The translations under genes and the position numbers were made by a program. Shown in pieces: positions 1-64,000 of a stretch of DNA of 64,000 nt. This DNA comes from Flavobacteriales bacterium (lineage in GTDB: Bacteria; Bacteroidota; Bacteroidia; Flavobacteriales_D; Parvicellaceae), in assembly GCA_029251405.1 (NCBI GenBank), contig JAQXDK010000036.1, forward strand, positions 1-64,000, read 5' to 3'. The notes under the pieces were generated by a model. It saw only the letters and a program-made list of their open reading frames with translations, was not told where the DNA came from and searched no databases. Numbering within the stretch: position 1 is the first letter of the stretch; each line of letters starts with the position of its first letter.

Positions 1-1161
1 ACTGCTAGTGTTTTTTCACAACATAGAAGCTATACTGATAAATATGAGTACAAGAAAAAAAGACATGAAGTTACACTTGGTCTTGGTGCTGCAAATTGTT
101 TAACTGATTTAGGAGGTAGCTTTATGTCGGGTGAAAATAATGATGGTTCTCAGATAGAATTTTTAAGATCTTTTTACGATACTGATTTAGCGAAATCAAA
201 TTTTTCAGTTAATGCTGCTTATATTTATCACTTTAGAAGAAAGCTAAATTTTCGAGGTAATCTTGCATTTGCTCAAATAGGTGCAGACGATGCGTTATCT
301 AAAGATCTCAACAGAAAAAATAGAAATTTAAATTTTAAAAGTAATATTCTCGAATTATCAGCAATAGTAGAATATTACTTTGCAAAACCCATGACTGGTA
401 ACAAATTTAATTTAAAAGATGTTCAAGGTCATAAATTAGCACCTCACATTTTAGCACATTGGGGTGTATATGTCATGAGCGGAGTTGGTGGGTTTTATTT
501 TAACCCTAAAGGAAAAAATAATAAAGAATACAACCCAGAACCTCATCAAAACAACAGTTTCGCTTCAACTCCTAACGATGAATGGCATAAACTAAGGAAA
601 TTAAGAACAGAAGGACAAGGGTTAGATGAAAATCCAACTAAGTGGAAAAACGGAAAAACTTACTCTCCAGTACAATTATGTATTCCTGTTGGTTTTGGCT
701 TAGAAAAAGCTTTTAACGGAGACATGGGGCTTAAAATTGAAGCTGGTTTTAGATACACTACTACTGATTATTTAGATGATGTAAGTGGAGTCTTTTTTAA
801 CAGAGAAACCATTATAGCAAATGGAGGTGAAATTGCAGGTGTAATGTCAGGAACTAGCTCTGGTAATCCTAGACCTTACATGGCATTTGCAGATCCAGGA
901 GATCCAGTATTGGTCAACGCTGTCGGAGGAGATTTAATAGTAAATACAAATCCTTCAGATCCACGTTTAGACACCTACGGAACTCGTATTTATGATATCA
1001 TTGAAACTAGTTCTGATGAAGGTTTTCAAAGAGGAAATCCTGACAACAACGATAGTTATATGTTTTTTAATATTAGTTTTTACAAGAAATTCTCCAGTCA
1101 CACCAAATGGTACAAAAATGTTCATCATGGAAAGAATGTTAGAATAAAGGCTTCATTCTAA
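1..1161 (+). CDS. DUF6089-type outer-membrane beta-barrel protein, 5' end missing
   Basis: The reading frame is open from the first base of the window, so the N-terminus and signal peptide lie outside it. The first internal ATG, at 124, is not the true start. The visible 386 residues show alternating hydrophobic strands and aromatic girdles typical of an outer-membrane barrel, with the run of basic residues and the LGAANCLTDLGG stretch expected near the N-terminus of DUF6089 proteins. DUF6089 proteins are widespread in Flavobacteriales and have no firm function. An insertion of about 100 residues (residues 160-260) rich in Asn, Gly and Pro probably forms long extracellular loops. A YwqK-repeat gene follows after 11 bases, so the two may be co-transcribed. 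The family call rests on recall of the family pattern. Confidence 0.7.
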   Translation, partial: TASVFSQHRSYTDKYEYKKKRHEVTLGLGAANCLTDLGGSFMSGENNDGSQIEFLRSFYDTDLAKSNFSVNAAYIYHFRRKLNFRGNLAFAQIGADDALSKDLNRKNRNLNFKSNILELSAIVEYYFAKPMTGNKFNLKDVQGHKLAPHILAHWGVYVMSGVGGFYFNPKGKNNKEYNPEPHQNNSFASTPNDEWHKLRKLRTEGQGLDENPTKWKNGKTYSPVQLCIPVGFGLEKAFNGDMGLKIEAGFRYTTTDYLDDVSGVFFNRETIIANGGEIAGVMSGTSSGNPRPYMAFADPGDPVLVNAVGGDLIVNTNPSDPRLDTYGTRIYDIIETSSDEGFQRGNPDNNDSYMFFNISFYKKFSSHTKWYKNVHHGKNVRIKASF

Positions 1162-1172
1162 AGATATTTTTA

Positions 1173-1559
1173 ATGAGATCAGTTTTTGTAATTTTAATTA
1201 CATTTTTTTTCACATCCCCTTCTATATACTCACAAGAACTTTACATTAAAGATGTTACTAATATAAATTTAGATACTGTTTACTCAACAGTAGATTTAAG
1301 CCTATCTACTGGGACTATTTACGACCACTACGAAAATGGTATGATAAAACTATTAGCAGTTTATTCGAAAGGCCTCAAAAATGGAGAAATAAAAAAATGG
1401 CACAGTAATGGTCAGTTGATATATAAAGGATACTTCATTAACGGAACTAAAAATGGAGTTTTTGAAGAATTTGATATTTATGGAAAAAAGCTTTCGAAAG
1501 TAAAATACAAGAATGGAGTAATTCTTTGGGAAAAGGACTTTACTGAAAAATATCGTTAA
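1173..1559 (+). CDS. Exported YwqK/MORN-2 repeat protein
   Basis: A 128-residue protein with a clear signal peptide (about residues 1-20, ending YSQ). It is followed by three or four copies of the roughly 22-residue YwqK/MORN-2 repeat, recognisable as Y-x-NG-x(2)-K-x(5)-Y-x-G-x-KNG. Such proteins are often labelled 'toxin-antitoxin system YwqK family antitoxin', but there is no toxin gene beside it and it is exported, so an antitoxin role is unlikely here. The repeats form a beta-hairpin stack, and function is unknown. It lies 11 bases after the DUF6089 barrel gene and before a promoter-bearing gap ahead of the TonB receptor gene. A second, longer member of the family is at 34971-36035. Confidence 0.75.
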   Translation: MRSVFVILITFFFTSPSIYSQELYIKDVTNINLDTVYSTVDLSLSTGTIYDHYENGMIKLLAVYSKGLKNGEIKKWHSNGQLIYKGYFINGTKNGVFEEFDIYGKKLSKVKYKNGVILWEKDFTEKYR

Positions 1560-1724
1560 AAGTATTTGACAAATTCTCCCTAATTCAAAAAAACAAATTT
1601 TTTGGCAAACAGTAGATTTTATTAAACACTAATCATTATTTGATATGTTAAATTTCTCCCAAAAAATTAACTTAATAAGAAAAAAAATACAGAAATTATA
1701 ACTTGCAAATAAAAAAAGTAATAA

Positions 1725-4181
1725 ATGAAAAAATTCATTTTTATATTTTCCTCTATCATTTTACCCTTTTTTATTTACTCTCAGAACAATATTACCATAA
1801 GCGGCTATGTAGACGAATCTGAAAGTGGTGAGAAATTAATTGGCGCAACTATTTATGATTTAAAGTCTGGTAAAGGAACTATTTCTAATGATTATGGATT
1901 TTTTAGCCTAACACTACCTAAGGATTCTGTGAAAATTAGAGTTAGTTATATTGGATACGTCACACAAATTTTTGAAGACTATCCCATTTCAGACGTTAAT
2001 CAAAACTTTTCTTTAAATGATCAAATGCTAGAAGAAGTTGAAATTCTATCTTCAAAAGAAGAACTGGTTCACCAAAAGTCAGAGATGAGTACTGTCGATT
2101 TATCTATGGATAAAGTAAGGGCTCTCCCAGCCCTTTTAGGTGAAAATGACATTATGAAAACCATTCAACTTCTTCCAGGAGTTCAAACTGGAAGCGAGGG
2201 CACTTCTGGTCTTTATGTTAGAGGTGGAGGGCCCGATCAGAACTTAATTTTACTAGACGGAGTTCCAGTCTATAATGCCTCTCACCTATTTGGCTTTTTT
2301 TCTGTATTTAATTCAGATGCTATTAACTCCACTAAATTGGTGAAAGGTGGTTTTCCAGCAAGATATGGGGGAAGATTGTCTTCTGTTATAGATATTAAAA
2401 TGAAAGAAGGAAATTTGAAGAAATTTCATGGACAAGGTTCCATTGGGCTAATTGCTTCTAAAATATCCTTGGAAGGCCCCATAATAAAGGACAAAACTTC
2501 TTTTATTCTTTCTGCAAGAAGAACATATTTAGATATATTGGCAAAACCATTTATAGCAGCCAATCAAAGAAGGCAAGCTAGTAAAGGATCTGGAGATGGA
2601 AATAGTTCCAATACAGGTGGATATTATTTTTATGATTTTAATGGAAAAGTCAATCATAAGATAAATAATAAGCACAGATTATATCTTAGTAATTACATGG
2701 GTAGAGATAGAGCTTTTTTAGATGCTATTGATAGTTATAATCAAGATTCAAGTTTTGGAGTTGATACTACAAAATCTCAGCTAAGGTGGGGTAATATAAT
2801 AAGTGCTTTAAGATGGAACTATATGCCTTCAAATAAAGTTTTTATAAATACAACACTTAGATACAGTAAATATGATTTTTTAATTGCTTTTGGAAACAGT
2901 AGTACTCAAACAACCATTAACCAAAATAATACATCATCTACTGTAAATCAAAATTTTAACTACGCTTACATAAGTAATATTGAAGACTGGTCTGGAAAAA
3001 TAGATGTTGATTGGATGCCTAATCCAGATCACTTAGTGAAATTTGGTATTGGCGACATATACCACACATTTACACCTGGGGTTAACCAGTTTCAACTTAC
3101 GGATAGCACTACTTCTCTCGACACATCATTTGGAGCTGTTATACATTACGCACATGAAGCCTCAGCTTACATAGAAGACGATTGGACAGTTAATAATTCA
3201 TTAAAAGGAAATGCTGGCTTACATTACAGTACTTTTTTCACAGGAAATAAACAATACTCTTCTTTGCAACCAAGAATTAGTCTAAGGTATTTAATTGATT
3301 CAAAATCTTCATTCAAAATGGGATATGCTAAAATGGGACAATTTTTGCATTTATTAACCAATTCTGGAATAGGATTACCAACTGATTTATGGGTGCCAGC
3401 AACTGAAAAAATTAAACCACAGTTTTCAGATCAAATAGCTGCTGGATATGCTAGAACTTTTAACGATAAAATTGAAGTTTCGTTAGAGGGATATTATAAA
3501 ACTATGGATAATTTAATTGAATATAAGGATGGTGCTTCTTTTTTTGATTCTCAGACCGATTGGCAAGATAAGGTTCATGTAGGAAGAGGATGGTCATATG
3601 GAGGAGAGTTATTAATAGAAAAGAAAATGGGAAAAACAACTGGTTGGATTGGGTACACATTATCTTGGACCAATAGACAATTTGATTCTATTAATTTTGG
3701 ACAGTCTTACCCATATAGATATGATAGAAGACACGATATAGGAATAGCAATTACTCATGAGATTAACGACCGAATTAATTTTGGTGTAGTATGGGTTTAT
3801 GGTACAGGAAACGCAGTTACCCTTGGACTAGAATCTTATTCCTCGTTTAATAGTTCTCTTGTTAACGATATTTCTAATTTCAATTTGAATCCTTCTCCCT
3901 TTGGTTTTGATCAAGACAATGCAAATGTTTCTACAGTAAATCACATAGATAGTAGAAATAACTATAGGATGCCAGCATACCACAGAATGGATGTTTCTAT
4001 AAACATAAAAAAAGAAAAAAAATGGGGAGAAAGGACATGGAGCTTTGGTCTATACAATGCCTACAGTAGACAAAACCCATTTTATTTGCAATTTACTAGG
4101 AATGAAAATGGAAATCCACAATTATCACAATTCAGTCTTTTTCCGCTTATACCATCCTTTACTTATTCTTTCAAATTTTAA
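1725..4181 (+). CDS. TonB-dependent receptor with N-terminal carboxypeptidase-regulatory-like domain
   Basis: An 818-residue outer-membrane transporter. It has a signal peptide (residues 1-20), then a carboxypeptidase-regulatory-like beta-sandwich (about 23-105, with the motif GYV...GE.L.GATI). A plug domain (about 110-225) contains LYVRGGGPDQNLILLDGVPVY, and a barrel runs to a C-terminal aromatic residue (F818). It is shorter than SusC proteins (about 1000 residues) and lacks a SusD partner. Instead, a DUF4249 lipoprotein gene starts three bases after the stop, which is the usual pairing for this receptor subclass. The substrate cannot be read from the sequence; peptides or metal chelates are as plausible as glycans. 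Confidence 0.9.
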   Translation: MKKFIFIFSSIILPFFIYSQNNITISGYVDESESGEKLIGATIYDLKSGKGTISNDYGFFSLTLPKDSVKIRVSYIGYVTQIFEDYPISDVNQNFSLNDQMLEEVEILSSKEELVHQKSEMSTVDLSMDKVRALPALLGENDIMKTIQLLPGVQTGSEGTSGLYVRGGGPDQNLILLDGVPVYNASHLFGFFSVFNSDAINSTKLVKGGFPARYGGRLSSVIDIKMKEGNLKKFHGQGSIGLIASKISLEGPIIKDKTSFILSARRTYLDILAKPFIAANQRRQASKGSGDGNSSNTGGYYFYDFNGKVNHKINNKHRLYLSNYMGRDRAFLDAIDSYNQDSSFGVDTTKSQLRWGNIISALRWNYMPSNKVFINTTLRYSKYDFLIAFGNSSTQTTINQNNTSSTVNQNFNYAYISNIEDWSGKIDVDWMPNPDHLVKFGIGDIYHTFTPGVNQFQLTDSTTSLDTSFGAVIHYAHEASAYIEDDWTVNNSLKGNAGLHYSTFFTGNKQYSSLQPRISLRYLIDSKSSFKMGYAKMGQFLHLLTNSGIGLPTDLWVPATEKIKPQFSDQIAAGYARTFNDKIEVSLEGYYKTMDNLIEYKDGASFFDSQTDWQDKVHVGRGWSYGGELLIEKKMGKTTGWIGYTLSWTNRQFDSINFGQSYPYRYDRRHDIGIAITHEINDRINFGVVWVYGTGNAVTLGLESYSSFNSSLVNDISNFNLNPSPFGFDQDNANVSTVNHIDSRNNYRMPAYHRMDVSINIKKEKKWGERTWSFGLYNAYSRQNPFYLQFTRNENGNPQLSQFSLFPLIPSFTYSFKF

Positions 4182-4184
4182 ATT

Positions 4185-5096
4185 ATGAAAAAATTATTTT
4201 TTTTATTGAGTGTTTCCTTAATTTATATCTCTTGCGAGAAGGTAATCCCATTCGAAGGTGATTTAAATACACCGAAATTAGTTGTCAACTCTATTTTTGA
4301 AAGTGATTCTATATTTAAAGTTCACATTAGCAGTAGTAGAAGTGTTATAGATATTTCTCCTTTTCAAAATATTGAAGACGCGGTAGTTAAAATTAAAGAT
4401 GATAATGGAGCTATTATTGAAACCTTAAATCATTTAGATAATGGTTTTTATGCAGGACAAGTTTTTCCAGAACAAAACAAAACCTATCAACTTGAAGTAA
4501 TCCATCCTAATTATAACAATATCACTTCTACAGACTCTCTTCCCATTCCTATTACTATTAATAGTGTAGATACATCTACTATAGTTGATCCAATCAATGA
4601 TAATAGATTACAAATAATATTGAATTTTGACGATCCAGAAAGCTCACAAAACTATTATCTAATAGAAACTTCATCAGTAAATGAAAAGCTAGTAATAGAA
4701 AATTCAGACACCTTGGAATACGAACTTGACACAATTTTAAACCAAACAATGATACTTACTGATGAGGTTTTCCAAGACGGGGGTTCTCCATTTAGAGAAC
4801 AAGGTTTGTTTAACGATCTTCTTTTTAATGGTCAAAATAAAAATTTAGAATTAGAAATACCAAATGAAGAATATTGGAATTTTAGTGATGGTAGTACTGA
4901 ATGGAGTTATAAAAGGTTGTCTTTAACTTTATATTTACATAATATTTCCAAATCTTACTATTATTACAGGACCAGTTTAGAATTGTATCAAAATGCTTCC
5001 GGAAACCCCTTTGCACAACCTGTTCAAGTATACAGTAATATTGATAATGGATTTGGTATTTTTGCAGGTTCTCAAGTTTCTTATTTCAATCTCTAA
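4185..5096 (+). CDS. DUF4249 lipoprotein, partner of the TonB-dependent receptor
   Basis: A 303-residue protein with a lipoprotein signal ending in Cys17 (ISC), followed by KVIPFEGDL, the characteristic DUF4249 beginning. The body is beta-rich (Ig-like strands, FEGDLNTPKLVVNS) and consistent with a surface or periplasmic substrate-capture partner of the receptor encoded immediately upstream. The gene starts three bases after the receptor stop, so translation is probably coupled. DUF4249 lipoproteins are known to accompany TonB receptors in Bacteroidota, but their ligands are not established. The rpoD promoter region follows. Confidence 0.82.
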   Translation: MKKLFFLLSVSLIYISCEKVIPFEGDLNTPKLVVNSIFESDSIFKVHISSSRSVIDISPFQNIEDAVVKIKDDNGAIIETLNHLDNGFYAGQVFPEQNKTYQLEVIHPNYNNITSTDSLPIPITINSVDTSTIVDPINDNRLQIILNFDDPESSQNYYLIETSSVNEKLVIENSDTLEYELDTILNQTMILTDEVFQDGGSPFREQGLFNDLLFNGQNKNLELEIPNEEYWNFSDGSTEWSYKRLSLTLYLHNISKSYYYYRTSLELYQNASGNPFAQPVQVYSNIDNGFGIFAGSQVSYFNL

Positions 5097-5154
5097 AAAA
5101 GTTCTTAACATCGAGATTCTCTCTGTTGATAATTAATTTTCAACATCTTGAAAG

Positions 5155-5168
5155 TTAAAGGTCTTTAA
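5155..5168. promoter_or_regulatory. Short palindrome just upstream of the rpoD promoter
   Basis: TTAAAG-GT-CTTTAA forms a perfect inverted repeat with 6-base arms and a 2-base spacer. It ends two bases before the predicted -33 element of rpoD. It is an operator candidate by position only and could be chance in AT-rich DNA. Confidence 0.25.
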
Positions 5169-5170
5169 AC

Positions 5171-5201
5171 TTGACTTAAGCATATACATGAATTACATTT
5201 G
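5171..5201 (+). promoter_or_regulatory. rpoD promoter (-33 TTG, -7 TACATTTG)
   Basis: The element TACATTTG at 5194-5201 is an exact match to the Bacteroidota -7 consensus TAnnTTTG. TTG at 5171-5173 lies 20 bases upstream, the usual spacing for the -33 element. Transcription would start near 5205, giving a leader of about 17 bases before the ATG at 5222. Confidence 0.65.
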
Positions 5202-5221
5202 AAACTTTGTAAAATCATCCT

Positions 5222-6085
5222 ATGAGACAACTTAAAATTACCAAATCAATTACCAACAGAGAAAGTCAATCACTAGATAAGTATTTACAAGAAATTGGAA
5301 GAGAAGAGCTGATAACTGCTGAAATGGAGGTTGAATTAGCTCAGAAAATAAAACAAGGTGACCAAGTAGCATTAGAAAAATTGACTAAAGCAAATCTTAG
5401 ATTTGTTGTTTCGGTTGCTAAGCAATACCAAAATCAAGGTCTTACACTTCCTGATTTAATAAATGAAGGAAACTTAGGTTTGATAAAAGCTGCTCAACGT
5501 TTTGATGAAACTAGAGGATTTAAGTTTATTTCTTATGCAGTTTGGTGGATTCGACAATCCATTTTACAAGCACTTGCTGAGCAGTCTAGAATCGTTAGAT
5601 TGCCCTTAAATCAGGTGGGTTCATTAAATAAAATTAACAAAGCTTTTTCAAAGCTAGAACAAGAATTTGAAAGACCGCCAAGTAGTGACGAGTTAGCTAC
5701 CCATTTAGATCTTACAGAAGATAAAGTTAAAGACACTATGAAAATTAGTGGCAGGCATGTTTCAGTTGATGCACCTTTTGTCGATGGAGAAGATAATTCT
5801 TTACTTGACGTAATGGTTAACAATGACAGTCCCAAAGCGGATTTAGAACTCATGAAAGAATCTCTTCAGAGAGAAATAGAACGATCCTTGGCAACTTTGA
5901 GTGACAGAGAAAAAGATGTTGTAATGCTTTTCTTTGGAATTGGTAAAAAACACGGATTAACTCTAGAAGAAATTGGGACTAAGTTTGATCTAACAAGAGA
6001 AAGAGTGAGGCAAATTAAAGAAAAAGCTATAAGAAGGCTAAGACATAATTCCAGAAGCAAATTACTGAAAACTTATCTAGGTTAA
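5222..6085 (+). CDS. rpoD: Primary RNA polymerase sigma factor RpoD/SigA (Bacteroidota short type)
   Basis: A 287-residue sigma-70 factor. It has region 1.2 ([12 protein letters not shown], about residue 17) and a long region 2 ([35 protein letters not shown], then [10 protein letters not shown] in 2.4). Region 3 follows, then region 4 with a helix-turn-helix near the end ([29 protein letters not shown]). It lacks the long acidic region 1.1 of proteobacterial RpoD, as is normal for the primary sigma factor of Bacteroidota, which recognises the TTTG / TAnnTTTG promoters seen across this window. It has its own promoter and a HAD-like gene follows 8 bases after it. Confidence 0.95.
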
Positions 6086-6093
6086 TTTTTATA

Positions 6094-6537
6094 ATGGACG
6101 AACAAAATAAATTAAAAGTACTTATTGGAGAGGACGGTCTTGCCCTTAGTCCTACATTACCTGATAAAATCAAAAATTACCTTATTGATATAGATGGAAC
6201 TGTTACAGAAGATGTTCCCAATGAAGAACCAGAGAGAATGCTCACCTGTGAACCGTTTCCAGACGCATTAGAAGTGCTTAACGATTGGTATGATGAAGGT
6301 CATATAATTACTTTTTTTACTTCGAGGACTGAAGAACATCGAGAATATACCGAGAGATGGCTTTCAAAACACAATTTCAAATACCACCATCTTTTAATGA
6401 ATAAACCTAGAGGAGGGAATTACCATTGGATTGACAATCACATGGTTAAAGCTACAAGGTTTAGAGGAAAATTCACGCCACTAATACGAACAGCAAAAAA
6501 AATAGAAGTATTCAATGATGATTATATTGCTGAATAA
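6094..6537 (+). CDS. HAD-like hydrolase, often labelled phosphoheptose isomerase
   Basis: A 147-residue cytoplasmic protein. Residues 32-36 are DIDGT, the HAD motif I with both catalytic aspartates. Near residues 77-80 TSRT fits motif II, and a lysine in the NKPRGG stretch fits motif III. The acidic motif IV is probably DN in HWIDNHM or DD near the C-terminus. Database labels for this flavobacterial family often say phosphoheptose isomerase, but nothing resembling the SIS fold of GmhA is present. A small-molecule phosphatase is more likely, substrate unknown. It lies 8 bases after rpoD and may share its transcript. Confidence 0.65.
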   Translation: MDEQNKLKVLIGEDGLALSPTLPDKIKNYLIDIDGTVTEDVPNEEPERMLTCEPFPDALEVLNDWYDEGHIITFFTSRTEEHREYTERWLSKHNFKYHHLLMNKPRGGNYHWIDNHMVKATRFRGKFTPLIRTAKKIEVFNDDYIAE

Positions 6538-6578
6538 TTGCATTAATTTTTTAAATTTACATCTATCAAACTATTACA

Positions 6579-7454
6579 ATGAAAAAAATAAGTCTTCATT
6601 TTATATTTACCATTTTAATTTCATCGACTTTAATTACAAGTTGTAATTCTGAAAACTCTGTTAAAACAACCGATAAGGAAGTTGCCAACGATGATGAAGT
6701 TACTCATTCTATTGAAATAGATATTGTAGATCATGATTTTGAATTCATGCCACCCTCTCCTATTCAAATTGCGTCCATACTTAAAAAAGCTAATATGAGC
6801 TATGAAGAAGGACTTACTAACAAAATTTCTAATGCGGATAGTTATTCAACAAAATTCAAACAAACTATAAATTTTGGAGTTTATGCTTGTGATTTAGCTT
6901 ATTGCGTCACCAATGATAAATATGAAGAAGCAGGAAAGTATTTAAAAGTAGCCAAGAAAATGTCTGCCAAAATTGGATTAGAATCAATTTTTCAATCCGA
7001 TCATTTGGTAGAACGTTTTGAGAAAAACATCGGTAACCAAGATAGTATCATGGATATTCTGTTTCATGTTCAAATGATGACTGACGACTATATTCATGAT
7101 AATGACTTAAGAGATTTAAGCGTCATTTATTTCACTGGCGCTTGGGTAGAAGGTATGAATATTGGAACGCATACTATTCTGGGAAATGACGACCACAAAA
7201 TTAGCGTTTTACTTTCAGAACAAATGACCATAGCAAAATCCATAATTAAAGGGCTCAGAGCAGTTCAAAACCAAACTGATGACTTAGTTGATTTAACAGA
7301 CCATATTGATGAAGTAGTTGAAGCTTACAACAACTTGTGGTCTGTAAAACAAGAAGGAGAAAACATTGAATACCTAGACGTTGAATTAAAACATGAAGAA
7401 GTTGTTTCTATTTCTGAGATGATTCTAGAATTAAGAGAAGAAATTACATTGTAA
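6579..7454 (+). CDS. Lipoprotein of unknown function
   Basis: A 291-residue protein with a lipoprotein signal peptide ending at Cys22 (ITSC). The mature part is almost entirely helical and acidic and has no motif I recognise. It includes NFGVYACDLAYCVTND and YFTGAWVEGMNIG, which look like conserved helical-hairpin faces of a family seen in Flavobacteria. TAAATTTA at 6552-6559 is a near match to the -7 consensus, 19 bases before the start codon. Another exported protein of unknown function begins 10 bases after the stop, so the two probably form an operon. Confidence 0.7.
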   Translation: MKKISLHFIFTILISSTLITSCNSENSVKTTDKEVANDDEVTHSIEIDIVDHDFEFMPPSPIQIASILKKANMSYEEGLTNKISNADSYSTKFKQTINFGVYACDLAYCVTNDKYEEAGKYLKVAKKMSAKIGLESIFQSDHLVERFEKNIGNQDSIMDILFHVQMMTDDYIHDNDLRDLSVIYFTGAWVEGMNIGTHTILGNDDHKISVLLSEQMTIAKSIIKGLRAVQNQTDDLVDLTDHIDEVVEAYNNLWSVKQEGENIEYLDVELKHEEVVSISEMILELREEITL

Positions 7455-7464
7455 TATATATTTT

Positions 7465-8058
7465 ATGAGTTACAAAAACATTTTATTATTTTTTATATTT
7501 TTTACAATCTCAAGCTCTTACGAAGCTCAAAAAGGAGAAGAGATATCGCCATACCAAGAATATCTTTTACAATTAAAAGAATATAGAAAAAATTGCAGAA
7601 ATGCCTTAAAGCCTTTTAGATATGATGGTTCTTTGACAACTCACTTTTCCTACAAAGAGTTCACTTATTCTAAAGAGATAGAAATTGCTACCATTCAGAA
7701 TGAAATCTACAGATTATCCTTCAATGCTATGGGTATTATGGAAGACGGTATATCAATTAAAATATACGACAAACCGAAAAAATTCAATAAAAGGACTTTA
7801 CTCTATGAAAAAGAAAATGTAACTGGGACTGAATTTACAGTTGAAACTAATGAAATGATTGAAAAGTTTAAGCAAGCTAAAAGAGATGAGGGCTATGAAG
7901 AAAAAGTAGTAACACACTTAAGACTAAAAAAATTATTCATTGACTACATCATCCCTGCAAAAGATAGAGTTTTCGAAACTAATGAAGAGGACGGTTCTGA
8001 AATTAAAGTTATTACAAAAGGTGCAGTAATACTTGCTGTTGGTTATAACAACTTATAA
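7465..8058 (+). CDS. Exported protein of unknown function
   Basis: A 197-residue protein with a short hydrophobic N-terminus (residues 5-20) that looks like a signal peptide. The mature part mixes beta strands with charged helices (LKLKEYRKNCRNALKPFRYDG near the start) and has no recognised domain. It follows the lipoprotein gene at 6579 by 10 bases and runs tail to tail into uvrB with only three bases between the two stop codons. A shared periplasmic role with its lipoprotein neighbour is a guess from position. Confidence 0.6.
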   Translation: MSYKNILLFFIFFTISSSYEAQKGEEISPYQEYLLQLKEYRKNCRNALKPFRYDGSLTTHFSYKEFTYSKEIEIATIQNEIYRLSFNAMGIMEDGISIKIYDKPKKFNKRTLLYEKENVTGTEFTVETNEMIEKFKQAKRDEGYEEKVVTHLRLKKLFIDYIIPAKDRVFETNEEDGSEIKVITKGAVILAVGYNNL

Positions 8059-8061
8059 GAT

Positions 8062-10083
8062 TTATTCATCGAATTTTTCTAGCAGTAATTTTTTAAACTT
8101 AAACAATTCATCCCTCATAACAGCAGCTTGCATAAAATTTTCTTTTTTCGCTTCTTTTTCCATCATCTTCTTAATATTCTCAATACTTTTCTCGATTTCT
8201 GATCTCCCCATGTTTTGAACAACAGGATCTATCACTGAAATATCTTTAGAAAACACTAAATCATCTATATCTTCTTTCTCTTTTTTTCTTCCAATTAATA
8301 GGTCATTTTCATTGGATTTCATAATCTGAGTTGGTGTAATTCCATTCAAAGTATTGTACTCTTGCTGCTTTGTTCTTCTTCGATTAGTTTCGTCAATTGT
8401 CAGTTGCATGGCTTTGGTAATTTTATCGGCATACATGATGACTCTTCCATTAATGTTTCTTGCTGCTCTTCCTACTGTTTGAACTAAAGACCTTTCGGAC
8501 CTTAAAAACCCCTCGTTATCTGCATCCAAAATCGCAACCAATGAAACTTCTGGCAAATCCAAACCTTCTCTTAGTAAATTAACTCCAATTAAAACATCAA
8601 AAATTCCTTTTCTTAAATCCTGTAAAATTTCAACCCTCTCCAAAGTATCTACGTCTGAATGAATATATCTCGATCTTACTCCAATTTTAGCAAAATATTT
8701 ATCTAACTCTTCCGCCATTCTTTTGGTCAAAGTTGTAACTAAGGTTCTTTCATTTTCTTCGGTTACTCTACGGATTTCTTCAAGTAAGTCGTCTACCTGG
8801 TTTAGTTTAGGTTTAATGGTTATTTCAGGGTCCAATAGTCCTGTTGGTCTTATGAGTTGCTCAGTAACTACTCCACCACATTTTTGTAATTCATAATCTG
8901 CTGGTGTTGCACTCACATAAATAATTTGATTGTGGACTTGTTCAAATTCTTCAAACTTTAACGGTCTATTGTCTAAAGCTGCAGGTAATCTAAAGCCATA
9001 ATCTACAAGATTTACCTTTCTCGAACGGTCACCTCCGTACATAGCTCTAATTTGAGATACCGTAACATGGGATTCGTCTATGACCATTAAAAAATCATCT
9101 GGAAAATAGTCCAATAAACAAAATGGTCTGTCTCCAGGTTTTCGATTATCAAAATATCTGGAGTAATTTTCAATACCTGAGCAATAACCCAATTCTCTAA
9201 TCATTTCCAAATCCAATTCTACCCTATTTTGGATTCTTTTAGATTCTAAATTTTTACCAATTTCATTGAAGAAATTAATTTGTTTTACTAAATCGTCTTG
9301 AATTTGAAAAATAGATCTTTTTACATCTTCCTTATCCGTTACAAAAATATTAGCAGGATAGATAATATATCGGTCGTGATTTTCTAAGATTTTATTTTCT
9401 ACAAGATCTAAAATGCCAATTGAATCTATTTCGTCTCCCCAGAAAGAAATTCTTATACCAAAATCAGCGTAAGCTAAATGAATATCAACAGTGTCTCCAA
9501 CTACTCTGAAATTTCCACGTTTTAGGTCTGTTGTAGTTCTAGAATACAGATTATCAACTAATTCTCTCAGAAAAGCGTTTCTTGCTATTTTTTGTCCCAC
9601 TTCAATAGTAACAATACTGTTACTGAAATTAACAGGATTTCCAATTCCATAAATACACGAAACTGATGAAACAACAATAACATCTCTCCTTCCAGAAAGT
9701 AAAGAAGTAGTTGTACTCAATCTTAATTTCTCAATATCATCATTTATTGAAAGATCTTTTTCAATGTAGGTGTCAGAGACTGGCAAGTATGCTTCAGGCT
9801 GATAATAATCGTAATAAGAAACAAAATATTCTACTGCATTATTAGGAAAAAAAGACTTAAACTCTTGGTACAACTGAGCTGCTAATGTTTTGTTGTGACA
9901 TAGAATTAGTGTAGGTCTCTCGATTTCTTTAATCACATTAGCTACAGTAAAAGTTTTACCTGAACCTGTTACACCCAATAAAGTTTGTGAAGCAACACCA
10001 TCATTTATACCCTGAACTAAATCGGTAATTGCCTCAGGCTGGTCTCCTGTAGGAGAAAAAGAAGATTTCAGATCAAATTTCAC
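8062..10083 (-). CDS. uvrB: Excinuclease ABC subunit B
   Basis: A 673-residue helicase-like damage-recognition subunit of UvrABC nucleotide excision repair. Walker A GVTGSGKT is at residues 37-44. The beta-hairpin region is marked by VSYYDYYQPEAY, Walker B by MVIDESHVT, and motifs V-VI by LLREGLDLPEV and QTVGRAARN. The C-terminal UVR motif (about 635-668) binds UvrC. Length matches the family. It is the last gene of a minus-strand run that begins with the TPR gene at 14323 and starts 9 bases after aroE ends. No separate promoter is obvious. Confidence 0.97.
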   Translation of the reverse strand: MKFDLKSSFSPTGDQPEAITDLVQGINDGVASQTLLGVTGSGKTFTVANVIKEIERPTLILCHNKTLAAQLYQEFKSFFPNNAVEYFVSYYDYYQPEAYLPVSDTYIEKDLSINDDIEKLRLSTTTSLLSGRRDVIVVSSVSCIYGIGNPVNFSNSIVTIEVGQKIARNAFLRELVDNLYSRTTTDLKRGNFRVVGDTVDIHLAYADFGIRISFWGDEIDSIGILDLVENKILENHDRYIIYPANIFVTDKEDVKRSIFQIQDDLVKQINFFNEIGKNLESKRIQNRVELDLEMIRELGYCSGIENYSRYFDNRKPGDRPFCLLDYFPDDFLMVIDESHVTVSQIRAMYGGDRSRKVNLVDYGFRLPAALDNRPLKFEEFEQVHNQIIYVSATPADYELQKCGGVVTEQLIRPTGLLDPEITIKPKLNQVDDLLEEIRRVTEENERTLVTTLTKRMAEELDKYFAKIGVRSRYIHSDVDTLERVEILQDLRKGIFDVLIGVNLLREGLDLPEVSLVAILDADNEGFLRSERSLVQTVGRAARNINGRVIMYADKITKAMQLTIDETNRRRTKQQEYNTLNGITPTQIMKSNENDLLIGRKKEKEDIDDLVFSKDISVIDPVVQNMGRSEIEKSIENIKKMMEKEAKKENFMQAAVMRDELFKFKKLLLEKFDE

Positions 10084-10092
10084 ATTTCAAAA

Positions 10093-10857
10093 CTACTTAA
10101 TAATTGTAGATGAATTCCAAATGTTCCAAGCTTTAATAGCCTGATGTATTAACATTTGGTGGCCGTTGAGTATTTGAGCATTATTTTTTTGTGCATTTTT
10201 TAGAAAAATGGTTTTAATCGGATTATAAATTAAATCAATAACTAAATGATTTTTATTAATAGCTTGATAAGGAATATTAATTAATTGATCGTTGTTGGGA
10301 AACATTCCAAGTGGTGTGGTATTTATGATTAATAAATGATTTGAGATCATATAATCATTAATAGTATCCCAACTAAAAACATTGCCTTGATCTAATTTGG
10401 GTGATCTAGAAATGAAATTAACATCGATATTGTATTCCCTTAAAACATAAGCAACAGCAGCTGACGCTCCACCAGTTCCAAGTACTAAAGCTCTTTCGTG
10501 ATGAGATTTTAGATAGGGTTTCACCAACTGTTTAAACCCATATAAATCTGTGTTAAAACCTTTAAGATGAGTTAATTCACCATTTTCATAAGTAGGATAT
10601 ATGGTGTTTACAGCACTGATTTTTTTTGAAAGTGGATCCAAAGAATCCAAATATTTAATTACAGTTTTTTTATAGGGAACCGTTACATTTAGTCCTGAGA
10701 TAATTTTGGATTCAAAAAGATTTCTAATTTGATTTATATCACTTAATTCAAAATTATTGTATTGAGCTGAGATATTTTCAGTCATAAATTTATTAGTAAA
10801 AAAATTCTTTGAAAAAGAGTGAGATAATTTATTTCCTACAAGTCCAAAATTTCTCAA
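10093..10857 (-). CDS. aroE: Shikimate dehydrogenase
   Basis: A 254-residue enzyme that reduces 3-dehydroshikimate to shikimate with NADPH in aromatic amino-acid synthesis. The shikimate-binding LSHSFS is at residues 11-16, NVTVPYK with the catalytic Lys63 at 57-63, and NTD with the paired Asp104 at 102-104. The nucleotide-binding GTGGAS is at 127-132. The C-terminus carries GHQMLIHQA, typical of the family. It sits between the DUF368 gene (6 bases upstream) and uvrB. The shikimate kinase gene aroK is elsewhere in the window (60042-60539). Confidence 0.94.
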   Translation of the reverse strand: MRNFGLVGNKLSHSFSKNFFTNKFMTENISAQYNNFELSDINQIRNLFESKIISGLNVTVPYKKTVIKYLDSLDPLSKKISAVNTIYPTYENGELTHLKGFNTDLYGFKQLVKPYLKSHHERALVLGTGGASAAVAYVLREYNIDVNFISRSPKLDQGNVFSWDTINDYMISNHLLIINTTPLGMFPNNDQLINIPYQAINKNHLVIDLIYNPIKTIFLKNAQKNNAQILNGHQMLIHQAIKAWNIWNSSTIIK

Positions 10858-10863
10858 TCTGAT

Positions 10864-11820
10864 CTAGGATTTTGTTTTCAAATAATGTCCTAATTTTTCA
10901 AATCCAAAGACCGTGAAAAATCCAATTGCAATAAATAAAATTAATAAAATATCAAAACTATTATTGGAAGGCAGAACCCAGTTTTCATAACCTATAATTA
11001 CTTCTTTAACTTCATCCCCTTTCAATATTTTTGCTCTTAAAATTGTTTTCCAAGGCCAAATCATTGCTAGAGAACCAAAAATAAACCCAGTTAGAGAACT
11101 TAAAGTAACGTCTTTATGTTTATCTAATAAATAAGAAATTAAACGAGACAATATAACAAATCCTAACACTGCTCCAAGAATGACAATTGCCAGTACTCTG
11201 ACTTCAAAATTCTGTACTGAATCTATCATAATAAGATAATAATTTCCCATTAATATCAGAACAAATGATCCCGATAAACCCGGTAATAACATGGAACTCA
11301 TTGCAATAACCCCACATAAAAAAAGATATAAAACATCATCACTTTCTGAATTTGGCTTCACTAAGACTAATAAAGCAGCAACAGCACATCCTGTAAGAGC
11401 TGAAATAAGAGTACTAAAAGTCCATTTTTGTATTGTTATACCAACAAAATATACAGAAGCTAAAATCAAACCAAAAAATAAAGCAAAAAGAACTGGTTCG
11501 TATCCATGTAATATAGACTGACCTTGATCCACTCTTTCTAAATTGATAACCCATTTAAAAAATTTCCCTAATGAAATAATTCCAACAATTGCACCACTAA
11601 ATAAAATAATAAGGAAACTTAAATTTATGTGAGAAAAAAACTCTTTAAACTTGAAGGCAAATAATAATTTTAAAGACTTTATATTAAATGATTTTAAAGT
11701 CGAAATTAATTCCTGATATATACCTGTAATAAGAGCAATTGTACCACCAGAAACTCCAGGAATGACATTTGCAGCTCCCATTCCAAAACCCTTTAAAAAT
11801 AAAAATAAAAATTTTCTCAT
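10864..11820 (-). CDS. DUF368 membrane protein, likely undecaprenyl-phosphate translocase
   Basis: A 318-residue polytopic membrane protein with eight or nine hydrophobic segments. It carries the two DUF368 signature repeats, GAANVIPGVSGGTIALITG (about residues 15-33) and MLLPGLSGSFVLILMG (about 177-192). DUF368 proteins (PopT) have been shown in other bacteria to recycle undecaprenyl phosphate across the inner membrane for wall and surface polysaccharide synthesis; the same role here is by family. Its start overlaps the rhodanese stop by four bases (ATGA), implying translational coupling. Confidence 0.85.
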   Translation of the reverse strand: MRKFLFLFLKGFGMGAANVIPGVSGGTIALITGIYQELISTLKSFNIKSLKLLFAFKFKEFFSHINLSFLIILFSGAIVGIISLGKFFKWVINLERVDQGQSILHGYEPVLFALFFGLILASVYFVGITIQKWTFSTLISALTGCAVAALLVLVKPNSESDDVLYLFLCGVIAMSSMLLPGLSGSFVLILMGNYYLIMIDSVQNFEVRVLAIVILGAVLGFVILSRLISYLLDKHKDVTLSSLTGFIFGSLAMIWPWKTILRAKILKGDEVKEVIIGYENWVLPSNNSFDILLILFIAIGFFTVFGFEKLGHYLKTKS

Positions 11821-12125
11821 AAATCTACTATGGCCATATAACCACCTTGAAGATTGTAATAGTTGTTCTTGTAAAGATTATTCATGAGCATAAAATTTAA
11901 AATATTTTCAGATCTACTTCCCGAATTACAATGAAAAATAACCTTTTCAGCATTTTTAAGTGTAACTAACTTAGTTACTAAATCTCCCATCGGAATATGA
12001 ATTGAAGTTTCTAATTTACCGTTATTTTCAATCTCGTAATTTTCTCTAATATCCACAATAACTAAATCCTTTTTTTCAGCAATATCTTTTAAAAGCTCTG
12101 ATGGAGTAATTACATTTATGTTCAT
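11817..12125 (-). CDS. Single-domain rhodanese-like sulfurtransferase
   Basis: A 102-residue stand-alone rhodanese domain in the cytoplasm. The substrate strand is VDIRENYE (about residues 24-31), and the active-site loop CNSGSR at 66-71 supplies Cys66 as the persulfide carrier. Such enzymes move sulfane sulfur, and with thiosulfate as donor they release sulfite. It starts one base from the end of the phosphosulfolactate synthase gene and overlaps DUF368 by four bases. A link to the sulfite requirement of its neighbour is possible but unproven. Confidence 0.85.
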   Translation of the reverse strand: MNINVITPSELLKDIAEKKDLVIVDIRENYEIENNGKLETSIHIPMGDLVTKLVTLKNAEKVIFHCNSGSRSENILNFMLMNNLYKNNYYNLQGGYMAIVDL

Positions 12126-12908
12126 TTATATAAGTTTTCTTGAGTTAGCTATATTTTGAGGTAAAAAATTAAAAAAAGTATCGCCTCTTAGTCCTAATCT
12201 TAGTGTTTCTAAAGGTAAAACATCATTTGGTGCAATATTACCTAAGTTTACATTCTGTTTGAATAAATTCACAAACCATGTTTGTTGTTTTTTTGTTGGG
12301 GATTCCCAAAGTATATTAATAGGGTCAATTTTAGAAATAATCTTATTGATAAGCATCGTATGTGGTTTACCATTGGGTCTAAATATTCCCACAGAACCAC
12401 TTTCTCTTCCCTCAGCGATTACTTTCCAAGAACCCGCTTGAAGTTCATTGGACATCATCTTTATCCATTTTGCAGGACTGATTAAAATGCCTTCTTCCTT
12501 AGAACCAACTTCACTTAAAACTTGAAAATCTTTAGCATATTTACAAATTAAACTACATTTTTCATCATGTTCTATAAAAATTGAACCGTCTGAAATTTCA
12601 ATAGTGGTGATCCCTAAACGGTCTACCATTCTAAAGTAATCTTCGATTTGATCTCTTGCATAAAAAAGTTCGAACATAGTTCCACCGAGATAAGGTGTTA
12701 TCCCCGCTTGTTTTATCAGGGTAACCTTTTCTTGAATATTGGTAGAAACTAAAGAGGTGCCAAATCCAAATTTTATAAGATCTGTGAAGTTAGAGGACGT
12801 GGATAAAAAATCTTCAATTTGTCTGGTGCTCATTCCCTTATCCATCATCATGGTAAGTCCTGATTCTCTAGGAACAGCAGTTCTTTCTGGTGTAAATAGC
12901 AAACTCAT
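12126..12908 (-). CDS. Phosphosulfolactate synthase (ComA family)
   Basis: A 260-residue TIM-barrel protein of the ComA family, which joins phosphoenolpyruvate and sulfite to give 2-phospho-3-sulfolactate. Visible family stretches are GTSLVS (about 49-54), GITPYLGGTMFE (about 69-80), LGITTIEISDGS (about 98-109) and VIAEGRESG (about 162-170). In archaea this starts coenzyme M synthesis, and in spore-formers sulfolactate. Flavobacteria make neither, so the product probably goes to sulfolactate or another organosulfonate such as a sulfonolipid precursor; this is inference. It overlaps the upstream TPR gene by four bases. Confidence 0.82.
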   Translation of the reverse strand: MSLLFTPERTAVPRESGLTMMMDKGMSTRQIEDFLSTSSNFTDLIKFGFGTSLVSTNIQEKVTLIKQAGITPYLGGTMFELFYARDQIEDYFRMVDRLGITTIEISDGSIFIEHDEKCSLICKYAKDFQVLSEVGSKEEGILISPAKWIKMMSNELQAGSWKVIAEGRESGSVGIFRPNGKPHTMLINKIISKIDPINILWESPTKKQQTWFVNLFKQNVNLGNIAPNDVLPLETLRLGLRGDTFFNFLPQNIANSRKLI

Positions 12909-14323
12909 TTTTGTGAACTGTCGTTGTATAACGCAAAAAACTCATTAATAGATTTATTTTCTAATAATTCAGGATAAATATCCAATAGCTTATTGAAGGT
13001 TTTAGGATTATTACCCTGCATTTCAATTAAATTCAATTTGGCTTCTGAAATTAATCCAATAGAAATTTGCATTGCAACAAGTCTTAGTTTTAAATCAAAA
13101 TTATTTTTGTTGATTTCAATACTCTTTTCAACTAAGTTCAAAGCTTTTAATTTACTAGTGTTGTCAAATAAAAAATTTGAATAATCAATCCAGGCGTCAA
13201 TATTAACTGGATCTAATTCGATAACTTTTTTAAAAGCTGAATCTGCCTCTTCTTTTAGATTTAATTTTGTTAAAAGTTCCGCATAAATATACCAGGACTC
13301 TGAGTTTTCATGATCTAACTCAAGAGCTTTTTTCATGAATTTAATTGCTTGTTCTGGTTGGTTATTTAAATCTCTGACCACTCCGATCCCCAACCAGGAC
13401 TCCGGTAAAGAATCGTCTATTTCTAAACTCTTTTCATAGAACATCAACGACTTTGAATAATCACCGATCTTTTCATAACACTCTCCAATACTGCAATAAG
13501 CGTAGGCATGAGGCTGATCGTAAATAAATGATTCATTAAATGATTCTATTGCCTTTTGATATTCTTTAGTTTGAATATAGCTATTAGCCTTTCCGTAATG
13601 AGCTGCAGTAAATTTTTCATTTATAACCAAGCACATTTCGTAACCAAATATAGCTTCTTTCCAGTCTTCTTCGATATTGTAAATGGTAGCTAAGTTAAAC
13701 CAAGCAAGATGATTGTAAGGGGTATTGTCAATGATTGATTCAAAATAAGCGACTGCTTCTTTAAATTTTCCAGCTTCGTGAAATGCTACTCCTAACTCCA
13801 TCATTGAAGTTTCATCATTTGGATGCAATCTTAATAAGTGTTTAAGTACTGTAATAGCAGTGTTGTTTTCGCCAATTTGCATTAGCTCGTAAGCAAGATC
13901 TTGTAGTAAATCTTCTTGTGAAGAATCTAGGCAAATTAACTCGTAAACTTTGTTGAATTTCAATACAGCTTCTTTAAAAGATTCAGTTATTGAATATAGT
14001 TTACCTAAAGAAAAAAGCACATCAATATTACCAGGATAAAACTTGTTAAGTTTTGATAAAATTTCCAGTGATTTATTAAATTTCTGGTGACCATTTAGCA
14101 AGTCTACTTTTATTAGTAAAAGTGACAAATCGTTAGGATATTGTTCTAGACCAAGTTCTAAAGCCTTAACGGCTTTTGCTTTAAAATTCACATTGAAGTA
14201 ATATTCAATAATTAATTCAAAATCGTCTGCGTCAAAAAAAGTGAATGTTTTCCCCTTTAGCATAGCTTCAAAGAGTGCAACTTTTTCTACAGGATTATTT
14301 TCAGAATTTGAATCTAAATACAT
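12905..14323 (-). CDS. Cytoplasmic tetratricopeptide-repeat protein
   Basis: A 472-residue protein without signal peptide, made of about eleven TPR units of 34 residues. Consensus positions show clearly, for example LDHENSESWYIYAELLTKL and YNHLAWFNLATIYNIEEDW. It is probably a protein-interaction scaffold; partner unknown. It is the first gene of the minus-strand operon running to uvrB, preceded by an exact TAnnTTTG promoter element. Its four-base stop/start overlap with the phosphosulfolactate synthase gene suggests coupling. This TPR-ComA-DUF368-aroE order is, from memory, common in Flavobacteria. Confidence 0.85.
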   Translation of the reverse strand: MYLDSNSENNPVEKVALFEAMLKGKTFTFFDADDFELIIEYYFNVNFKAKAVKALELGLEQYPNDLSLLLIKVDLLNGHQKFNKSLEILSKLNKFYPGNIDVLFSLGKLYSITESFKEAVLKFNKVYELICLDSSQEDLLQDLAYELMQIGENNTAITVLKHLLRLHPNDETSMMELGVAFHEAGKFKEAVAYFESIIDNTPYNHLAWFNLATIYNIEEDWKEAIFGYEMCLVINEKFTAAHYGKANSYIQTKEYQKAIESFNESFIYDQPHAYAYCSIGECYEKIGDYSKSLMFYEKSLEIDDSLPESWLGIGVVRDLNNQPEQAIKFMKKALELDHENSESWYIYAELLTKLNLKEEADSAFKKVIELDPVNIDAWIDYSNFLFDNTSKLKALNLVEKSIEINKNNFDLKLRLVAMQISIGLISEAKLNLIEMQGNNPKTFNKLLDIYPELLENKSINEFFALYNDSSQK

Positions 14324-14339
14324 AGTTAGTCTATGGATA

Positions 14340-14347
14340 CAAAGTTA
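14340..14347 (-). promoter_or_regulatory. -7 element TAACTTTG for the TPR-comA-rhodanese-DUF368-aroE-uvrB operon
   Basis: Read on the minus strand, TAACTTTG matches TAnnTTTG exactly and ends 16 bases before the TPR start codon. No convincing TTTG/TTG -33 element lies at the expected distance, so this is supported by the -7 box and position alone. Confidence 0.5.
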
Positions 14348-14448
14348 CTCATATATAGATATTTTTTAAGTTTTTTAGAAAAAGATTTTTCACATAAAAT
14401 CAACAAAAATAATTTAGTGAACTCTAATGTGTAAAAAAAATAAAATAG

Positions 14449-14482
14449 TTGATTATTTATGGAATTCAATACTATATCTTCG
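14449..14482 (+). promoter_or_regulatory. glmM promoter candidate (-33 TTG, -7 TATCTTCG)
   Basis: TATCTTCG at 14475-14482 differs at one base from TAnnTTTG. TTG at 14449-14451 is 23 bases upstream, slightly long. The start codon at 14501 follows 18 bases after the -7 box. It lies in the 177-base divergent gap shared with the TPR operon, which holds nothing else I can support. Confidence 0.4.
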
Positions 14483-14500
14483 AGCTAAATTACTTAATCA

Positions 14501-15886
14501 ATGACTTTAATTAAATCTATTTCTGGAATAAGAGGAACTATTGGTGGAGACGTAAAAGAAAACTTAACTCCTATTGATATTGTAGAATCTATTTCAGCCT
14601 ACGGCACTTGGCTTAAACAAAAAAACAAGAATAAAAAATTAAAAATTGTAATTGGAAGAGATGCAAGAATTTCAGGAGAAATGGTTGAAAATATTTGTAT
14701 AGGAACCCTTCAAGGTATCGGTATTGATGTTGTAAATATTGGCTTATCAACTACTCCAACTGTAGAGATTGCAGTTCCAAAAGAAAAAGCAGACGGTGGG
14801 ATCATCTTAACAGCAAGCCACAATCCAAAACAATGGAATGCCCTAAAACTTCTGAATGAAAAAGGAGAATTTATTAGTGCTGAAGATGGAAAGCAATTAT
14901 TAAACTTTATAAACAATAAAGAATTCTTTTTTGAAAATGTAGATAACCTTGGAAAGATTAGTTTTAATGATCGTTATATTGATGAACATATTAATGAAAT
15001 TGTAAAATTAAAATATGTTGATATTGAAGCAATCAAAAAAGCAAAAATAAGTGTTGTTGTGGATGCCGTTAATAGTACTGGAGGAATCGCAGTACCCAAA
15101 TTATTAGAAGCTATTGGCTGTTTAAAAATTAGTAAAATATATTGCAATCCTAATGGAGAATTTCCACACAATCCAGAACCTTTACCTGAACATCTTAAAG
15201 ACTTAACAACCAAAGTTAAAACTGAAAAAGCCGATATGGGAATCATTGTAGATCCAGATGTGGATAGACTTGCTTTTGTTTGTGAAGATGGTGAAGTTTT
15301 TGGAGAAGAATATACTCTTGTTGCTGTAGCAGATCACGTGACTAAATTAACACCAGGAAACACCGTGTCAAACCTTTCTTCTACAAGAGCATTGAAAGAT
15401 GTAACTCTTAAAAACAATGGTGAATATTTTGCCTCTGCAGTAGGCGAAGTAAACGTAGTAGAAATGATGAAAGAAAAAAATGCAATCATAGGTGGAGAAG
15501 GAAATGGAGGGATTATTTTACCAGAACTACATTACGGTAGAGATGCACTTGTAGGTATTGCTATGTTTTTAACTTATTATGCAAAAATGCAAATGAAAAT
15601 GAGCGAGTTAAAAAAATCTTTTCCTAGTTATACTATCAGTAAAAATAAACTTGAATTAAATCCCTCGGTTAATATTGATGCTGTCTTAAAAAAAATGTCT
15701 AATAAATATAACGATATATCTCAAAATAAAATTGACGGGCTAAAACTTGATTTTGAACAAGGATGGGTGCATATGAGAAAATCTAATACTGAACCTATTA
15801 TTCGAATATATGCAGAAAGTGGAAATGAAAAAACAGCAAATGAGTTGGCAGAGAGGTTTGTTCTTGAGCTAAAAGGTTTGATTTAA
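14501..15886 (+). CDS. glmM: Phosphoglucosamine mutase
   Basis: A 461-residue alpha-D-phosphohexomutase. The phosphoserine loop TASHNP has Ser106, the Mg-binding loop DPDVD is at 251-255, and the sugar-recognition loop GEGNGG is near 333-338. The C-terminal phosphate-binding motif is RKSNTEPIIRIY. It converts glucosamine-6-phosphate to glucosamine-1-phosphate for UDP-GlcNAc, and hence wall and lipid A synthesis. Bacteroidota annotate this subgroup as GlmM, although phosphomannomutase activity cannot be excluded by motif alone. It starts a plus-strand run of five genes to rplS; the cysteine desulfurase follows after 17 bases. Confidence 0.88.
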   Translation: MTLIKSISGIRGTIGGDVKENLTPIDIVESISAYGTWLKQKNKNKKLKIVIGRDARISGEMVENICIGTLQGIGIDVVNIGLSTTPTVEIAVPKEKADGGIILTASHNPKQWNALKLLNEKGEFISAEDGKQLLNFINNKEFFFENVDNLGKISFNDRYIDEHINEIVKLKYVDIEAIKKAKISVVVDAVNSTGGIAVPKLLEAIGCLKISKIYCNPNGEFPHNPEPLPEHLKDLTTKVKTEKADMGIIVDPDVDRLAFVCEDGEVFGEEYTLVAVADHVTKLTPGNTVSNLSSTRALKDVTLKNNGEYFASAVGEVNVVEMMKEKNAIIGGEGNGGIILPELHYGRDALVGIAMFLTYYAKMQMKMSELKKSFPSYTISKNKLELNPSVNIDAVLKKMSNKYNDISQNKIDGLKLDFEQGWVHMRKSNTEPIIRIYAESGNEKTANELAERFVLELKGLI

Positions 15887-15903
15887 TTATATTTGAAAAT
15901 TAT

Positions 15904-17043
15904 ATGGAAGTATATTTAGACAATGCAGCAACGACACCAATTGCTAAAGAGGTAATAAAAGAAATAGAACCTTATTTACATACTTATTTTGGGAACCCAT
16001 CAAGCACTCATTCTTTTGGAAGAAAGACAAAAAACGCTATCGAAATTAACAGACGAAAAATTGCAAATTTCATAAATGCTGATACTAATGAAATAGTATT
16101 TACTTCAGGAGGTACTGAAGCTGATAATATGGCCATGAGGTGTGCTGTATTAGACTTAGGTGTCAAAAGAATAATCACTTCTAAAATAGAGCATCATGCT
16201 GTAGGACATACTGCTGAATGTTTAAAAAAATCTCACCACACAGAAATTATATACCTGACAACTGATGAATTTGGAAATCCTTCGATAGACGAGCTAAAAG
16301 AATATCTTAAAAAAGATGTAAAAACCTTAGTTTCTTTAATGCATGCTAACAACGAAATTGGAACCTTACTACCTATTGAAGAGGTATCCTCAATATGCCA
16401 TGAATACCAACATGTTTATTTTCACTCTGACACTGTTCAGACTATGGGTCATTATAAATTTGATGTCAAAAAATTAAAAATTGATTTTTTAGTTTGTTCT
16501 GCTCATAAATTTCACGGGCCCAAAGGAATAGGATTTTTATATGTAAATAAAAACCTGCACCTTAATCCAATAATTACGGGTGGGTCTCAAGAAAGGAGCC
16601 ACAGAGGAGGTACAGAAAATTTATATGGAATTATAGGGTTAGGAAAAGCTATGGAATTAGCTTTCACTGATTTAGAGGATCATCAACAACACGTTCAAAA
16701 TTTAAAAACTCATTTGATAGAACAACTGAGAAAAATTGATTCTAGAATAAAGTTTAATGGTGAACTGAACATCCAAAAAAGTCTTTACACTGTACTTAGC
16801 GTAAGATTTCCAAAAGATATTTGTAATTCGATGTTGTTATTCAGTTTAGATATCCATGGAATTGCTACTTCTGGTGGCAGTGCCTGTTCATCTGGGTCAA
16901 CTAAGGGTTCTCATGTTTTAGCTGAGCTTCCAGATCAAGACGATTACCAATCTGTGCGATTTTCTTTTAGCAGATACAACACCAAAAAGGAAGTAGAATT
17001 TACATTAGATAAAATTAGCTCTATTGTAGCTAACAAAAAATAA
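15904..17043 (+). CDS. Cysteine desulfurase, NifS/IscS family
   Basis: A 379-residue PLP enzyme that removes sulfur from cysteine as an enzyme persulfide. The PLP lysine is Lys202 in SAHKFHGPKG and the active-site loop SGGSACSSGS carries the persulfide Cys328. YLDNAATTP starts the protein, as in IscS. The short Cys loop and HKFHGPKG signature indicate the IscS/NifS class I rather than SufS. No IscU or other iron-sulfur assembly gene is adjacent, so its acceptor (tRNA thiolation or Fe-S) is open. The gene is one base from the next. Confidence 0.93.
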   Translation: MEVYLDNAATTPIAKEVIKEIEPYLHTYFGNPSSTHSFGRKTKNAIEINRRKIANFINADTNEIVFTSGGTEADNMAMRCAVLDLGVKRIITSKIEHHAVGHTAECLKKSHHTEIIYLTTDEFGNPSIDELKEYLKKDVKTLVSLMHANNEIGTLLPIEEVSSICHEYQHVYFHSDTVQTMGHYKFDVKKLKIDFLVCSAHKFHGPKGIGFLYVNKNLHLNPIITGGSQERSHRGGTENLYGIIGLGKAMELAFTDLEDHQQHVQNLKTHLIEQLRKIDSRIKFNGELNIQKSLYTVLSVRFPKDICNSMLLFSLDIHGIATSGGSACSSGSTKGSHVLAELPDQDDYQSVRFSFSRYNTKKEVEFTLDKISSIVANKK

Positions 17044-17044
17044 A

Positions 17045-17815
17045 ATGGAAATTACCATAACTGGTTCTGGAACATCACAAGGAGTACCTGTAATAGGTTG
17101 TACTTGTAATGTTTGTACATCTTCCAATCCAAAGGATTCGAGATTAAGATCCTCCATCCATATTTTTTATAAAAACAAGTCTATTGTCATAGATACTGGA
17201 CCAGATTTCAGACAACAAATGCTTAATAGCAAGATTAAAAATTTGGATGCTATTTTATATACTCACGAACACAAAGATCATGTAGCTGGATTAGACGACG
17301 TTAGACCATTTAACTTCATTCAAAAAAAACCCATCGAAATATTTTGTAATGACAGAGTATTCCAGGCTCTTAAAAGAGAATTTCACTATATTTTTGATCC
17401 AAAATTTCAATATCCAGGCATCCCAAAAATTAACAGAAATAAAATTTTGAAAACTAAGTTTAAAATTGATGAAGATATTGAGATAGAGCCCATTGAGGTA
17501 ATGCATTATAAACTACCAGTATTAGGATTTAGAATTGGAAAATTTGCATATATAACAGATGCTAAAACCATAAAAGAAGATGAAAAAGAAAAACTAAAAG
17601 GTTTAGATTTATTAATTGTAAACGCGTTAAGGCTCAAGAAACATTTATCTCATTTTAATCTTGAAGAAGCACTTAATTTAATAGAAGAATTACATCCTAA
17701 AAAAGCAATTTTAACACATATATCACACTATATGGGGCTTCATGAAGAGATACAAAAAAAATTACCGGATCACATATCACTGGGTTATGATAATCAAAAA
17801 ATTATTTTAAATTAA
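17045..17815 (+). CDS. PhnP-like MBL-fold phosphodiesterase
   Basis: A 256-residue metallo-beta-lactamase-fold hydrolase. The metal motif HEHKDH is at residues 74-79, later histidines include ILTHISHYMG, and the Asp ligand is in YITDAKT. A Cys cluster near the N-terminus (C19, C21, C24) resembles the structural zinc site of PhnP. PhnP cleaves cyclic ribose phosphates in phosphonate breakdown, but no phn genes are near, so the substrate is more likely another cyclic or nucleotide phosphodiester. It starts one base after the desulfurase and is followed by trmD after 4 bases. Confidence 0.85.
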   Translation: MEITITGSGTSQGVPVIGCTCNVCTSSNPKDSRLRSSIHIFYKNKSIVIDTGPDFRQQMLNSKIKNLDAILYTHEHKDHVAGLDDVRPFNFIQKKPIEIFCNDRVFQALKREFHYIFDPKFQYPGIPKINRNKILKTKFKIDEDIEIEPIEVMHYKLPVLGFRIGKFAYITDAKTIKEDEKEKLKGLDLLIVNALRLKKHLSHFNLEEALNLIEELHPKKAILTHISHYMGLHEEIQKKLPDHISLGYDNQKIILN

Positions 17816-17819
17816 AGAA

Positions 17820-18494
17820 ATGAAAATAGACATCATTTCCGCTGTTCCATCCTTGTTAGAAAGCCCTTTTAATGATTCTATTCTAAAAAGAGCACAGGAA
17901 AAAAAACTCGTTGAAATAACTATTCATAACTTAAGAGACTATTCAACTAATAATCAAAAAAGCATCGATGATTATGCTTTTGGAGGAGGTGCTGGAATGG
18001 TATTAAGTATTGAACCGATTTTCAATTGTATAGAGGATTTACAAAGTAAAAAAAAATTCGATGAAGTAATTTTCATGACACCAGATGGTGAAAAACTTAA
18101 TCAGAATTACACCAATCAATTATCCTTAAAAAATAATATTTTAATAATTTGTGGGCACTACAAAGGAATTGACCAAAGAATAAGAGACTTTTTAGTAACA
18201 AAAGAGATCTCTATAGGGGATTATGTGCTTTCAGGAGGAGAATTACCTGCTGCAGTGCTCTGCGATGCAGTAATAAGATTGATTCCTGGAGTATTGAATA
18301 ATGAGACTTCTGCTCTAACAGATTCTTTCCAAGATGATTTGTTAGCACCTCCAGTATATACAAGACCAGCTAATTTTAATGGATGGGAAGTTCCAGATAT
18401 TTTAACTTCTGGAAATTTAAAAGAAATTGAAAAATGGAGGGAAAAAAAAGCAATTGAAATCACTAAAATTAAAAGACCTGACCTATCAGAATAA
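17820..18494 (+). CDS. trmD: tRNA (guanine-37-N1)-methyltransferase
   Basis: A 224-residue SPOUT methyltransferase that methylates G37 of tRNAs reading CNN codons, preventing frameshifts. Family marks are the start MKIDIISAVP, DYAFGGGAGMVL (about 51-62), ICGHYKGIDQR (about 116-126), and the trefoil-knot SAM site IGDYVLSGGELPA (about 136-148). The gene lies 80 bases upstream of rplS, keeping the trmD-rplS pairing seen in many bacteria but without rpsP and rimM. Length matches the family. Confidence 0.96.
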   Translation: MKIDIISAVPSLLESPFNDSILKRAQEKKLVEITIHNLRDYSTNNQKSIDDYAFGGGAGMVLSIEPIFNCIEDLQSKKKFDEVIFMTPDGEKLNQNYTNQLSLKNNILIICGHYKGIDQRIRDFLVTKEISIGDYVLSGGELPAAVLCDAVIRLIPGVLNNETSALTDSFQDDLLAPPVYTRPANFNGWEVPDILTSGNLKEIEKWREKKAIEITKIKRPDLSE

Positions 18495-18574
18495 TAATTC
18501 ATTCAAATTTTAAGAGTTCTTTTAATTAAATTAAAATAATTCTTTGTAATATTGCAGGCCTTAAAACAAGATAC

Positions 18575-18934
18575 ATGGATAGAATCAAAGAAATTTCAAG
18601 CGAACTTAACGAAACTAAGCAATGGCCTTCATTCAGTTCAGGTGATACTATCACTGTAACTTATAAGATAAAAGAAGGTAATAAAGAAAGACTACAATCT
18701 TTTCAAGGTACTGTAATTCAAAGAAGGAGTTCAGGATCTAATGAAACATTTACGATTAGAAAAATGTCTGGAGGAACTGGTGTAGAAAGAATTTTTCCAT
18801 TAGCATCACCATTTTTAGAAAAAATAGTTGTTAATAAAGAAGGTGCAGTAAGAAGATCTAGGTTATTTTACCTACGAGAAAGAACAGGTAAATCAGCTAG
18901 AATTAAAGAAAAGAAAACTTTTTCTAAAAAGTAA
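18575..18934 (+). CDS. rplS: 50S ribosomal protein L19
   Basis: A 119-residue ribosomal protein at the interface of the 30S and 50S subunits. Recognisable are [31 protein letters not shown] and [20 protein letters not shown], with a basic tail. A near -7 element TAATATTG (18547-18554, one mismatch) is 20 bases before the start codon, so it may have its own promoter in addition to read-through from trmD. The stop codon is nine bases from the convergent argS stop. Confidence 0.97.
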
Positions 18935-18943
18935 TTTATCATA

Positions 18944-20731
18944 TTACATTCTCTTTGGCATTTCAATGCCTAAAACTCTCATTCCAGAACCAATAATTTC
19001 GGAAACTAACTTAGACAGCTTTATTCTAAAGTTTTTACAGTCTTTATTCACTTCAGATAAAATCGGGAATTCTTGATAAAAAGAGTTGTAAGATTTCACT
19101 AAACTATATAAATAATTAGCCAACAAGTAAGGAGATAGCTGTTTTGCTGACTGATTCATCACTTCCGGGAAATTAGCTATGGATTTTAAAACTGCAATTT
19201 CTTTATCTGATAATTCAATACTATTAAAATTTAAGTCACTACTTAGAATTGAAATGTCAAACTTTTTTAGCAAACTGTTAATTCTAACATAAGTGTATTG
19301 AATAAATGGACCAGTATGACCTGACAAATCAATAGTTTCTTTTGGATCAAATGACATTTTTTTCTTTGGATCAACTTTTAATAAAAAATATTTTAATCCG
19401 GCTAAACCTATTTTCTGACAAATATCTTCAACTTCTTTATTAGATAATTCTTCTAAAAAACCTCGTTCTGAAGTTAAAGATTTAGCTTCGAAAATGACAG
19501 AATCTAGTAATTCATCTGCATCCACTACTGTTCCCTCTCTAGATTTCATTTTACCATCGGGAAGTTCTACCATACCGTAGGATAGATGAAAACAATTTTG
19601 AGCCCATGAATATTTTAATTTTTCTAAGATTTTGAACAATACTTTAAAATGGTGATTTTGCTCATTACCTACCGTATAAATCACACCAGAAAGCTTAGGG
19701 TAATCTCTAAATCTTTGAATTGCAGTACCAATATCTTGTGTCATATACACAGATGTACCATCTGACCTTGATAATAGTTTATCGTCTATTTTTTCAGATG
19801 ATAAATCGCACCATATAGAACCGTCCTCTTTTGAATAAAAAGAATTATTATCTAACCCCTTTTTAACCACTTCCTTACCCAGTTGATAAGTGTTTGACTC
19901 GTAGTACAGTTGGTCAAAAGAAACACCAAAATTTTTATACGTTTGTTCAAAGCCATCATAAACCCAGTTATTCATTTTTGACCAAAGAGTTCTAATTTCT
20001 TGATCTCCATTTTCCCAGTTCACTAACATTTCTTGAGCTTCTAATAATAAAGGAGCTCTAAGTTTAGCCTCTTTTTCACTTAACCCTTGACCCATTAATT
20101 CTTCGACCTCAAGCTTATAATAGCGATCAAATTCAACATAATATTTTCCTACTAAATGATCTCCTTTAAGATTAGAAGATTCTGGAGTTTCTTCATTACC
20201 AAATTTTTTCCAAGCTAACATTGACTTGCAAATATGGATCCCTCTATCGTTAATAATTTGAGTTTTCACAACCTTATGACCTGCAGCTTTAAGTAATGAA
20301 ACGACACTGTCTCCCAAAAAAATATTTCTTAAATGTCCTAAATGTAGAGGCTTATTAGTGTTGGGAGATGAATACTCGACCATGTAGAGTTGACCACTAG
20401 GTTTTTTTACAAACCCATAGCTATCTTCTCTACACCAAGAATTGAAAAAATCCAACCAATAGCTTTTTTTAATTGATAAATTTAAAAATCCTTTAACAAC
20501 ATTATATTTTTCAAAAAAATCAAGTTCATTTAATAGATAACCACCTAATATTTTCGCAGAATCTTCTGGAGATTTTTTGCTGTATTTTAATAAAGAAAAC
20601 ACCACTATTGTTAGATCTCCTTCAAAATCTTTTTTGGTATCTTCAATAACAATTGTAGTTTTTGAATCTATATTATAATAATTTAAAACTGCTGAGCTTA
20701 AAGCATCTTTAATTTTTGAAATATTTATCAT
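18944..20731 (-). CDS. argS: Arginyl-tRNA synthetase
   Basis: A 595-residue class I aminoacyl-tRNA synthetase. The HIGH motif is HLGH at 130-133 in NKPLHLGHLRN. The KMSKS loop is the degenerate KMKSREGTVVDADELLD, a common form in ArgRS. The N-terminal Add-1 domain (about 1-110) and the C-terminal DALR anticodon-binding helices (after about 470, IQYTYVRINSLL) are both present. It charges tRNA-Arg. It stands alone on the minus strand. TAACTTTA (minus strand 20764-20757) is a near -7 match that overlaps the gap before msrA. Confidence 0.97.
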   Translation of the reverse strand: MINISKIKDALSSAVLNYYNIDSKTTIVIEDTKKDFEGDLTIVVFSLLKYSKKSPEDSAKILGGYLLNELDFFEKYNVVKGFLNLSIKKSYWLDFFNSWCREDSYGFVKKPSGQLYMVEYSSPNTNKPLHLGHLRNIFLGDSVVSLLKAAGHKVVKTQIINDRGIHICKSMLAWKKFGNEETPESSNLKGDHLVGKYYVEFDRYYKLEVEELMGQGLSEKEAKLRAPLLLEAQEMLVNWENGDQEIRTLWSKMNNWVYDGFEQTYKNFGVSFDQLYYESNTYQLGKEVVKKGLDNNSFYSKEDGSIWCDLSSEKIDDKLLSRSDGTSVYMTQDIGTAIQRFRDYPKLSGVIYTVGNEQNHHFKVLFKILEKLKYSWAQNCFHLSYGMVELPDGKMKSREGTVVDADELLDSVIFEAKSLTSERGFLEELSNKEVEDICQKIGLAGLKYFLLKVDPKKKMSFDPKETIDLSGHTGPFIQYTYVRINSLLKKFDISILSSDLNFNSIELSDKEIAVLKSIANFPEVMNQSAKQLSPYLLANYLYSLVKSYNSFYQEFPILSEVNKDCKNFRIKLSKLVSEIIGSGMRVLGIEMPKRM

Positions 20732-20767
20732 TCAAGAAATTATTAGAAAAGTGTTGTAAAGTTAAGC

Positions 20768-21412
20768 TTATTTATTGTTCTCTTTAGCTGTAAATATTTT
20801 TTTATACTTTTCGATTTTAGGTTGTATAACATACTGACAATAACCTTGAGATTTATTGTTTTTGTAATAATTATGATGGTAATTTTCTGCGGGATAGAAA
20901 ATATCAATTTTTAAAATTTCTGTCACAACAGTATTTTCCCATACTTTGCTTTCTTCTAACTGCTCTTTAAATTTATTTGCAGTACTTTTTTGATTTTCGG
21001 TAAGGTAAAAAATAGCCGATCTGTATTGTGTTCCAATATCGTTTCCTTGTCTATTTAAAGTTGTGGGATCGTGAGTTTTCCAAAATACATCTAGTAAATG
21101 GTCGAGCTGTACTTTTTTAGAATCAAAAGTAATTTTTGCAACTTCAACGTGGCCAGTATTACCTGAGCAGACATCATTATAAGTTGGATTTTTAGTGGCG
21201 CCTCCGCAATATCCAGGAATAACATCGACAACACCATCTACTTCTTGAAATATTGCCTCTACGCACCAAAAACATCCAGCTCCAAAGTAAATAATTTCTA
21301 AATCTTGATCTATCATAGTTTTTTGAGAAAGTTTAAAATCATTCTTGATATTTAAATTACTTAAAGGAATTAACAACATCAAATATATAGAACTTAACAA
21401 TTTTGAATTCAT
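20768..21412 (-). CDS. msrA: Peptide methionine (S)-S-oxide reductase, exported
   Basis: A 214-residue MsrA. The catalytic motif GCFWC puts the nucleophile at Cys47, followed by EAIFQEVDGV, GYCGG, GHVEVAKI and the conserved ENYHHNYY near the C-terminus. Residues 1-22 are hydrophobic (MNSKLLSSIYLMLLIP) and look like a signal peptide or anchor, so repair of oxidised methionines probably takes place in the periplasm. No MsrB domain is fused or adjacent. It is divergent from the phosphoesterase gene at 21462, sharing a 49-base gap. Confidence 0.94.
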   Translation of the reverse strand: MNSKLLSSIYLMLLIPLSNLNIKNDFKLSQKTMIDQDLEIIYFGAGCFWCVEAIFQEVDGVVDVIPGYCGGATKNPTYNDVCSGNTGHVEVAKITFDSKKVQLDHLLDVFWKTHDPTTLNRQGNDIGTQYRSAIFYLTENQKSTANKFKEQLEESKVWENTVVTEILKIDIFYPAENYHHNYYKNNKSQGYCQYVIQPKIEKYKKIFTAKENNK

Positions 21413-21461
21413 AAATCATATATTTAGATGAAAATAACTAATTGTAATCAATAATAGAATT

Positions 21462-21962
21462 TTGACTAAGAAAATTGGAATTATTTCTGACACCCACGGA
21501 TACTGGGATGAAGCATTTGAAAGATATTTTTCTTCTTGCGATGAAATTTGGCACGCAGGAGATATTGGTAATCTAGATGTGACAGACAACTTAAGAAAAA
21601 TAGCTCCACTTATAGCAGTCTATGGAAACATAGATAACAACGAAATCAGACAAGAGTTTAATGAAGATGTTTTTGTGGAACACAATCAACAAAAAATTTA
21701 TCTTACCCATATTGCAGGTAAATTAAGTAACTACTATGAACGATGTCAAAACAAAATAAAAGCTTTTAAACCTACGGTTTTAGTTTGTGGACACTCTCAT
21801 ATTTGTAAAGTTGCTTTTGATAAAAGATATAATTTACTTTACATTAACCCTGGAGCAGCAGGAGTTAACGGATTTCATAAAGTAAGAACAATTATTAGAA
21901 TGGATATTAATGAAACAGCAATTAAAAATCTAGAAGTTATCGAACTTAAAAGAAAAGGGTAG
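21462..21962 (+). CDS. YfcE/MJ0936-type metallophosphoesterase
   Basis: A 166-residue calcineurin-like phosphoesterase. Metal ligands are visible in order: D10 and H12 in SDTHG, D34 in HAGDIGN, the Asn of YGNID, and the histidines of THIAG and CGHSHICK. Small YfcE-type enzymes hydrolyse phosphodiesters; substrate unknown. The start codon is TTG, required because the conserved IGIISDTHG strand begins four residues later and no ATG precedes it in frame. The stop codon abuts the convergent DUF4293 gene with no gap. Confidence 0.9.
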   Translation: MTKKIGIISDTHGYWDEAFERYFSSCDEIWHAGDIGNLDVTDNLRKIAPLIAVYGNIDNNEIRQEFNEDVFVEHNQQKIYLTHIAGKLSNYYERCQNKIKAFKPTVLVCGHSHICKVAFDKRYNLLYINPGAAGVNGFHKVRTIIRMDINETAIKNLEVIELKRKG

Positions 21963-22430
21963 CTATCTTAATCTATCCAAAGATTTAACAAGTTTGTCAT
22001 CTTTTTTTATTGATCTGTTAGCTAGAAACATAATGGGAAGACATGCAATTAATAAATACATTCCGTAACTGTAGAGAACAGTACTTATATTTTCAGATTT
22101 TATAATTTCTAAAGCGTTATTAAATTCTAAAAACATAACAACAAAAGAAAGTAGTGTAAAAAAATAACAGAGTTTACCATATCTTAATTGCTTGACTCTT
22201 TTTTTATAATTGACTAACATTAAAATAGCAAAAGAGATACTCACTAAATAACTTGTAAAAAAAGGGTAAGTGTTAAACTCAGCTAAAGAAGATTGACTTT
22301 CCCAACCGGTAGGTAAAAGTGTGTAAGTTGAGTTTTCTAAAGTTGATATAGTCGCGAATGGAGAAAATGAAGCTGCAAAAATCACAATGCAAAAAAGTAA
22401 AATATAAACAGTTTGAATTCTTTGAATCAT
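21963..22430 (-). CDS. DUF4293 four-helix membrane protein
   Basis: A 155-residue inner-membrane protein with four transmembrane segments (about 5-25, 50-70, 82-103, 118-140) and a basic C-terminus. It begins MIQRIQTVYILL, the signature of DUF4293, a Bacteroidota-restricted family of unknown function that from memory is commonly found next to rho. Here it is divergent from rho with 180 bases between, supporting the assignment. No catalytic residues can be proposed. Confidence 0.82.
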   Translation of the reverse strand: MIQRIQTVYILLFCIVIFAASFSPFATISTLENSTYTLLPTGWESQSSLAEFNTYPFFTSYLVSISFAILMLVNYKKRVKQLRYGKLCYFFTLLSFVVMFLEFNNALEIIKSENISTVLYSYGMYLLIACLPIMFLANRSIKKDDKLVKSLDRLR

Positions 22431-22522
22431 TTAAAATTGTTTTTAGATTCTAAAATTAAAATTTATTATAAAAATATATGCTAAGATGCTGGTAAAAAAT
22501 TTTTTTAACTAATATACTTTAT

Positions 22523-22530
22523 TATATTTG
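22523..22530 (+). promoter_or_regulatory. rho promoter -7 element TATATTTG
   Basis: An exact TAnnTTTG match 80 bases before the rho start codon, predicting transcription from about 22534 and a leader near 77 nucleotides, the longest leader predicted here. No clear -33 TTTG is at the usual spacing. Confidence 0.5.
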
Positions 22531-22534
22531 AGCT

Positions 22535-22544
22535 GTCGATCGAC
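22535..22544. promoter_or_regulatory. Palindrome GTCGATCGAC at the predicted rho transcription start
   Basis: A perfect 10-base palindrome beginning five bases after the -7 box, so it covers the predicted start site. It could be an operator or a 5' hairpin nucleus of the rho mRNA. It is GC-rich against an AT-rich background, which makes it stand out, but 10 bases can occur by chance. Confidence 0.35.
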
Positions 22545-22610
22545 AAAATTCTACTTTATTTCCTAAGAAAAAATCACAAAAGTAAATTCCTTAATACTCA
22601 ATCAAATTAG

Positions 22611-24146
22611 ATGTACGATATAGAAAAACTTAATAATAAAAAAGTATCTGAACTCAGAGAAATTGCAGATGAACTAAATATTCAGAAATCTGACAAGTTA
22701 AAAAAACAAGAATTGGTTTACAAAATTCTAGACGAACAAGCTCTAAAACCTAGAGAAGAAAAAATCAAAAAAGAGGAATCTCCAAAACAAGAGACAAAAA
22801 AAACTCCTAGTACAGAAACTAAAAAAGCTTCGGATAATAAACCAAACGAAAATAATCCTCCTAAAAGAAGACCTAGTAACCAAGATAGAGACGTTAGAAA
22901 TAACGATCGCAACACCAACAGAAACGACCGTAACAACAATACCAACAGAAACGATCGTAACAACAATACCAATAGAAATGATCGTAACAACGAAAAGAAT
23001 AATAAAAGAGAAGATTACGAATATGATTTTAAGGGGATTGTCATAAGTGAAGGAGTTTTAGAATTAATGCAAGATGGATATGGATTTTTAAGATCAGCAG
23101 ATTTCCATTATTTATCATCTCCTGACGACGTTTATGTATCCCAATCTCAAGTTAAGTTTTTTGGCCTGAAAACTGGAGATACGATTAAAGGAGTTGTCAG
23201 ACCTCCAAAATATGGAGAAAGATATTTCCCTTTAGTTGAAGTTGAAAAAATTAATGGTAGAGATCCAGAATACATTAGAGACAGAGTCCCATTTGAATCA
23301 TTAACTCCATTATTTCCTTCAGAAAAATTTAAATTAACAGGACACAGTAACGAATCTCTTTCTACCAGAGTTATGGATTTATTTTCTCCAATTGGAAAAG
23401 GACAAAGAGGAATGATTGTTGCTCAACCAAAAACTGGTAAAACTGTTCTTTTAAAAGATGTTGCTAATGCAATTGCTGCCAACCATCCAGAAACCTATTT
23501 AATGGTACTTTTAATTGACGAAAGACCTGAAGAAGTTACCGACATGCAAAGAAGTGTTAAGGCGGAAGTAATCGCCTCTACTTTTGATGAACCAGCAGAT
23601 AGACATGTTAAAGTAGCGAACATAGTACTTCAAAAAGCTAAAAGATTAGTGGAGTGCGGTCACGATGTGTGTATACTTTTAGATTCTATTACTAGATTAG
23701 CAAGAGCTTATAATACAGTAATGCCTGCATCAGGAAAAGTTTTAACTGGAGGTGTAGATGCGAATGCTCTTCATAAACCAAAAAGATTTTTTGGTGCTGC
23801 AAGAAAAATAGAAAATGGTGGATCTTTAACCATACTTGCTACTGCTCTTACAGAAACTGGTTCTAAAATGGATGAGGTTATTTTTGAAGAATTTAAAGGA
23901 ACTGGAAATATGGAGCTTCAACTAGATAGAAAAATATCGAACAGAAGAATTTTCCCTGCAATAGATATTTTAACATCAGGAACGAGAAGAGAAGACTTGT
24001 TAATGGATAAAGAAACGCTTCAAAGAGTTTGGATACTCAGAAAACATTTAGCAGATATGAATCCAATAGAAGCTATGGAATTTATGAAAGACAGACTAAG
24101 ATCGACCAAATCTAACGAAGAGTTTTTAGTTTCTATGAATGGTTAG
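22611..24146 (+). CDS. rho: Transcription termination factor Rho with Asn/Arg-rich N-terminal insert
   Basis: A 511-residue RNA-dependent helicase that ends transcription. The N-terminal helical Rho-N domain covers residues 1-45. A disordered insert rich in Lys, Asn, Arg and Asp (about 50-140) contains tandem NDRNNNTNR units. The cold-shock-like RNA-binding domain follows (about 145-225, [22 protein letters not shown]), then the RecA-like core with Walker A PKTGKT (about 274-279), [13 protein letters not shown] and the arginine finger region. E. coli Rho has 419 residues; the extra length is the insert. Such inserts are known in Bacteroidota and Actinobacteria Rho and add RNA contacts or phase separation. 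The promoter is 80 bases upstream. Confidence 0.96.
22902..22994 (+). repeat. In-frame tandem repeat inside rho (27-base unit)
   Basis: A 21-base copy (22902-22922), two 27-base copies (22923-22949 and 22950-22976, differing at three positions) and a partial 18-base copy (22977-22994). Unit length is a multiple of three, so copy-number change would keep the rho frame. The encoded unit is NDRNNNTNR. Confidence 0.85.
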
Positions 24147-24155
24147 AAAACTATT

Positions 24156-24701
24156 TTGAAGAACAGAAATATTCTTGGAATAGCTGTTACAGCTTCAATT
24201 TTCTTTGAAGTTGTATTTAATTACGCTGTTAAAGACCTTACATTACATAAAAGTCTATACACGTTTCTATTTCACTCGCTAATTCTTGTTTTAGGAGTTT
24301 TTGTGGCTATTAATTATAAAAACATCTCCTTTTCAAGAATAAAAAACTTTAAAAAAGGCTTAATAATAAGTATTGTTTTTTCACTTTTCATAAGTGGATA
24401 TTACTATTCTTATCATAAGTGGATGCATCCAGAGCTTCTTGAAAAAAAGCGAATAGCTTTAATAGAACTTTCAGAAAAAAAAGAAACTATTGTGGAAGCA
24501 AAAAAGAAAATTGAATTGGAACCAGATTATTACAATGGAAAATCTGCAGAAGATTTAATTGAAATGCAACAGGACAATATCAACAACTTACTCAAAGCTG
24601 GGAAAGCATTTCCAATAAGTTTATTACTATTTCTTTTAACAGGGACATTTTTTACTGGTCTAATAAGTCAACTTAAATATTTATTTAAAAAAATTAAATG
24701 A
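24156..24701 (+). CDS. DUF4199 membrane protein
   Basis: A 181-residue inner-membrane protein with four hydrophobic segments (about 8-25, 35-52, 66-85, 150-170). A charged helical stretch (about 90-145) lies between the third and fourth. This layout fits DUF4199, a Bacteroidota family of unknown function. The start is TTG, nine bases after the rho stop codon, so the gene is probably co-transcribed with rho. Its 3' end overlaps the convergent mpl gene by eight bases. Confidence 0.7.
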   Translation: MKNRNILGIAVTASIFFEVVFNYAVKDLTLHKSLYTFLFHSLILVLGVFVAINYKNISFSRIKNFKKGLIISIVFSLFISGYYYSYHKWMHPELLEKKRIALIELSEKKETIVEAKKKIELEPDYYNGKSAEDLIEMQQDNINNLLKAGKAFPISLLLFLLTGTFFTGLISQLKYLFKKIK

Positions 24702-26052
24702 TTTTTGAAGCCAGAAGTTGGAAATCAAGACCATTAAAATTACCACTACTCATCATAATAAGATTACAATTTTTCCAGTTTCTTGATAATAAGTCCTGTT
24801 CTAAATTTTTTGACGAAGTGTAGACTTTAAGATTTGGTGTTGCAAACGAAGTAAAAACATCTTCTTCAGTAATATTATCAAGTCTTTTGTGCTTAATAGT
24901 TTCTTGATTGAAATAGACAAATGCAACATCGGCGTCTTTCATACTATTTCTGTAAAGTTTTAAGAACTCAATATTTAGGCTACTAAAAGTATGTAGTTCC
25001 ATACAAGCTACTAAAGTTCTTTCGGAAAATTGATTTTTTAATGCTGAAGTTGTTGCTTTAAGTTTAGAGGGGGAATGGGCAAAATCTTTATAAAAAGAAG
25101 AATAATTATTTTTAGCTACCAACTCCATTCTTTTAGAAGCTCCTTTAAAATCAGATATGGACTCATAAAAACGACTTGAAGATATTCCCAATTTTTGACA
25201 AACTAATTGAGCTGCTTTTAGGTTTTGTAAATTGTGATTTCCAAATACGTCTACGGAATATTTTTCTCCCTTTTCAGAAATCAAATAAGTACTATTATTT
25301 TCTATTTGGTGATGGTGAGTTTCGTAAGGAATTAACTCACATGCAAAAGAGTTTTTGCTCACCATTTTATTTAATTCTACATCTTCATTACAAAAAATTA
25401 AAGAGCCACCTTGATTAATACTTTCCGCAAAAATTTGAAATTGTTCAACATAATTTTCAAAGGTTGGGAAAACATTTATATGATCCCAAGCTATACCGCT
25501 GATAACAGCAACATTTGGTTTATATAAATGGAATTTAGGTCTTCTGTCAATTGGTGAAGACAAATACTCATCTCCTTCAATAACAGCAATTTTAGAATCG
25601 TTAGATAATTTAACCATACAATCAAAGCCCTCCAGTTGAGCGCCAACCATATAATTGTGATGAATATTTTGTTTGGTTAAAACATGAAGTATCATGCTGG
25701 TAATGGATGTCTTACCATGACTTCCCCCAATAACAACCCTTAATTGATTTTTTGTTTGCTCATAAATAAACTCAGGGTAGGAAAATATAGGTATTTTTAG
25801 TTCTTTAGATTTAATTAACTCTGGATTGTCAATTCTTGCATGCATTCCTAAAATAATAGCATCTATTTTTAAATTTATCAATTTAGGATTCCATCCAATT
25901 TCTTCTGGCAAAAGACCATACTGACTCAAACGCTCTTTAGATGGATTAAAAATCTCGTCGTCAGAACCTGTTACTGTTTCCCCTTTAAGATGAAGAGCAA
26001 TGGCTAAATTATGCATAGCGCTTCCTCCAATTGCAATAAAGTGATAATGCAT
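24694..26052 (-). CDS. mpl: UDP-MurNAc-tripeptide ligase Mpl (peptidoglycan recycling)
   Basis: A 452-residue Mur-ligase family enzyme. The N-terminal UDP-binding domain starts HFIAIGGSAMHNLA. The ATP loop GSHGKT is at 110-115, EGDEYLSSP carries the Mg-binding acid, and AWDHINVFP follows. C-terminal marks are DFAHSPSKLKATTSAL and LVACMELHTFSSLN. The AHSP motif in place of the YAHHP of MurC points to Mpl, which attaches recycled L-Ala-D-Glu-mDAP peptide to UDP-MurNAc, rather than to biosynthetic MurC. It stands alone on the minus strand between two plus-strand genes. Confidence 0.85.
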   Translation of the reverse strand: MHYHFIAIGGSAMHNLAIALHLKGETVTGSDDEIFNPSKERLSQYGLLPEEIGWNPKLINLKIDAIILGMHARIDNPELIKSKELKIPIFSYPEFIYEQTKNQLRVVIGGSHGKTSITSMILHVLTKQNIHHNYMVGAQLEGFDCMVKLSNDSKIAVIEGDEYLSSPIDRRPKFHLYKPNVAVISGIAWDHINVFPTFENYVEQFQIFAESINQGGSLIFCNEDVELNKMVSKNSFACELIPYETHHHQIENNSTYLISEKGEKYSVDVFGNHNLQNLKAAQLVCQKLGISSSRFYESISDFKGASKRMELVAKNNYSSFYKDFAHSPSKLKATTSALKNQFSERTLVACMELHTFSSLNIEFLKLYRNSMKDADVAFVYFNQETIKHKRLDNITEEDVFTSFATPNLKVYTSSKNLEQDLLSRNWKNCNLIMMSSGNFNGLDFQLLASKII

Positions 26053-26162
26053 TTAATAAAATTTAACCAAAAATCGATTATTTAAAACACCAAACAGAAA
26101 AAAGTCAAAAGATTTATAAACACTCCAACATTTAAAATTGAATATCTTTATAAATAAAAAAA

Positions 26163-27440
26163 ATGGATCTCCCATTAATCCCATTAGCAGAAAGAATAAG
26201 ACCTAAGTCATTTAATGATTTTATTGGTCAAGAACATCTTATTGGAGAAAACGGACCCATCAAAAAGGCAGTGAAAAATGGCGCAATTCCGTCAATGATT
26301 CTCTGGGGACCTCCTGGAGTGGGTAAAACAACATTAGCAGAAATAATAGCAAATGAGTTAGATAGACCTTATTACTCGTTATCGGCAATTAGTTCAGGCG
26401 TAAAAGACATTAGAAATATTATTGACAATGTAAAAAATCAAGGAATTTTCGGAAAAAGAAATGCTTTATTATTTATAGATGAAATTCACAGATTCAGTAA
26501 ATCTCAACAAGATGCACTTCTCTCCGCAGTTGAAAAAGGTATTATTACCTTAATAGGAGCTACAACTGAGAATCCTTCATTTGAGGTAATTCCTGCACTG
26601 CGTTCCAGGTCGCAAGTATTTGTATTAAAAAGCCACAACACTAAAGACCTCTTAAAATTTTTAGAGGTAGCCCTTCAAGATGGGTACATTAAAAAATTAA
26701 ATCCAATTTTAAAAGAAACAAATGCTTTAATTAGAATTTCTGGTGGAGATGCCAGAAAGTTGCTAAATGCCTTTGAGTTAGTCGTTCAAAATTTAGAAAA
26801 AGAAAATCAGCAAATTAATGACGAATTGGTAAAAGATGCTATTCAACAAAATTTAGCCCAATACGATAAAAAAGGGGAAATGCATTACGATATTATTTCA
26901 GCATTTATAAAATCTATAAGAGGAAGTGACCCTAATGCAACCGTTTACTGGCTAGCCAGAATGGTTGAAGGCAACGAAGATCCAAAATTTATAGCCAGAA
27001 GATTAATTATTGCTGCTTCTGAAGACATAGGAATGGCCAATCCAACTGCCCTAATTATGGCCAACAGCTGTTTCGAATCAATTGACAAAATTGGCTGGCC
27101 AGAGTGTAGAATTGTACTTGCTCAATGTGCAATCTACCTTTCGTTATCACCAAAAAGCAATTCGTCTTATTTAGCAATAAATAAAGCACAATCTGTAGTA
27201 AGTGAATTGGGTGATTTAAGTGTTCCTCTTCATCTAAGAAATGCACCATCAACTCTAATGAAAGAATTAAATTATGGGGAAAATTACTCTTACAGTCATG
27301 ACAACGAAAATGACTTACACCTACAAGAATTTATGCCAGAAGAGTTAAAAGGGAATTCATTATACACACCTAAAGAAAATAAAAAAGAAAAAGAATATCG
27401 GTTAAAAATTGAAAAAATTTGGAAAGGGAAGTATTCGTAA
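26163..27440 (+). CDS. rarA: Replication-associated recombination ATPase RarA/MgsA
   Basis: A 425-residue AAA+ clamp-loader-like ATPase acting at stalled forks. Walker A GPPGVGKT is at 49-56, Walker [11 protein letters not shown] near 102-111, sensor 1 [10 protein letters not shown] near 129-138 and sensor 2 [10 protein letters not shown] near 195. The C-terminal tetramerisation domain begins near 235 ([19 protein letters not shown]) and ends with the MgsA tail. The start at 26163 gives [19 protein letters not shown], the usual opening. A near -7 box TATCTTTA is at 26144-26151. Confidence 0.94.
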
Positions 27441-27480
27441 ATTATAATTTGATCAAATGATAAATAATTAATTTTATAAC

Positions 27481-29046
27481 GTGAAAAATAAATATCTGAT
27501 TTATATATTTTTAATTGTTTTTCTAGGTTGTAAAAAAAGAACTAAAAAAATAAGTTGGAATGGAAATTACATATTACCAGTAAGTACAGATACTGTCAAT
27601 TTGAGCAAGCTAATTGGTTCTGATAATTTATATTTAAGTAACGACGGCACCCACAATATTTACACAAAAAGTGTTGAAGTTTTTAAACTCCAACAAAAAG
27701 ATTTTCTACCAGATTTTAATTTCACTGTAATTGACACCCTTGAAATTCCAAGTTTTATATATGGCGTTCCTTTCCCTCCTGGTTTTGAAATACCAATTTC
27801 TTATAACGAAAGCCAAATACTTGATTTTGGTGATGTAAAACTAAATGAAATAAATTTCAATAATTTAAAATTAAAGTATTCCGTGAAGAGTAATATCAAT
27901 GGTATTATGTATTTAATAATCAATATTCCTACAGCAAAAAATAATATTGGTAATGATTTTACAGATACTTTATTAATTCCAAATACCAATGGTGTTTTAG
28001 ATACTTATGAAGGATCAATATATTTAGATAACTACATATTTGACTTCTCAAATAGTAATTCGACTTTTAATCATCTTGCAACTTCAATTAGATTTGGTTA
28101 TTCAACTGAAAATACTCAAAACACTGTACTTAATAGCAATGATTTCATTTCTATAGATTTGACTTTAGAAGACTTAAATATTAGGTCATTATCTGGATAT
28201 CTAGGTAATAAAGAAATATCAGACACTAGTGAAATAAGAGTTTTATTTACTGATAATCTGTCGTCAAAGATCATTGAAATAGAAGATCCAGAACTGAAAT
28301 TAAGTATCAGTAATGGCATAGGTGTTGATGCTCAAATTAAAATAAACGAAGTAATATTTAACAAAGATGAAGACAAACTACCCTTACAACATCCTACAAT
28401 TGGTCAGACAATTAATTTATCTAGAGCTAATAATTTAGGTGCTAATATTCAGTTTGGATACGCAGAAATTTTATTCACAAATCAGAACTCAAACTTAAAT
28501 GATTTAATAAGTTTTTTTCCAGAGACTGTTGATTTAAATTACGATATAGAAATTAATCCAATGGGTAACCATTCCGCTTATAACGACTTCTACAATGATA
28601 GTCTTTCACTAGTTATTAATTCAGACATTAAAATACCATTAAAATTTAATGTCAATGATTTAAAATTTACTGATACTGTAAGTCTTAGTTTAACAGACCA
28701 AATTCAACCAAATAACGTATTAATTAATATTGATGTAATTAACGAATTCCCTGTTAACTGTTGTTTTACAATAAAGTTTTTAAACGGAGATTCCTTAATT
28801 ATGAATTCAAATTGTGTATCCTCAGCAATTGTTAATGATTATGGGGTTTTTTCAGAAGCAACAACTTCGCAATTACAGATTTATTTAGATAACGAAAAGA
28901 CAGATTTTTTAATAAATGATAAGAAATTTATTTTCGAAATAACATTTAATAGTCCAGACACGATATTAAAAAATCCCATTCTAAATAATCAGAATATTTA
29001 CTATAAAATAGACTTAGAACTAGATACTCAAATCGAAATAAATTGA
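27481..29046 (+). CDS. Large lipoprotein of unknown function
   Basis: A 521-residue protein with a short lipoprotein signal ending at Cys17 (FLGC) and then a KKRTKK cluster. The rest is beta-rich and acidic, with repeated LxIxxxIxIP strands, and resembles a chain of beta-sandwich domains; I recognise no domain. The start is GTG. TAATTTTA (27469-27476) ends four bases before it and TTTG (27448-27451) is 17 bases further up, so the mRNA may be leaderless. The stop codon overlaps the start of the next gene (TTGA), which encodes an outer-membrane barrel. Confidence 0.65.
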   Translation: MKNKYLIYIFLIVFLGCKKRTKKISWNGNYILPVSTDTVNLSKLIGSDNLYLSNDGTHNIYTKSVEVFKLQQKDFLPDFNFTVIDTLEIPSFIYGVPFPPGFEIPISYNESQILDFGDVKLNEINFNNLKLKYSVKSNINGIMYLIINIPTAKNNIGNDFTDTLLIPNTNGVLDTYEGSIYLDNYIFDFSNSNSTFNHLATSIRFGYSTENTQNTVLNSNDFISIDLTLEDLNIRSLSGYLGNKEISDTSEIRVLFTDNLSSKIIEIEDPELKLSISNGIGVDAQIKINEVIFNKDEDKLPLQHPTIGQTINLSRANNLGANIQFGYAEILFTNQNSNLNDLISFFPETVDLNYDIEINPMGNHSAYNDFYNDSLSLVINSDIKIPLKFNVNDLKFTDTVSLSLTDQIQPNNVLINIDVINEFPVNCCFTIKFLNGDSLIMNSNCVSSAIVNDYGVFSEATTSQLQIYLDNEKTDFLINDKKFIFEITFNSPDTILKNPILNNQNIYYKIDLELDTQIEIN

Positions 29047-30218
29047 AAAGTATTGTTATCATAATCTTTACATGGAGCTTTGTTATCGTTAATGCTTCTT
29101 CTGATGATTCATTAAAGCTATTTAGAAAAACGGAAGTTTATGCGAATAGTAATTTTAATATTGGATCTACCCACTTGCCATCAAATTTCTTTAAAAAATT
29201 ATACTACGGAGGACAAATCAACAATAATGATAAAGGGAATTTAGAAGGCATCAATAATATTCAAAGAAGTGGGATGGAGTTAGATATTAATATAGGTACA
29301 AAATTTAAAAACTCTAAAAATGATTATGGATGGTATATCAATTATCAAAGTTTAATAACCGCTGGAGGGAAATACAATCTAGGTTTATTTGATTTAATTT
29401 TCAGAGGAAATACAAATATTGACGAACAACTATTACTAAATACAACTGCTTTTCATTTTAGAAATCATCAACTACTGCATATCGGTAAATTTTTCAAGAG
29501 ATTTAATGCTGGTATTACTTTAGGAAATATTCTAAATGAATCTAACGGAAAATTTGGCGATCAAGATTATTTAAATTTCACCAATCCTTATAAATGGATT
29601 GTTGTTGGTAATCCAGAAATTATTTCGACGGGTAATACGAGTCACTTTTTCAAGAAAAATGGAAGCAGCTTTGGTTTGGATTTTCAAATATCAAATCCAA
29701 TTATTTCAAATAAAGTGAATTTTGATTTTCAAATTAAAAATTTGGGGATTATATACCTACATAATAATATAAAATCTATTAATTATGATACTTCCTTTAT
29801 TTACTCTGGTTTGTCCCTAAACCAAATATCAAACAACGATAGTTCTAATAGTTTATTCAATAACTTTAGTCGTGGAAATAGTCTTGAAAATAAAATATTA
29901 ATAACACCATTTGAAGTGAACACCAATATAAATTTCAGAGTTAACAAAATTGATTTTTATTCAGGATTATATTATAGATTCAATTCTCAATATTTACCTA
30001 AAATATATTTGAGAATTAATTACTTTTTGAGAAATAAATTTCGTCTAGGTGGAGTTTTAAATTATGGAGGATATAATAAGATGCAGCTTGGATTCAATTC
30101 TGCAATTGAACAAAAAAAATGGAGTGCCAACTTAACCATTCAAAACTTAATTGGATTTATACCTTCTTTTGGAAAATCTTTTGGAATCATTTTAAATTTC
30201 TCATGGAAAGTAAGTTAA
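29043..30218 (+). CDS. DUF5723-like outer-membrane beta-barrel protein
   Basis: A 391-residue protein with a signal peptide (about residues 1-18) and then alternating amphipathic strands to a hydrophobic C-terminus. It resembles DUF5723 barrels (FNIGSTHLPSNFF, then an LxxGxxFKRFNAGITLGN stretch), which are related in layout to PorV/PorP-type outer-membrane proteins of the T9SS world; this is a layout judgement. The start is TTG inside the TTGA overlap with the lipoprotein stop. The next gene, encoding a T9SS-sorted protein, overlaps its 3' end by 16 bases. The tight packing suggests the three act together. Confidence 0.65.
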   Translation: MKSIVIIIFTWSFVIVNASSDDSLKLFRKTEVYANSNFNIGSTHLPSNFFKKLYYGGQINNNDKGNLEGINNIQRSGMELDINIGTKFKNSKNDYGWYINYQSLITAGGKYNLGLFDLIFRGNTNIDEQLLLNTTAFHFRNHQLLHIGKFFKRFNAGITLGNILNESNGKFGDQDYLNFTNPYKWIVVGNPEIISTGNTSHFFKKNGSSFGLDFQISNPIISNKVNFDFQIKNLGIIYLHNNIKSINYDTSFIYSGLSLNQISNNDSSNSLFNNFSRGNSLENKILITPFEVNTNINFRVNKIDFYSGLYYRFNSQYLPKIYLRINYFLRNKFRLGGVLNYGGYNKMQLGFNSAIEQKKWSANLTIQNLIGFIPSFGKSFGIILNFSWKVS

Positions 30219-31651
30219 AAAGCATATTTATACTTTTTGTAACCACTATTTTTTGTATAAATACAACAAGCCAGACAACATTTTTTAAATCTTTTGGAGG
30301 AGATTTAAATGAATATGGTGAAGCCGTTATAGCCACTAAGGACAGTGGTTTTTTGGCTATAGGAGCAACAGAAAGTTTTGGAAATGGGCTCACAGATTTT
30401 TATTTAATTAAGTTGGACCATAAGGGTGATTTTCTATGGCATAAAACTTTTGGGGGTTCTGGTATTGACTACGGGAAAGATATTATTGAAACCCCAGATT
30501 CTGGATTTATTGCTTGTGGATATTCTAACAGTAACAGCTTAGATTACGATATACATGTCTTAAAAATTAATAAAAACGGAGAACTTATATGGAATAAAAG
30601 GTATGGTGGAGACGATTGGGATTTTGGAAATAGAATAATTTCTTCTCAAACTGATCCCAATAGCTATTATGTAGTTGGTAAAACGTATAGTTATGGAAAT
30701 AACGGTAATGGTTTCATTTTAAAAATTAATAACCATGGAGACTCACTAATGATGAAAACCTATGGAGGACCAGAAGAAGATGAATTTCAAGATATTAAAC
30801 AAGACCACAAAGGCAATTTGTACTGTATAGGAACTAATGAAAGTCAACATCAAAATCCTCGACTTTGGATATCAAAAATTAATCAACTTGGAGATACTTC
30901 ATGGAATTATTACAGCGATAGTTTATATAGTTCAGGTAAATCGCTAACTATAATCAATGAAAAAATTGTTTTTTGTGGAAGTAAAAAACCTATTCAACCT
31001 ACTAATATTATTCCGCTATCTTATTATTTAGTTGGAGCAGTAGACACTCTCGGGAATGAATTGTTTTATTCCCCTACATTACCTTATGTAAGTCAGCAAA
31101 ACGATGCTTGTGTGCAATTAATTAGAAAACAAAATTCCAATCGTTATTATTTAATATCTAATATTTTCTACAATAATAAAAATAAAGTGTTTTTCACTGA
31201 AATGAGTAATCAATGGGGAATACCTACTAGTTCTAGACTTAACGGCAATCATCAGGACGTGGTAAATGGGATGGATACCCTAATTTATAATAATGGTTTA
31301 GTTGCAATAGGCACTACTCAAGAAACAAATAACGGTTTTACAGATTTTTTTATTTCTAAAACCTTTAACGGTGAATGGGACAGCACATATTCCAACAACC
31401 TTCTGCTTTCTGAAATTAAGATAAAGTTTAAAGAAATTAATATTTACCCCAACCCTACTGAAAGATTCTTAAACATAAATAACATTGAAAAAAAGAGCGA
31501 ACTATTTATTTACGATAACAATGGAAAAATTATATTACAAACTACTTTAAATACCAAAATAATTGACTTAAATGAACTTAAAGATGGCATGTATTGGATA
31601 AATATTAAAAGCCAATCGACTAATTATTTAAAAAAATTAATCAAGCTTTAA
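30203..31651 (+). CDS. Secreted repeat protein with T9SS type A sorting domain
   Basis: A 482-residue protein beginning at the ATG at 30203; an earlier in-frame start would precede the signal peptide (about residues 3-22) and is not credible. The body contains five or six repeats of about 50 residues with the pattern F.K.FGG..NEYG..(I/V)..T.DSGF...G and D.(Y/H)..K(I/L)...G....W.K.(Y/F)GG, a beta-propeller-like fold. The C-terminal ~75 residues carry the T9SS sorting domain (IYPNPTERFLNI...DLNELKDGMYWINIK). It is exported by T9SS and probably surface-attached. Its end overlaps the convergent FkbM gene by 11 bases. Confidence 0.85.
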   Translation: MESKLKSIFILFVTTIFCINTTSQTTFFKSFGGDLNEYGEAVIATKDSGFLAIGATESFGNGLTDFYLIKLDHKGDFLWHKTFGGSGIDYGKDIIETPDSGFIACGYSNSNSLDYDIHVLKINKNGELIWNKRYGGDDWDFGNRIISSQTDPNSYYVVGKTYSYGNNGNGFILKINNHGDSLMMKTYGGPEEDEFQDIKQDHKGNLYCIGTNESQHQNPRLWISKINQLGDTSWNYYSDSLYSSGKSLTIINEKIVFCGSKKPIQPTNIIPLSYYLVGAVDTLGNELFYSPTLPYVSQQNDACVQLIRKQNSNRYYLISNIFYNNKNKVFFTEMSNQWGIPTSSRLNGNHQDVVNGMDTLIYNNGLVAIGTTQETNNGFTDFFISKTFNGEWDSTYSNNLLLSEIKIKFKEINIYPNPTERFLNINNIEKKSELFIYDNNGKIILQTTLNTKIIDLNELKDGMYWINIKSQSTNYLKKLIKL

Positions 31652-32357
31652 ACATCGATAAAAAATAATATTCTTTATTTCTTAAGTATAGATCAACAAA
31701 CTTTTCTTTTGTTAATATGGTAGACTGATTTATAAAACCTTTCAAAGTATAAATATTATAATCTAAAGATTCAAAAAAATCATACAAATCAGATGGGTTA
31801 GTATCGTAGTAGTCGGAAGCTCCCAATCCGTGCTCAAATATAAAAACAGGATGGAATTTATTAATTATGTTTTTGCCCCCCTTAAGAACTCCGTATTCTC
31901 CACCCTCGACATCTATTTTTATTAAATCTACTCGAGATTCATTAATTAACTCGTCGTCTAAAGTTGTGGTTTTAATCTTAATTTTATTTACATTTTCATT
32001 ACCAGGATATGATCTTTTTTTGATACCGCTGTAAGCAGGATTTGAAACTACGTGATGGAATTCTGATTCTCCTATACTATCAGAAAGAGCAAAATTTTTA
32101 ATCTGGCATTTGTTGTCATATTTATTTACTAAATCTGAATATAAGTGTGGAATTGGTTCGTAACCAAAATGGCGACCGTTTGGAGAAAATTTAATAGCCT
32201 GATCCAGCACTTCACCTTTATGACAACCCACATCAATAAATGTGGAATCAGATTCTAAAACAATTTCCATAATCTTAACAGTCTGATTATCGTAACGTAT
32301 ATTATTTGTAATAGGAAGTATTTTTTTAATAAGGCTTTTGATGCTATTTAAACTCAT
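31641..32357 (-). CDS. FkbM-family SAM-dependent methyltransferase
   Basis: A 238-residue methyltransferase. SAM motif I is FIDVGCHKGEVLD (about 36-48), and the FkbM signature is LIKIDVEGGEYGVLKGG (about 145-161) followed by FIFEHG. FkbM enzymes O-methylate sugars or natural products; here a surface polysaccharide or glycan target is plausible. No sugar biosynthesis cluster is next to it. It starts 9 bases downstream of the stop codon of the OmpA-family gene, so it may be at the end of that transcript. Confidence 0.85.
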   Translation of the reverse strand: MSLNSIKSLIKKILPITNNIRYDNQTVKIMEIVLESDSTFIDVGCHKGEVLDQAIKFSPNGRHFGYEPIPHLYSDLVNKYDNKCQIKNFALSDSIGESEFHHVVSNPAYSGIKKRSYPGNENVNKIKIKTTTLDDELINESRVDLIKIDVEGGEYGVLKGGKNIINKFHPVFIFEHGLGASDYYDTNPSDLYDFFESLDYNIYTLKGFINQSTILTKEKFVDLYLRNKEYYFLSMFKA

Positions 32358-32366
32358 AAAATATGG

Positions 32367-34364
32367 TTACTCAATAATAGTTAATTCGGTTCTTCTATTC
32401 TTTGCCTTGTTGTTAACTGTATTATTACTTACAAGTGGTCTGGTTTCTCCGTACCCTTTAAAGGTAAGTCTAGATGTGTTAACTCCGTTATCAATTAACC
32501 AATTCACAACAGCTTTAGCTCTGTTTATAGAAAGTTCTAAATTGGAATCATCGTCTCCATCACTGTCAGTATGACCACTAATTTCAATTTTAATAGTTGG
32601 TGTAATTTCTAAGAGTTTTAATACTTTTTCTAATTCTACAATAGACGAACTCTTTAAATCAGATTTACTTTTTTCAAAGAAAATATTTTCTAAAATAAAG
32701 GTGCCAGCCTTAATTTTTTCTAACTCCACAATTAAAAAACCATCTTTTGAAAGTGTTAAACTGTCCATGAATATATTTTTTGAATAGAACATATACCCTT
32801 CTTTTTCTGCATAAAGTGCGAAATCTTTATTATTTGGTACTGTTATTAAAAACTCACCATTTCCTGTTTTAGACTGCATTTGTGAAATGATTTTTCCACT
32901 TTCTAGATTGGAAAGCTGAAAATTAGCTAATAATGGTATTTTAGTATCAGCATCTATAATCTTTCCTTTCAAATACTTTATGGGCAAAGGCTTGAACTTA
33001 TCTTCAATTTTAAAACTGTACAGATCTAAATTACCGAATCCTCCTTCTCTGTTAGATGAAAAGTAGGCTAAATCTCCCTTTGAAGAAATAAGAATGGAGT
33101 TTTCATCTACAAATGTATTTAGAGGATAACCAAGATTTATAGGATTAGACCAACTTTCGTCTTCTTGCTTTCTAGACATAAAAATATCTAAGCCGCCCAT
33201 TCCTGGATGGCCGTTACTAGCAAAATAAAGTGTTGAACCATCTGGATGTATTTGAACGGATTCCTCTCGATAGGGTGTATTGATGTTGGAAGCCAACTTT
33301 TTTGGTTTTGACCAGTTACCGTCTTTCATTATTGTCGTTACATAAATATCTTGGTTGTCTGGATTTCTTCTTTGTCTGTTGTAAGTTAATCCTCTTATGA
33401 AATATAAAGTTTTACCATCTGATGAAAATGAAGGTTGAGTTTCCCAATGTCTTGTATTTATTTTCGGGCCCAAATTAACTGGTTTTGACCATTGCTTCCC
33501 ATCATTTTGAGAATAAAATAAATCACAACTTCCGTATCCTGTTCTTCCAACTCCATACTGATACAAACCATTGGCATCTTTTTCACCAATTTCACAACCT
33601 ACAAAAATAATATACTGACCATCTGAGCTAAAGGTAGGAGCCCCCTCATTATACTTACTATTAATAACATTACTAATTAACTCACTATTACTCCAATGAT
33701 GATCATCAGTTTTTCTGGAAACAAAAATATCTTCTTGTCTGCCCATTGGGGCTGTAATATCATCTACTCTTCTGGTGAATAGAAGAGTTGAATCATCAGC
33801 AGTCACAGATGGAAAATACTCTGGCAACTCTGTATTTATAGTTTCTCCTAAATTTATTGGCTTAAAATTAACCGGGGTTTTTTTAGATTTTATTGCAAAA
33901 AGACAATTTTGAACCATTCGTTCAATTTTTGGCAAATACCTTTTATCTGCAAGAGGAGATTGTTGGTACTTTTTAGCATTTTTTAAACATTCTTCATACG
34001 ATCCAATTGCCATTTGCATACTGGATAGGTAGTAATATTCAACTAATGGAACAACAGGTGTTATGAGCATCATTTTTTTCCTGTAGGCAATAGCACTTAC
34101 AATGTCTCCACGCTCTACCATAACGTTGGAAAGTAAGCTGTAGACTTCCCAGAATGTAGAATCTTTTTGGATAGATTTTAATAAATTTTCTTCAGCTCCT
34201 AATAAGTTAGGCTTTCCATTAGATGGGTCTATGTCGTTAAAACATATGATTGCTTTTTCATAGAGCTTAATTGCTTTTTTATTTTTAGAAGAATAAAAGG
34301 CACTTTGACTGAAACCTACTGAAACATAAAATATGAATAGAATTATAAACGAAAATCTCAACAT
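32367..34364 (-). CDS. TPR-PD40-CRD-OmpA protein, PorE-like
   Basis: A 665-residue exported protein with a signal peptide at 1-20. A helical TPR segment comes next (about 27-150), then five PD40 beta-propeller repeats (about 175-460), for example SSDGKTLYFIRG and HPDGSTLYFASNGHPGMGGLDIF. A carboxypeptidase-regulatory-like domain follows (about 465-545), then a C-terminal OmpA peptidoglycan-binding domain (ISGHTDSDGD, LSINRAKAVVNWL, NRRTEL). This order and length match PorE of the P. gingivalis T9SS, which tethers the secretion machine to the wall. PorE is a lipoprotein; this protein has no lipobox Cys, so the assignment is to the architecture and not to a proven orthologue. Confidence 0.82.
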   Translation of the reverse strand: MLRFSFIILFIFYVSVGFSQSAFYSSKNKKAIKLYEKAIICFNDIDPSNGKPNLLGAEENLLKSIQKDSTFWEVYSLLSNVMVERGDIVSAIAYRKKMMLITPVVPLVEYYYLSSMQMAIGSYEECLKNAKKYQQSPLADKRYLPKIERMVQNCLFAIKSKKTPVNFKPINLGETINTELPEYFPSVTADDSTLLFTRRVDDITAPMGRQEDIFVSRKTDDHHWSNSELISNVINSKYNEGAPTFSSDGQYIIFVGCEIGEKDANGLYQYGVGRTGYGSCDLFYSQNDGKQWSKPVNLGPKINTRHWETQPSFSSDGKTLYFIRGLTYNRQRRNPDNQDIYVTTIMKDGNWSKPKKLASNINTPYREESVQIHPDGSTLYFASNGHPGMGGLDIFMSRKQEDESWSNPINLGYPLNTFVDENSILISSKGDLAYFSSNREGGFGNLDLYSFKIEDKFKPLPIKYLKGKIIDADTKIPLLANFQLSNLESGKIISQMQSKTGNGEFLITVPNNKDFALYAEKEGYMFYSKNIFMDSLTLSKDGFLIVELEKIKAGTFILENIFFEKSKSDLKSSSIVELEKVLKLLEITPTIKIEISGHTDSDGDDDSNLELSINRAKAVVNWLIDNGVNTSRLTFKGYGETRPLVSNNTVNNKAKNRRTELTIIE

Positions 34365-34366
34365 TC

Positions 34367-34999
34367 TTAAGGGATATTTATAAATTTATGTGTTTGAAGA
34401 GACAATCTCCAATTTGAATTTTCTTTTAAAAAGTCCAATATCATTGGCATATTTTTTTCCATTTTAGACCATTCTGGTTGAACATATAATTGACAATTCT
34501 TATTGGTAATTTTCTTTTCATGCTCTAGAGCCCAAGTTAAATCACTACTGTTGAAAATTACCACCTTTAATTCATCGGCTATTTGATAGATCTGATCAAC
34601 AGGTGGTTTAAATTTTTTTGGGCTAAAACAAATCCAATTTATATTTTCAGGAATAACATTCGTACCTGCTGTTTCTATTGCTGTATAAATATTATTTATT
34701 TGCAAAATTTGCACCAAACCATCAATATTGTGTAAAGAAGGTTCTCCACCAGTAATAACTACAAATTTTGTTTTAAAATTTATTACTTTATTTAAAATTT
34801 GACTTTCAGAAAAATCTGGATGTTTCTGGGTATCCCAACTTTCTTTTACATCGCACCAAACACACCCTACATCGCAGCCAGCTAATCGTACAAATACAGC
34901 AGGCTTGCCCGTGTGAAAGCCTTCACCTTGTAAAGTGTGAAAAAGCTCCATTAATGGTAGTTTTTTAACTTTATTTGGAATTACTTTTTTCGTTAGCAC
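34367..34999 (-). CDS. queE: 7-carboxy-7-deazaguanine synthase
   Basis: A 210-residue radical SAM enzyme of queuosine synthesis (6-carboxytetrahydropterin to CDG). The cluster motif is C42-x3-C46-x2-C49 in AGCDVGCVWCD, the variant spacing used by QueE. LQGEGFHTGKPAVFVRLAG precedes it and VVITGGEPSLH follows. The chosen start gives the usual flavobacterial N-terminus but overlaps the 3' end of the upstream YwqK gene by 29 bases; ATG at 34951 is an alternative that would trim 16 residues. queC, queD and queF are not in the window. Confidence 0.9.
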   Translation of the reverse strand: MLTKKVIPNKVKKLPLMELFHTLQGEGFHTGKPAVFVRLAGCDVGCVWCDVKESWDTQKHPDFSESQILNKVINFKTKFVVITGGEPSLHNIDGLVQILQINNIYTAIETAGTNVIPENINWICFSPKKFKPPVDQIYQIADELKVVIFNSSDLTWALEHEKKITNKNCQLYVQPEWSKMEKNMPMILDFLKENSNWRLSLQTHKFINIP

Positions 35000-36035
35000 T
35001 TTTATTATTTTTACTTTTTTTATCTTTTTTCTTTTCTTTAGCTTTCTGTTTTTTTAATTTTCTTTTTCCTTTTCTTGTTTCACCAGCTTCAATGGATGAT
35101 TTATTTTTAAGCATTTCATTAAACTTGGTTTCTTCTTCTGGGCTTTTCACTACTCCAAATCTGTCAAATTCGAGAATCATCCAAAGTCTATCCTTACTAA
35201 ATAAAACAAAATTAGTTTTATTTCCATTTTCTAAATAGTGTTCCCATTTACCATCTTTTAATCCGTCTTTCCAAGTACCTATTTTTTTTAATTGTCCATT
35301 TGGAAAATAATATTCCCATTTTCCTTTTTCAGTTCCGTTATCCCAATGTTTTTCAAAAGCCAACTTTCCATTTTCATGATAATAAAATTCATCTCCATTA
35401 ATAATCCCGTTCTTAAAAAATTTAGACATTTTAGGGATACTATCATCATAATAGGTTGTGTAAGCTCCATTGAATTCTCCTTCTTTATAATTTATAATTT
35501 TCTTTGGTTTCCCAGACTCATAATAATAGGTTTGTTTCCCATCTAAAATACTGTTTTTATAATTCAAGCTTTTAGAAGGTTTTCCAGTTTCATAAAAATA
35601 AAGCCATTCACCTTCCATCTCACCCATTTCATAAGTATTTCCCCAAGCAACTTGTCCATTTTCATACCAATAACCCCAAGTCCCATTTTCTATGCCCTCT
35701 ACATATATAGATTTCACTTTGACATTACCATTTTTATAATAGGTAAAACATTCGCCATTTTCTTTGCCTAATATAAAATTTGTCTTTCTTTCTAATTTTC
35801 TATTGTCATAATAAGCTACACATGTTCCTGTATAAGGTTTACCAGATTTTTTATGATAAACTACTGAACTTCCTTGGTACCATTCTAAGTCTTTATTACA
35901 ATCTAGCGCCTTTCTTTTGGAAACATAACCTAAATCATCCACAGTTTTAGCTCCTTTTATAGTGAATTTAGGTTCACTTTGAGAGCGAACAAATATTGTT
36001 GAAATGAGATAAAGAAAAAAGAATAAAAACTTCAT
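34971..36035 (-). CDS. Exported YwqK/MORN-2 repeat protein with Lys-rich tail
   Basis: A 354-residue protein with a signal peptide (about 1-18). About nine YwqK repeats of ~23 residues run through residues 45-275, each of the form (Y/F)Y.(N/S)GK.....Y..G...G.(W/Y). A highly basic Lys/Ser/Asn tail covers the last 45 residues. There is no toxin partner, so the common antitoxin label is not supported. The repeats probably make a long beta-solenoid; role unknown. It is divergent from mnmE. TAATTTTA on the minus strand (36047-36040) ends four bases before the ATG. Confidence 0.78.
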   Translation of the reverse strand: MKFLFFFLYLISTIFVRSQSEPKFTIKGAKTVDDLGYVSKRKALDCNKDLEWYQGSSVVYHKKSGKPYTGTCVAYYDNRKLERKTNFILGKENGECFTYYKNGNVKVKSIYVEGIENGTWGYWYENGQVAWGNTYEMGEMEGEWLYFYETGKPSKSLNYKNSILDGKQTYYYESGKPKKIINYKEGEFNGAYTTYYDDSIPKMSKFFKNGIINGDEFYYHENGKLAFEKHWDNGTEKGKWEYYFPNGQLKKIGTWKDGLKDGKWEHYLENGNKTNFVLFSKDRLWMILEFDRFGVVKSPEEETKFNEMLKNKSSIEAGETRKGKRKLKKQKAKEKKKDKKSKNNKSANEKSNSK

Positions 36036-36039
36036 ATCC

Positions 36040-36047
36040 TAAAATTA
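36040..36047 (-). promoter_or_regulatory. Possible -7 element TAATTTTA of the YwqK-repeat gene
   Basis: One mismatch to TAnnTTTG, ending four bases before the start codon at 36035, the same geometry as the exact boxes at mnmE, the nitroreductase and panD. AT-rich and inexact, so weak on its own. Confidence 0.3.
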
Positions 36048-36081
36048 GCAGTTTAACTATTAAATACGATAAAAAGCAACA

Positions 36082-36089
36082 TATATTTG
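36082..36089 (+). promoter_or_regulatory. mnmE -7 element TATATTTG, four bases before ATG
   Basis: An exact TAnnTTTG match. If the box is centred at -7, transcription starts at about 36093-36094, on or one base before the ATG at 36094, predicting a leaderless mnmE mRNA. Confidence 0.55.
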
Positions 36090-36093
36090 CAGT

Positions 36094-37455
36094 ATGAAGA
36101 CCGTTTCTAATACTTTCGATAGTATTTGTGCAATTTCAAGCCCTCCAGGTATAGGTGGAGTTTCTTTGATTAGAATTTCTGGCAAGGATGCTATTACAAT
36201 TGTTGAAACTATTTTTTCTAAACCCCTTCAGAATTTAAAAGGTTATCAAATAATTTATGGTAAAATTTTGGATAAAAATGAAATAATAGATGATGTCTTG
36301 TTAAGTATCTTCAAGAATCCCCATTCATATACTGGCGAAAATACTGTAGAAATTAATTGTCATGGTTCTACTTTTATTCAACAAAAAATAATAGAATTAT
36401 TAATAAATAAAGGTGCAAGGCTTGCTTTACCAGGTGAGTTTTCTAAACGTGCTTTTTTAAATGGTAAATTAGATTTAAGTCAAACGGAGGCAATCGCTGA
36501 TTTAATCAATTCTAAATCTAGTGCTGCTCATGCTCTTGCAATAAAACAATTAAAAGGAGGTATTTCATCAGAACTGAAGAGCTTAAGAAATAAATTAATT
36601 GAATTTGCTTCTCTAATCGAATTAGAATTAGACTTTTCTGAAGAAGATGTAGAATTTGCCGACAGAAAACATTTAACTGAACTAATTCAAAATTTAATTT
36701 CACATATAGGTCAGTTAAAACAATCCTTCCAATATGGAAATGCCATCAAAAATGGCGTTAGTACTGTTATTGCTGGGAGACCTAATGCTGGAAAATCTAC
36801 CCTTCTTAATTATATTCTTAATGAAAACAGAGCAATCGTTTCTTCTATTGCAGGAACAACAAGAGATACTATTGAAGAAATAATTACTATAAACGGCATT
36901 GACTTTAGAATAGTAGATACTGCTGGAATTCGAAATACTGAAGATGAAATTGAGAAAATAGGTGTACAAAAAACTTTAGAAAAAATTAATAACTCGTCTC
37001 TTGTAATTTATATTTACGACATTGCTTCAACATCTAAAAAAGAAGTGGATCAAGATCTTATTAAATATGTTGAAAATAAGGTTCCTTGTTTAGTAATTGC
37101 CAATAAAGTTGACTTGATTAACAATATTGATGATATTTCCAAAGAGCACTTCCAAACTTCTCTTATAGACAACTCAGATATTTCGGAAATAAAAAATCTA
37201 GTATATGAATTATTTAATAAAAACAACGTCAATAACGAAAGCGTAGTTATTAGTAATATGAGGCATTTTGAGGCGTTGGAACTTGCTTACACAGAATTAT
37301 TAAAGATTCAAAAGGGACTTTCAAGCAATATTCCTGGGGATTTAATTGCTATGGACATAAGACAAGTTTTATACCACATTGGAACCATTACTGGCGACAT
37401 TTCTAGTGATGAGTTATTGGGAAATATATTTGCTAATTTCTGCATTGGAAAGTAA
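36094..37455 (+). CDS. mnmE: tRNA modification GTPase MnmE
   Basis: A 453-residue GTPase that with MnmG adds the carboxymethylaminomethyl group to U34 of tRNAs. The folate-binding N-domain covers about 1-115 (SPPGIGGVSLIRISG). The G domain has G1 GRPNAGKST (about 229-237), G3 DTAGIR near 274 and G4 NKVD near 335. The C-terminal catalytic CIGK is at 450-453. All hallmark residues are present and length is normal. Its promoter box ends four bases before the start codon. A 190-base gap follows before the phosphoesterase gene, with no structure I can support. Confidence 0.97.
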   Translation: MKTVSNTFDSICAISSPPGIGGVSLIRISGKDAITIVETIFSKPLQNLKGYQIIYGKILDKNEIIDDVLLSIFKNPHSYTGENTVEINCHGSTFIQQKIIELLINKGARLALPGEFSKRAFLNGKLDLSQTEAIADLINSKSSAAHALAIKQLKGGISSELKSLRNKLIEFASLIELELDFSEEDVEFADRKHLTELIQNLISHIGQLKQSFQYGNAIKNGVSTVIAGRPNAGKSTLLNYILNENRAIVSSIAGTTRDTIEEIITINGIDFRIVDTAGIRNTEDEIEKIGVQKTLEKINNSSLVIYIYDIASTSKKEVDQDLIKYVENKVPCLVIANKVDLINNIDDISKEHFQTSLIDNSDISEIKNLVYELFNKNNVNNESVVISNMRHFEALELAYTELLKIQKGLSSNIPGDLIAMDIRQVLYHIGTITGDISSDELLGNIFANFCIGK

Positions 37456-37645
37456 CAACAGTAAAATAAACCAACAAAAAAACATAATAAATCTTTAATT
37501 TTAATATGTTGTAAACTAATGTTAGTTCATCTTATTTACTATATTAAATACAACTGCTGCCTTAAAAAAAGAGGTACAAAACTTTAAATGTAATTACAGT
37601 AAAAATGATAGCTATAATTTGTCTACTTAAAAGTTACTTTATTCG

Positions 37646-38692
37646 ATGAAAGTTTGGGTGTATATTTTTCTACTGATAATAACGACTAAAGGGTATACTC
37701 AAAATTCAATTAGATATTCCTTTTTTGCTGCGGGGCATTCAAGTCATTACATTGGACTTAATCCAAGGTTTGTCAACCACTTTGAGTTTATTGATTCCTA
37801 TGAATCCATGAATTTTGGTTTTTTACTTGGTGATATGGTTACAGAAAATCCAAAGGAGGAAGATTGGCTCGCAGTAGAACAAGACTTGACAGTTTTGAAC
37901 ACCTTTCATTATAAAGTGGCTGGCAATCATGATATGGAAGATAGAGAATTGTACGAAAGCAGGTATGGAGCAACTTACTACTCCATTAAACATGAAAATG
38001 ATTTGTTTGTTATTTTAGACCCAAACATTGATGGTTGGAATATATCAGGAAGTCAGCTAGAGTTTTACAGAGAAACGATACAACAGTATAAAGATAGTGT
38101 AGATCATATTTTTATTATGCATCATCAATTGTTATGGAAAGTTCCAGGAGAGCTTTATGAAGCAGTTCAATGGAATTCAAATTCAGGAAGAGATGAGGAG
38201 ATTAATTTTTGGTCTGAGGTTATTTCAGAAGTTCAAGGTCTTAATTGTGACGTTTTTTTTTATTCTGGAGATGTAGGAGGAACTCCGTGGTCCAGCAGCT
38301 TCATGTATGATACTTTTTTAAATATTCATTTTATAGCAACCGGAATGGGGCATTCTGATGGTGAAAACATGGTTATTACTGATATTAGGAATGATGGTTC
38401 CGTAGAATTTAAGTTGATCTGTTTAAGTTCATCTGAAATGTATTGTTTTGGAGAATTGACAGATTACACTCTACATGAAATCAGTATTGGTGGAGCAATT
38501 GAATGCCTTTCATATATTCAGAACGGTGAATTGAAATTTTGTAAAAATGAGGAATCTTTTTCCGTTTATGATCTTTTAGGAAAATATTATGGACAGGTTA
38601 AATCCGGAGATAAATTGAATTTAAATAAAGGAATATATTTATTTAGAGGTGTTTCTGGACTATATAAGCCGGTTAAACTATACCTAGAATAA
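37646..38692 (+). CDS. Secreted calcineurin-like phosphoesterase with T9SS-like C-terminal tail
   Basis: A 348-residue protein with a signal peptide (about 1-19, ending GYTQ). Its phosphoesterase domain shows LLGDMVTEN (Asp ligand), VAGNHDMED (Asn-His motif), MHHQLLW (His) and a later YSGDVGG. The expected N-terminal DxH is replaced by AAGHSSH, and the final GHxH is GMGHSD, so the metal site is unusual. Residues 300-348 (FSVYDLLGKYYGQV...LNLNKGIYLFRG) look like a T9SS type A sorting domain. It is monocistronic within the least gene-dense part of the window. The substrate is unknown. Confidence 0.72.
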   Translation: MKVWVYIFLLIITTKGYTQNSIRYSFFAAGHSSHYIGLNPRFVNHFEFIDSYESMNFGFLLGDMVTENPKEEDWLAVEQDLTVLNTFHYKVAGNHDMEDRELYESRYGATYYSIKHENDLFVILDPNIDGWNISGSQLEFYRETIQQYKDSVDHIFIMHHQLLWKVPGELYEAVQWNSNSGRDEEINFWSEVISEVQGLNCDVFFYSGDVGGTPWSSSFMYDTFLNIHFIATGMGHSDGENMVITDIRNDGSVEFKLICLSSSEMYCFGELTDYTLHEISIGGAIECLSYIQNGELKFCKNEESFSVYDLLGKYYGQVKSGDKLNLNKGIYLFRGVSGLYKPVKLYLE

Positions 38693-38911
38693 TTAATGGA
38701 AGACTTATTACTTATAACATAATGTTCAAAAAAGTAATAATGAAAGGTTTTCTGACTATTTAATACACAAACTGAACGATTTACCATGAAGAATATCAAT
38801 TTAAAAAGTGATTTTAAAAAGCGAATCCTGTCTAAATAAAGAGAATTCTTGTGGGTAAATGATTTAAAATACACCCCCTATAGCAATATTCCTTGAAAAA
38901 GATAGAATGAA
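38693..38911. other. Intergenic stretch without recognised features
   Basis: 219 bases between the phosphoesterase stop codon and the small CIGCGS gene. I see no reading frame with family character, no tRNA-like fold and no convincing hairpin. Together with 39080-39216 it flanks the small gene in the gene-poorest part of the window. Confidence 0.5.
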
Positions 38912-39079
38912 CTAAGAACCACAGCCAATACAATCAAAATGAGAATCTTCTGGCTTCACACCCTTCAACTTCATTTCTAAATTATGGATTTGATCTCTAA
39001 TCTCCATATCTTCCATCATATTTCCGGTTAGTTTAGTTTTTAAAGATTCTATTTCTGTAGATAAGTTCGAAGTTTCCAT
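38912..39079 (-). CDS. Small 55-residue protein with coiled-coil and C-terminal CIGCGS tail
   Basis: A short frame running from ATG at 39079 to TAG at 38914-38912. Residues 1-20 and 25-42 are amphipathic helices (heptad-like ETSNLSTEIESLKTKLTG, then MEDMEIRDQIHNLEMKLKG). The protein ends HFDCIGCGS, with a CxxC pair. The helical body, sensible codon use and chemically distinctive tail argue for a real gene, and I recall similar short 'CIGCGS' proteins in Flavobacteria. The tail could bind metal or be redox-active. On the minus strand TTAGTTTG (39107-39100) is one mismatch from a -7 box. It lies 137 bases downstream of umuC on the same strand. Confidence 0.65.
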   Translation of the reverse strand: METSNLSTEIESLKTKLTGNMMEDMEIRDQIHNLEMKLKGVKPEDSHFDCIGCGS

Positions 39080-39216
39080 AATTAAATTATTTCAAACTAA
39101 ATTAATTAGAACTTCTAACTTAATAGAAATTAAATTAAGAAGTTTTTAAAAAGTTTTTCAACAATAGAATTTATTAAGTAAACGGGCTCTTTAAACACTA
39201 ATGTTTTGGGATTACT

Positions 39217-40470
39217 TTAAACTTTAACTTCTAAAACATCGCTAAATCTAGTGGTATAACAAGGAGATAATTTCTCTTGTTTCAATCGCCACTTTCTGTC
39301 AAAACCCTGAACAGCTAATCTTATTTTATTTCTACCCATTTTTTGATTAATATGATCTACGGCGCACATTATACTTTTAACCTTAAATGAATCTTTATTA
39401 CTAAAAAGACTTAACTGTTTGGAGTTTTCAGGAACAATATCCCCTACAATAACACCTGCTTTTTTATAACTAAAGCCTTTTTTATATATGTTTTTCAAGG
39501 CCATTAAAGCTTGCTTGGTAATTTCCATACTGTCATTAACGGGGACGTCTAAAGTTACTTTTTGACAAGGGTTGTACTGCTGATCGGAATCTTTAAAAGG
39601 ATTGGTTTTTATAAAAACTAGTATAGAGGAAGCCAAGCTTTTCTCTTTTCTCAACTTCATAGCACATGTCGACGCATAGGAAGACACAGCTTCTTCTAAT
39701 TCTTGTTGGGTAAACACCTCTAAACCAAAAGATCTAGAAGTGCAAATATTTTTTTTTCTTCCTGGCTGATATTCTAAAGAATAGCAAGGAATTCCTTTTA
39801 ATTCTTTAACCATCCTTAAACCATTAATACTCATATTATTCTTTATCCAAGATTCATTGGCTTTTACCAAATCTAATGCTGTTTTAAAACCGTTAGCGTA
39901 TAAAAACTTAGCATATTGTCTACCTATTCCCCAAAGATCTTCAACTGAAACATGTTTTAAAACCTCTTGTATTGTTCTTGGCTTCTTCATTAGAAAAACA
40001 CCAGTTTTTGTATATTTTTTAGCTACTCTATTAGCTACTTTAGCTAAAGTCTTAGTTGGAGCAACACCTATTGATACGGGAATACCTGTCCACTTACCTA
40101 CTTTTGATCTTAAATCCGTGGAGAACTGATTCAACTTATTGACTCCTTTTAAATCTAAAAAAGCCTCATCGATAGAATAAATTTCTATTGCTGGACTCCC
40201 TTCGTCTAGTATTTGCATTACTCTTCTAGACAAATCTCCATAGAGGGCGAAATTAGAAGAGAAAACATGTACTTTATGTTGGTCAAATATAGTTTTCATT
40301 TTAAAAGCAGGTGCCCCCATTTTAATCCCTAAAGCTTTGGCTTCATTACTTCTAGCTATTATACAACCATCGTTATTAGACAATACCACGATGGGTTTTT
40401 TTTCTAATTTCGGTTGAAATACACGCTCACAAGACGCATAAAAATTATTACAGTCTACTAGCGCAATCAT
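39217..40470 (-). CDS. umuC: DNA polymerase V catalytic subunit UmuC
   Basis: A 417-residue Y-family translesion polymerase. It opens [18 protein letters not shown] with catalytic Asp6, and the second catalytic pair is D101-E102 in [10 protein letters not shown]. The palm, fingers ([18 protein letters not shown]) and little-finger domains are complete, and the C-terminal UmuC-specific domain ends [18 protein letters not shown]. It copies past damaged bases when complexed with processed UmuD. Its ATG overlaps the umuD stop by four bases, so the two are translationally coupled. Confidence 0.95.
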
Positions 40471-40916
40471 ACCTTATGTATAATATGTGTAACTACGCCC
40501 CAAACTTGAAAATTCATTTCTTCAGTTATTTGAATAGGCTTAAATTTTGAATTCTCTGGATTAAGATATAGTTCTTCTCCCCTCTTTTGGATTCTTTTCA
40601 CGGTAAACTCGCCATTTAATACCGCTAAGACTATGGTGTTATTTTGGGGCTCTAGAGCTCGATCTACGACCATTACATCTCCGCTGAAAATTCCGGCATT
40701 TTGCATAGAATCTCCTGCAACACGGACACAAAAAGTAGCAGAGGGATGCTGAACTAAGTACTCTTGGAGGTTAAGATCTAAATCCATAAAATCCTCAGCA
40801 GGTGATGGAAATCCAGCTGGAACATCAGATTCGTAAAAGGGAATATTCAATGGATTTTTTTCTAATGAATAAAAACTCATTTCTTTGGTAGTATGTATCC
40901 GTTTTAATTTTTTCAA
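40467..40916 (-). CDS. umuD: UmuD translesion-synthesis peptidase subunit
   Basis: A LexA-like S24 self-cleaving protein. From the TTG at 40916 it is 149 residues. The predicted cleavage site is Ala34-Gly35 in [11 protein letters not shown], and the Ser-Lys dyad is Ser70 (GDSM) and Lys107 (FTVKR). An ATG at 40880 (residue 13, MSFYSL) is an alternative giving 137 residues. It is favoured if CAATTTTG at 40921-40914 on the minus strand, which includes the TTG, is the -7 box, with TTG of AATTGTCC 18 bases upstream as -33. Upstream repeats (40952-41000) suggest damage-responsive control. Confidence 0.93.
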
Positions 40917-40951
40917 AATTGGTAATATATCAACGAGGACAATTTCATATT

Positions 40952-41000
40952 TTTATTAACAAAAATCATAATTAGTTAACTACTATTTATTAACAAAAAT
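40952..41000. promoter_or_regulatory. Operator candidate upstream of umuDC: two 15-base repeats around a palindrome
   Basis: TTTATTAACAAAAAT occurs exactly at 40952-40966 and again at 40986-41000, same orientation, start to start 34 bases. Centred between them at 40973-40982 is the perfect palindrome TAGTTAACTA. The array sits 36 bases upstream of the umuD frame and ends against the rmuC stop. The symmetry suggests a repressor site controlling umuDC. The regulator is unknown. Confidence 0.55.
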
Positions 41001-41005
41001 AGTTC

Positions 41006-42247
41006 TTACATTTCGGTGGTTTCTGCTCTATCAATTAGTTTAGATGGCAATTTTTTTTTAGTCTTAGCACCTAATTTTTTCAGATTTTCTACTTTTTTAA
41101 TAATGTTTCCCCTTCCAACAACTAATTTATTCATCGCCTCTTCATAACTAGCCTGAGAGCTTTTTAAAGTTTTACCAACATTTAATAAATCGGAAACGAA
41201 ACCTTCAAATTTGTCGTAGAGTAGCCCTCCTTCTTTAGCAATTTCCAATACATTTTTCTTTTGGTCTTCTTGTTTCCAAATAGACGCTATAGTGCTTAAT
41301 GTTGCCAATAAAGTAGAAGACGATATTAAAACAATATTTTTTTCTAGTGCGTCTAAGTAAATCCCTTTGTGCTCGTGTAAAGCTAACATCAGTGCAGGTT
41401 CTATTGGCACAAACATTAATACGTGATCAGGAGCATTAATTCCGTAGAGAGACGGATAGTCTTTATTACTTAATTCTATAAAATGTTTTTTTATACTATC
41501 AATATGTTTTTTTAAAGCCAAGCTCTTTTCTAACTCATTTTGAGAGTTAAAATAAGATTCATAAGCGGTAAGCGAAACTTTAGCGTCTATAATTAAATGC
41601 TTGTTATCTGGAAGATTAATAATGAAATCTGGCTTTTTCAAGTTGCCTTCATCATCCTTATAACCACCTTGAGTTGTAAAATGAATTCCGTTGGTTAATC
41701 CGGATTTTTCAAGCAATACTTCTAATTGAATTTCGCCCCAGTCTCCTTGAACTTTAGAATCTCCTTTTAATGCATTGGTAAGATTAATTGCATCTTGACT
41801 AAGTCTTAAGTTTAAAGACTCTAGACTTTGGATTTTTTGGGTTAATGCAGCATTCCTATCAATATAATCTTTATTAGTTTCTTCAACTTTTTTCTTAAAG
41901 TTTTCAATTTCTTTACCTAAAGGATTTAATAAAGAACCTAATTGTTCACTATTTTGTTTTTTAAACTTTTCTGAGTTGTCTTCTAAAATTTTATTAGCAA
42001 GATTCTTAAAGGAGGCCGTAAGATGGACTTCATTATCGTCGTAGTGTTTTTTTAACTCTTCTATTTTAATTTTCAGATATTTGATTTCTTCTTCTTTGGC
42101 AACTATTTTTTTTTCTAAATTGATAATCTTATTTCTTTCCTCTTCTGTGTTAAAGGACGAATTTTGGTCATCATTTTTTTTTCTAGTGTTAAAAAAAATC
42201 ACGACCGAAAGCAAGATAATAAGCAATACTATTATTAGAGTTTCCAT
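41006..42247 (-). CDS. rmuC: RmuC-family DNA recombination protein
   Basis: A 413-residue protein. It has an N-terminal transmembrane anchor (about 3-20, IIVLLIILLSVVIFF), a long coiled coil (about 35-160), and the RmuC nuclease-like domain (about 165-380) with GDWGEIQLEVLLEKSGL, KPDFIINLPDNKHLIIDAKVSL and MFVPIEPAL. The D-x(n)-(D/E)xK pattern fits a restriction-endonuclease fold. RmuC limits inversions at short inverted repeats in E. coli. It lies directly upstream of umuDC with the repeat array between, forming a small DNA-damage group on the minus strand. Confidence 0.92.
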   Translation of the reverse strand: METLIIVLLIILLSVVIFFNTRKKNDDQNSSFNTEEERNKIINLEKKIVAKEEEIKYLKIKIEELKKHYDDNEVHLTASFKNLANKILEDNSEKFKKQNSEQLGSLLNPLGKEIENFKKKVEETNKDYIDRNAALTQKIQSLESLNLRLSQDAINLTNALKGDSKVQGDWGEIQLEVLLEKSGLTNGIHFTTQGGYKDDEGNLKKPDFIINLPDNKHLIIDAKVSLTAYESYFNSQNELEKSLALKKHIDSIKKHFIELSNKDYPSLYGINAPDHVLMFVPIEPALMLALHEHKGIYLDALEKNIVLISSSTLLATLSTIASIWKQEDQKKNVLEIAKEGGLLYDKFEGFVSDLLNVGKTLKSSQASYEEAMNKLVVGRGNIIKKVENLKKLGAKTKKKLPSKLIDRAETTEM

Positions 42248-42329
42248 AAAAAAAATTAGACTTAATTTAATAATTATCCAATATATAAAAGAAGAACATA
42301 AATAATTTAAGTTGTCTTAATAAAAAAAA

Positions 42330-42337
42330 TAAATTTG
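42330..42337 (+). promoter_or_regulatory. -7 element TAAATTTG, four bases before the nitroreductase ATG
   Basis: An exact TAnnTTTG match ending four bases before ATG 42342, predicting a start at or next to the first codon base. TTG at 42312-42314 is only 15 bases upstream, short for a -33 element. Confidence 0.5.
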
Positions 42338-42341
42338 AAAA

Positions 42342-43124
42342 ATGGTAGCTAAAAAACCAATACTTAACGAACTTTTTGAATCTCGCAATAGTCATAGAGA
42401 AGAAGCATTAACAATTAACAAAGAAGAATTTATAAAAACTATAAAAAACAGAAGAAGTGTTAGAGTTTACAATAAAGAGCAAGTGAAGGAAGAAGACATG
42501 AGACATTGTTTAGAACTTGCCCTTTTAGCACCTAACTCATCAAATTTGCAGCCATGGGAGTTTTACTGGGTAAGAACAGAAAATAAAAAAAATAAGCTTA
42601 TAGAATATTGTTTAGGACAACCAGCTGCAGCAACTGCAAAAGAATTAGTGGTCGCAGTGGCCCGACCCGATTATTGGAAAATAAATCAGCAAAGAATGCT
42701 TCAAATGATTGAACAGATGGGTGAAAAAGCACCTAAATCAGCTGTTACATACTATTCTAAAATAGTTCCTTTGGCTTATAACCAAGGATTCCTTTCTGTA
42801 AGAGGGTTGATAAAAAAATTAGTCATGGAAATAAGAGGCATTAAAAAGCCAACTCCTAGAGAACCTTATAATAAAAAAGGAATGGCAGTGTGGGCGCATA
42901 AAACTACAGCTTTAGCATGTGAAAATTTGATGCTTTCACTTAGAGCATTTGGCTATGATAGTTGTCCAATGGAAGGTATTGACTCTAAGAGAATCAAAAA
43001 ACTTTTAGGTTTAAAAAATCCTGCTGAAATTTCTATGGTTATTAGTGCTGGAAAAAGAGCAGAAAATGGGGTCTATGGAAAACAAGTAAGATTTGATAAA
43101 AAATACTTTATTCATGAAATATAG
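42342..43124 (+). CDS. Nitroreductase-family flavoprotein
   Basis: A 260-residue FMN-dependent oxidoreductase. The FMN-phosphate motif RRSVRVYNKEQV is at about 38-49, APNSSNLQPWEF at about 66-77, and a C-terminal glycine/arginine segment (GKRAENGVYGKQVRF) closes the FMN site. An insertion (about 125-175) is longer than in the 200-residue core enzymes. The substrate (nitro compounds, quinones or a specific biosynthetic intermediate) cannot be told. Its 3' end overlaps the LysM/DUF1571 gene by 11 bases. Confidence 0.85.
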   Translation: MVAKKPILNELFESRNSHREEALTINKEEFIKTIKNRRSVRVYNKEQVKEEDMRHCLELALLAPNSSNLQPWEFYWVRTENKKNKLIEYCLGQPAAATAKELVVAVARPDYWKINQQRMLQMIEQMGEKAPKSAVTYYSKIVPLAYNQGFLSVRGLIKKLVMEIRGIKKPTPREPYNKKGMAVWAHKTTALACENLMLSLRAFGYDSCPMEGIDSKRIKKLLGLKNPAEISMVISAGKRAENGVYGKQVRFDKKYFIHEI

Positions 43125-43974
43125 ACTGTGTTTTCTCTTAACCTTCTTATTACTTTTTAGTATTTCTAAGAATCATTCACAAAAAAATCCTACTAATAAA
43201 ACTATCATTTTAAAAATGTTGGATTCTATTGATGCTCACAATCAAATTAGATTTGAAATGTATCGAAGTGAAAGAAACCAAGATGGTGAATATATTGAAG
43301 GTAAGTTTAATAGTAAACTTCAAAATAAGCCCTATAAAATTTATGCTAAAATGGGTTCCCCAAAAGAAGGAGCTGAAATATTATATGTAGAAGGTGAAAA
43401 CGACAATAAAGCCTTGGTGAATCCTAATTTCTTTCCTTATATAAGCTTAAGTTTCGATCCATTAGGAAGCTTATTAAAAGCGGATGGACACCATAACATA
43501 AAAGAAGCTGGATTTAACTTATTCTCTAAAATGATAAAAAATCATATTAAGAGGTACGATAGTTCTTTTTATAAATTAACATCCTACGAAGGTGTTTTTA
43601 GCTGGAATGATAGGAAATGTCATAAAATAACAATCAACTATAAAGACTACAACATAATAGACTATAAATGTAAAAAAGGTGAAACTTTATCAGAAATTGC
43701 AAATAAAAACTTAATTAATTTGGCCAAATTAAGGTACTTAAATCCTGACATTAACGATGGTAAAAAATTAAATGAATATCAGACTATTAAAATCACAAGT
43801 GTATACTGTGAAAAATCAATTTTATTTATAGATAATGAAAACTACTTTCCTATTTATCAATTAATTTATGATGAAAAAGGACTTTTTGAAAAATATATTT
43901 TTACCAAGCTAAATTTAAATACTCCTATTTCCTCTAAAGAGTTTAAAAGAGATTATACAGAATATGATTTTTAA
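43114..43974 (+). CDS. Exported DUF1571 protein carrying an internal LysM module
   Basis: Starting at ATG 43114, because the in-frame ATG at 43093 adds a polar stretch before the signal peptide, the protein has 286 residues with a signal at about 1-22. Residues 30-180 and 225-286 fit DUF1571 (LDSIDAHNQIRFEMYRSER, GEYIEGKFNSKL, PIYQLIYDEKGLFEKYIFT). Between them, residues 185-230 form a LysM (YKCKKGETLSEIANKNLINLAKLRYLNP), a peptidoglycan-binding fold. The protein is periplasmic and probably wall-associated; function otherwise unknown. panD follows after 43 bases with its own promoter. Confidence 0.75.
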   Translation: MKYRLCFLLTFLLLFSISKNHSQKNPTNKTIILKMLDSIDAHNQIRFEMYRSERNQDGEYIEGKFNSKLQNKPYKIYAKMGSPKEGAEILYVEGENDNKALVNPNFFPYISLSFDPLGSLLKADGHHNIKEAGFNLFSKMIKNHIKRYDSSFYKLTSYEGVFSWNDRKCHKITINYKDYNIIDYKCKKGETLSEIANKNLINLAKLRYLNPDINDGKKLNEYQTIKITSVYCEKSILFIDNENYFPIYQLIYDEKGLFEKYIFTKLNLNTPISSKEFKRDYTEYDF

Positions 43975-44005
43975 AAAAATTAAAAATTCTGAATTATAAT
44001 TATTT

Positions 44006-44013
44006 TACTTTTG
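44006..44013 (+). promoter_or_regulatory. panD -7 element TACTTTTG, four bases before ATG
   Basis: An exact TAnnTTTG match ending four bases before the panD start codon at 44018. It predicts a leaderless or nearly leaderless mRNA, the same geometry as mnmE and the nitroreductase gene. No -33 TTTG is evident. Confidence 0.5.
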
Positions 44014-44017
44014 CGTC

Positions 44018-44368
44018 ATGAAAATTCAAATCCTTAAATCCAAAATACATCGTGTTAAGGTAACTGGTGCCGATTTAGATTACATTGGAAGTATTACTAT
44101 AGACAGAGATCTAATGGATGCATCTAATTTAATTTCAGGTGAGAAAGTCCAAATCGTAAACATTAACAATGGCGAAAGACTGGAAACATATGTTATTCCA
44201 GGAAAAAGAAAAAGTGGTGAGATTACTTTAAATGGACCTGCTGCTAGAAGAGTTGCAAAAGGAGACATCGTGATTATTATTTCTTATGCAACAATGGATT
44301 TTGAAGAGGCAAAAACATTTGAACCTTCTGTGATTTTCCCTAATGAGAATAACAACTTACTTCATTAA
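44018..44368 (+). CDS. panD: Aspartate 1-decarboxylase proenzyme
   Basis: A 116-residue pyruvoyl enzyme that makes beta-alanine for pantothenate and coenzyme A. The self-cleavage site Gly24-Ser25 is in [10 protein letters not shown], so Ser25 becomes the pyruvoyl group. Lys9, Arg54 and Tyr58 region residues (NGERLETY) and NGPAARR near residues 71-77 are as in the family. Complete and normal length. panB and panC are not in the window. Confidence 0.96.
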
Positions 44369-44435
44369 AATACTCAATAACTACTTATATTCGTTAAAAA
44401 TTAATAAGGAATCATAACTACCTTATATTAACTTT

Positions 44436-45434
44436 ATGAAAAGAAGAGATTTTGTCAAAATTGGGGGTCTTGGAGCTACTGCAATAATCATCGAAGGGTG
44501 TAACGCATCTGGGAAACCTGAAAAAAAAGAAATCTTACCATTAGTTGATTTAAATGAAACAAAAGTTATATCAACATGGAGTTCTGGCTTAAAAGCTAAT
44601 AAGACTGCCATAAAAATTTTGAAAAATAACGGTTCTGCATTAGACGCCATAGAAAAAGGGCTTAATGTCGTAGAATCTGATCCAGAGAATACCAGCGTTG
44701 GTGTTGGAGGATTACCAGATGCTAACGGAAATGTAACCTTAGATGCCTGTATAATGGACCATAATTTTAATTGTGGTTCTGTCAGCTACATCAAAAACAT
44801 TGAAAACCCTATATCGGTTGCCAGAAAAGTAATGGAAGAAACACCACACATTATGTTGAGTGGAAAAGGTGCTTACGAATTTGCTTTGAAGAATGGATTC
44901 AGTCATAAAAACCTACTGACTGAGAGTTCAAAAAAAAGTTGGGAAGATTGGAAAAAAGAAAATAATTATAAACTTCCTGCAATAAATCATGAAAATCACG
45001 ACACTATTGCAATGATAGCTATGGACCGTAAAGGGAATATGGCTACAGGTTGTACTACCAGCGGATGGGCCTATAAGATGGAAGGAAGAGTTGGGGATTC
45101 TCCCATTATTGGATCTGGTGTTTATTTAGATAACGAAGTAGGCGCTGCTTGTGCAACAGGACTTGGAGAAGCAATTATTAAAATTTGTGGTTCCCATGCA
45201 ATAGTAGAACTTATGAGAAATGGGGTAAGTCCGCAACAAGCATGTAAAATAGCAGTTGAAAGAATCAAAAAATCAAATAAAGATTTAAAAGATTTACAAG
45301 TAGGCTTTATTGCTATGAACAAAAAAGGAGAAATTGGATCTTATAGCTTATATTCAGGTTTCAATTATGCATATCAAGATATCCAAAGATCTAAACTCAT
45401 CGATAGTCAATATGATCTTGATTGGGAAAACTAG
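44436..45434 (+). CDS. N4-(beta-N-acetylglucosaminyl)-L-asparaginase (glycosylasparaginase)
   Basis: A 332-residue Ntn-hydrolase that splits the GlcNAc-Asn bond left when N-glycoproteins are degraded. The auto-cleavage site is Asp189-Thr190 in NHDTIAM; Thr190 becomes the nucleophile. GGLPDANGNVTLDACIMD (about 91-108) and GCTTSGWAYKMEGRVGDSP (about 204-222) match the human and Elizabethkingia enzymes. The N-terminus MKRRDFVKIGGLGATAIIIEGC looks like a Tat-type lipoprotein signal with Cys22, so the enzyme is exported. It starts an overlapping trio with GH20 and CutC. Confidence 0.93.
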   Translation: MKRRDFVKIGGLGATAIIIEGCNASGKPEKKEILPLVDLNETKVISTWSSGLKANKTAIKILKNNGSALDAIEKGLNVVESDPENTSVGVGGLPDANGNVTLDACIMDHNFNCGSVSYIKNIENPISVARKVMEETPHIMLSGKGAYEFALKNGFSHKNLLTESSKKSWEDWKKENNYKLPAINHENHDTIAMIAMDRKGNMATGCTTSGWAYKMEGRVGDSPIIGSGVYLDNEVGAACATGLGEAIIKICGSHAIVELMRNGVSPQQACKIAVERIKKSNKDLKDLQVGFIAMNKKGEIGSYSLYSGFNYAYQDIQRSKLIDSQYDLDWEN

Positions 45435-47643
45435 ACAGCTAATTCCTGTAATTTTTCTAATTATTATAACTTCTTGTAGCTCATCAAAAAAAAATAATTT
45501 AAATGTTTCTATAATTCCCAAACCTTCTAAAATGATTTTAGAAGACAAACTTTTCAAGTGTTCTCAATTTATTTACAAAAAAAAATCTGAAATTAACAAC
45601 AGACTAAATTTACTTGATAGTAGTATTCAACATTATTATCGAAGTGAAAAAAGTTTTTTTTCTTCGGGAGCAAATCCCAATTTATTCATTGAAATAAAAA
45701 AAGACTCATTAGTAGCTAAAAACTATTACCATTTAAAAGTGGAAAGTGAATCTATTACGTTAACTGGAGATTCCAAGGGAGTGTTCTATGGGCTCCAATC
45801 TTTAAGGCAATTAATTTATTTAAATAACAAGACCATAGATGAAAATATTAAAATACCATGTGTTGAAATCACAGATAGTAACTTCTTTAGTCACAGAGGA
45901 ATGTTATTGGATTGTTGTAGGCATTTTTTCTCGGTTAAAACCATTAAGAAATATATTGATTTACTAGCATTTTATAAAATGAATGTTTTGCACTGGCATT
46001 TGACCGAAGATCAAGGTTGGAGAGTGGAAATCGATCAATACCCAAAATTAAATAGTATTGGTTCCTACAGATTGGATTCAACTGGAAAATATGGTGGCTA
46101 TTATTCAAAGAAAGATATTAGAGAAATCATAAATTATGCTGAAGAAAGATATATAGAGGTAATTCCTGAAATAGAGCTACCTGGACACTCCTCAGCAGCA
46201 ATTGCTTCATACCCTTATCTGTCCTGTAAACAAGATCCTATTGATGTTACAACATCTTGGGGTGTTTTTAAAGACATCTATTGCGCAGGAAACGACTCTG
46301 TTTTTATTTTTTTAGAAAATGTTTTAAATGAAATTGTGGAACTTTTTCCAAGTGACCGAATACATATTGGGGGTGATGAAGCTCCCAAGATTAGATGGCA
46401 AGAATGTCCGAGATGTCAAAAAAGAATGAACGAAAATAATTTAACTAATGAAAGTGAGCTTCAAAGTTATTTTATTGAGAGAATTGCTAAAATTTTAAAA
46501 ATAAAAAATAAAAAAACTATTGGTTGGGACGAAATATTAGAAAGTGAAATTGAAGGAGATGTGACTATACAATCTTGGCGTGGGATTTCAGGTGGTGTTC
46601 AAGCTGTTAAAGAAGGGAAAAAAGCAATTATGTCTCCAACTTCTCATTGCTATTTCGATTATAATATTAATTCGATTGATTTAGAAAAAGTATACAACTT
46701 CAAACTTTTAGATGATAATTTAAATTCACAAGAAAAAAAACTAGTCATCGGAGGAGAATGTAATTTATGGAGTGAGAAAATTCCAAACGAAGAAAAGTTG
46801 GATCAACAAGCTTTTCCAAGATTATTGGCAATGAGTGAAGTATTGTGGTCGTCGGGAAATAAAAATTATTTGCAATTTCAAGAAAGAGTTGAGCATCATT
46901 ACAACATACTTAATCAATTAAATGTGAAATACGGTATCGAAGCAATACCTGTCGATATTGAAGTTAAAGCAGATGTGAAAAGTGTTTATGCAAAAGTTTC
47001 GTCTAAAATTAAAAATCTAAAATTCTTCTATCACTTAAACGATACATTAATAGAAGAGATTAAACAAAATGACAGCATCCATATTACTAAAAATGAGGTT
47101 TTATCCGTTCAAGCTTTTAAAAATAATATTAGGTACGGAAATGAAGCTATTCAAAAAATTGCCGTTCATAAGGGCTTAAGTGGTAGTATCAATTACAGAT
47201 ATCCATATCACCTTACATACCAAGCCAGTGGAAAAAAATCCTTAGTAGATGGGAAATTAGGAGGGTTGGATTTTAAAGATGGGAATTGGCAAGGCTTTTA
47301 TGGAACTAATTTGGATGTTTCAATTACTCTCGACACTATTTCCCAAGTAAATAACGTATCTCTAAATTTTTACCAATACATTAATTCTTGGATAGTTTTT
47401 CCTAAAAAAATTAAATTATTGACTTCTAATGATTTGATAAAATGGAATGAAGTTGGAATAATTAATGATTTTGATGAAATTACAAAAAGAGGTAAACTCA
47501 TTAAAAGTGCATCTTTTAAAAATTTAAATCTCAATTCTAAGCACTTAAGATTAGTTGCTGAGAATTTTAAAAGACTTCCAGACTGGCACGAAGCAGCAGG
47601 TTCAAATAGTTGGTTATTTACGGATGAAATTATGATAGAATGA
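45412..47643 (+). CDS. GH20 beta-N-acetylhexosaminidase, lipoprotein, with C-terminal discoidin-like module
   Basis: Starting at ATG 45412 (earlier in-frame ATGs only add non-signal sequence) it has 743 residues and a lipoprotein signal ending at TSC (about residue 22). A GH20b N-terminal domain is followed by the catalytic TIM barrel (about 150-500) with the catalytic pair Asp322-Glu323 in HIGGDEAPK and MNVLHWHLTEDQGW upstream. The last ~150 residues (ASGKKSLVDGKLGG...WQGFYG) form a discoidin/F5-8C-like module shared with the GH92 gene at 48309. It removes terminal GlcNAc or GalNAc. It overlaps glycosylasparaginase by 23 bases and cutC by 4. Confidence 0.94.
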   Translation: MILIGKTRQLIPVIFLIIITSCSSSKKNNLNVSIIPKPSKMILEDKLFKCSQFIYKKKSEINNRLNLLDSSIQHYYRSEKSFFSSGANPNLFIEIKKDSLVAKNYYHLKVESESITLTGDSKGVFYGLQSLRQLIYLNNKTIDENIKIPCVEITDSNFFSHRGMLLDCCRHFFSVKTIKKYIDLLAFYKMNVLHWHLTEDQGWRVEIDQYPKLNSIGSYRLDSTGKYGGYYSKKDIREIINYAEERYIEVIPEIELPGHSSAAIASYPYLSCKQDPIDVTTSWGVFKDIYCAGNDSVFIFLENVLNEIVELFPSDRIHIGGDEAPKIRWQECPRCQKRMNENNLTNESELQSYFIERIAKILKIKNKKTIGWDEILESEIEGDVTIQSWRGISGGVQAVKEGKKAIMSPTSHCYFDYNINSIDLEKVYNFKLLDDNLNSQEKKLVIGGECNLWSEKIPNEEKLDQQAFPRLLAMSEVLWSSGNKNYLQFQERVEHHYNILNQLNVKYGIEAIPVDIEVKADVKSVYAKVSSKIKNLKFFYHLNDTLIEEIKQNDSIHITKNEVLSVQAFKNNIRYGNEAIQKIAVHKGLSGSINYRYPYHLTYQASGKKSLVDGKLGGLDFKDGNWQGFYGTNLDVSITLDTISQVNNVSLNFYQYINSWIVFPKKIKLLTSNDLIKWNEVGIINDFDEITKRGKLIKSASFKNLNLNSKHLRLVAENFKRLPDWHEAAGSNSWLFTDEIMIE

Positions 47644-48296
47644 TTTTAGAAGCTTGCGTCTCATCAAAGCAAGGATTAACTCTAGCTAGTAAATTGAAAA
47701 TCCCTAGAATAGAATTGTGTCAAAATCTACAACTTGATGGACTAACCCCTTCAAGTGAACTACAAAAAATAGCAAAAAACACATTTAGAGGTGAAAATTT
47801 TGTGATGATAAGACCGCATGCAAATGGGTTTCATTATAATAAAAAAGATGTTTTAAAAATGATAAAATCAATTCATTTAGCAAAAAAAAATAATGCTAAA
47901 GGCGTGGTATTTGGTGCATTAAAAAATAACAGTATTGATTTTGAGGTAAATGAAGAAATTTTAAAAATCTCAAAAAATTTAGGACTTCTATGTACGTTTC
48001 ATAAAGCAATAGACATTTGTTTTGATATTGAAAAAAGTACCATGCAGTTGTCTGACATGGGATTTGATTGGCTACTAAGCTCAGGTGGAAAGAAAAATGC
48101 AGAACAAGGTATTGAAAACCTCAAGTCTATGGTGAATCTCAAAAATAGAAAAATTAAAATCTTAGCAGGTGGCGGAATTTCTAGTAAAAATTGCAAAAAA
48201 TTCTCATCGATTGGTGTAGAGGGAATTCATTTTAGTATTGATAAAAAAATGGATTTAGGATTTAATAAGTTTCAAAAAATTATAAATAATTTATGA
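47640..48296 (+). CDS. cutC: CutC-family TIM-barrel protein
   Basis: A 218-residue cytoplasmic (beta/alpha)8 protein with the family pattern: LEACVSSKQGLTLASK at the start, RIELCQNLQLDGLTPS, MIRPHANGFHYN, KGVVFGALKNNSIDFE, TFHKAIDIC and ILAGGGISSKNC. CutC was named for copper tolerance in E. coli, but that role is disputed. Here its ATG overlaps the stop of a GH20 gene by four bases, after glycosylasparaginase, so a role in sugar or amino-sugar breakdown is more natural in this context. No copper transporter or chaperone gene is near. It faces GH92 with 12 bases between stops. Confidence 0.9.
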   Translation: MILEACVSSKQGLTLASKLKIPRIELCQNLQLDGLTPSSELQKIAKNTFRGENFVMIRPHANGFHYNKKDVLKMIKSIHLAKKNNAKGVVFGALKNNSIDFEVNEEILKISKNLGLLCTFHKAIDICFDIEKSTMQLSDMGFDWLLSSGGKKNAEQGIENLKSMVNLKNRKIKILAGGGISSKNCKKFSSIGVEGIHFSIDKKMDLGFNKFQKIINNL

Positions 48297-48308
48297 GCTA
48301 TTTAATAA

Positions 48309-51200
48309 TTACAGAATTGTAATTTCGTCAAAAAACAACCACGATGTTCCTCCACTTCCCAAATGCCAAGAAGGACATTTCCCATAATTACTAGCCTTTA
48401 TTTTTATGTATTTTGCCTTTATAGATTTACTTAATTTTAATTCAAATTGATGAATTAATGATTCTGAAGTATTGTCAGAAATATGATGAATTACTTTTGC
48501 TAAAGACTTATAATTTACACCGTCTACAGACGCTAAATATTCTACTTGTTTAGGAAGCCAAATCCATGATTTAACGTCTTGAATAGCTCCAATATTTAAG
48601 TAATTAATAAAGTCCGTAGATCCTAAGTCCACTACCGATTCAAAATCATCTCCATAAAAGCCTTGCCATCTCCCCGTTAGATAATTATTAGGACCTTTTA
48701 AACCATCAACTAATGCATTATTACCGCCAGCATCGTACTGATTACTGTAATTGGTTTTTAGTTGTATTTCTCTTCTTTGATTAAATTTTAGAAAAAACGC
48801 AGACTCGACCTTACTTACTTTATCCCCTTTTTTAGAATAACATAAAATAGTGTCTGTTTTATTTAAGTAAAAAGGAGACTTGTAAGGCACGTATTGGATA
48901 TCATCTGTTTTCTTATAAAAAATTTGAGTATTTGTTTCTGCTTCAATTTTTAACAATATTGAATCTTTAAAAGTATTAGAGCTAGCAACAACTCTGGGAT
49001 TTATTAAAATTTTCTGATTTTCTGATAATTCTGTCAAATAATAATTCTCTTTTGACCATTTCGTATTTGGTTGATTAGTTTTAGAGATGGTCAAAACTCC
49101 ACCATCAAGTATTTCATTTATGTGTAAATAGTTTCTGTCAAGAGTCTTTCCGTTTAGCTGAACGTTTTTTATGTAAATAAAAGATGGATCGTTATTATTG
49201 GTCAAAATTTTAAATGTTTTACCGTTCTCTAAATTCAAAGTTATCTGCTCAAAATATGGTGTTTGAATAATGTAAAAAGGATCTCCTGGATTAGCATCAA
49301 AAAGACCAATTGAACTCAGTACATACCATGCAGACATTTGACCACAGTCCTCATTTCCAATAATTCCGCTAGGATTGGTAGTATACATATTATTTAAAAT
49401 ATGATTTACTTTTAATTGGGATTTATAAGGTTTTCCAATTGAATTGTATAAATAAGCCATGTAATGACTAGGCTCATTCCCATGAGCATACTGGCCTAAA
49501 AGACCTGTAATATCTGCTTGATTTCTACCCTCTAAGTTGGAGTTAACTGTAAATAACTCATCCAACTTATTCTCAAAGAATTCACGCCCACCATGTAAAT
49601 CAATGAGTCCCTTAATATCGTGTGGAACAAAGAAACTATACTGCCAAGAATTTGCTTCTGTAAAGTTGTAGTTTACTTCAGAAGGAATAAATCCTGTTTT
49701 CCAATTTCCGTTGGTTTTTGGCTGCATTAAACCAGAATTTATGTTGAATAAATTTTTGTAAGATTGGGATCTATTTACATATTCGTATAAAGTATTGGTA
49801 TCATTAAATAGTTGCGCCATTTTAAAAATACACCAATCGTTGTAGGAATATTCTAAAGTTTTAGAAACAGATTCTGGCTCTTCAAAAGAAGATATATAGC
49901 CCCTATTCTTAAATTCTGGAATACCTAATTCTTGTCTATTAGAGACTTGTAACATAGCGCTGTAAAGTTCATCATAATTACTGTAATTTACACCTTTTAC
50001 ATAGGCATCCAATATAACAGAAACGACATGATAGCCTATCATGCAACCTGTATAATTTGCACACAATTCCCATATGGGCAACTGTCCTCCATTGTTGAAT
50101 TGGTTTAGAAAAGTATTTAAAAATAAACCTGTTTTTTGGCGCTCTATTAAATTAAATAATGGATGTGTTGATCTAAATGTATCCCAAAGTGAAAAAACTG
50201 TAAAATTATCCACAGAATCGTTATGAATAAATCCATCTGTAGATCTATAGTCACCATTAACATCACTGATTGTATTTGGTGCAATCATGGTGTGGTACAT
50301 AGATGTGTAAAAGATTTCTTTTAAAGAATCTCTTTTAGTTGAAATTTCAATTTTTGAAAGTTGTTTATTCCATGAGTTCTGTGCAGCATTTTTAAAATCT
50401 TCAAAATTCCAATTTTCTGCTTCTTTATTTAAGTTGTCTCGGGCATTTGACTCGCTTACAGTAGAAATCCCTACCTTAACCGTCAACGATTTATCTTTTA
50501 AATCATCGAATTTTAAAAATACTTTAGTAGGGTTTTCCGGTTTGTTAAGTGAGTATTTAAAATCTTCAGAAAATTCTAAATAAAAATAAAAGTGTTGTTC
50601 ATCAGCCCAAGATTTAGAAATTCTTTTTCCACAAATTGAATTTTCATTAAGAATTTCAAGATTCCAATCTAAAAGGATGTCTCTATGTTCTAAATCAAGT
50701 ACAACACTTGGAATCGAGTTTTTTTTATTAAAAGTATACTCATGAATACCTACTCTCTTGGTACTTGTTAGTTTACATTTAATATCGTGCTTATCTAATA
50801 ACACTTCATAAAAGCCAGCTTCTGCAATTTCATTTTCTTTTTGAAATTTAGAACTGTAATTTGGAGAGGTTGAATCCTTATGACCTTTATTAAAATTTAC
50901 CATTCCCATTGTTGGCATTAATAACAAGTCACAATAATCACCTATCCCTGTTCCGCTTAAATGAGTATGACTAAATCCATAGATAATGGAATCTGAGAAA
51001 TGGTATCCTGAACATCCATCCCAACCTTCAACTCTAGTATCAGGGCTTAACTGAACCATTCCAAAAGGAACAGTTGCACCAGGAAAAGTGTGTCCATGTC
51101 CACCAGTTCCAATAAATGGGTTGACATACTTGTAAAGAGCATTGGGATTTGAAGAACAACCCAATAGAAAAACAAAAATAAACCACAGTAATTTTTTCAT
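48309..51200 (-). CDS. GH92 alpha-mannosidase, lipoprotein, with chitobiase-C and discoidin-like C-terminal modules
   Basis: A 963-residue protein with a lipoprotein signal ending at Cys15 (LLGC). GH92 marks are VNPFIGTGGHGHTFPGATVPFG (about 25-45), FSLWDTFRSTHP (about 335-346) and GNEDCGQMSAWYVLSS (about 635-650), which holds the catalytic acid and Ca-binding residues. GH92 enzymes are calcium-dependent exo-mannosidases on mannose-terminated N-glycans. Residues about 755-820 resemble the chitobiase C-terminal domain, and the last ~140 (WQGFYGDDFESVVDLG) match the tail module of the neighbouring GH20. The MFS transporter gene lies 15 bases upstream. Confidence 0.94.
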   Translation of the reverse strand: MKKLLWFIFVFLLGCSSNPNALYKYVNPFIGTGGHGHTFPGATVPFGMVQLSPDTRVEGWDGCSGYHFSDSIIYGFSHTHLSGTGIGDYCDLLLMPTMGMVNFNKGHKDSTSPNYSSKFQKENEIAEAGFYEVLLDKHDIKCKLTSTKRVGIHEYTFNKKNSIPSVVLDLEHRDILLDWNLEILNENSICGKRISKSWADEQHFYFYLEFSEDFKYSLNKPENPTKVFLKFDDLKDKSLTVKVGISTVSESNARDNLNKEAENWNFEDFKNAAQNSWNKQLSKIEISTKRDSLKEIFYTSMYHTMIAPNTISDVNGDYRSTDGFIHNDSVDNFTVFSLWDTFRSTHPLFNLIERQKTGLFLNTFLNQFNNGGQLPIWELCANYTGCMIGYHVVSVILDAYVKGVNYSNYDELYSAMLQVSNRQELGIPEFKNRGYISSFEEPESVSKTLEYSYNDWCIFKMAQLFNDTNTLYEYVNRSQSYKNLFNINSGLMQPKTNGNWKTGFIPSEVNYNFTEANSWQYSFFVPHDIKGLIDLHGGREFFENKLDELFTVNSNLEGRNQADITGLLGQYAHGNEPSHYMAYLYNSIGKPYKSQLKVNHILNNMYTTNPSGIIGNEDCGQMSAWYVLSSIGLFDANPGDPFYIIQTPYFEQITLNLENGKTFKILTNNNDPSFIYIKNVQLNGKTLDRNYLHINEILDGGVLTISKTNQPNTKWSKENYYLTELSENQKILINPRVVASSNTFKDSILLKIEAETNTQIFYKKTDDIQYVPYKSPFYLNKTDTILCYSKKGDKVSKVESAFFLKFNQRREIQLKTNYSNQYDAGGNNALVDGLKGPNNYLTGRWQGFYGDDFESVVDLGSTDFINYLNIGAIQDVKSWIWLPKQVEYLASVDGVNYKSLAKVIHHISDNTSESLIHQFELKLSKSIKAKYIKIKASNYGKCPSWHLGSGGTSWLFFDEITIL

Positions 51201-51215
51201 TCTAAAAAGTTAAAA

Positions 51216-52643
51216 TTAATGTGAAATCACATCTGTGTTAGATGCTAAATCAACACCTTGTTTTTTAAGTGTTCTATTAACTGAAAAAGCAAAGAAAAAA
51301 AGATAGGCAAAGCAGCAAACTCCTACCCAATATGAATGTTGAATGCCTAATAAATTGTCACTAGCTAATGCACCTTGTATCGTTGAAATAAAACCACCTC
51401 CCATAATCATCATAATTAATAAGCTAGATGCTGTATTTGTTTTATCCTTTAATCCCGCGATTCCAAGTGTGAAAATACAAGGCCATAAGGTACTACAGAA
51501 TAAACCTACAGTGATAAATGCAAAAACACTTACTAGACCCGTAGAAAAAATACCAACAACAAGAGCTATGCTACCGAAAGCTGAGTATATCATTACTTGA
51601 TTAACAGGGTTACCTTTACTTGATTTATCAGCAATAATCAACAATACTACAAGAGCTATGTAAGGAAGAAATTGAGACATTTCATTACCCGCAATCCAAT
51701 TAACAAAAAGAAAAATTCCAAATGCAACGAAAGGAAGAACAAAACCCAAAATAGATTTTAAACTTTTAGAAATATTGAAAGCTCCTGCAGCAGACGTCCA
51801 TCTTCCAATCATAAGACTTGCCCAAAATAAAGAAACAAAAGGAGCGACTCCACTTTCTTCTGTACCTAATTCATATTTCATAAATTCTGGTAAGTTACTT
51901 GCGGTGGACACTTCTACGCCAACGTAAAGAAATATAGCAATCATTCCTAAAACTACTTGAGGATATTTAAGGGTTGCCAGAACATTTCCACCTCCCGATT
52001 CATTTTTTTCAGTTAAGCGATCTGGGACTGATGAAAATTTAAAAACGACAGCTGCAATAACAAAAGCTGCACCTAAAAATAAATAAGGTGTTTGAACTGC
52101 TTGTAAATTTAAAGTGGTGGAACCTGAATTTAAACTTCCAAAAATGGCAAAAGAAACAATCACAGGTCCAATAGTAGTCCCGACATTATTTATTCCTCCA
52201 GCTAAACTTAAACGCATATTCCCCTTTGAAGGATCGCCCATTTGTATCGCTAATGGATTTGCAGCTATTTGTTGTAAGGAAAAACCAAGACCTACAATAA
52301 ATAAACCCGAAATAAGTAATGGAAAAGATTCATTATTTGAGGCAGGAATAAATAAAAGCGTGCCTAATGCGGAAATTAATAGGCCCAATGAAAGACCATT
52401 TCTGTATCCAATCAAATTAAGAATATCCCTCTTAATTATTGAAGAAATACCAAAATACATAAGTGAACCTACTGTATAGGCAATGTAAAAAGCCAACGAT
52501 ATTAATTGAGATTCAAATTGACTTAAGCTTAACGCTTTTTTAAAAACAGGAATGAGAATGTCGTTACTTGCTGCCACAAAACCCCAAAAGAAAAAAATGG
52601 AAATCAGAGTTGAAAATGCGCCAATATTAATTTTTTTGTTCAT
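51216..52643 (-). CDS. Sugar/H+ symporter of the FHS (FucP-like) MFS family
   Basis: A 475-residue inner-membrane transporter with twelve transmembrane segments. The family shows in GFVAASNDILIPVFKKAL (about 20-37), SFYIAYTVGSL-type helix 2, and PLAIQMGDPSKGNMRLSLAGGINNVGTTIGP (about 130-160), the glycine-rich helix 5 region of FucP/GluP proteins. Members carry L-fucose, glucose, mannose or GlcNAc with protons. Given the GH92 gene 15 bases downstream in the same orientation, mannose or GlcNAc is the best guess. It is divergent from the mevalonate operon with a 161-base gap. Confidence 0.9.
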   Translation of the reverse strand: MNKKINIGAFSTLISIFFFWGFVAASNDILIPVFKKALSLSQFESQLISLAFYIAYTVGSLMYFGISSIIKRDILNLIGYRNGLSLGLLISALGTLLFIPASNNESFPLLISGLFIVGLGFSLQQIAANPLAIQMGDPSKGNMRLSLAGGINNVGTTIGPVIVSFAIFGSLNSGSTTLNLQAVQTPYLFLGAAFVIAAVVFKFSSVPDRLTEKNESGGGNVLATLKYPQVVLGMIAIFLYVGVEVSTASNLPEFMKYELGTEESGVAPFVSLFWASLMIGRWTSAAGAFNISKSLKSILGFVLPFVAFGIFLFVNWIAGNEMSQFLPYIALVVLLIIADKSSKGNPVNQVMIYSAFGSIALVVGIFSTGLVSVFAFITVGLFCSTLWPCIFTLGIAGLKDKTNTASSLLIMMIMGGGFISTIQGALASDNLLGIQHSYWVGVCCFAYLFFFAFSVNRTLKKQGVDLASNTDVISH

Positions 52644-52749
52644 AAACTTAAGTTAGTTAAAAAAACCAATATTTACTTCCATCCTCTATCAATTTAACTC
52701 ACTCTAGCCAATATTTTTAGCTTTCATTATTTTTTGTTTAATATTTTGA

Positions 52750-52757
52750 TATATTTG
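52750..52757 (+). promoter_or_regulatory. -7 element TATATTTG upstream of the mevalonate operon
   Basis: An exact TAnnTTTG match 47 bases before the HMG-CoA reductase ATG. Its last base is the first base of an 18-base inverted repeat, so the operator would overlap the promoter. A -33 TTTG at the normal spacing is not seen (the nearest, 52733-52736, is too close). Confidence 0.45.
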
Positions 52758-52774
52758 TTAAACATTTGTTTAAC
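52757..52774. promoter_or_regulatory. Inverted repeat GTTAAAC-ATTT-GTTTAAC in the fucP/mevalonate divergent gap
   Basis: Perfect 7-base arms with a 4-base spacer. The same bases also read as a tandem 11-mer (52753-52763 and 52764-52774) with one mismatch. It adjoins an exact -7 box, so it looks like a repressor operator for the plus-strand operon, or for the minus-strand transporter/GH92 genes. No regulator gene is adjacent. Confidence 0.5.
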
Positions 52775-52804
52775 GTAAATACTTATCGTAAATAAAACAC
52801 TGAA

Positions 52805-54151
52805 ATGTTGAATAATAAAGTAGTTAAAGGATTTTCAAAACTATCCAAAGAAGCTAAGATTGAATGGATCACTAATGAATATCTAAGTGGAGACGATCAA
52901 TCGATTAAACTTCTTAAAAGCTATTGGCACGAAGATGCTAAAGTTCAAAAAGTGCACGATGAATTTATTGAAAACACGATTACCAATTTTTATATTCCAT
53001 TTGGTGTAGCTCCAAATTTTCTTATAAACGGTCAGGTTTATTGTATCCCCATGGCTATTGAAGAAAGTTCAGTTGTTGCAGCAGCAGCAAAAAATGCATC
53101 ATTTTGGATGAAAAGAGGTGGGTTTAAATCCAAAGTTATTTCAACAACAAAAATTGGTCACGTTCACTTTGCTTGGTATGGAGATTTTAAGGTACTTAAA
53201 GAATTCATTGAATCCATCAAATCGAAGTTTTTTGAGGAAACTAAAGAACTTACCAAAAACATGAACTCTCGTGGAGGCGGAATTTTAGATATTAAGGTAC
53301 TAGATCGATCAGATTTAGAACCCAATTATTATCAATTACAAGGAAAGTTTGAAACTTGTGATGCCATGGGAGCCAATTTCATAAATAGTCTACTAGAAAA
53401 ATTTTCGAAAATATTAGAGCGAGAACTTCAGGCAAGTAACTTAGAGGAAAGGGAAAAGAAAATTGTGATCATCATGTGCATATTGAGCAATTATACTCCC
53501 GAATGTATTGTAAGATGTGAGGTGAATTGTAATGTAGATGAATTATCAGACGACCCAGAATTAGATAGTAATGAGTTTGCAAAAAAATTCCAACAAGCTA
53601 TACATGTAGCTAATATTGAACCCTACAGAGCAACGACCCACAATAAAGGAATATTTAATGGAATTGATGCTGTTGTAATTGCAACTGGAAATGATTTTAG
53701 AGCTGTTGAGGCCTGTGGCCATACCTATGCCTCTAAAACTGGTCAATATAGAAGCTTAAGCAATGTTGAAATTAAAAATGGGAAATTTAAATTTTGGATA
53801 GATTTACCAATTGCAGTTGGGACAGTTGGAGGATTGACTTCACTACATCCTATGGTGAAATTCTCTCATCAACTTTTAGGTAATCCCAATGCCAAAAAAT
53901 TAATGGAAATAATAGCAGCAGCTGGTCTAGCTCAAAACTTTGGAGCTCTTCGTTCATTGGTAACGACTGGGATCCAAAAAGGTCACATGAAGATGCATTT
54001 ATTGAATATTTTAAATCAACTCGGAGCAACTAAAATAGAAATTAAAAAAATAAAAGATCATTTTAATGACAAAGTTGTCGAGCATAGTGCTGTCGTCAAC
54101 TTATTCCATGAATTAAGAAAAGTAAACCAGGAAAATATAATTACTAAATAA
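52805..54151 (+). CDS. Hydroxymethylglutaryl-CoA reductase (class II type)
   Basis: A 448-residue HMG-CoA reductase. The substrate-binding ETCDAMGANFINSL is near residues 179-192, NVEIKNGKFKFWIDLPIAVGTVGG near 320-343 precedes TSLHPM, and the catalytic His is in a C-terminal GHMKMH segment. No membrane anchor is present, as in bacterial class II enzymes. Databases may label it 'degradative', but its position heading an operon of mevalonate-pathway genes shows a biosynthetic role: HMG-CoA to mevalonate. The next gene starts two bases after its stop. Confidence 0.93.
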   Translation: MLNNKVVKGFSKLSKEAKIEWITNEYLSGDDQSIKLLKSYWHEDAKVQKVHDEFIENTITNFYIPFGVAPNFLINGQVYCIPMAIEESSVVAAAAKNASFWMKRGGFKSKVISTTKIGHVHFAWYGDFKVLKEFIESIKSKFFEETKELTKNMNSRGGGILDIKVLDRSDLEPNYYQLQGKFETCDAMGANFINSLLEKFSKILERELQASNLEEREKKIVIIMCILSNYTPECIVRCEVNCNVDELSDDPELDSNEFAKKFQQAIHVANIEPYRATTHNKGIFNGIDAVVIATGNDFRAVEACGHTYASKTGQYRSLSNVEIKNGKFKFWIDLPIAVGTVGGLTSLHPMVKFSHQLLGNPNAKKLMEIIAAAGLAQNFGALRSLVTTGIQKGHMKMHLLNILNQLGATKIEIKKIKDHFNDKVVEHSAVVNLFHELRKVNQENIITK

Positions 54152-54153
54152 TT

Positions 54154-55062
54154 TTGAAGAAATTTAATTCAAACGGAAAACTTTTAATAACTGGTGAATA
54201 CCTAATACTAGATGGTGCTCTTTCTCTTGCAGCTCCTTGCAAATTAGGACAATCCTTAATTTTTATCCCCCACCAAAAACAAACTTTAAATTGGAAAAGT
54301 TATGATGTTAATGGTAAGCTATGGTTTGAATCCGTCTTCAAAGCAGATAACTTAGAAATTGTTGAAACTAGTGACATTGACACAGTAAATTGGTTGAAAA
54401 AAATACTTTTATTCTGTTTTAAAAATTCGAATAAGAATTTTTGTGGTACCATTTCTTGTCATTTAGATTTTCCAAACAATTGGGGGTTGGGTTCTAGTTC
54501 TTCGCTTATAAATAACATCTCACAACTTTATGGGTTAGATCCATTTGAAATACATTTTGCAACAACCAATGGAAGCGGTTACGATATTGCATGTGCCAAT
54601 AGCAAATCAGCGTTAACTTATCAATTATCCGACAACAAACCAGTAACAAAAAATATACATTGGGATCCAGATTTTAAAAATGAAATTTCATTTATCTTTT
54701 TAAACAAGAAACAAAATAGCTATTTAGAAATCAAAAGATTCCAGTCTTTGAAGAAAGATTTAGGCTTAATAAATGAAGTGTCTGAACTTACCAAAAAAAT
54801 AATAGCTTCAACTACTTTAAAAGAATTTGAAGAGCTAATCGATATTCATGAAAAAATCATTGGTAATCTTATTGGAGTTGAACCTGTCAAAAAACAATTA
54901 TTTTCTGACTACAATGGGTCTATTAAATCTTTAGGTGCTTGGGGAGGAGACTTTATTATGGCCACAAAAAATAATAAAAACTATTTTTTAAATAAAGGAT
55001 ACCATACTGTAATTCCATTTAACGAAATTATTAAAAAATCAACACTGAAAATTGCGTCTTGA
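54154..55062 (+). CDS. GYDIA-family GHMP kinase, probable phosphomevalonate kinase
   Basis: A 302-residue GHMP-fold kinase. KLLITGEYLILDGALSLAAP opens it (about 7-26). The ATP loop is GLGSSSSLIN (about 113-122), and the family-defining GSGYDIA lies near 143-149. The third motif is LGAWGGDFIMA near 262. It starts with TTG two bases after the reductase stop. The family has no experimentally fixed function known to me. The operon supplies reductase, mevalonate kinase and diphosphomevalonate decarboxylase but no other phosphomevalonate kinase, so that missing step is the likely job. Confidence 0.85.
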   Translation: MKKFNSNGKLLITGEYLILDGALSLAAPCKLGQSLIFIPHQKQTLNWKSYDVNGKLWFESVFKADNLEIVETSDIDTVNWLKKILLFCFKNSNKNFCGTISCHLDFPNNWGLGSSSSLINNISQLYGLDPFEIHFATTNGSGYDIACANSKSALTYQLSDNKPVTKNIHWDPDFKNEISFIFLNKKQNSYLEIKRFQSLKKDLGLINEVSELTKKIIASTTLKEFEELIDIHEKIIGNLIGVEPVKKQLFSDYNGSIKSLGAWGGDFIMATKNNKNYFLNKGYHTVIPFNEIIKKSTLKIAS

Positions 55063-56138
55063 AAACCCATAATTTCAAATATAATCCAATAAATAATTTT
55101 CCTAAATCAGGATTAGTATCTGCAGAAAGCCCGTCTAATATCGCACTTGTTAAATATTGGGGGAAAAAACCAATACAAATACCCACGAATCCCTCTTTGA
55201 GTTTCACACTTAAAAATTGCCATACTGTAACGAGTATTGAATTTAAAAAGTCTAATAATTTCTCTTTTAATTTTACTATTGATGGGAAAAAAAACACCTC
55301 TTTTTTACCAAAAATAGAAGCATTTTTTTCAAGAATAAAAGAGTTCACCCCTTTCCTTTTTCAATATAGTATAGCTATTTCTACAAAAAATACATTTCCA
55401 CATAGTAGTGGCATAGCCTCCTCTGCTTCAGGGTTTAGTGCTTTAGCATTAGCTATAGTACAATTAGAACAAAAAATATCAGATTTTTCTGATGAAGACA
55501 AATACTTAAAGGCTTCATTTTTAAGCCGACTGGGCTCTGGCAGCGCCAGTAGATCTCTTTACGGCCCTTGTGCTATCTGGGGACATCATAAATCAATAGA
55601 ATTCTCTAACAATGAGTTTGCAATTCCTCATCTTAAAATTCATCCAACCTTTAAAAGTTACCAAGATACGATACTACTAATTGATAAAGGTGTTAAAAAA
55701 GTAAGCTCTACTGTTGGACATAATTTAATGAATAATCATCCTTTTTCTGAGCAAAGGTACAACCAAGCAAATCAGAACTTAAAAGAACTAATTACACTAC
55801 TTGAAACTGAGGATATAGAGAAATTTATTTCCCTAACCGAAAGTGAGGCTCTTACTTTACATGCAATGATGATGACATCAAATCCTTATTTTATTTTAAT
55901 GAAAGAGGGAACCGTCTCTGTTATTGAAAGGATTTGGGAATTCAGAAAAGAAACTAACATACCGCTAAGTTTTACTCTAGATGCGGGTGCTAACGTTCAC
56001 CTACTATATCCTAAGAGTTACAAACAAACTGTTATGGACTTCATCCAATCCGAATTAATTGTTTTTTGCGAAAATCAACAGTATATTTGTGATGAAGTTG
56101 GTAGCGGAGCTAAAATTTTAAAAGAAAGCTATGCTTAA
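55059..56138 (+). CDS. mvaD: Diphosphomevalonate decarboxylase
   Basis: A 359-residue GHMP-superfamily enzyme making isopentenyl diphosphate. SPSNIALVKYWGKKP (about 25-39) is the family signature, SSGIASSASGFSALALA (about 114-130) the phosphate loop, and SRLGSGSASRSLYGPCAIW (about 153-171) follows. The catalytic Asp lies in TLDAGANVHLLYP near residue 308. The start is TTG within a four-base TTGA overlap with the GYDIA kinase stop. All active-site segments are present. Confidence 0.95.
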   Translation: MKTHNFKYNPINNFPKSGLVSAESPSNIALVKYWGKKPIQIPTNPSLSFTLKNCHTVTSIEFKKSNNFSFNFTIDGKKNTSFLPKIEAFFSRIKEFTPFLFQYSIAISTKNTFPHSSGIASSASGFSALALAIVQLEQKISDFSDEDKYLKASFLSRLGSGSASRSLYGPCAIWGHHKSIEFSNNEFAIPHLKIHPTFKSYQDTILLIDKGVKKVSSTVGHNLMNNHPFSEQRYNQANQNLKELITLLETEDIEKFISLTESEALTLHAMMMTSNPYFILMKEGTVSVIERIWEFRKETNIPLSFTLDAGANVHLLYPKSYKQTVMDFIQSELIVFCENQQYICDEVGSGAKILKESYA

Positions 56139-57069
56139 AGAATCTTTATACTACGGAAAAATATTACTATTTGGAGAATACGGAATTATCCAAGATTCCA
56201 TGGGGCTTTCTATCCCCTATTCTGACTACAACGGTAAATTTCTTTTTAATAAAAAAGATGAAAAATCTGTAAAATCTAACCAACAACTTTTTCAATTTTT
56301 CAAACATCTCCAAAATTTAGAGGATAAGAAATCTCTTCCCTGCAAACTTGATTTACAAGCTTTTGAGAGAGATTTAAAAAATGATATTTATTTTGATTCT
56401 TCCATTCCTCAAGGATTTGGGATTGGGAGTTCTGGAGCTATAGTAGCAGCTATTTATGATCGTTACTGTACTGAAAATAAAATAGATGCCAACAAAGAAA
56501 TCGAGAATGAAAAAATATTAGCATTGAAACAGATTTTCAGTTCTCTCGAAAGTTATTATCATGGTACAAGTTCTGGTTTAGATCCTTTGATATGTTACTT
56601 AAACTTACCAATTTTAATTAAATCTAAAACTGACTTAGGGACAGTAGGGATTCCGGATTCTAATGATGGTAAAGGTGCTGTATTTTTAATAAACACAGGT
56701 GAAACTGGTAATACTCAACCGCTTGTTCAACATTTCTTAGAAAAATGTAAAGAAGAAGGTTTTCGTGAAATGTTAAAAAATAAATTTAAAAAATACAACG
56801 ACGCGAGTATTGAAGCATTTCTAAAAAATGAAGGTCACTCATTACTTAAAAATGTAAAGTCACTTTCAAAAGTACTTTATGAAAATTTTCAGCCTATGAT
56901 TCCAAAACTTTACAGGAAATTGTGGAAGGATGGAATTGATAGCAACTCATATTATTTGAAACTTTGTGGTTCTGGAGGTGGTGGATATATTTTGGGATTC
57001 ACTAAAGACCTTGAAAAAGCACAAAATAAACTGAGTAGTTATCAACTAGATGTCATCCACAGATTCTAG
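56131..57069 (+). CDS. Mevalonate kinase (GHMP family)
   Basis: A 312-residue kinase. YYGKILLFGEYGIIQDSMGLSIP (split here by an Asp-rich loop) opens it. The ATP loop GFGIGSSGAIVAAIYD is near 91-106, HGTSSGLDPLICYL near 144-157 carries the catalytic Asp, and LCGSGGGGYILGF near 280-292 is motif 3. The HGTSSGLDP pattern matches mevalonate kinases. It overlaps the decarboxylase by eight bases and the UbiA gene by 20, so the operon is tightly packed. Confidence 0.88.
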   Translation: MLKESLYYGKILLFGEYGIIQDSMGLSIPYSDYNGKFLFNKKDEKSVKSNQQLFQFFKHLQNLEDKKSLPCKLDLQAFERDLKNDIYFDSSIPQGFGIGSSGAIVAAIYDRYCTENKIDANKEIENEKILALKQIFSSLESYYHGTSSGLDPLICYLNLPILIKSKTDLGTVGIPDSNDGKGAVFLINTGETGNTQPLVQHFLEKCKEEGFREMLKNKFKKYNDASIEAFLKNEGHSLLKNVKSLSKVLYENFQPMIPKLYRKLWKDGIDSNSYYLKLCGSGGGGYILGFTKDLEKAQNKLSSYQLDVIHRF

Positions 57070-57943
57070 TCCGATATCGGATAAAAAGTCATTAATAATC
57101 AAAATAATGGCGATTTTATCAATTGCCAGATGGTACAATATTTTTCTAATTACATTAAGCTTATACGCAATTCAAATTTTCATTTTTGAGAATTCTATTG
57201 ATTTCATTTTAGAAGATAAAGGAATTAAGTTACATCTCTATGTTTTATCAGTTGATTTAATAATTATTGCGGGTTATTTAATTAATGCTTTTTACGATTT
57301 TGAAAAAGACATGATCAACCATCCTGAGAAAACTTACTTTAACAGAATAGTGAGTAAAAATAGTTGTCTAAATATTTATATTTTATGTAATATTTTAGGT
57401 GTTTCTATAGCTTTTTTAATTAGCACTAAAGTATTAATTTTTTCAATCTCATTAATAGTAGCCTTGTGGATTTATTCTCATAAATTAAGAAAAAAAGTAT
57501 TATTTGGAGAGATAAGTGCATCGCTTTTAACTGTGAGTTTTTTTTTAGGTATAGCACTGCTAAATTCAAATTTTAATATAACACTAGGACTGTTTAGTAC
57601 TTATATATTCACTATTGATTTAACAAGAGAAATTGTAAAAAAAATGATTTCTTTGAAAGGAGATTTAATTGTAGGAGAAAAAAGTATTCCAATATATTTT
57701 GGGATAAAAAATTCAAAGTATATTATTTTTTTCATCATGATTAGCTCTTTATTAGCTATACTTTCTCTTTTACCCTTTGTTATTGACAGAACCTTTTCCT
57801 ATTATTTTATTTTATCATTTGCAGTGATATCTTACGCTATTTATTTACTTCATTATGCAAAAATCAAAACCCAATACGAAAACATAAATACTGTCTATAA
57901 ATTTCTAATTGGATTAGCAATTTTTTCAATAGTTTTATACTAA
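57050..57943 (+). CDS. UbiA-family prenyltransferase
   Basis: A 297-residue membrane prenyltransferase with eight or nine hydrophobic helices. The first aspartate-rich motif is NAFYDFEKDMINHPEK (about 81-96), the second DLTREIVKKMISLKGDLIVGEKS (about 190-212). These bind the prenyl diphosphate via Mg. Bacteroidota homologues are often called geranylgeranylglycerol-phosphate geranylgeranyltransferase, but the acceptor is not proven. It ends the mevalonate operon, consistent with use of the isoprenoid product. The start at 57050 overlaps mevalonate kinase by 20 bases; ATG at 57107 is an alternative. Confidence 0.85.
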   Translation: MSSTDSSPISDKKSLIIKIMAILSIARWYNIFLITLSLYAIQIFIFENSIDFILEDKGIKLHLYVLSVDLIIIAGYLINAFYDFEKDMINHPEKTYFNRIVSKNSCLNIYILCNILGVSIAFLISTKVLIFSISLIVALWIYSHKLRKKVLFGEISASLLTVSFFLGIALLNSNFNITLGLFSTYIFTIDLTREIVKKMISLKGDLIVGEKSIPIYFGIKNSKYIIFFIMISSLLAILSLLPFVIDRTFSYYFILSFAVISYAIYLLHYAKIKTQYENINTVYKFLIGLAIFSIVLY

Positions 57944-57946
57944 GTA

Positions 57947-60052
57947 ATGAAAATTAAATATTTAATATTAACTCTATTTTTTCCCAACTGTCAATCCAAT
58001 ATGAACAAAGCAACTGAAGCTCCTATTTGTAAAACTGAAAATAAAGTATTAACAGCTCATAACGACGAAAGAATAGATCAATATTATTGGCTTAATAACC
58101 GAGAGAATCCAGATGTGATAGAATATTTAGAAAAAGAAAATAGTTATTCTAACCTTCAAATGAAATCTACAGATAAGTTTCAAAAAGACTTATTTAATGA
58201 ACTTAAATCTCGAATTAAAGAAGATGACCAAGGAGTACCCTATTTATACAATGATTATTACTATTGGAAAAAATTTAAAAAGGGATTGGAATATCCTATT
58301 TATTTAAGAAAATCTACTGAAAATAGCGAGGAAGAAACCTTATTGAATGTCAACGAAATGGCAAGTGATTATGATTTTTTTAATCTTGGAGACTATGACA
58401 TTTCAAATGATAATAATTTAATGGCATACAGCTACGATACACTTTCTAGAAGAATATATGACATCAAAATAAAAAATTTAAGGACCAATAATTTACTTAA
58501 TGAAACTATTGAAAAAACTACTGGATCTGTTGTTTTTGCAAATGACAATCAAACTATTTTTTATGGTAAAAAAGATCCTCAAACATTAAGAGCATATCAA
58601 ATTTATATACATAAAATAGGTACTGATCAATCAAAAGACATTTTAATATTTGAAGAGAAAGATGAAACTTTTTCTTGTACTGTTTACAAATCTAAGTCCA
58701 ATAAATACATTATCATAAATTCTTCAAGTACAGTTAGTGATGAATATCGACTGATTCCAGCAGATAATCCTTTAGATGACCCCATAATTTTCCAAAAAAG
58801 AGAAAGAGGATTGGAATATAGCATATATCACCAAAATCATAAATTTTATATTGTCACCAATAAAGATCATAAAAATTTCAGTGTTAAATTTTGCTTCGAA
58901 GAAAATACAGATAAAAACAATTGGAAAGACATAATCCCTGGAAGAAATGAGGTTTTGATTGAAGGTTTAGATGTTTTTAACGATTTTTTAGTGGTTTCTG
59001 AAAGGAAAAATGGGTTAATTCAACTACAAGTAAGGAATCTAAAAGAGAAAACCAATCATTACATTCCTTTTAGCGACCCTACGTATGTAGTTGGAACATC
59101 TTCTAACTTGGTAATGAATACTACATCACTTAGATATGTCTACACATCTTTAGTTAATTCTGGTACCGTATTTGAGTACGACATGCTTTCAAAAAAAACA
59201 AAAGTTCTCAAACAAAATGAAATAGTTGGTGGATACAATCAAGACAACTATATATCTGAAAGAATTTGGGCAGAAGGTAGGGATGGTACCAAAATACCAA
59301 TGTCCATGGTTTACAAAAAAGGAATAAAGAAAGATGGATCAAATCCTACTCTTCTATATGCCTACGGGTCCTATGGATACAGTATAGATCCAACATTTAG
59401 TTCTAACAGATTAAGTTTATTAGATCGAGGATTTATTTTCGTAATTGCTCATATTAGGGGTGGTGAGGAAATGGGAAGAAATTGGTACGAAGACGGGAAA
59501 TTACTTAAAAAGAAAAACACTTTTTTTGATTTTATAGATTGTAGTGAATTTTTAATAAGTGAAAATTATTGTACCAAAAAAAATCTATATGCATCTGGAG
59601 GAAGTGCTGGGGGATTATTAATGGGTGTAATCATTAACCTCAACCCAGAGCTATACAATGGGGTTTTAGCACATGTACCTTTTGTAGATGTAGTAACTAC
59701 CATGCTAGACGAATCTATACCTTTAACTACTGGTGAATACGATGAATGGGGGAATCCAAATAACAAAGAATACTATGACTATATGAAAAGTTATTCTCCT
59801 TACGATAACATAAAGAAAATGGATTATCCAAATTTACTAGTTACAACAGGACTTCACGATTCACAAGTTCAATATTGGGAACCTGCAAAATGGGTCGCAA
59901 AAATAAGAGCACAAAAAACAGATGATAATTTACTGCTGCTAAAAACAAATATGAAAGCTGGTCATGGTGGAGCTAGTGGAAGATTTGAATACTTAAAGGA
60001 AGTAGCTTTGGATTATGCATTTCTGTTTAAACTAGAAAATATTACTCAATAA
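57947..60052 (+). CDS. S9 prolyl oligopeptidase-family peptidase (oligopeptidase B-like)
   Basis: A 701-residue serine peptidase. The N-terminal beta-propeller (about 75-410) gates a C-terminal alpha/beta hydrolase with nucleophile Ser553 in ASGGSAGG. The catalytic Asp is in TTGLHDSQVQYWEP and the His in KAGHGGASGR near 670. YAYGSYGYSIDPTF and AHIRGGEEMGRNWYEDGK match oligopeptidase B, which cuts after basic residues. The N-terminus (ILTLFFPNC) looks like a lipoprotein signal with Cys15, so it may act in the periplasm. It starts three bases after UbiA and overlaps aroK by 11 bases tail to tail. Confidence 0.92.
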   Translation: MKIKYLILTLFFPNCQSNMNKATEAPICKTENKVLTAHNDERIDQYYWLNNRENPDVIEYLEKENSYSNLQMKSTDKFQKDLFNELKSRIKEDDQGVPYLYNDYYYWKKFKKGLEYPIYLRKSTENSEEETLLNVNEMASDYDFFNLGDYDISNDNNLMAYSYDTLSRRIYDIKIKNLRTNNLLNETIEKTTGSVVFANDNQTIFYGKKDPQTLRAYQIYIHKIGTDQSKDILIFEEKDETFSCTVYKSKSNKYIIINSSSTVSDEYRLIPADNPLDDPIIFQKRERGLEYSIYHQNHKFYIVTNKDHKNFSVKFCFEENTDKNNWKDIIPGRNEVLIEGLDVFNDFLVVSERKNGLIQLQVRNLKEKTNHYIPFSDPTYVVGTSSNLVMNTTSLRYVYTSLVNSGTVFEYDMLSKKTKVLKQNEIVGGYNQDNYISERIWAEGRDGTKIPMSMVYKKGIKKDGSNPTLLYAYGSYGYSIDPTFSSNRLSLLDRGFIFVIAHIRGGEEMGRNWYEDGKLLKKKNTFFDFIDCSEFLISENYCTKKNLYASGGSAGGLLMGVIINLNPELYNGVLAHVPFVDVVTTMLDESIPLTTGEYDEWGNPNNKEYYDYMKSYSPYDNIKKMDYPNLLVTTGLHDSQVQYWEPAKWVAKIRAQKTDDNLLLLKTNMKAGHGGASGRFEYLKEVALDYAFLFKLENITQ

Positions 60053-60539
60053 TTGATATAATAGTTGCTACTATTTCTTGAGGCGATTTAAAATCAGTTG
60101 TAATTGTAAAATGTGCCTTTTGATAAGCTGAATTTCTAAAATCAAGAATTTCTCCAATTGAATCTTTATTTTTTATAAGGGGTCTGCCACTTTCGATTTT
60201 CGTTCTACGATTTAGTTCCGCAGCCGATGTTTTTAAATAAATAGTAGTACCAATTAAATTTAACTTCTTAAAGTTGTCATTATAAATAGGAAATCCTCCT
60301 CCTGTAGCTATTACGGTATTTGTGTTTTTTAAGGACGGTAATAATTGCATTTCCATAGTTCTAAAGTAATTTTCACCATTTTTCTTGAAAATCTCTTTAC
60401 ACGACATTTGTTCTTTTAACTCTATAATTTTATCAGTATCTAAGAAATCAAAATTTAACTCTGTAGACAATAATCTTCCAATAGTTGTTTTACCAGCTCC
60501 CATCATTCCAATAAGTATAATTGAATTTTGAATGCTCAA
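60042..60539 (-). CDS. aroK: Shikimate kinase
   Basis: A 165-residue P-loop kinase that phosphorylates shikimate at the 3-hydroxyl. Walker A GMMGAGKT is at 11-18, the shikimate-binding Asp in DTDKIIE near 35-41 and Arg in YFRTME near 58-63, GGGFP near 79-83, and the lid Arg in RTKIESGRPL near 110-119. Complete. It starts one base after the stop of the DUF6913 gene on the same strand, so the two are probably co-transcribed. Confidence 0.94.
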   Translation of the reverse strand: MSIQNSIILIGMMGAGKTTIGRLLSTELNFDFLDTDKIIELKEQMSCKEIFKKNGENYFRTMEMQLLPSLKNTNTVIATGGGFPIYNDNFKKLNLIGTTIYLKTSAAELNRRTKIESGRPLIKNKDSIGEILDFRNSAYQKAHFTITTDFKSPQEIVATIISIIE

Positions 60540-60540
60540 C

Positions 60541-61098
60541 TTATTTTTTATTGAAGATTTTCAAATAATTAATTACATGTTTTACATACTGCAGGTAATC
60601 CTTTGGATCTGTTTCAATCATTAAGTCGTAATAAGGCTTTTTGTCTTCAGAAAAACTACCAATCTTAAATGGAGATTTAGATAAAAGTAATACTAATCTT
60701 AAGGGAATTGTTACGTTTTCAGTTAAATCTAAAAGAATGTCAAACCTTTGAGACATAAAGTTTTTGACGACATTTTTTTTTGGTAGCGAATAATAATTGA
60801 GATCGTATATTGTAAAAAAATCAAGACCTAATCTACTTTTCAAGAATTCTGGGTCATTTTTTAAAGGATAAAAAGCTAATATCTTAATGTTTGGAATTTT
60901 ATACTCGGCTTTAATTAATTTTATTATTTGAACGGTAGACTCGTAATCATTCTCATTTTTAATAACGCATAACATACCCATAGATTTGGCATCTTCTATG
61001 TTACAGGATTGGACATTTCTAGTATTTTTTATTTTAAGTCTTCTCTCTAAAACCTTACTTCCTAGAAATAGTTTGAAATTTAAAAATGTGATTTTCAT
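60541..61098 (-). CDS. DUF6913 protein
   Basis: A 185-residue cytoplasmic protein of a flavobacterial family I recognise as DUF6913. Features are a basic N-terminus, an alternating beta-alpha layout (SMGMLCVIKNENDY, IKILAFYPLKNDPEF), and a conserved C-terminal stretch (FDILLDLTE, LLSKSPFKIGSF, YYDLMIETDPKDYLQYVKHVI). Function is unknown; the fold looks Rossmann-like. It lies between ligA (50 bases upstream) and aroK on the minus strand. Confidence 0.65.
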   Translation of the reverse strand: MKITFLNFKLFLGSKVLERRLKIKNTRNVQSCNIEDAKSMGMLCVIKNENDYESTVQIIKLIKAEYKIPNIKILAFYPLKNDPEFLKSRLGLDFFTIYDLNYYSLPKKNVVKNFMSQRFDILLDLTENVTIPLRLVLLLSKSPFKIGSFSEDKKPYYDLMIETDPKDYLQYVKHVINYLKIFNKK

Positions 61099-61148
61099 TT
61101 TTTTAACACCTTAACTTATATCAAAGCGTTATAAATTTAAACAAATGT

Positions 61149-63224
61149 TTAGAAAAGCTCACCTTGTTTAAATTGTTTTGTTTTATCATTGGCTTGAAGT
61201 TCTTCCAATAGTTTAAAAAATTCTGATTCGTTTAATATTTCAACTTTATTCTTAGTGGCCTTTTCTAGTTTAGATGGACCCATATTTTCCCCAGCCACTA
61301 AAATGGATGTTGTTTTACTTACTGTACTTGTATTTTTACCACCATTTTCTTCAATTATTGTTTTTAATTCTTCCCTAGATATATTTTTAAACGTTCCTGA
61401 AATAACAATTTTTTTATTCTTAAAAATAGTAGAATGGTTAGAGTCCTTCTGAACCTCTGTCTCCATAACAAGACCAGATTCAAGTAACTGATCAATAATT
61501 TTATTATTATAATCTTGACTAAAAAAATCAACAATAGATTCAGCAATTTTATCTCCAATTTCGTCTACTGAACAAAGATCTTCAAAGCTAGCAATCCTTA
61601 AACTATTTATGTTTCCAAATGAAGCTGATAATTTTTTTGCAACTGTTTCACCAACATACCTTATACCCAAACCAAACAATATTTTATGAAATGGTGTATG
61701 AATACTATTTTCTATACCAACTAGAATATTCTCAGCAGATTTTTCTGCCATTCTATCGAGAGGTAATAAATCTTCTTTAGTAAGTTTATAAAGGTCTGCT
61801 ATATTTTGAACAAGACCAGCATTGTAGAGCTGCTCAACAGTCTCCTCTCCAATACCATCAATATTCATTTGCTTTCTACCAATAAAATGAGAAATTCTCC
61901 CTTTTATTTGAGGGGGACACATATAGAAATTTAAACAATAGTGATGTGCTTCGCCATCATCTTTAATTAATTTTGAGTTACATTCTGGGCAATTGCTTAT
62001 AAATACAAAAGGGAGGTTGGACGTATTTCTTTCAGAAATATCAAATCCTGTAATTTTAGGAATGATTTCTCCTCCTTTTTCAACGTAAACAACATCATTT
62101 ATTCTTAAATCTAATTTTTCAATTTGGTCGGCATTGTGAACACTTGCTCTTTTCACCATTGTTCCACTGATCTCTACTGGGTTCAGAACTGCAACTGGAG
62201 TAATTGCACCTGTTCTACCCACTTGATATATAATATCCTCTAAAGTGGTTTTCACTTGTGTTGTTTTGTATTTATAAGCAATGGCCCATCTTGGAGATTT
62301 TGAGGTATTTCCAATTTCATTTTGTAAAGAAACTTCATTAACCTTAATAACTATACCATCAATTTCAAAAGGTAGCTCTCCTCTTTTTTTGTCCCAAAAA
62401 TTGATGAAATCCATAATTCCATTTACATCATTAACTTGCTCTATAAATCTTTGATCTATTGGTGGAGTTTTAAAACCTAAGCTAGAAAGAAAGTTGTAGT
62501 GGTCAAAAACTTTGTGAAACTTAGAATTATCAATATAGGCTGCGTAAAGAAAACAATCTAAATCTCTTTTAGCAACTATTGAAGAATCCTGTAATTTCAA
62601 TGTCCCAGAGGCGGTATTTCTTGGATTGGAAAACAAAGGAAGTTTTTCGATTTTTCTCTGTTGATTTAATTTTAAAAAAGCAGATTTTGAAAACATTATT
62701 TCTCCTCTCACTTCTAACATTTGAGGAAATTCACCATTTAAGACGAGCGGAATTGAAGATATAGTCCTAACATTATTAGTAACATCTTCTCCTATAGTTC
62801 CGTCTCCTCTAGTTACAGCTCTTATTAGCTGCCCGTTTTCAAATATTAAGCTAATTGCAACCCCATCGTATTTTAGCTCACATATATATGAAAAAGGAAT
62901 ATCTACAATTTTTCTTATTCGTTCATCAAAATCTTCAATATCGCTTTTAGAATAACTATTTGCCAAAGAAAGCATTGGGTATTTATGTTGAACGGAATCA
63001 AAAGATTTAGTGATATCTCCTCCTACTCTTTGAGTAGGAGAATTGGGATTAAATAAATCAGGATATTTGGTTTCTAAACTTTCTAACTCTTTGAGAAGGA
63101 CATCAAACTCTAGGTCACTTACTAAGGATTTATTATTGACATAATATTCTTTATTATAATAGTGAATTAACTTTCTTAATTCTATTATTCTATCTGAATC
63201 AATTCTACTCATATCTATTAGCAA
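61149..63224 (-). CDS. ligA: NAD-dependent DNA ligase
   Basis: A 691-residue replicative ligase. The adenylated lysine is Lys118 in CELKYDGVAIS. The Ia and nucleotidyl-transferase domains carry YYVNNKSLVSD. The OB fold has GRTGAITPVAVL, the zinc finger has four Cys (CPECN...YMCPPQ) near 425-450, and the helix-hairpin-helix repeats and a C-terminal BRCT domain (about 600-680, ISGTFKNISREELKTIIEENGG) are present. The ATG at 63224 overlaps prmC by 20 bases; the ATG at 63212 (MSRIDSD) is an equally plausible start. Confidence 0.96.
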   Translation of the reverse strand: MLIDMSRIDSDRIIELRKLIHYYNKEYYVNNKSLVSDLEFDVLLKELESLETKYPDLFNPNSPTQRVGGDITKSFDSVQHKYPMLSLANSYSKSDIEDFDERIRKIVDIPFSYICELKYDGVAISLIFENGQLIRAVTRGDGTIGEDVTNNVRTISSIPLVLNGEFPQMLEVRGEIMFSKSAFLKLNQQRKIEKLPLFSNPRNTASGTLKLQDSSIVAKRDLDCFLYAAYIDNSKFHKVFDHYNFLSSLGFKTPPIDQRFIEQVNDVNGIMDFINFWDKKRGELPFEIDGIVIKVNEVSLQNEIGNTSKSPRWAIAYKYKTTQVKTTLEDIIYQVGRTGAITPVAVLNPVEISGTMVKRASVHNADQIEKLDLRINDVVYVEKGGEIIPKITGFDISERNTSNLPFVFISNCPECNSKLIKDDGEAHHYCLNFYMCPPQIKGRISHFIGRKQMNIDGIGEETVEQLYNAGLVQNIADLYKLTKEDLLPLDRMAEKSAENILVGIENSIHTPFHKILFGLGIRYVGETVAKKLSASFGNINSLRIASFEDLCSVDEIGDKIAESIVDFFSQDYNNKIIDQLLESGLVMETEVQKDSNHSTIFKNKKIVISGTFKNISREELKTIIEENGGKNTSTVSKTTSILVAGENMGPSKLEKATKNKVEILNESEFFKLLEELQANDKTKQFKQGELF

Positions 63225-64000
63225 CTACAAATCTATTTTTCCCTTGAAAATCTTTCTGAATTTTACAATTAATATAATTTTTATGCTTTAATAAATCTAC
63301 AACATCATTAGCATAATCCTCATGAATTTCTAAATAAATTAAACCATTTTTTTTCAAACTTTCAAGACCTATATCAGCAATTTTTTCATAAAATATCAAA
63401 GGATTAGTGTCTTTAACAAATAGTGCAATATGAGGTTCATTATTAAGAACATTTAGATGCATTTTCTTTTTATCGAGTTCAGGAATATATGGTGGATTAC
63501 TAACAATTATATCTATAGAATTTTCTGAAAGTGAATACTTAAAAACATTCTTATTACAAAAGACTACATCAGCATTATTATTCCTTGCATTTTCTTTTGC
63601 TATTATAATTGCTTTTTTAGAAATATCTATCCCGTAACAGTTTGAATTTTTTAATAATAATTTTAAAGCAATAACGATGCATCCTGAGCCAGTACCAATA
63701 TCTAAAACATCCAATTTGGATTTATTACGGTTATTTTGGTAAATAAGCTGCACCAATTCCTCAGTTTCTGGCCTTGGGATAAGCGTGTCTTTAGTTACTT
63801 TAATTTTTAAGTCATGAAAAGTAACATAACCGATGATATGTTGTAAAGGAATATTTTGTTTTAATTTTTTAAGAGCGTCTTTTAAAAATAAAACCTCTGA
63901 TTCAATTAAGTAAATATTTTCATGAAGTAAAAAATCAATTTTGTTCCATTTTTTAATTTCTAATACCAGCTCTAGATATATATTTTCAATCTCTCTTTGA
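63205..64000 (-). CDS. prmC: Release factor glutamine methyltransferase PrmC, 5' end missing
   Basis: The frame is open through base 64000, so the N-terminus lies outside the window; about 264 residues are visible of a family usually near 280. It methylates the Gln of the GGQ loop of release factors. Visible are the helical N-domain (LQHIIGYVTFHDLKI), the PRPETEELV junction, SAM motif I DIGTGSGCIVIALK, and the catalytic NPPY in IVSNPPYIPELD. Its 3' end overlaps ligA. Confidence 0.93.
   Translation of the reverse strand, partial: QREIENIYLELVLEIKKWNKIDFLLHENIYLIESEVLFLKDALKKLKQNIPLQHIIGYVTFHDLKIKVTKDTLIPRPETEELVQLIYQNNRNKSKLDVLDIGTGSGCIVIALKLLLKNSNCYGIDISKKAIIIAKENARNNNADVVFCNKNVFKYSLSENSIDIIVSNPPYIPELDKKKMHLNVLNNEPHIALFVKDTNPLIFYEKIADIGLESLKKNGLIYLEIHEDYANDVVDLLKHKNYINCKIQKDFQGKNRFVVANRYE

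Follow-up and report, generated by a model that had tools for sequence, protein, structure and literature searches.

The DNA analyzed here (the window) is a 64,000-nt stretch of a Flavobacteriales genome that is 97% complete and is called G000 below. It contains an S24 peptidase gene beside the gene of a Y-family polymerase with IMS, IMS_C, and DUF4113 domains, which identifies the pair as UmuD and UmuC (DNA polymerase V), with rmuC lying upstream (Table 1). UmuD carries the AGFPSPA cleavage region and the GDSM serine, and it keeps both the cleavage-site Gly and the Ser/Lys dyad; we take the Lys of GEFTVK to be the catalytic one, a position occupied by Ala in the aligned solved chain. Residues 23 to 147 of the 149 align to E. 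coli UmuD, with residue 23 pairing with E. coli residue 13, and the two proteins have the cleavage-site Gly and the active-site region in common. The TTG at 40916 is most likely the start codon of umuD, because the reading frames of relatives, compared by eye, have TTG, GTG, or ATG at or near the same position. In profile searches, G000 showed one RecA and one Y-family polymerase domain match, that of UmuC.

Table 1. Genes and sequence features at the umuDC locus (positions in the window)
Feature	Position	Strand	Remarks
umuC	39217..40470	-	Sole IMS-family (Y-family) polymerase detected in G000
umuD	40467..40916	-	149 aa from TTG at 40916; 137 aa from ATG at 40880
rmuC-umuD gap	40917..41005	-	89 nt; contains the entire array
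Proximal 15-mer	40952..40966	-	Exact copy in the window genome only; many relatives have a degenerate TTTTTT..A.AAAAA tract instead
Putative -7 element TAATTATG	40967..40974	-	One mismatch to TAnnTTTG; 19 nt after TTTG
Palindrome TAGTTAACTA	40973..40982	.	The conserved block ends on the right with its TTAACTA
Conserved umuD-upstream block	40973..40996	-	Consensus TTGTKNAWAA-N7-TNAACNA
Right half-site TTAAC	40975..40979	-	Suggested dyad GTTAA-N10-TTAAC
Distal 15-mer	40986..41000	-	Includes TTTGTTAATAAA, which overlaps the conserved block in its left half
Left half-site GTTAA	40990..40994	-	Suggested dyad GTTAA-N10-TTAAC
Putative -33 element TTTG	40994..40997	-	TTG in 16 of 16 aligned loci
rmuC	41006..42247	-	Same strand as umuD, upstream of umuD

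A sequence-only reading of this DNA had described a symmetric repeat-palindrome-repeat array in front of umuDC, and most of that description was confirmed. The two 15-mers are identical and lie 34 nt apart from start to start, inside the gap and upstream of umuD on the minus strand. The palindrome is centered between them to within two bases, as claimed, its center at 40977.5 being 1.5 nt off that of the pair (40976); the symmetry is approximate only, with spacers of 6 and 3 nt. The array had also been placed just upstream of the umuDC promoter, which it probably overlaps instead. An exact repeat of at least 15 nt arose in 1 of 5,000 first-order Markov sequences made from the gap (0.0002); with 27 upstream gaps of 50 nt or more in the window, the chance of such a repeat window-wide becomes very roughly 0.5%. 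Palindromes of 10 bp are ordinary, with 105 perfect 10-mers in the window or 0.15 per 89 nt, and the 15-mer, allowing up to 2 mismatches, is matched 8 times in the window versus 5.1 expected. Exact nonoverlapping 15-mers within 75 bp are found at just one further place in the window, 22929-22972, where the 17-mer CGTAACAACAATACCAA occurs twice, 27 nt apart (22929 and 22956).

The array is not conserved. Neither the 15-mer nor TAGTTAACTA occurs within 110 nt before the start at any of the 16 other close umuD loci, an outcome that the sequence-only reading had named beforehand as counting against its proposal, and the exact array looks private to the window genome. The 15-mer did not lead to further DNA repair genes in G000 either: its core TTTGTTAATAAA has 11 sites, versus 9 for the reversed sequence used as a control, and no repair neighbors were seen by eye. 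Two of these sites are in the window array, 7 are inside reading frames, and 2 are intergenic, one of them 72 nt before a DnaB-helicase-like gene and the other between a glutamine-synthetase-like gene and its neighbor (by eye). In 8 of 12 loci, window included, the left element of the block described below recurs in degenerate form 34 to 37 nt downstream; the other 4 have no second copy at that distance. The null frequencies of these second copies were 0.002 in the window genome, 0.005 at locus L007, and 0.045 to 0.133 at the other six, and only 2 of the 8 are individually strong.

If the array itself were the operator, one regulator would occupy the two 15-mers 34 bp apart, with the palindrome between them. 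The rarity of so long an exact repeat in an 89-nt gap and the degenerate second copies speak for such an arrangement, against which stand its absence from all 16 relatives, the weakness of most second copies and their lack in a third of the loci, and the 9 exact core copies outside the window, which by eye are not beside repair genes. We consider this improbable, and the array as an operator is not supported. In our reading, two similar tracts recently became identical 15-mers by coincidence; a chance origin is plausible both for this identity and for the palindrome.

Conservation upstream of umuD is found in a block that only partly coincides with the array: the distal 15-mer gives its left part (TTTGTTAATAAA) and the palindrome its right part (TTAACTA). 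A search of 60 genomes with UmuD gave matches in 24, and in 17 genomes, G000 among them, the match was close (E value below 1e-60). TTGT is invariant and T.AAC largely kept in an alignment of 16 umuD upstream regions. An unsupervised motif search with one site per sequence (OOPS) over 12 divergent loci, from which near copies had been removed and which included the window, recovered the block in all 12, starting 65 to 83 nt before the umuD start. Its information amounted to 22.8 bits (400 restarts) versus 13.4 ± 0.5 bits (maximum, 14.6) in 60 Markov-resampled sets (200 restarts each), none of which reached the observed value. Furthermore, a matrix made from 13 relatives, leaving out the window genome, ranked the block first on both strands of the 64 kb, with a score of 17.3 versus 12.8 for the second site, which falls inside umuC. 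In the 94 of 105 pairs with a fourfold-site identity below 0.60, the mean identity was 0.42 at fourfold sites, 0.63 over the 24-nt block, and 0.49 over the next 10 nt; the 14 core block columns, which were chosen after looking, were 0.85 identical. Judged from these alignments, synonymous sites are saturated between these species while the block stays similar.

One possible view of the gap is that it is AT rich, holds chance repeats, and does nothing. The palindrome does occur at about the expected frequency, and the 15-mer is itself AT rich, with inexact matches in the window near the chance level. The conserved block rejects this view for the distal half of the gap, where it is largely refuted over 40973-40996, and we regard it as very improbable.

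Three kinds of gene precede the block, encoding RmuC, a divergent RmuC, or a protein with a weakly PD-(D/E)XK-nuclease-like body (one of each assigned with Pfam, the others by eye), so the block goes with umuDC. What lies upstream of umuD varies between close species, with rmuC at 41006-42247 in the window and other genes at L002:120-1313 and L003:274-1389. The L002 protein has an N-terminal stretch in common with the window RmuC (54% identity over 46 aa) and a body unlike it, which has a PD-(D/E)XK match below threshold (PF04411; E value, 0.0009); the L003 gene encodes the divergent RmuC. Neither an Rfam match nor a consensus RNA structure was found at the block, which therefore more likely acts as DNA. 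Its dyad symmetry (GTKNA-N10-TNAAC) gave a permutation value of 0.0064 at the central position and 0.056 over all 16 centers; we regard this as suggestive. A dimeric regulator would have a roughly symmetric site of this kind. The umuD block has not been reported for Bacteroidota in the literature searched.

Bacteroidota promoters have a -33 element with TTG, spaced about 19 nt from the -7 element. On a promoter without other functions in this phylum, conservation of the spacer is not expected. Before umuD, TTG, a 19-nt spacer, and TAATTATG would make a putative sigma-A promoter of this kind, TAATTATG having one mismatch to the -7 consensus TAnnTTTG (PMC9723704); unlike such a promoter, the region has conserved bases in the spacer and a -7 element that is weakly conserved among relatives. 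Indeed, the spacer positions T.A.AA and T.AAC are kept about as well as TTG in the aligned loci, and the -7 positions are kept less well than those of the spacer. Within the 27 gaps of the window, the pattern TTG-N(17-21)-TAnnTTTG occurs twice exactly versus about 0.3 expected, and 6 times with one mismatch versus 5.4 expected, with no clear spacing peak for the one-mismatch pattern, so the scan lends little weight to the pattern in general.

In a rival explanation, the block is nothing more than the core sigma-A promoter of umuDC, giving a low constitutive transcription, with control exerted by UmuD cleavage and no dedicated regulator. The invariance of TTG in 16 aligned loci, 19 nt before TAATTATG, agrees with this explanation, which is in difficulty with the spacer, kept about like TTG, and with the weak -7 element, expected to be the most important part. 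An operator laid over the promoter is favored because the conservation of the spacer is roughly symmetric and exceeds that of the -7 element. We give the core promoter alone a substantial share of the probability, well short of even, and only slightly less than we give a promoter with an operator.

Searches for further block sites bear on the same choice. The block pattern occurred 0 to 7 times in each of 39 genomes of the family, in total 109 times versus 92 for the reversed control (both summed over genomes), and no second repair gene with a block emerged from core, pattern, and model searches, with genes judged by eye. A sequence model (R1) over 9 genomes, the training set of which contained all 7 umuD sites, had the umuD site as its best match in all 7 genomes having the block. 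The 30 R1 loci listed comprise these 7 and 23 others, 14 inside reading frames and 9 intergenic; among the matches listed, none of the 9 intergenic non-umuD loci lies before a repair gene (by eye). The lack of a second repair target is uncommon for a regulator and agrees with a plain promoter as well, as do some model matches before housekeeping-like genes, where promoter elements would be found.

Several of the sites recur between genomes, as judged by eye. Pattern sites recur in two places: where an aminotransferase-like gene ends, the site spanning the stop codon in most genomes, and between lipoprotein-like and ftsY-like genes. Matches to the 15-mer core or the model recur before a glutamine-synthetase-like gene in G000 and G006 (L035 and L128) and before a thioredoxin-reductase-like gene in G009 and G010 (L127 and L131).

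The sequence-only reading had proposed that, since many Bacteroidota lack a canonical LexA regulon, a different regulator or UmuD itself might bind the array. UmuD was the only S24 protein found in G000 with PF00717 at E values up to 1, and each of the 16 further close-UmuD genomes (54 to 96% complete) gave one match at E values up to 0.001, again UmuD. The case for the absence of an XRE-S24 repressor from G000 is strong, though not absolute. In the family, 30 of 39 genomes had an S24 match of any kind. Gel shifts in PMC8565304 showed that published Bacteroidetes LexA counterparts bind CTAA-N5-TTAG before a recA gene and GGA-N5-TCC before a umuD gene, in both cases in the promoter. None of the 24 loci with a umuD match, window included, had CTAA-N5-TTAG with up to 1 mismatch or an exact GGA-N5-TCC upstream, and no known SOS box was found at the window umuD. 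The published noncanonical XRE-S24 LexA regulon (PMC8565304) is presumably from the same phylum and has the same target operon, umuDC; the window umuD differs in having neither box, and the 17 close-UmuD genomes differ in having no detected S24 protein except UmuD. Both the apparent lack of an S24 repressor and that of known SOS boxes would also be expected of a plain promoter. Sibling genera without a close UmuD have proteins combining HTH and S24 domains, confirmed in 2 of 2 tested, and exact CTAA-N5-TTAG was found upstream of 3 of 8 S24 genes examined there. L063, L064, and L065 are XRE-S24 (noncanonical LexA-like) genes of these genera with exact CTAA-N5-TTAG boxes upstream.

Binding by UmuD itself is not supported by the protein, which is E. 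coli-like and in which no DNA-binding domain was found, the sole domain match being PF00717 at residues 26 to 142 of 149. About 34 residues precede the cleavage site, and such an N terminus would leave little room for a DNA-binding domain. Control by UmuDAb and DdrR in Acinetobacter, as described in PMC11332147, is comparable in the absence of LexA and in having an operator before an error-prone polymerase gene; it differs in that UmuDAb has an N-terminal HTH-like region. According to the same source, this region is missed by domain searches, so the argument against a UmuDAb-type UmuD in the window rests on the short N terminus. A self-regulating UmuD of this type is not supported for the window. 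The idea of a non-LexA regulator fared better: a LexA-type repressor is apparently missing and a conserved operator-like block is present, and what did not hold is the array as its site. No candidate regulator was identified.

A different element marks other repair genes of the family. The upstream region of recA in G000 contains the 17-bp dyad ACGTAA-AACGA-TTACGT (L140, G000:C52:109839-109855), and a second exact copy of ACGTAA-N5-TTACGT lies before the gene of a 108-aa protein (L158, G000:C37:73761-73777). Among the 39 family genomes, 31 have exact dyads, 58 in all, versus 7 for the reversed control (both summed over genomes); they precede recA in 7 genomes, radA in 6, umuD in 1, and a gene for a protein of 102 to 119 aa in 28, the remaining 16 sites being before other or unassigned genes. 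Downstream genes were named by eye except for those checked with Pfam. In the order, 32 of 60 genomes have the dyad, and its excess over the control is weaker beyond the family, where 49 genomes gave 45 sites versus 18 control sites (both summed over genomes); the 19 loci inspected there include recA in 4 cases, radA in 1, and rmuC in 1 (L219, Pfam RmuC), and several others are transposase-like or unassigned. Among 152 dyad site-orientations scanned, one half of them facing the wrong direction, 21 have a perfect TAnnTTTG within 40 nt, which starts 10 to 11 nt after the dyad in 17 cases; no perfect -7 box accompanies the dyad before recA in G000. The dyad set looks like a DNA repair regulon, as far as its positions before genes can tell, and the dyad motif is a stronger result than the umuD block. 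No report of ACGTAA-N5-TTACGT in Bacteroidota was found in the literature searched, and in the main text of PMC8565304, GTAA/TTAC is seen only within other boxes.

The dyad differs from the umuD block in sequence and spacing. It precedes umuD in some relatives, exactly in G017, with 1 mismatch in G059, and with 2 in G034; it is absent from the window umuD, where the best match has 4 mismatches in 12 positions. Inexact copies in the window are at the chance level (22 versus 27.5 expected). One sequence with 2 mismatches, ACATAAATAATTTAAGT, lies at 42296-42312 between rmuC and a divergent nitroreductase gene, the count of such matches being that expected by chance, and TATATTGG is found 10 nt past it on the minus strand.

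The dyad is also present in genomes where UmuD is the only S24 protein found. Nothing convincing came of XRE proteins as its regulator in 5 genomes; G000 offered a broken frame, a 63-aa frame, and a sub-threshold match. At L199 (G000:C23:14006-14170), an HTH_3 match reads through a TAG and a TAA, and the regulator gene there is probably broken. The 102- to 119-aa protein family comprises L158:1558-1881 and 27 similar loci, one copy being truncated, and gave no Pfam or NCBIfam match in the 4 members tested. The model of the 108-aa protein has a mean pLDDT of 79.7, and its fold had no PDB match at an E value of 0.001 or better. We consider this family a candidate damage-response effector or coregulator.

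A conserved promoter/operator block before umuDC in a lineage without detected LexA is supported by these results; the mechanism beyond it is what we infer. Our preferred explanation, held tentatively and at somewhat below an even chance, is a umuDC promoter with an overlapping operator for a candidate non-S24 regulator, UmuD cleavage being the main damage input. TTG would be the -33 element and TAATTATG a weak -7 element, and the spacer bases GTKNA-N10-TNAAC would bind a dimeric helix-turn-helix regulator, not LexA-like, that sets umuDC transcription. The damage signal would act mainly after transcription, through RecA-stimulated self-cleavage of UmuD at Ala-Gly. The identity of the 15-mers would have arisen in the window genome as the left element and the T-then-A tract 34 nt downstream came to match, and the palindrome would be an accidental by-product of the right half-site.

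Error-prone polymerases are usually under tight damage-dependent repression. With umuDC encoding the sole Y-family polymerase detected, apparently no LexA-like repressor, and a conserved umuDC element, this lineage would show how mutagenic repair is controlled after the loss of LexA. In a broader scenario, which we put forward as speculation and consider unlikely, umuDC in the genera g1, g4, g7, and g9 left LexA-type control for a private LexA-independent operator, GTKNA-N10-TNAAC, and recA and the gene of the 108-aa protein stayed under the family-wide dyad with a non-S24 binding protein. If this were true, damage signaling in these genera would run without a member of the LexA family. Found before recA and radA and also before some of the umuD and rmuC genes, the dyad itself offers a concrete handle for tracing a non-S24 DNA damage regulator.
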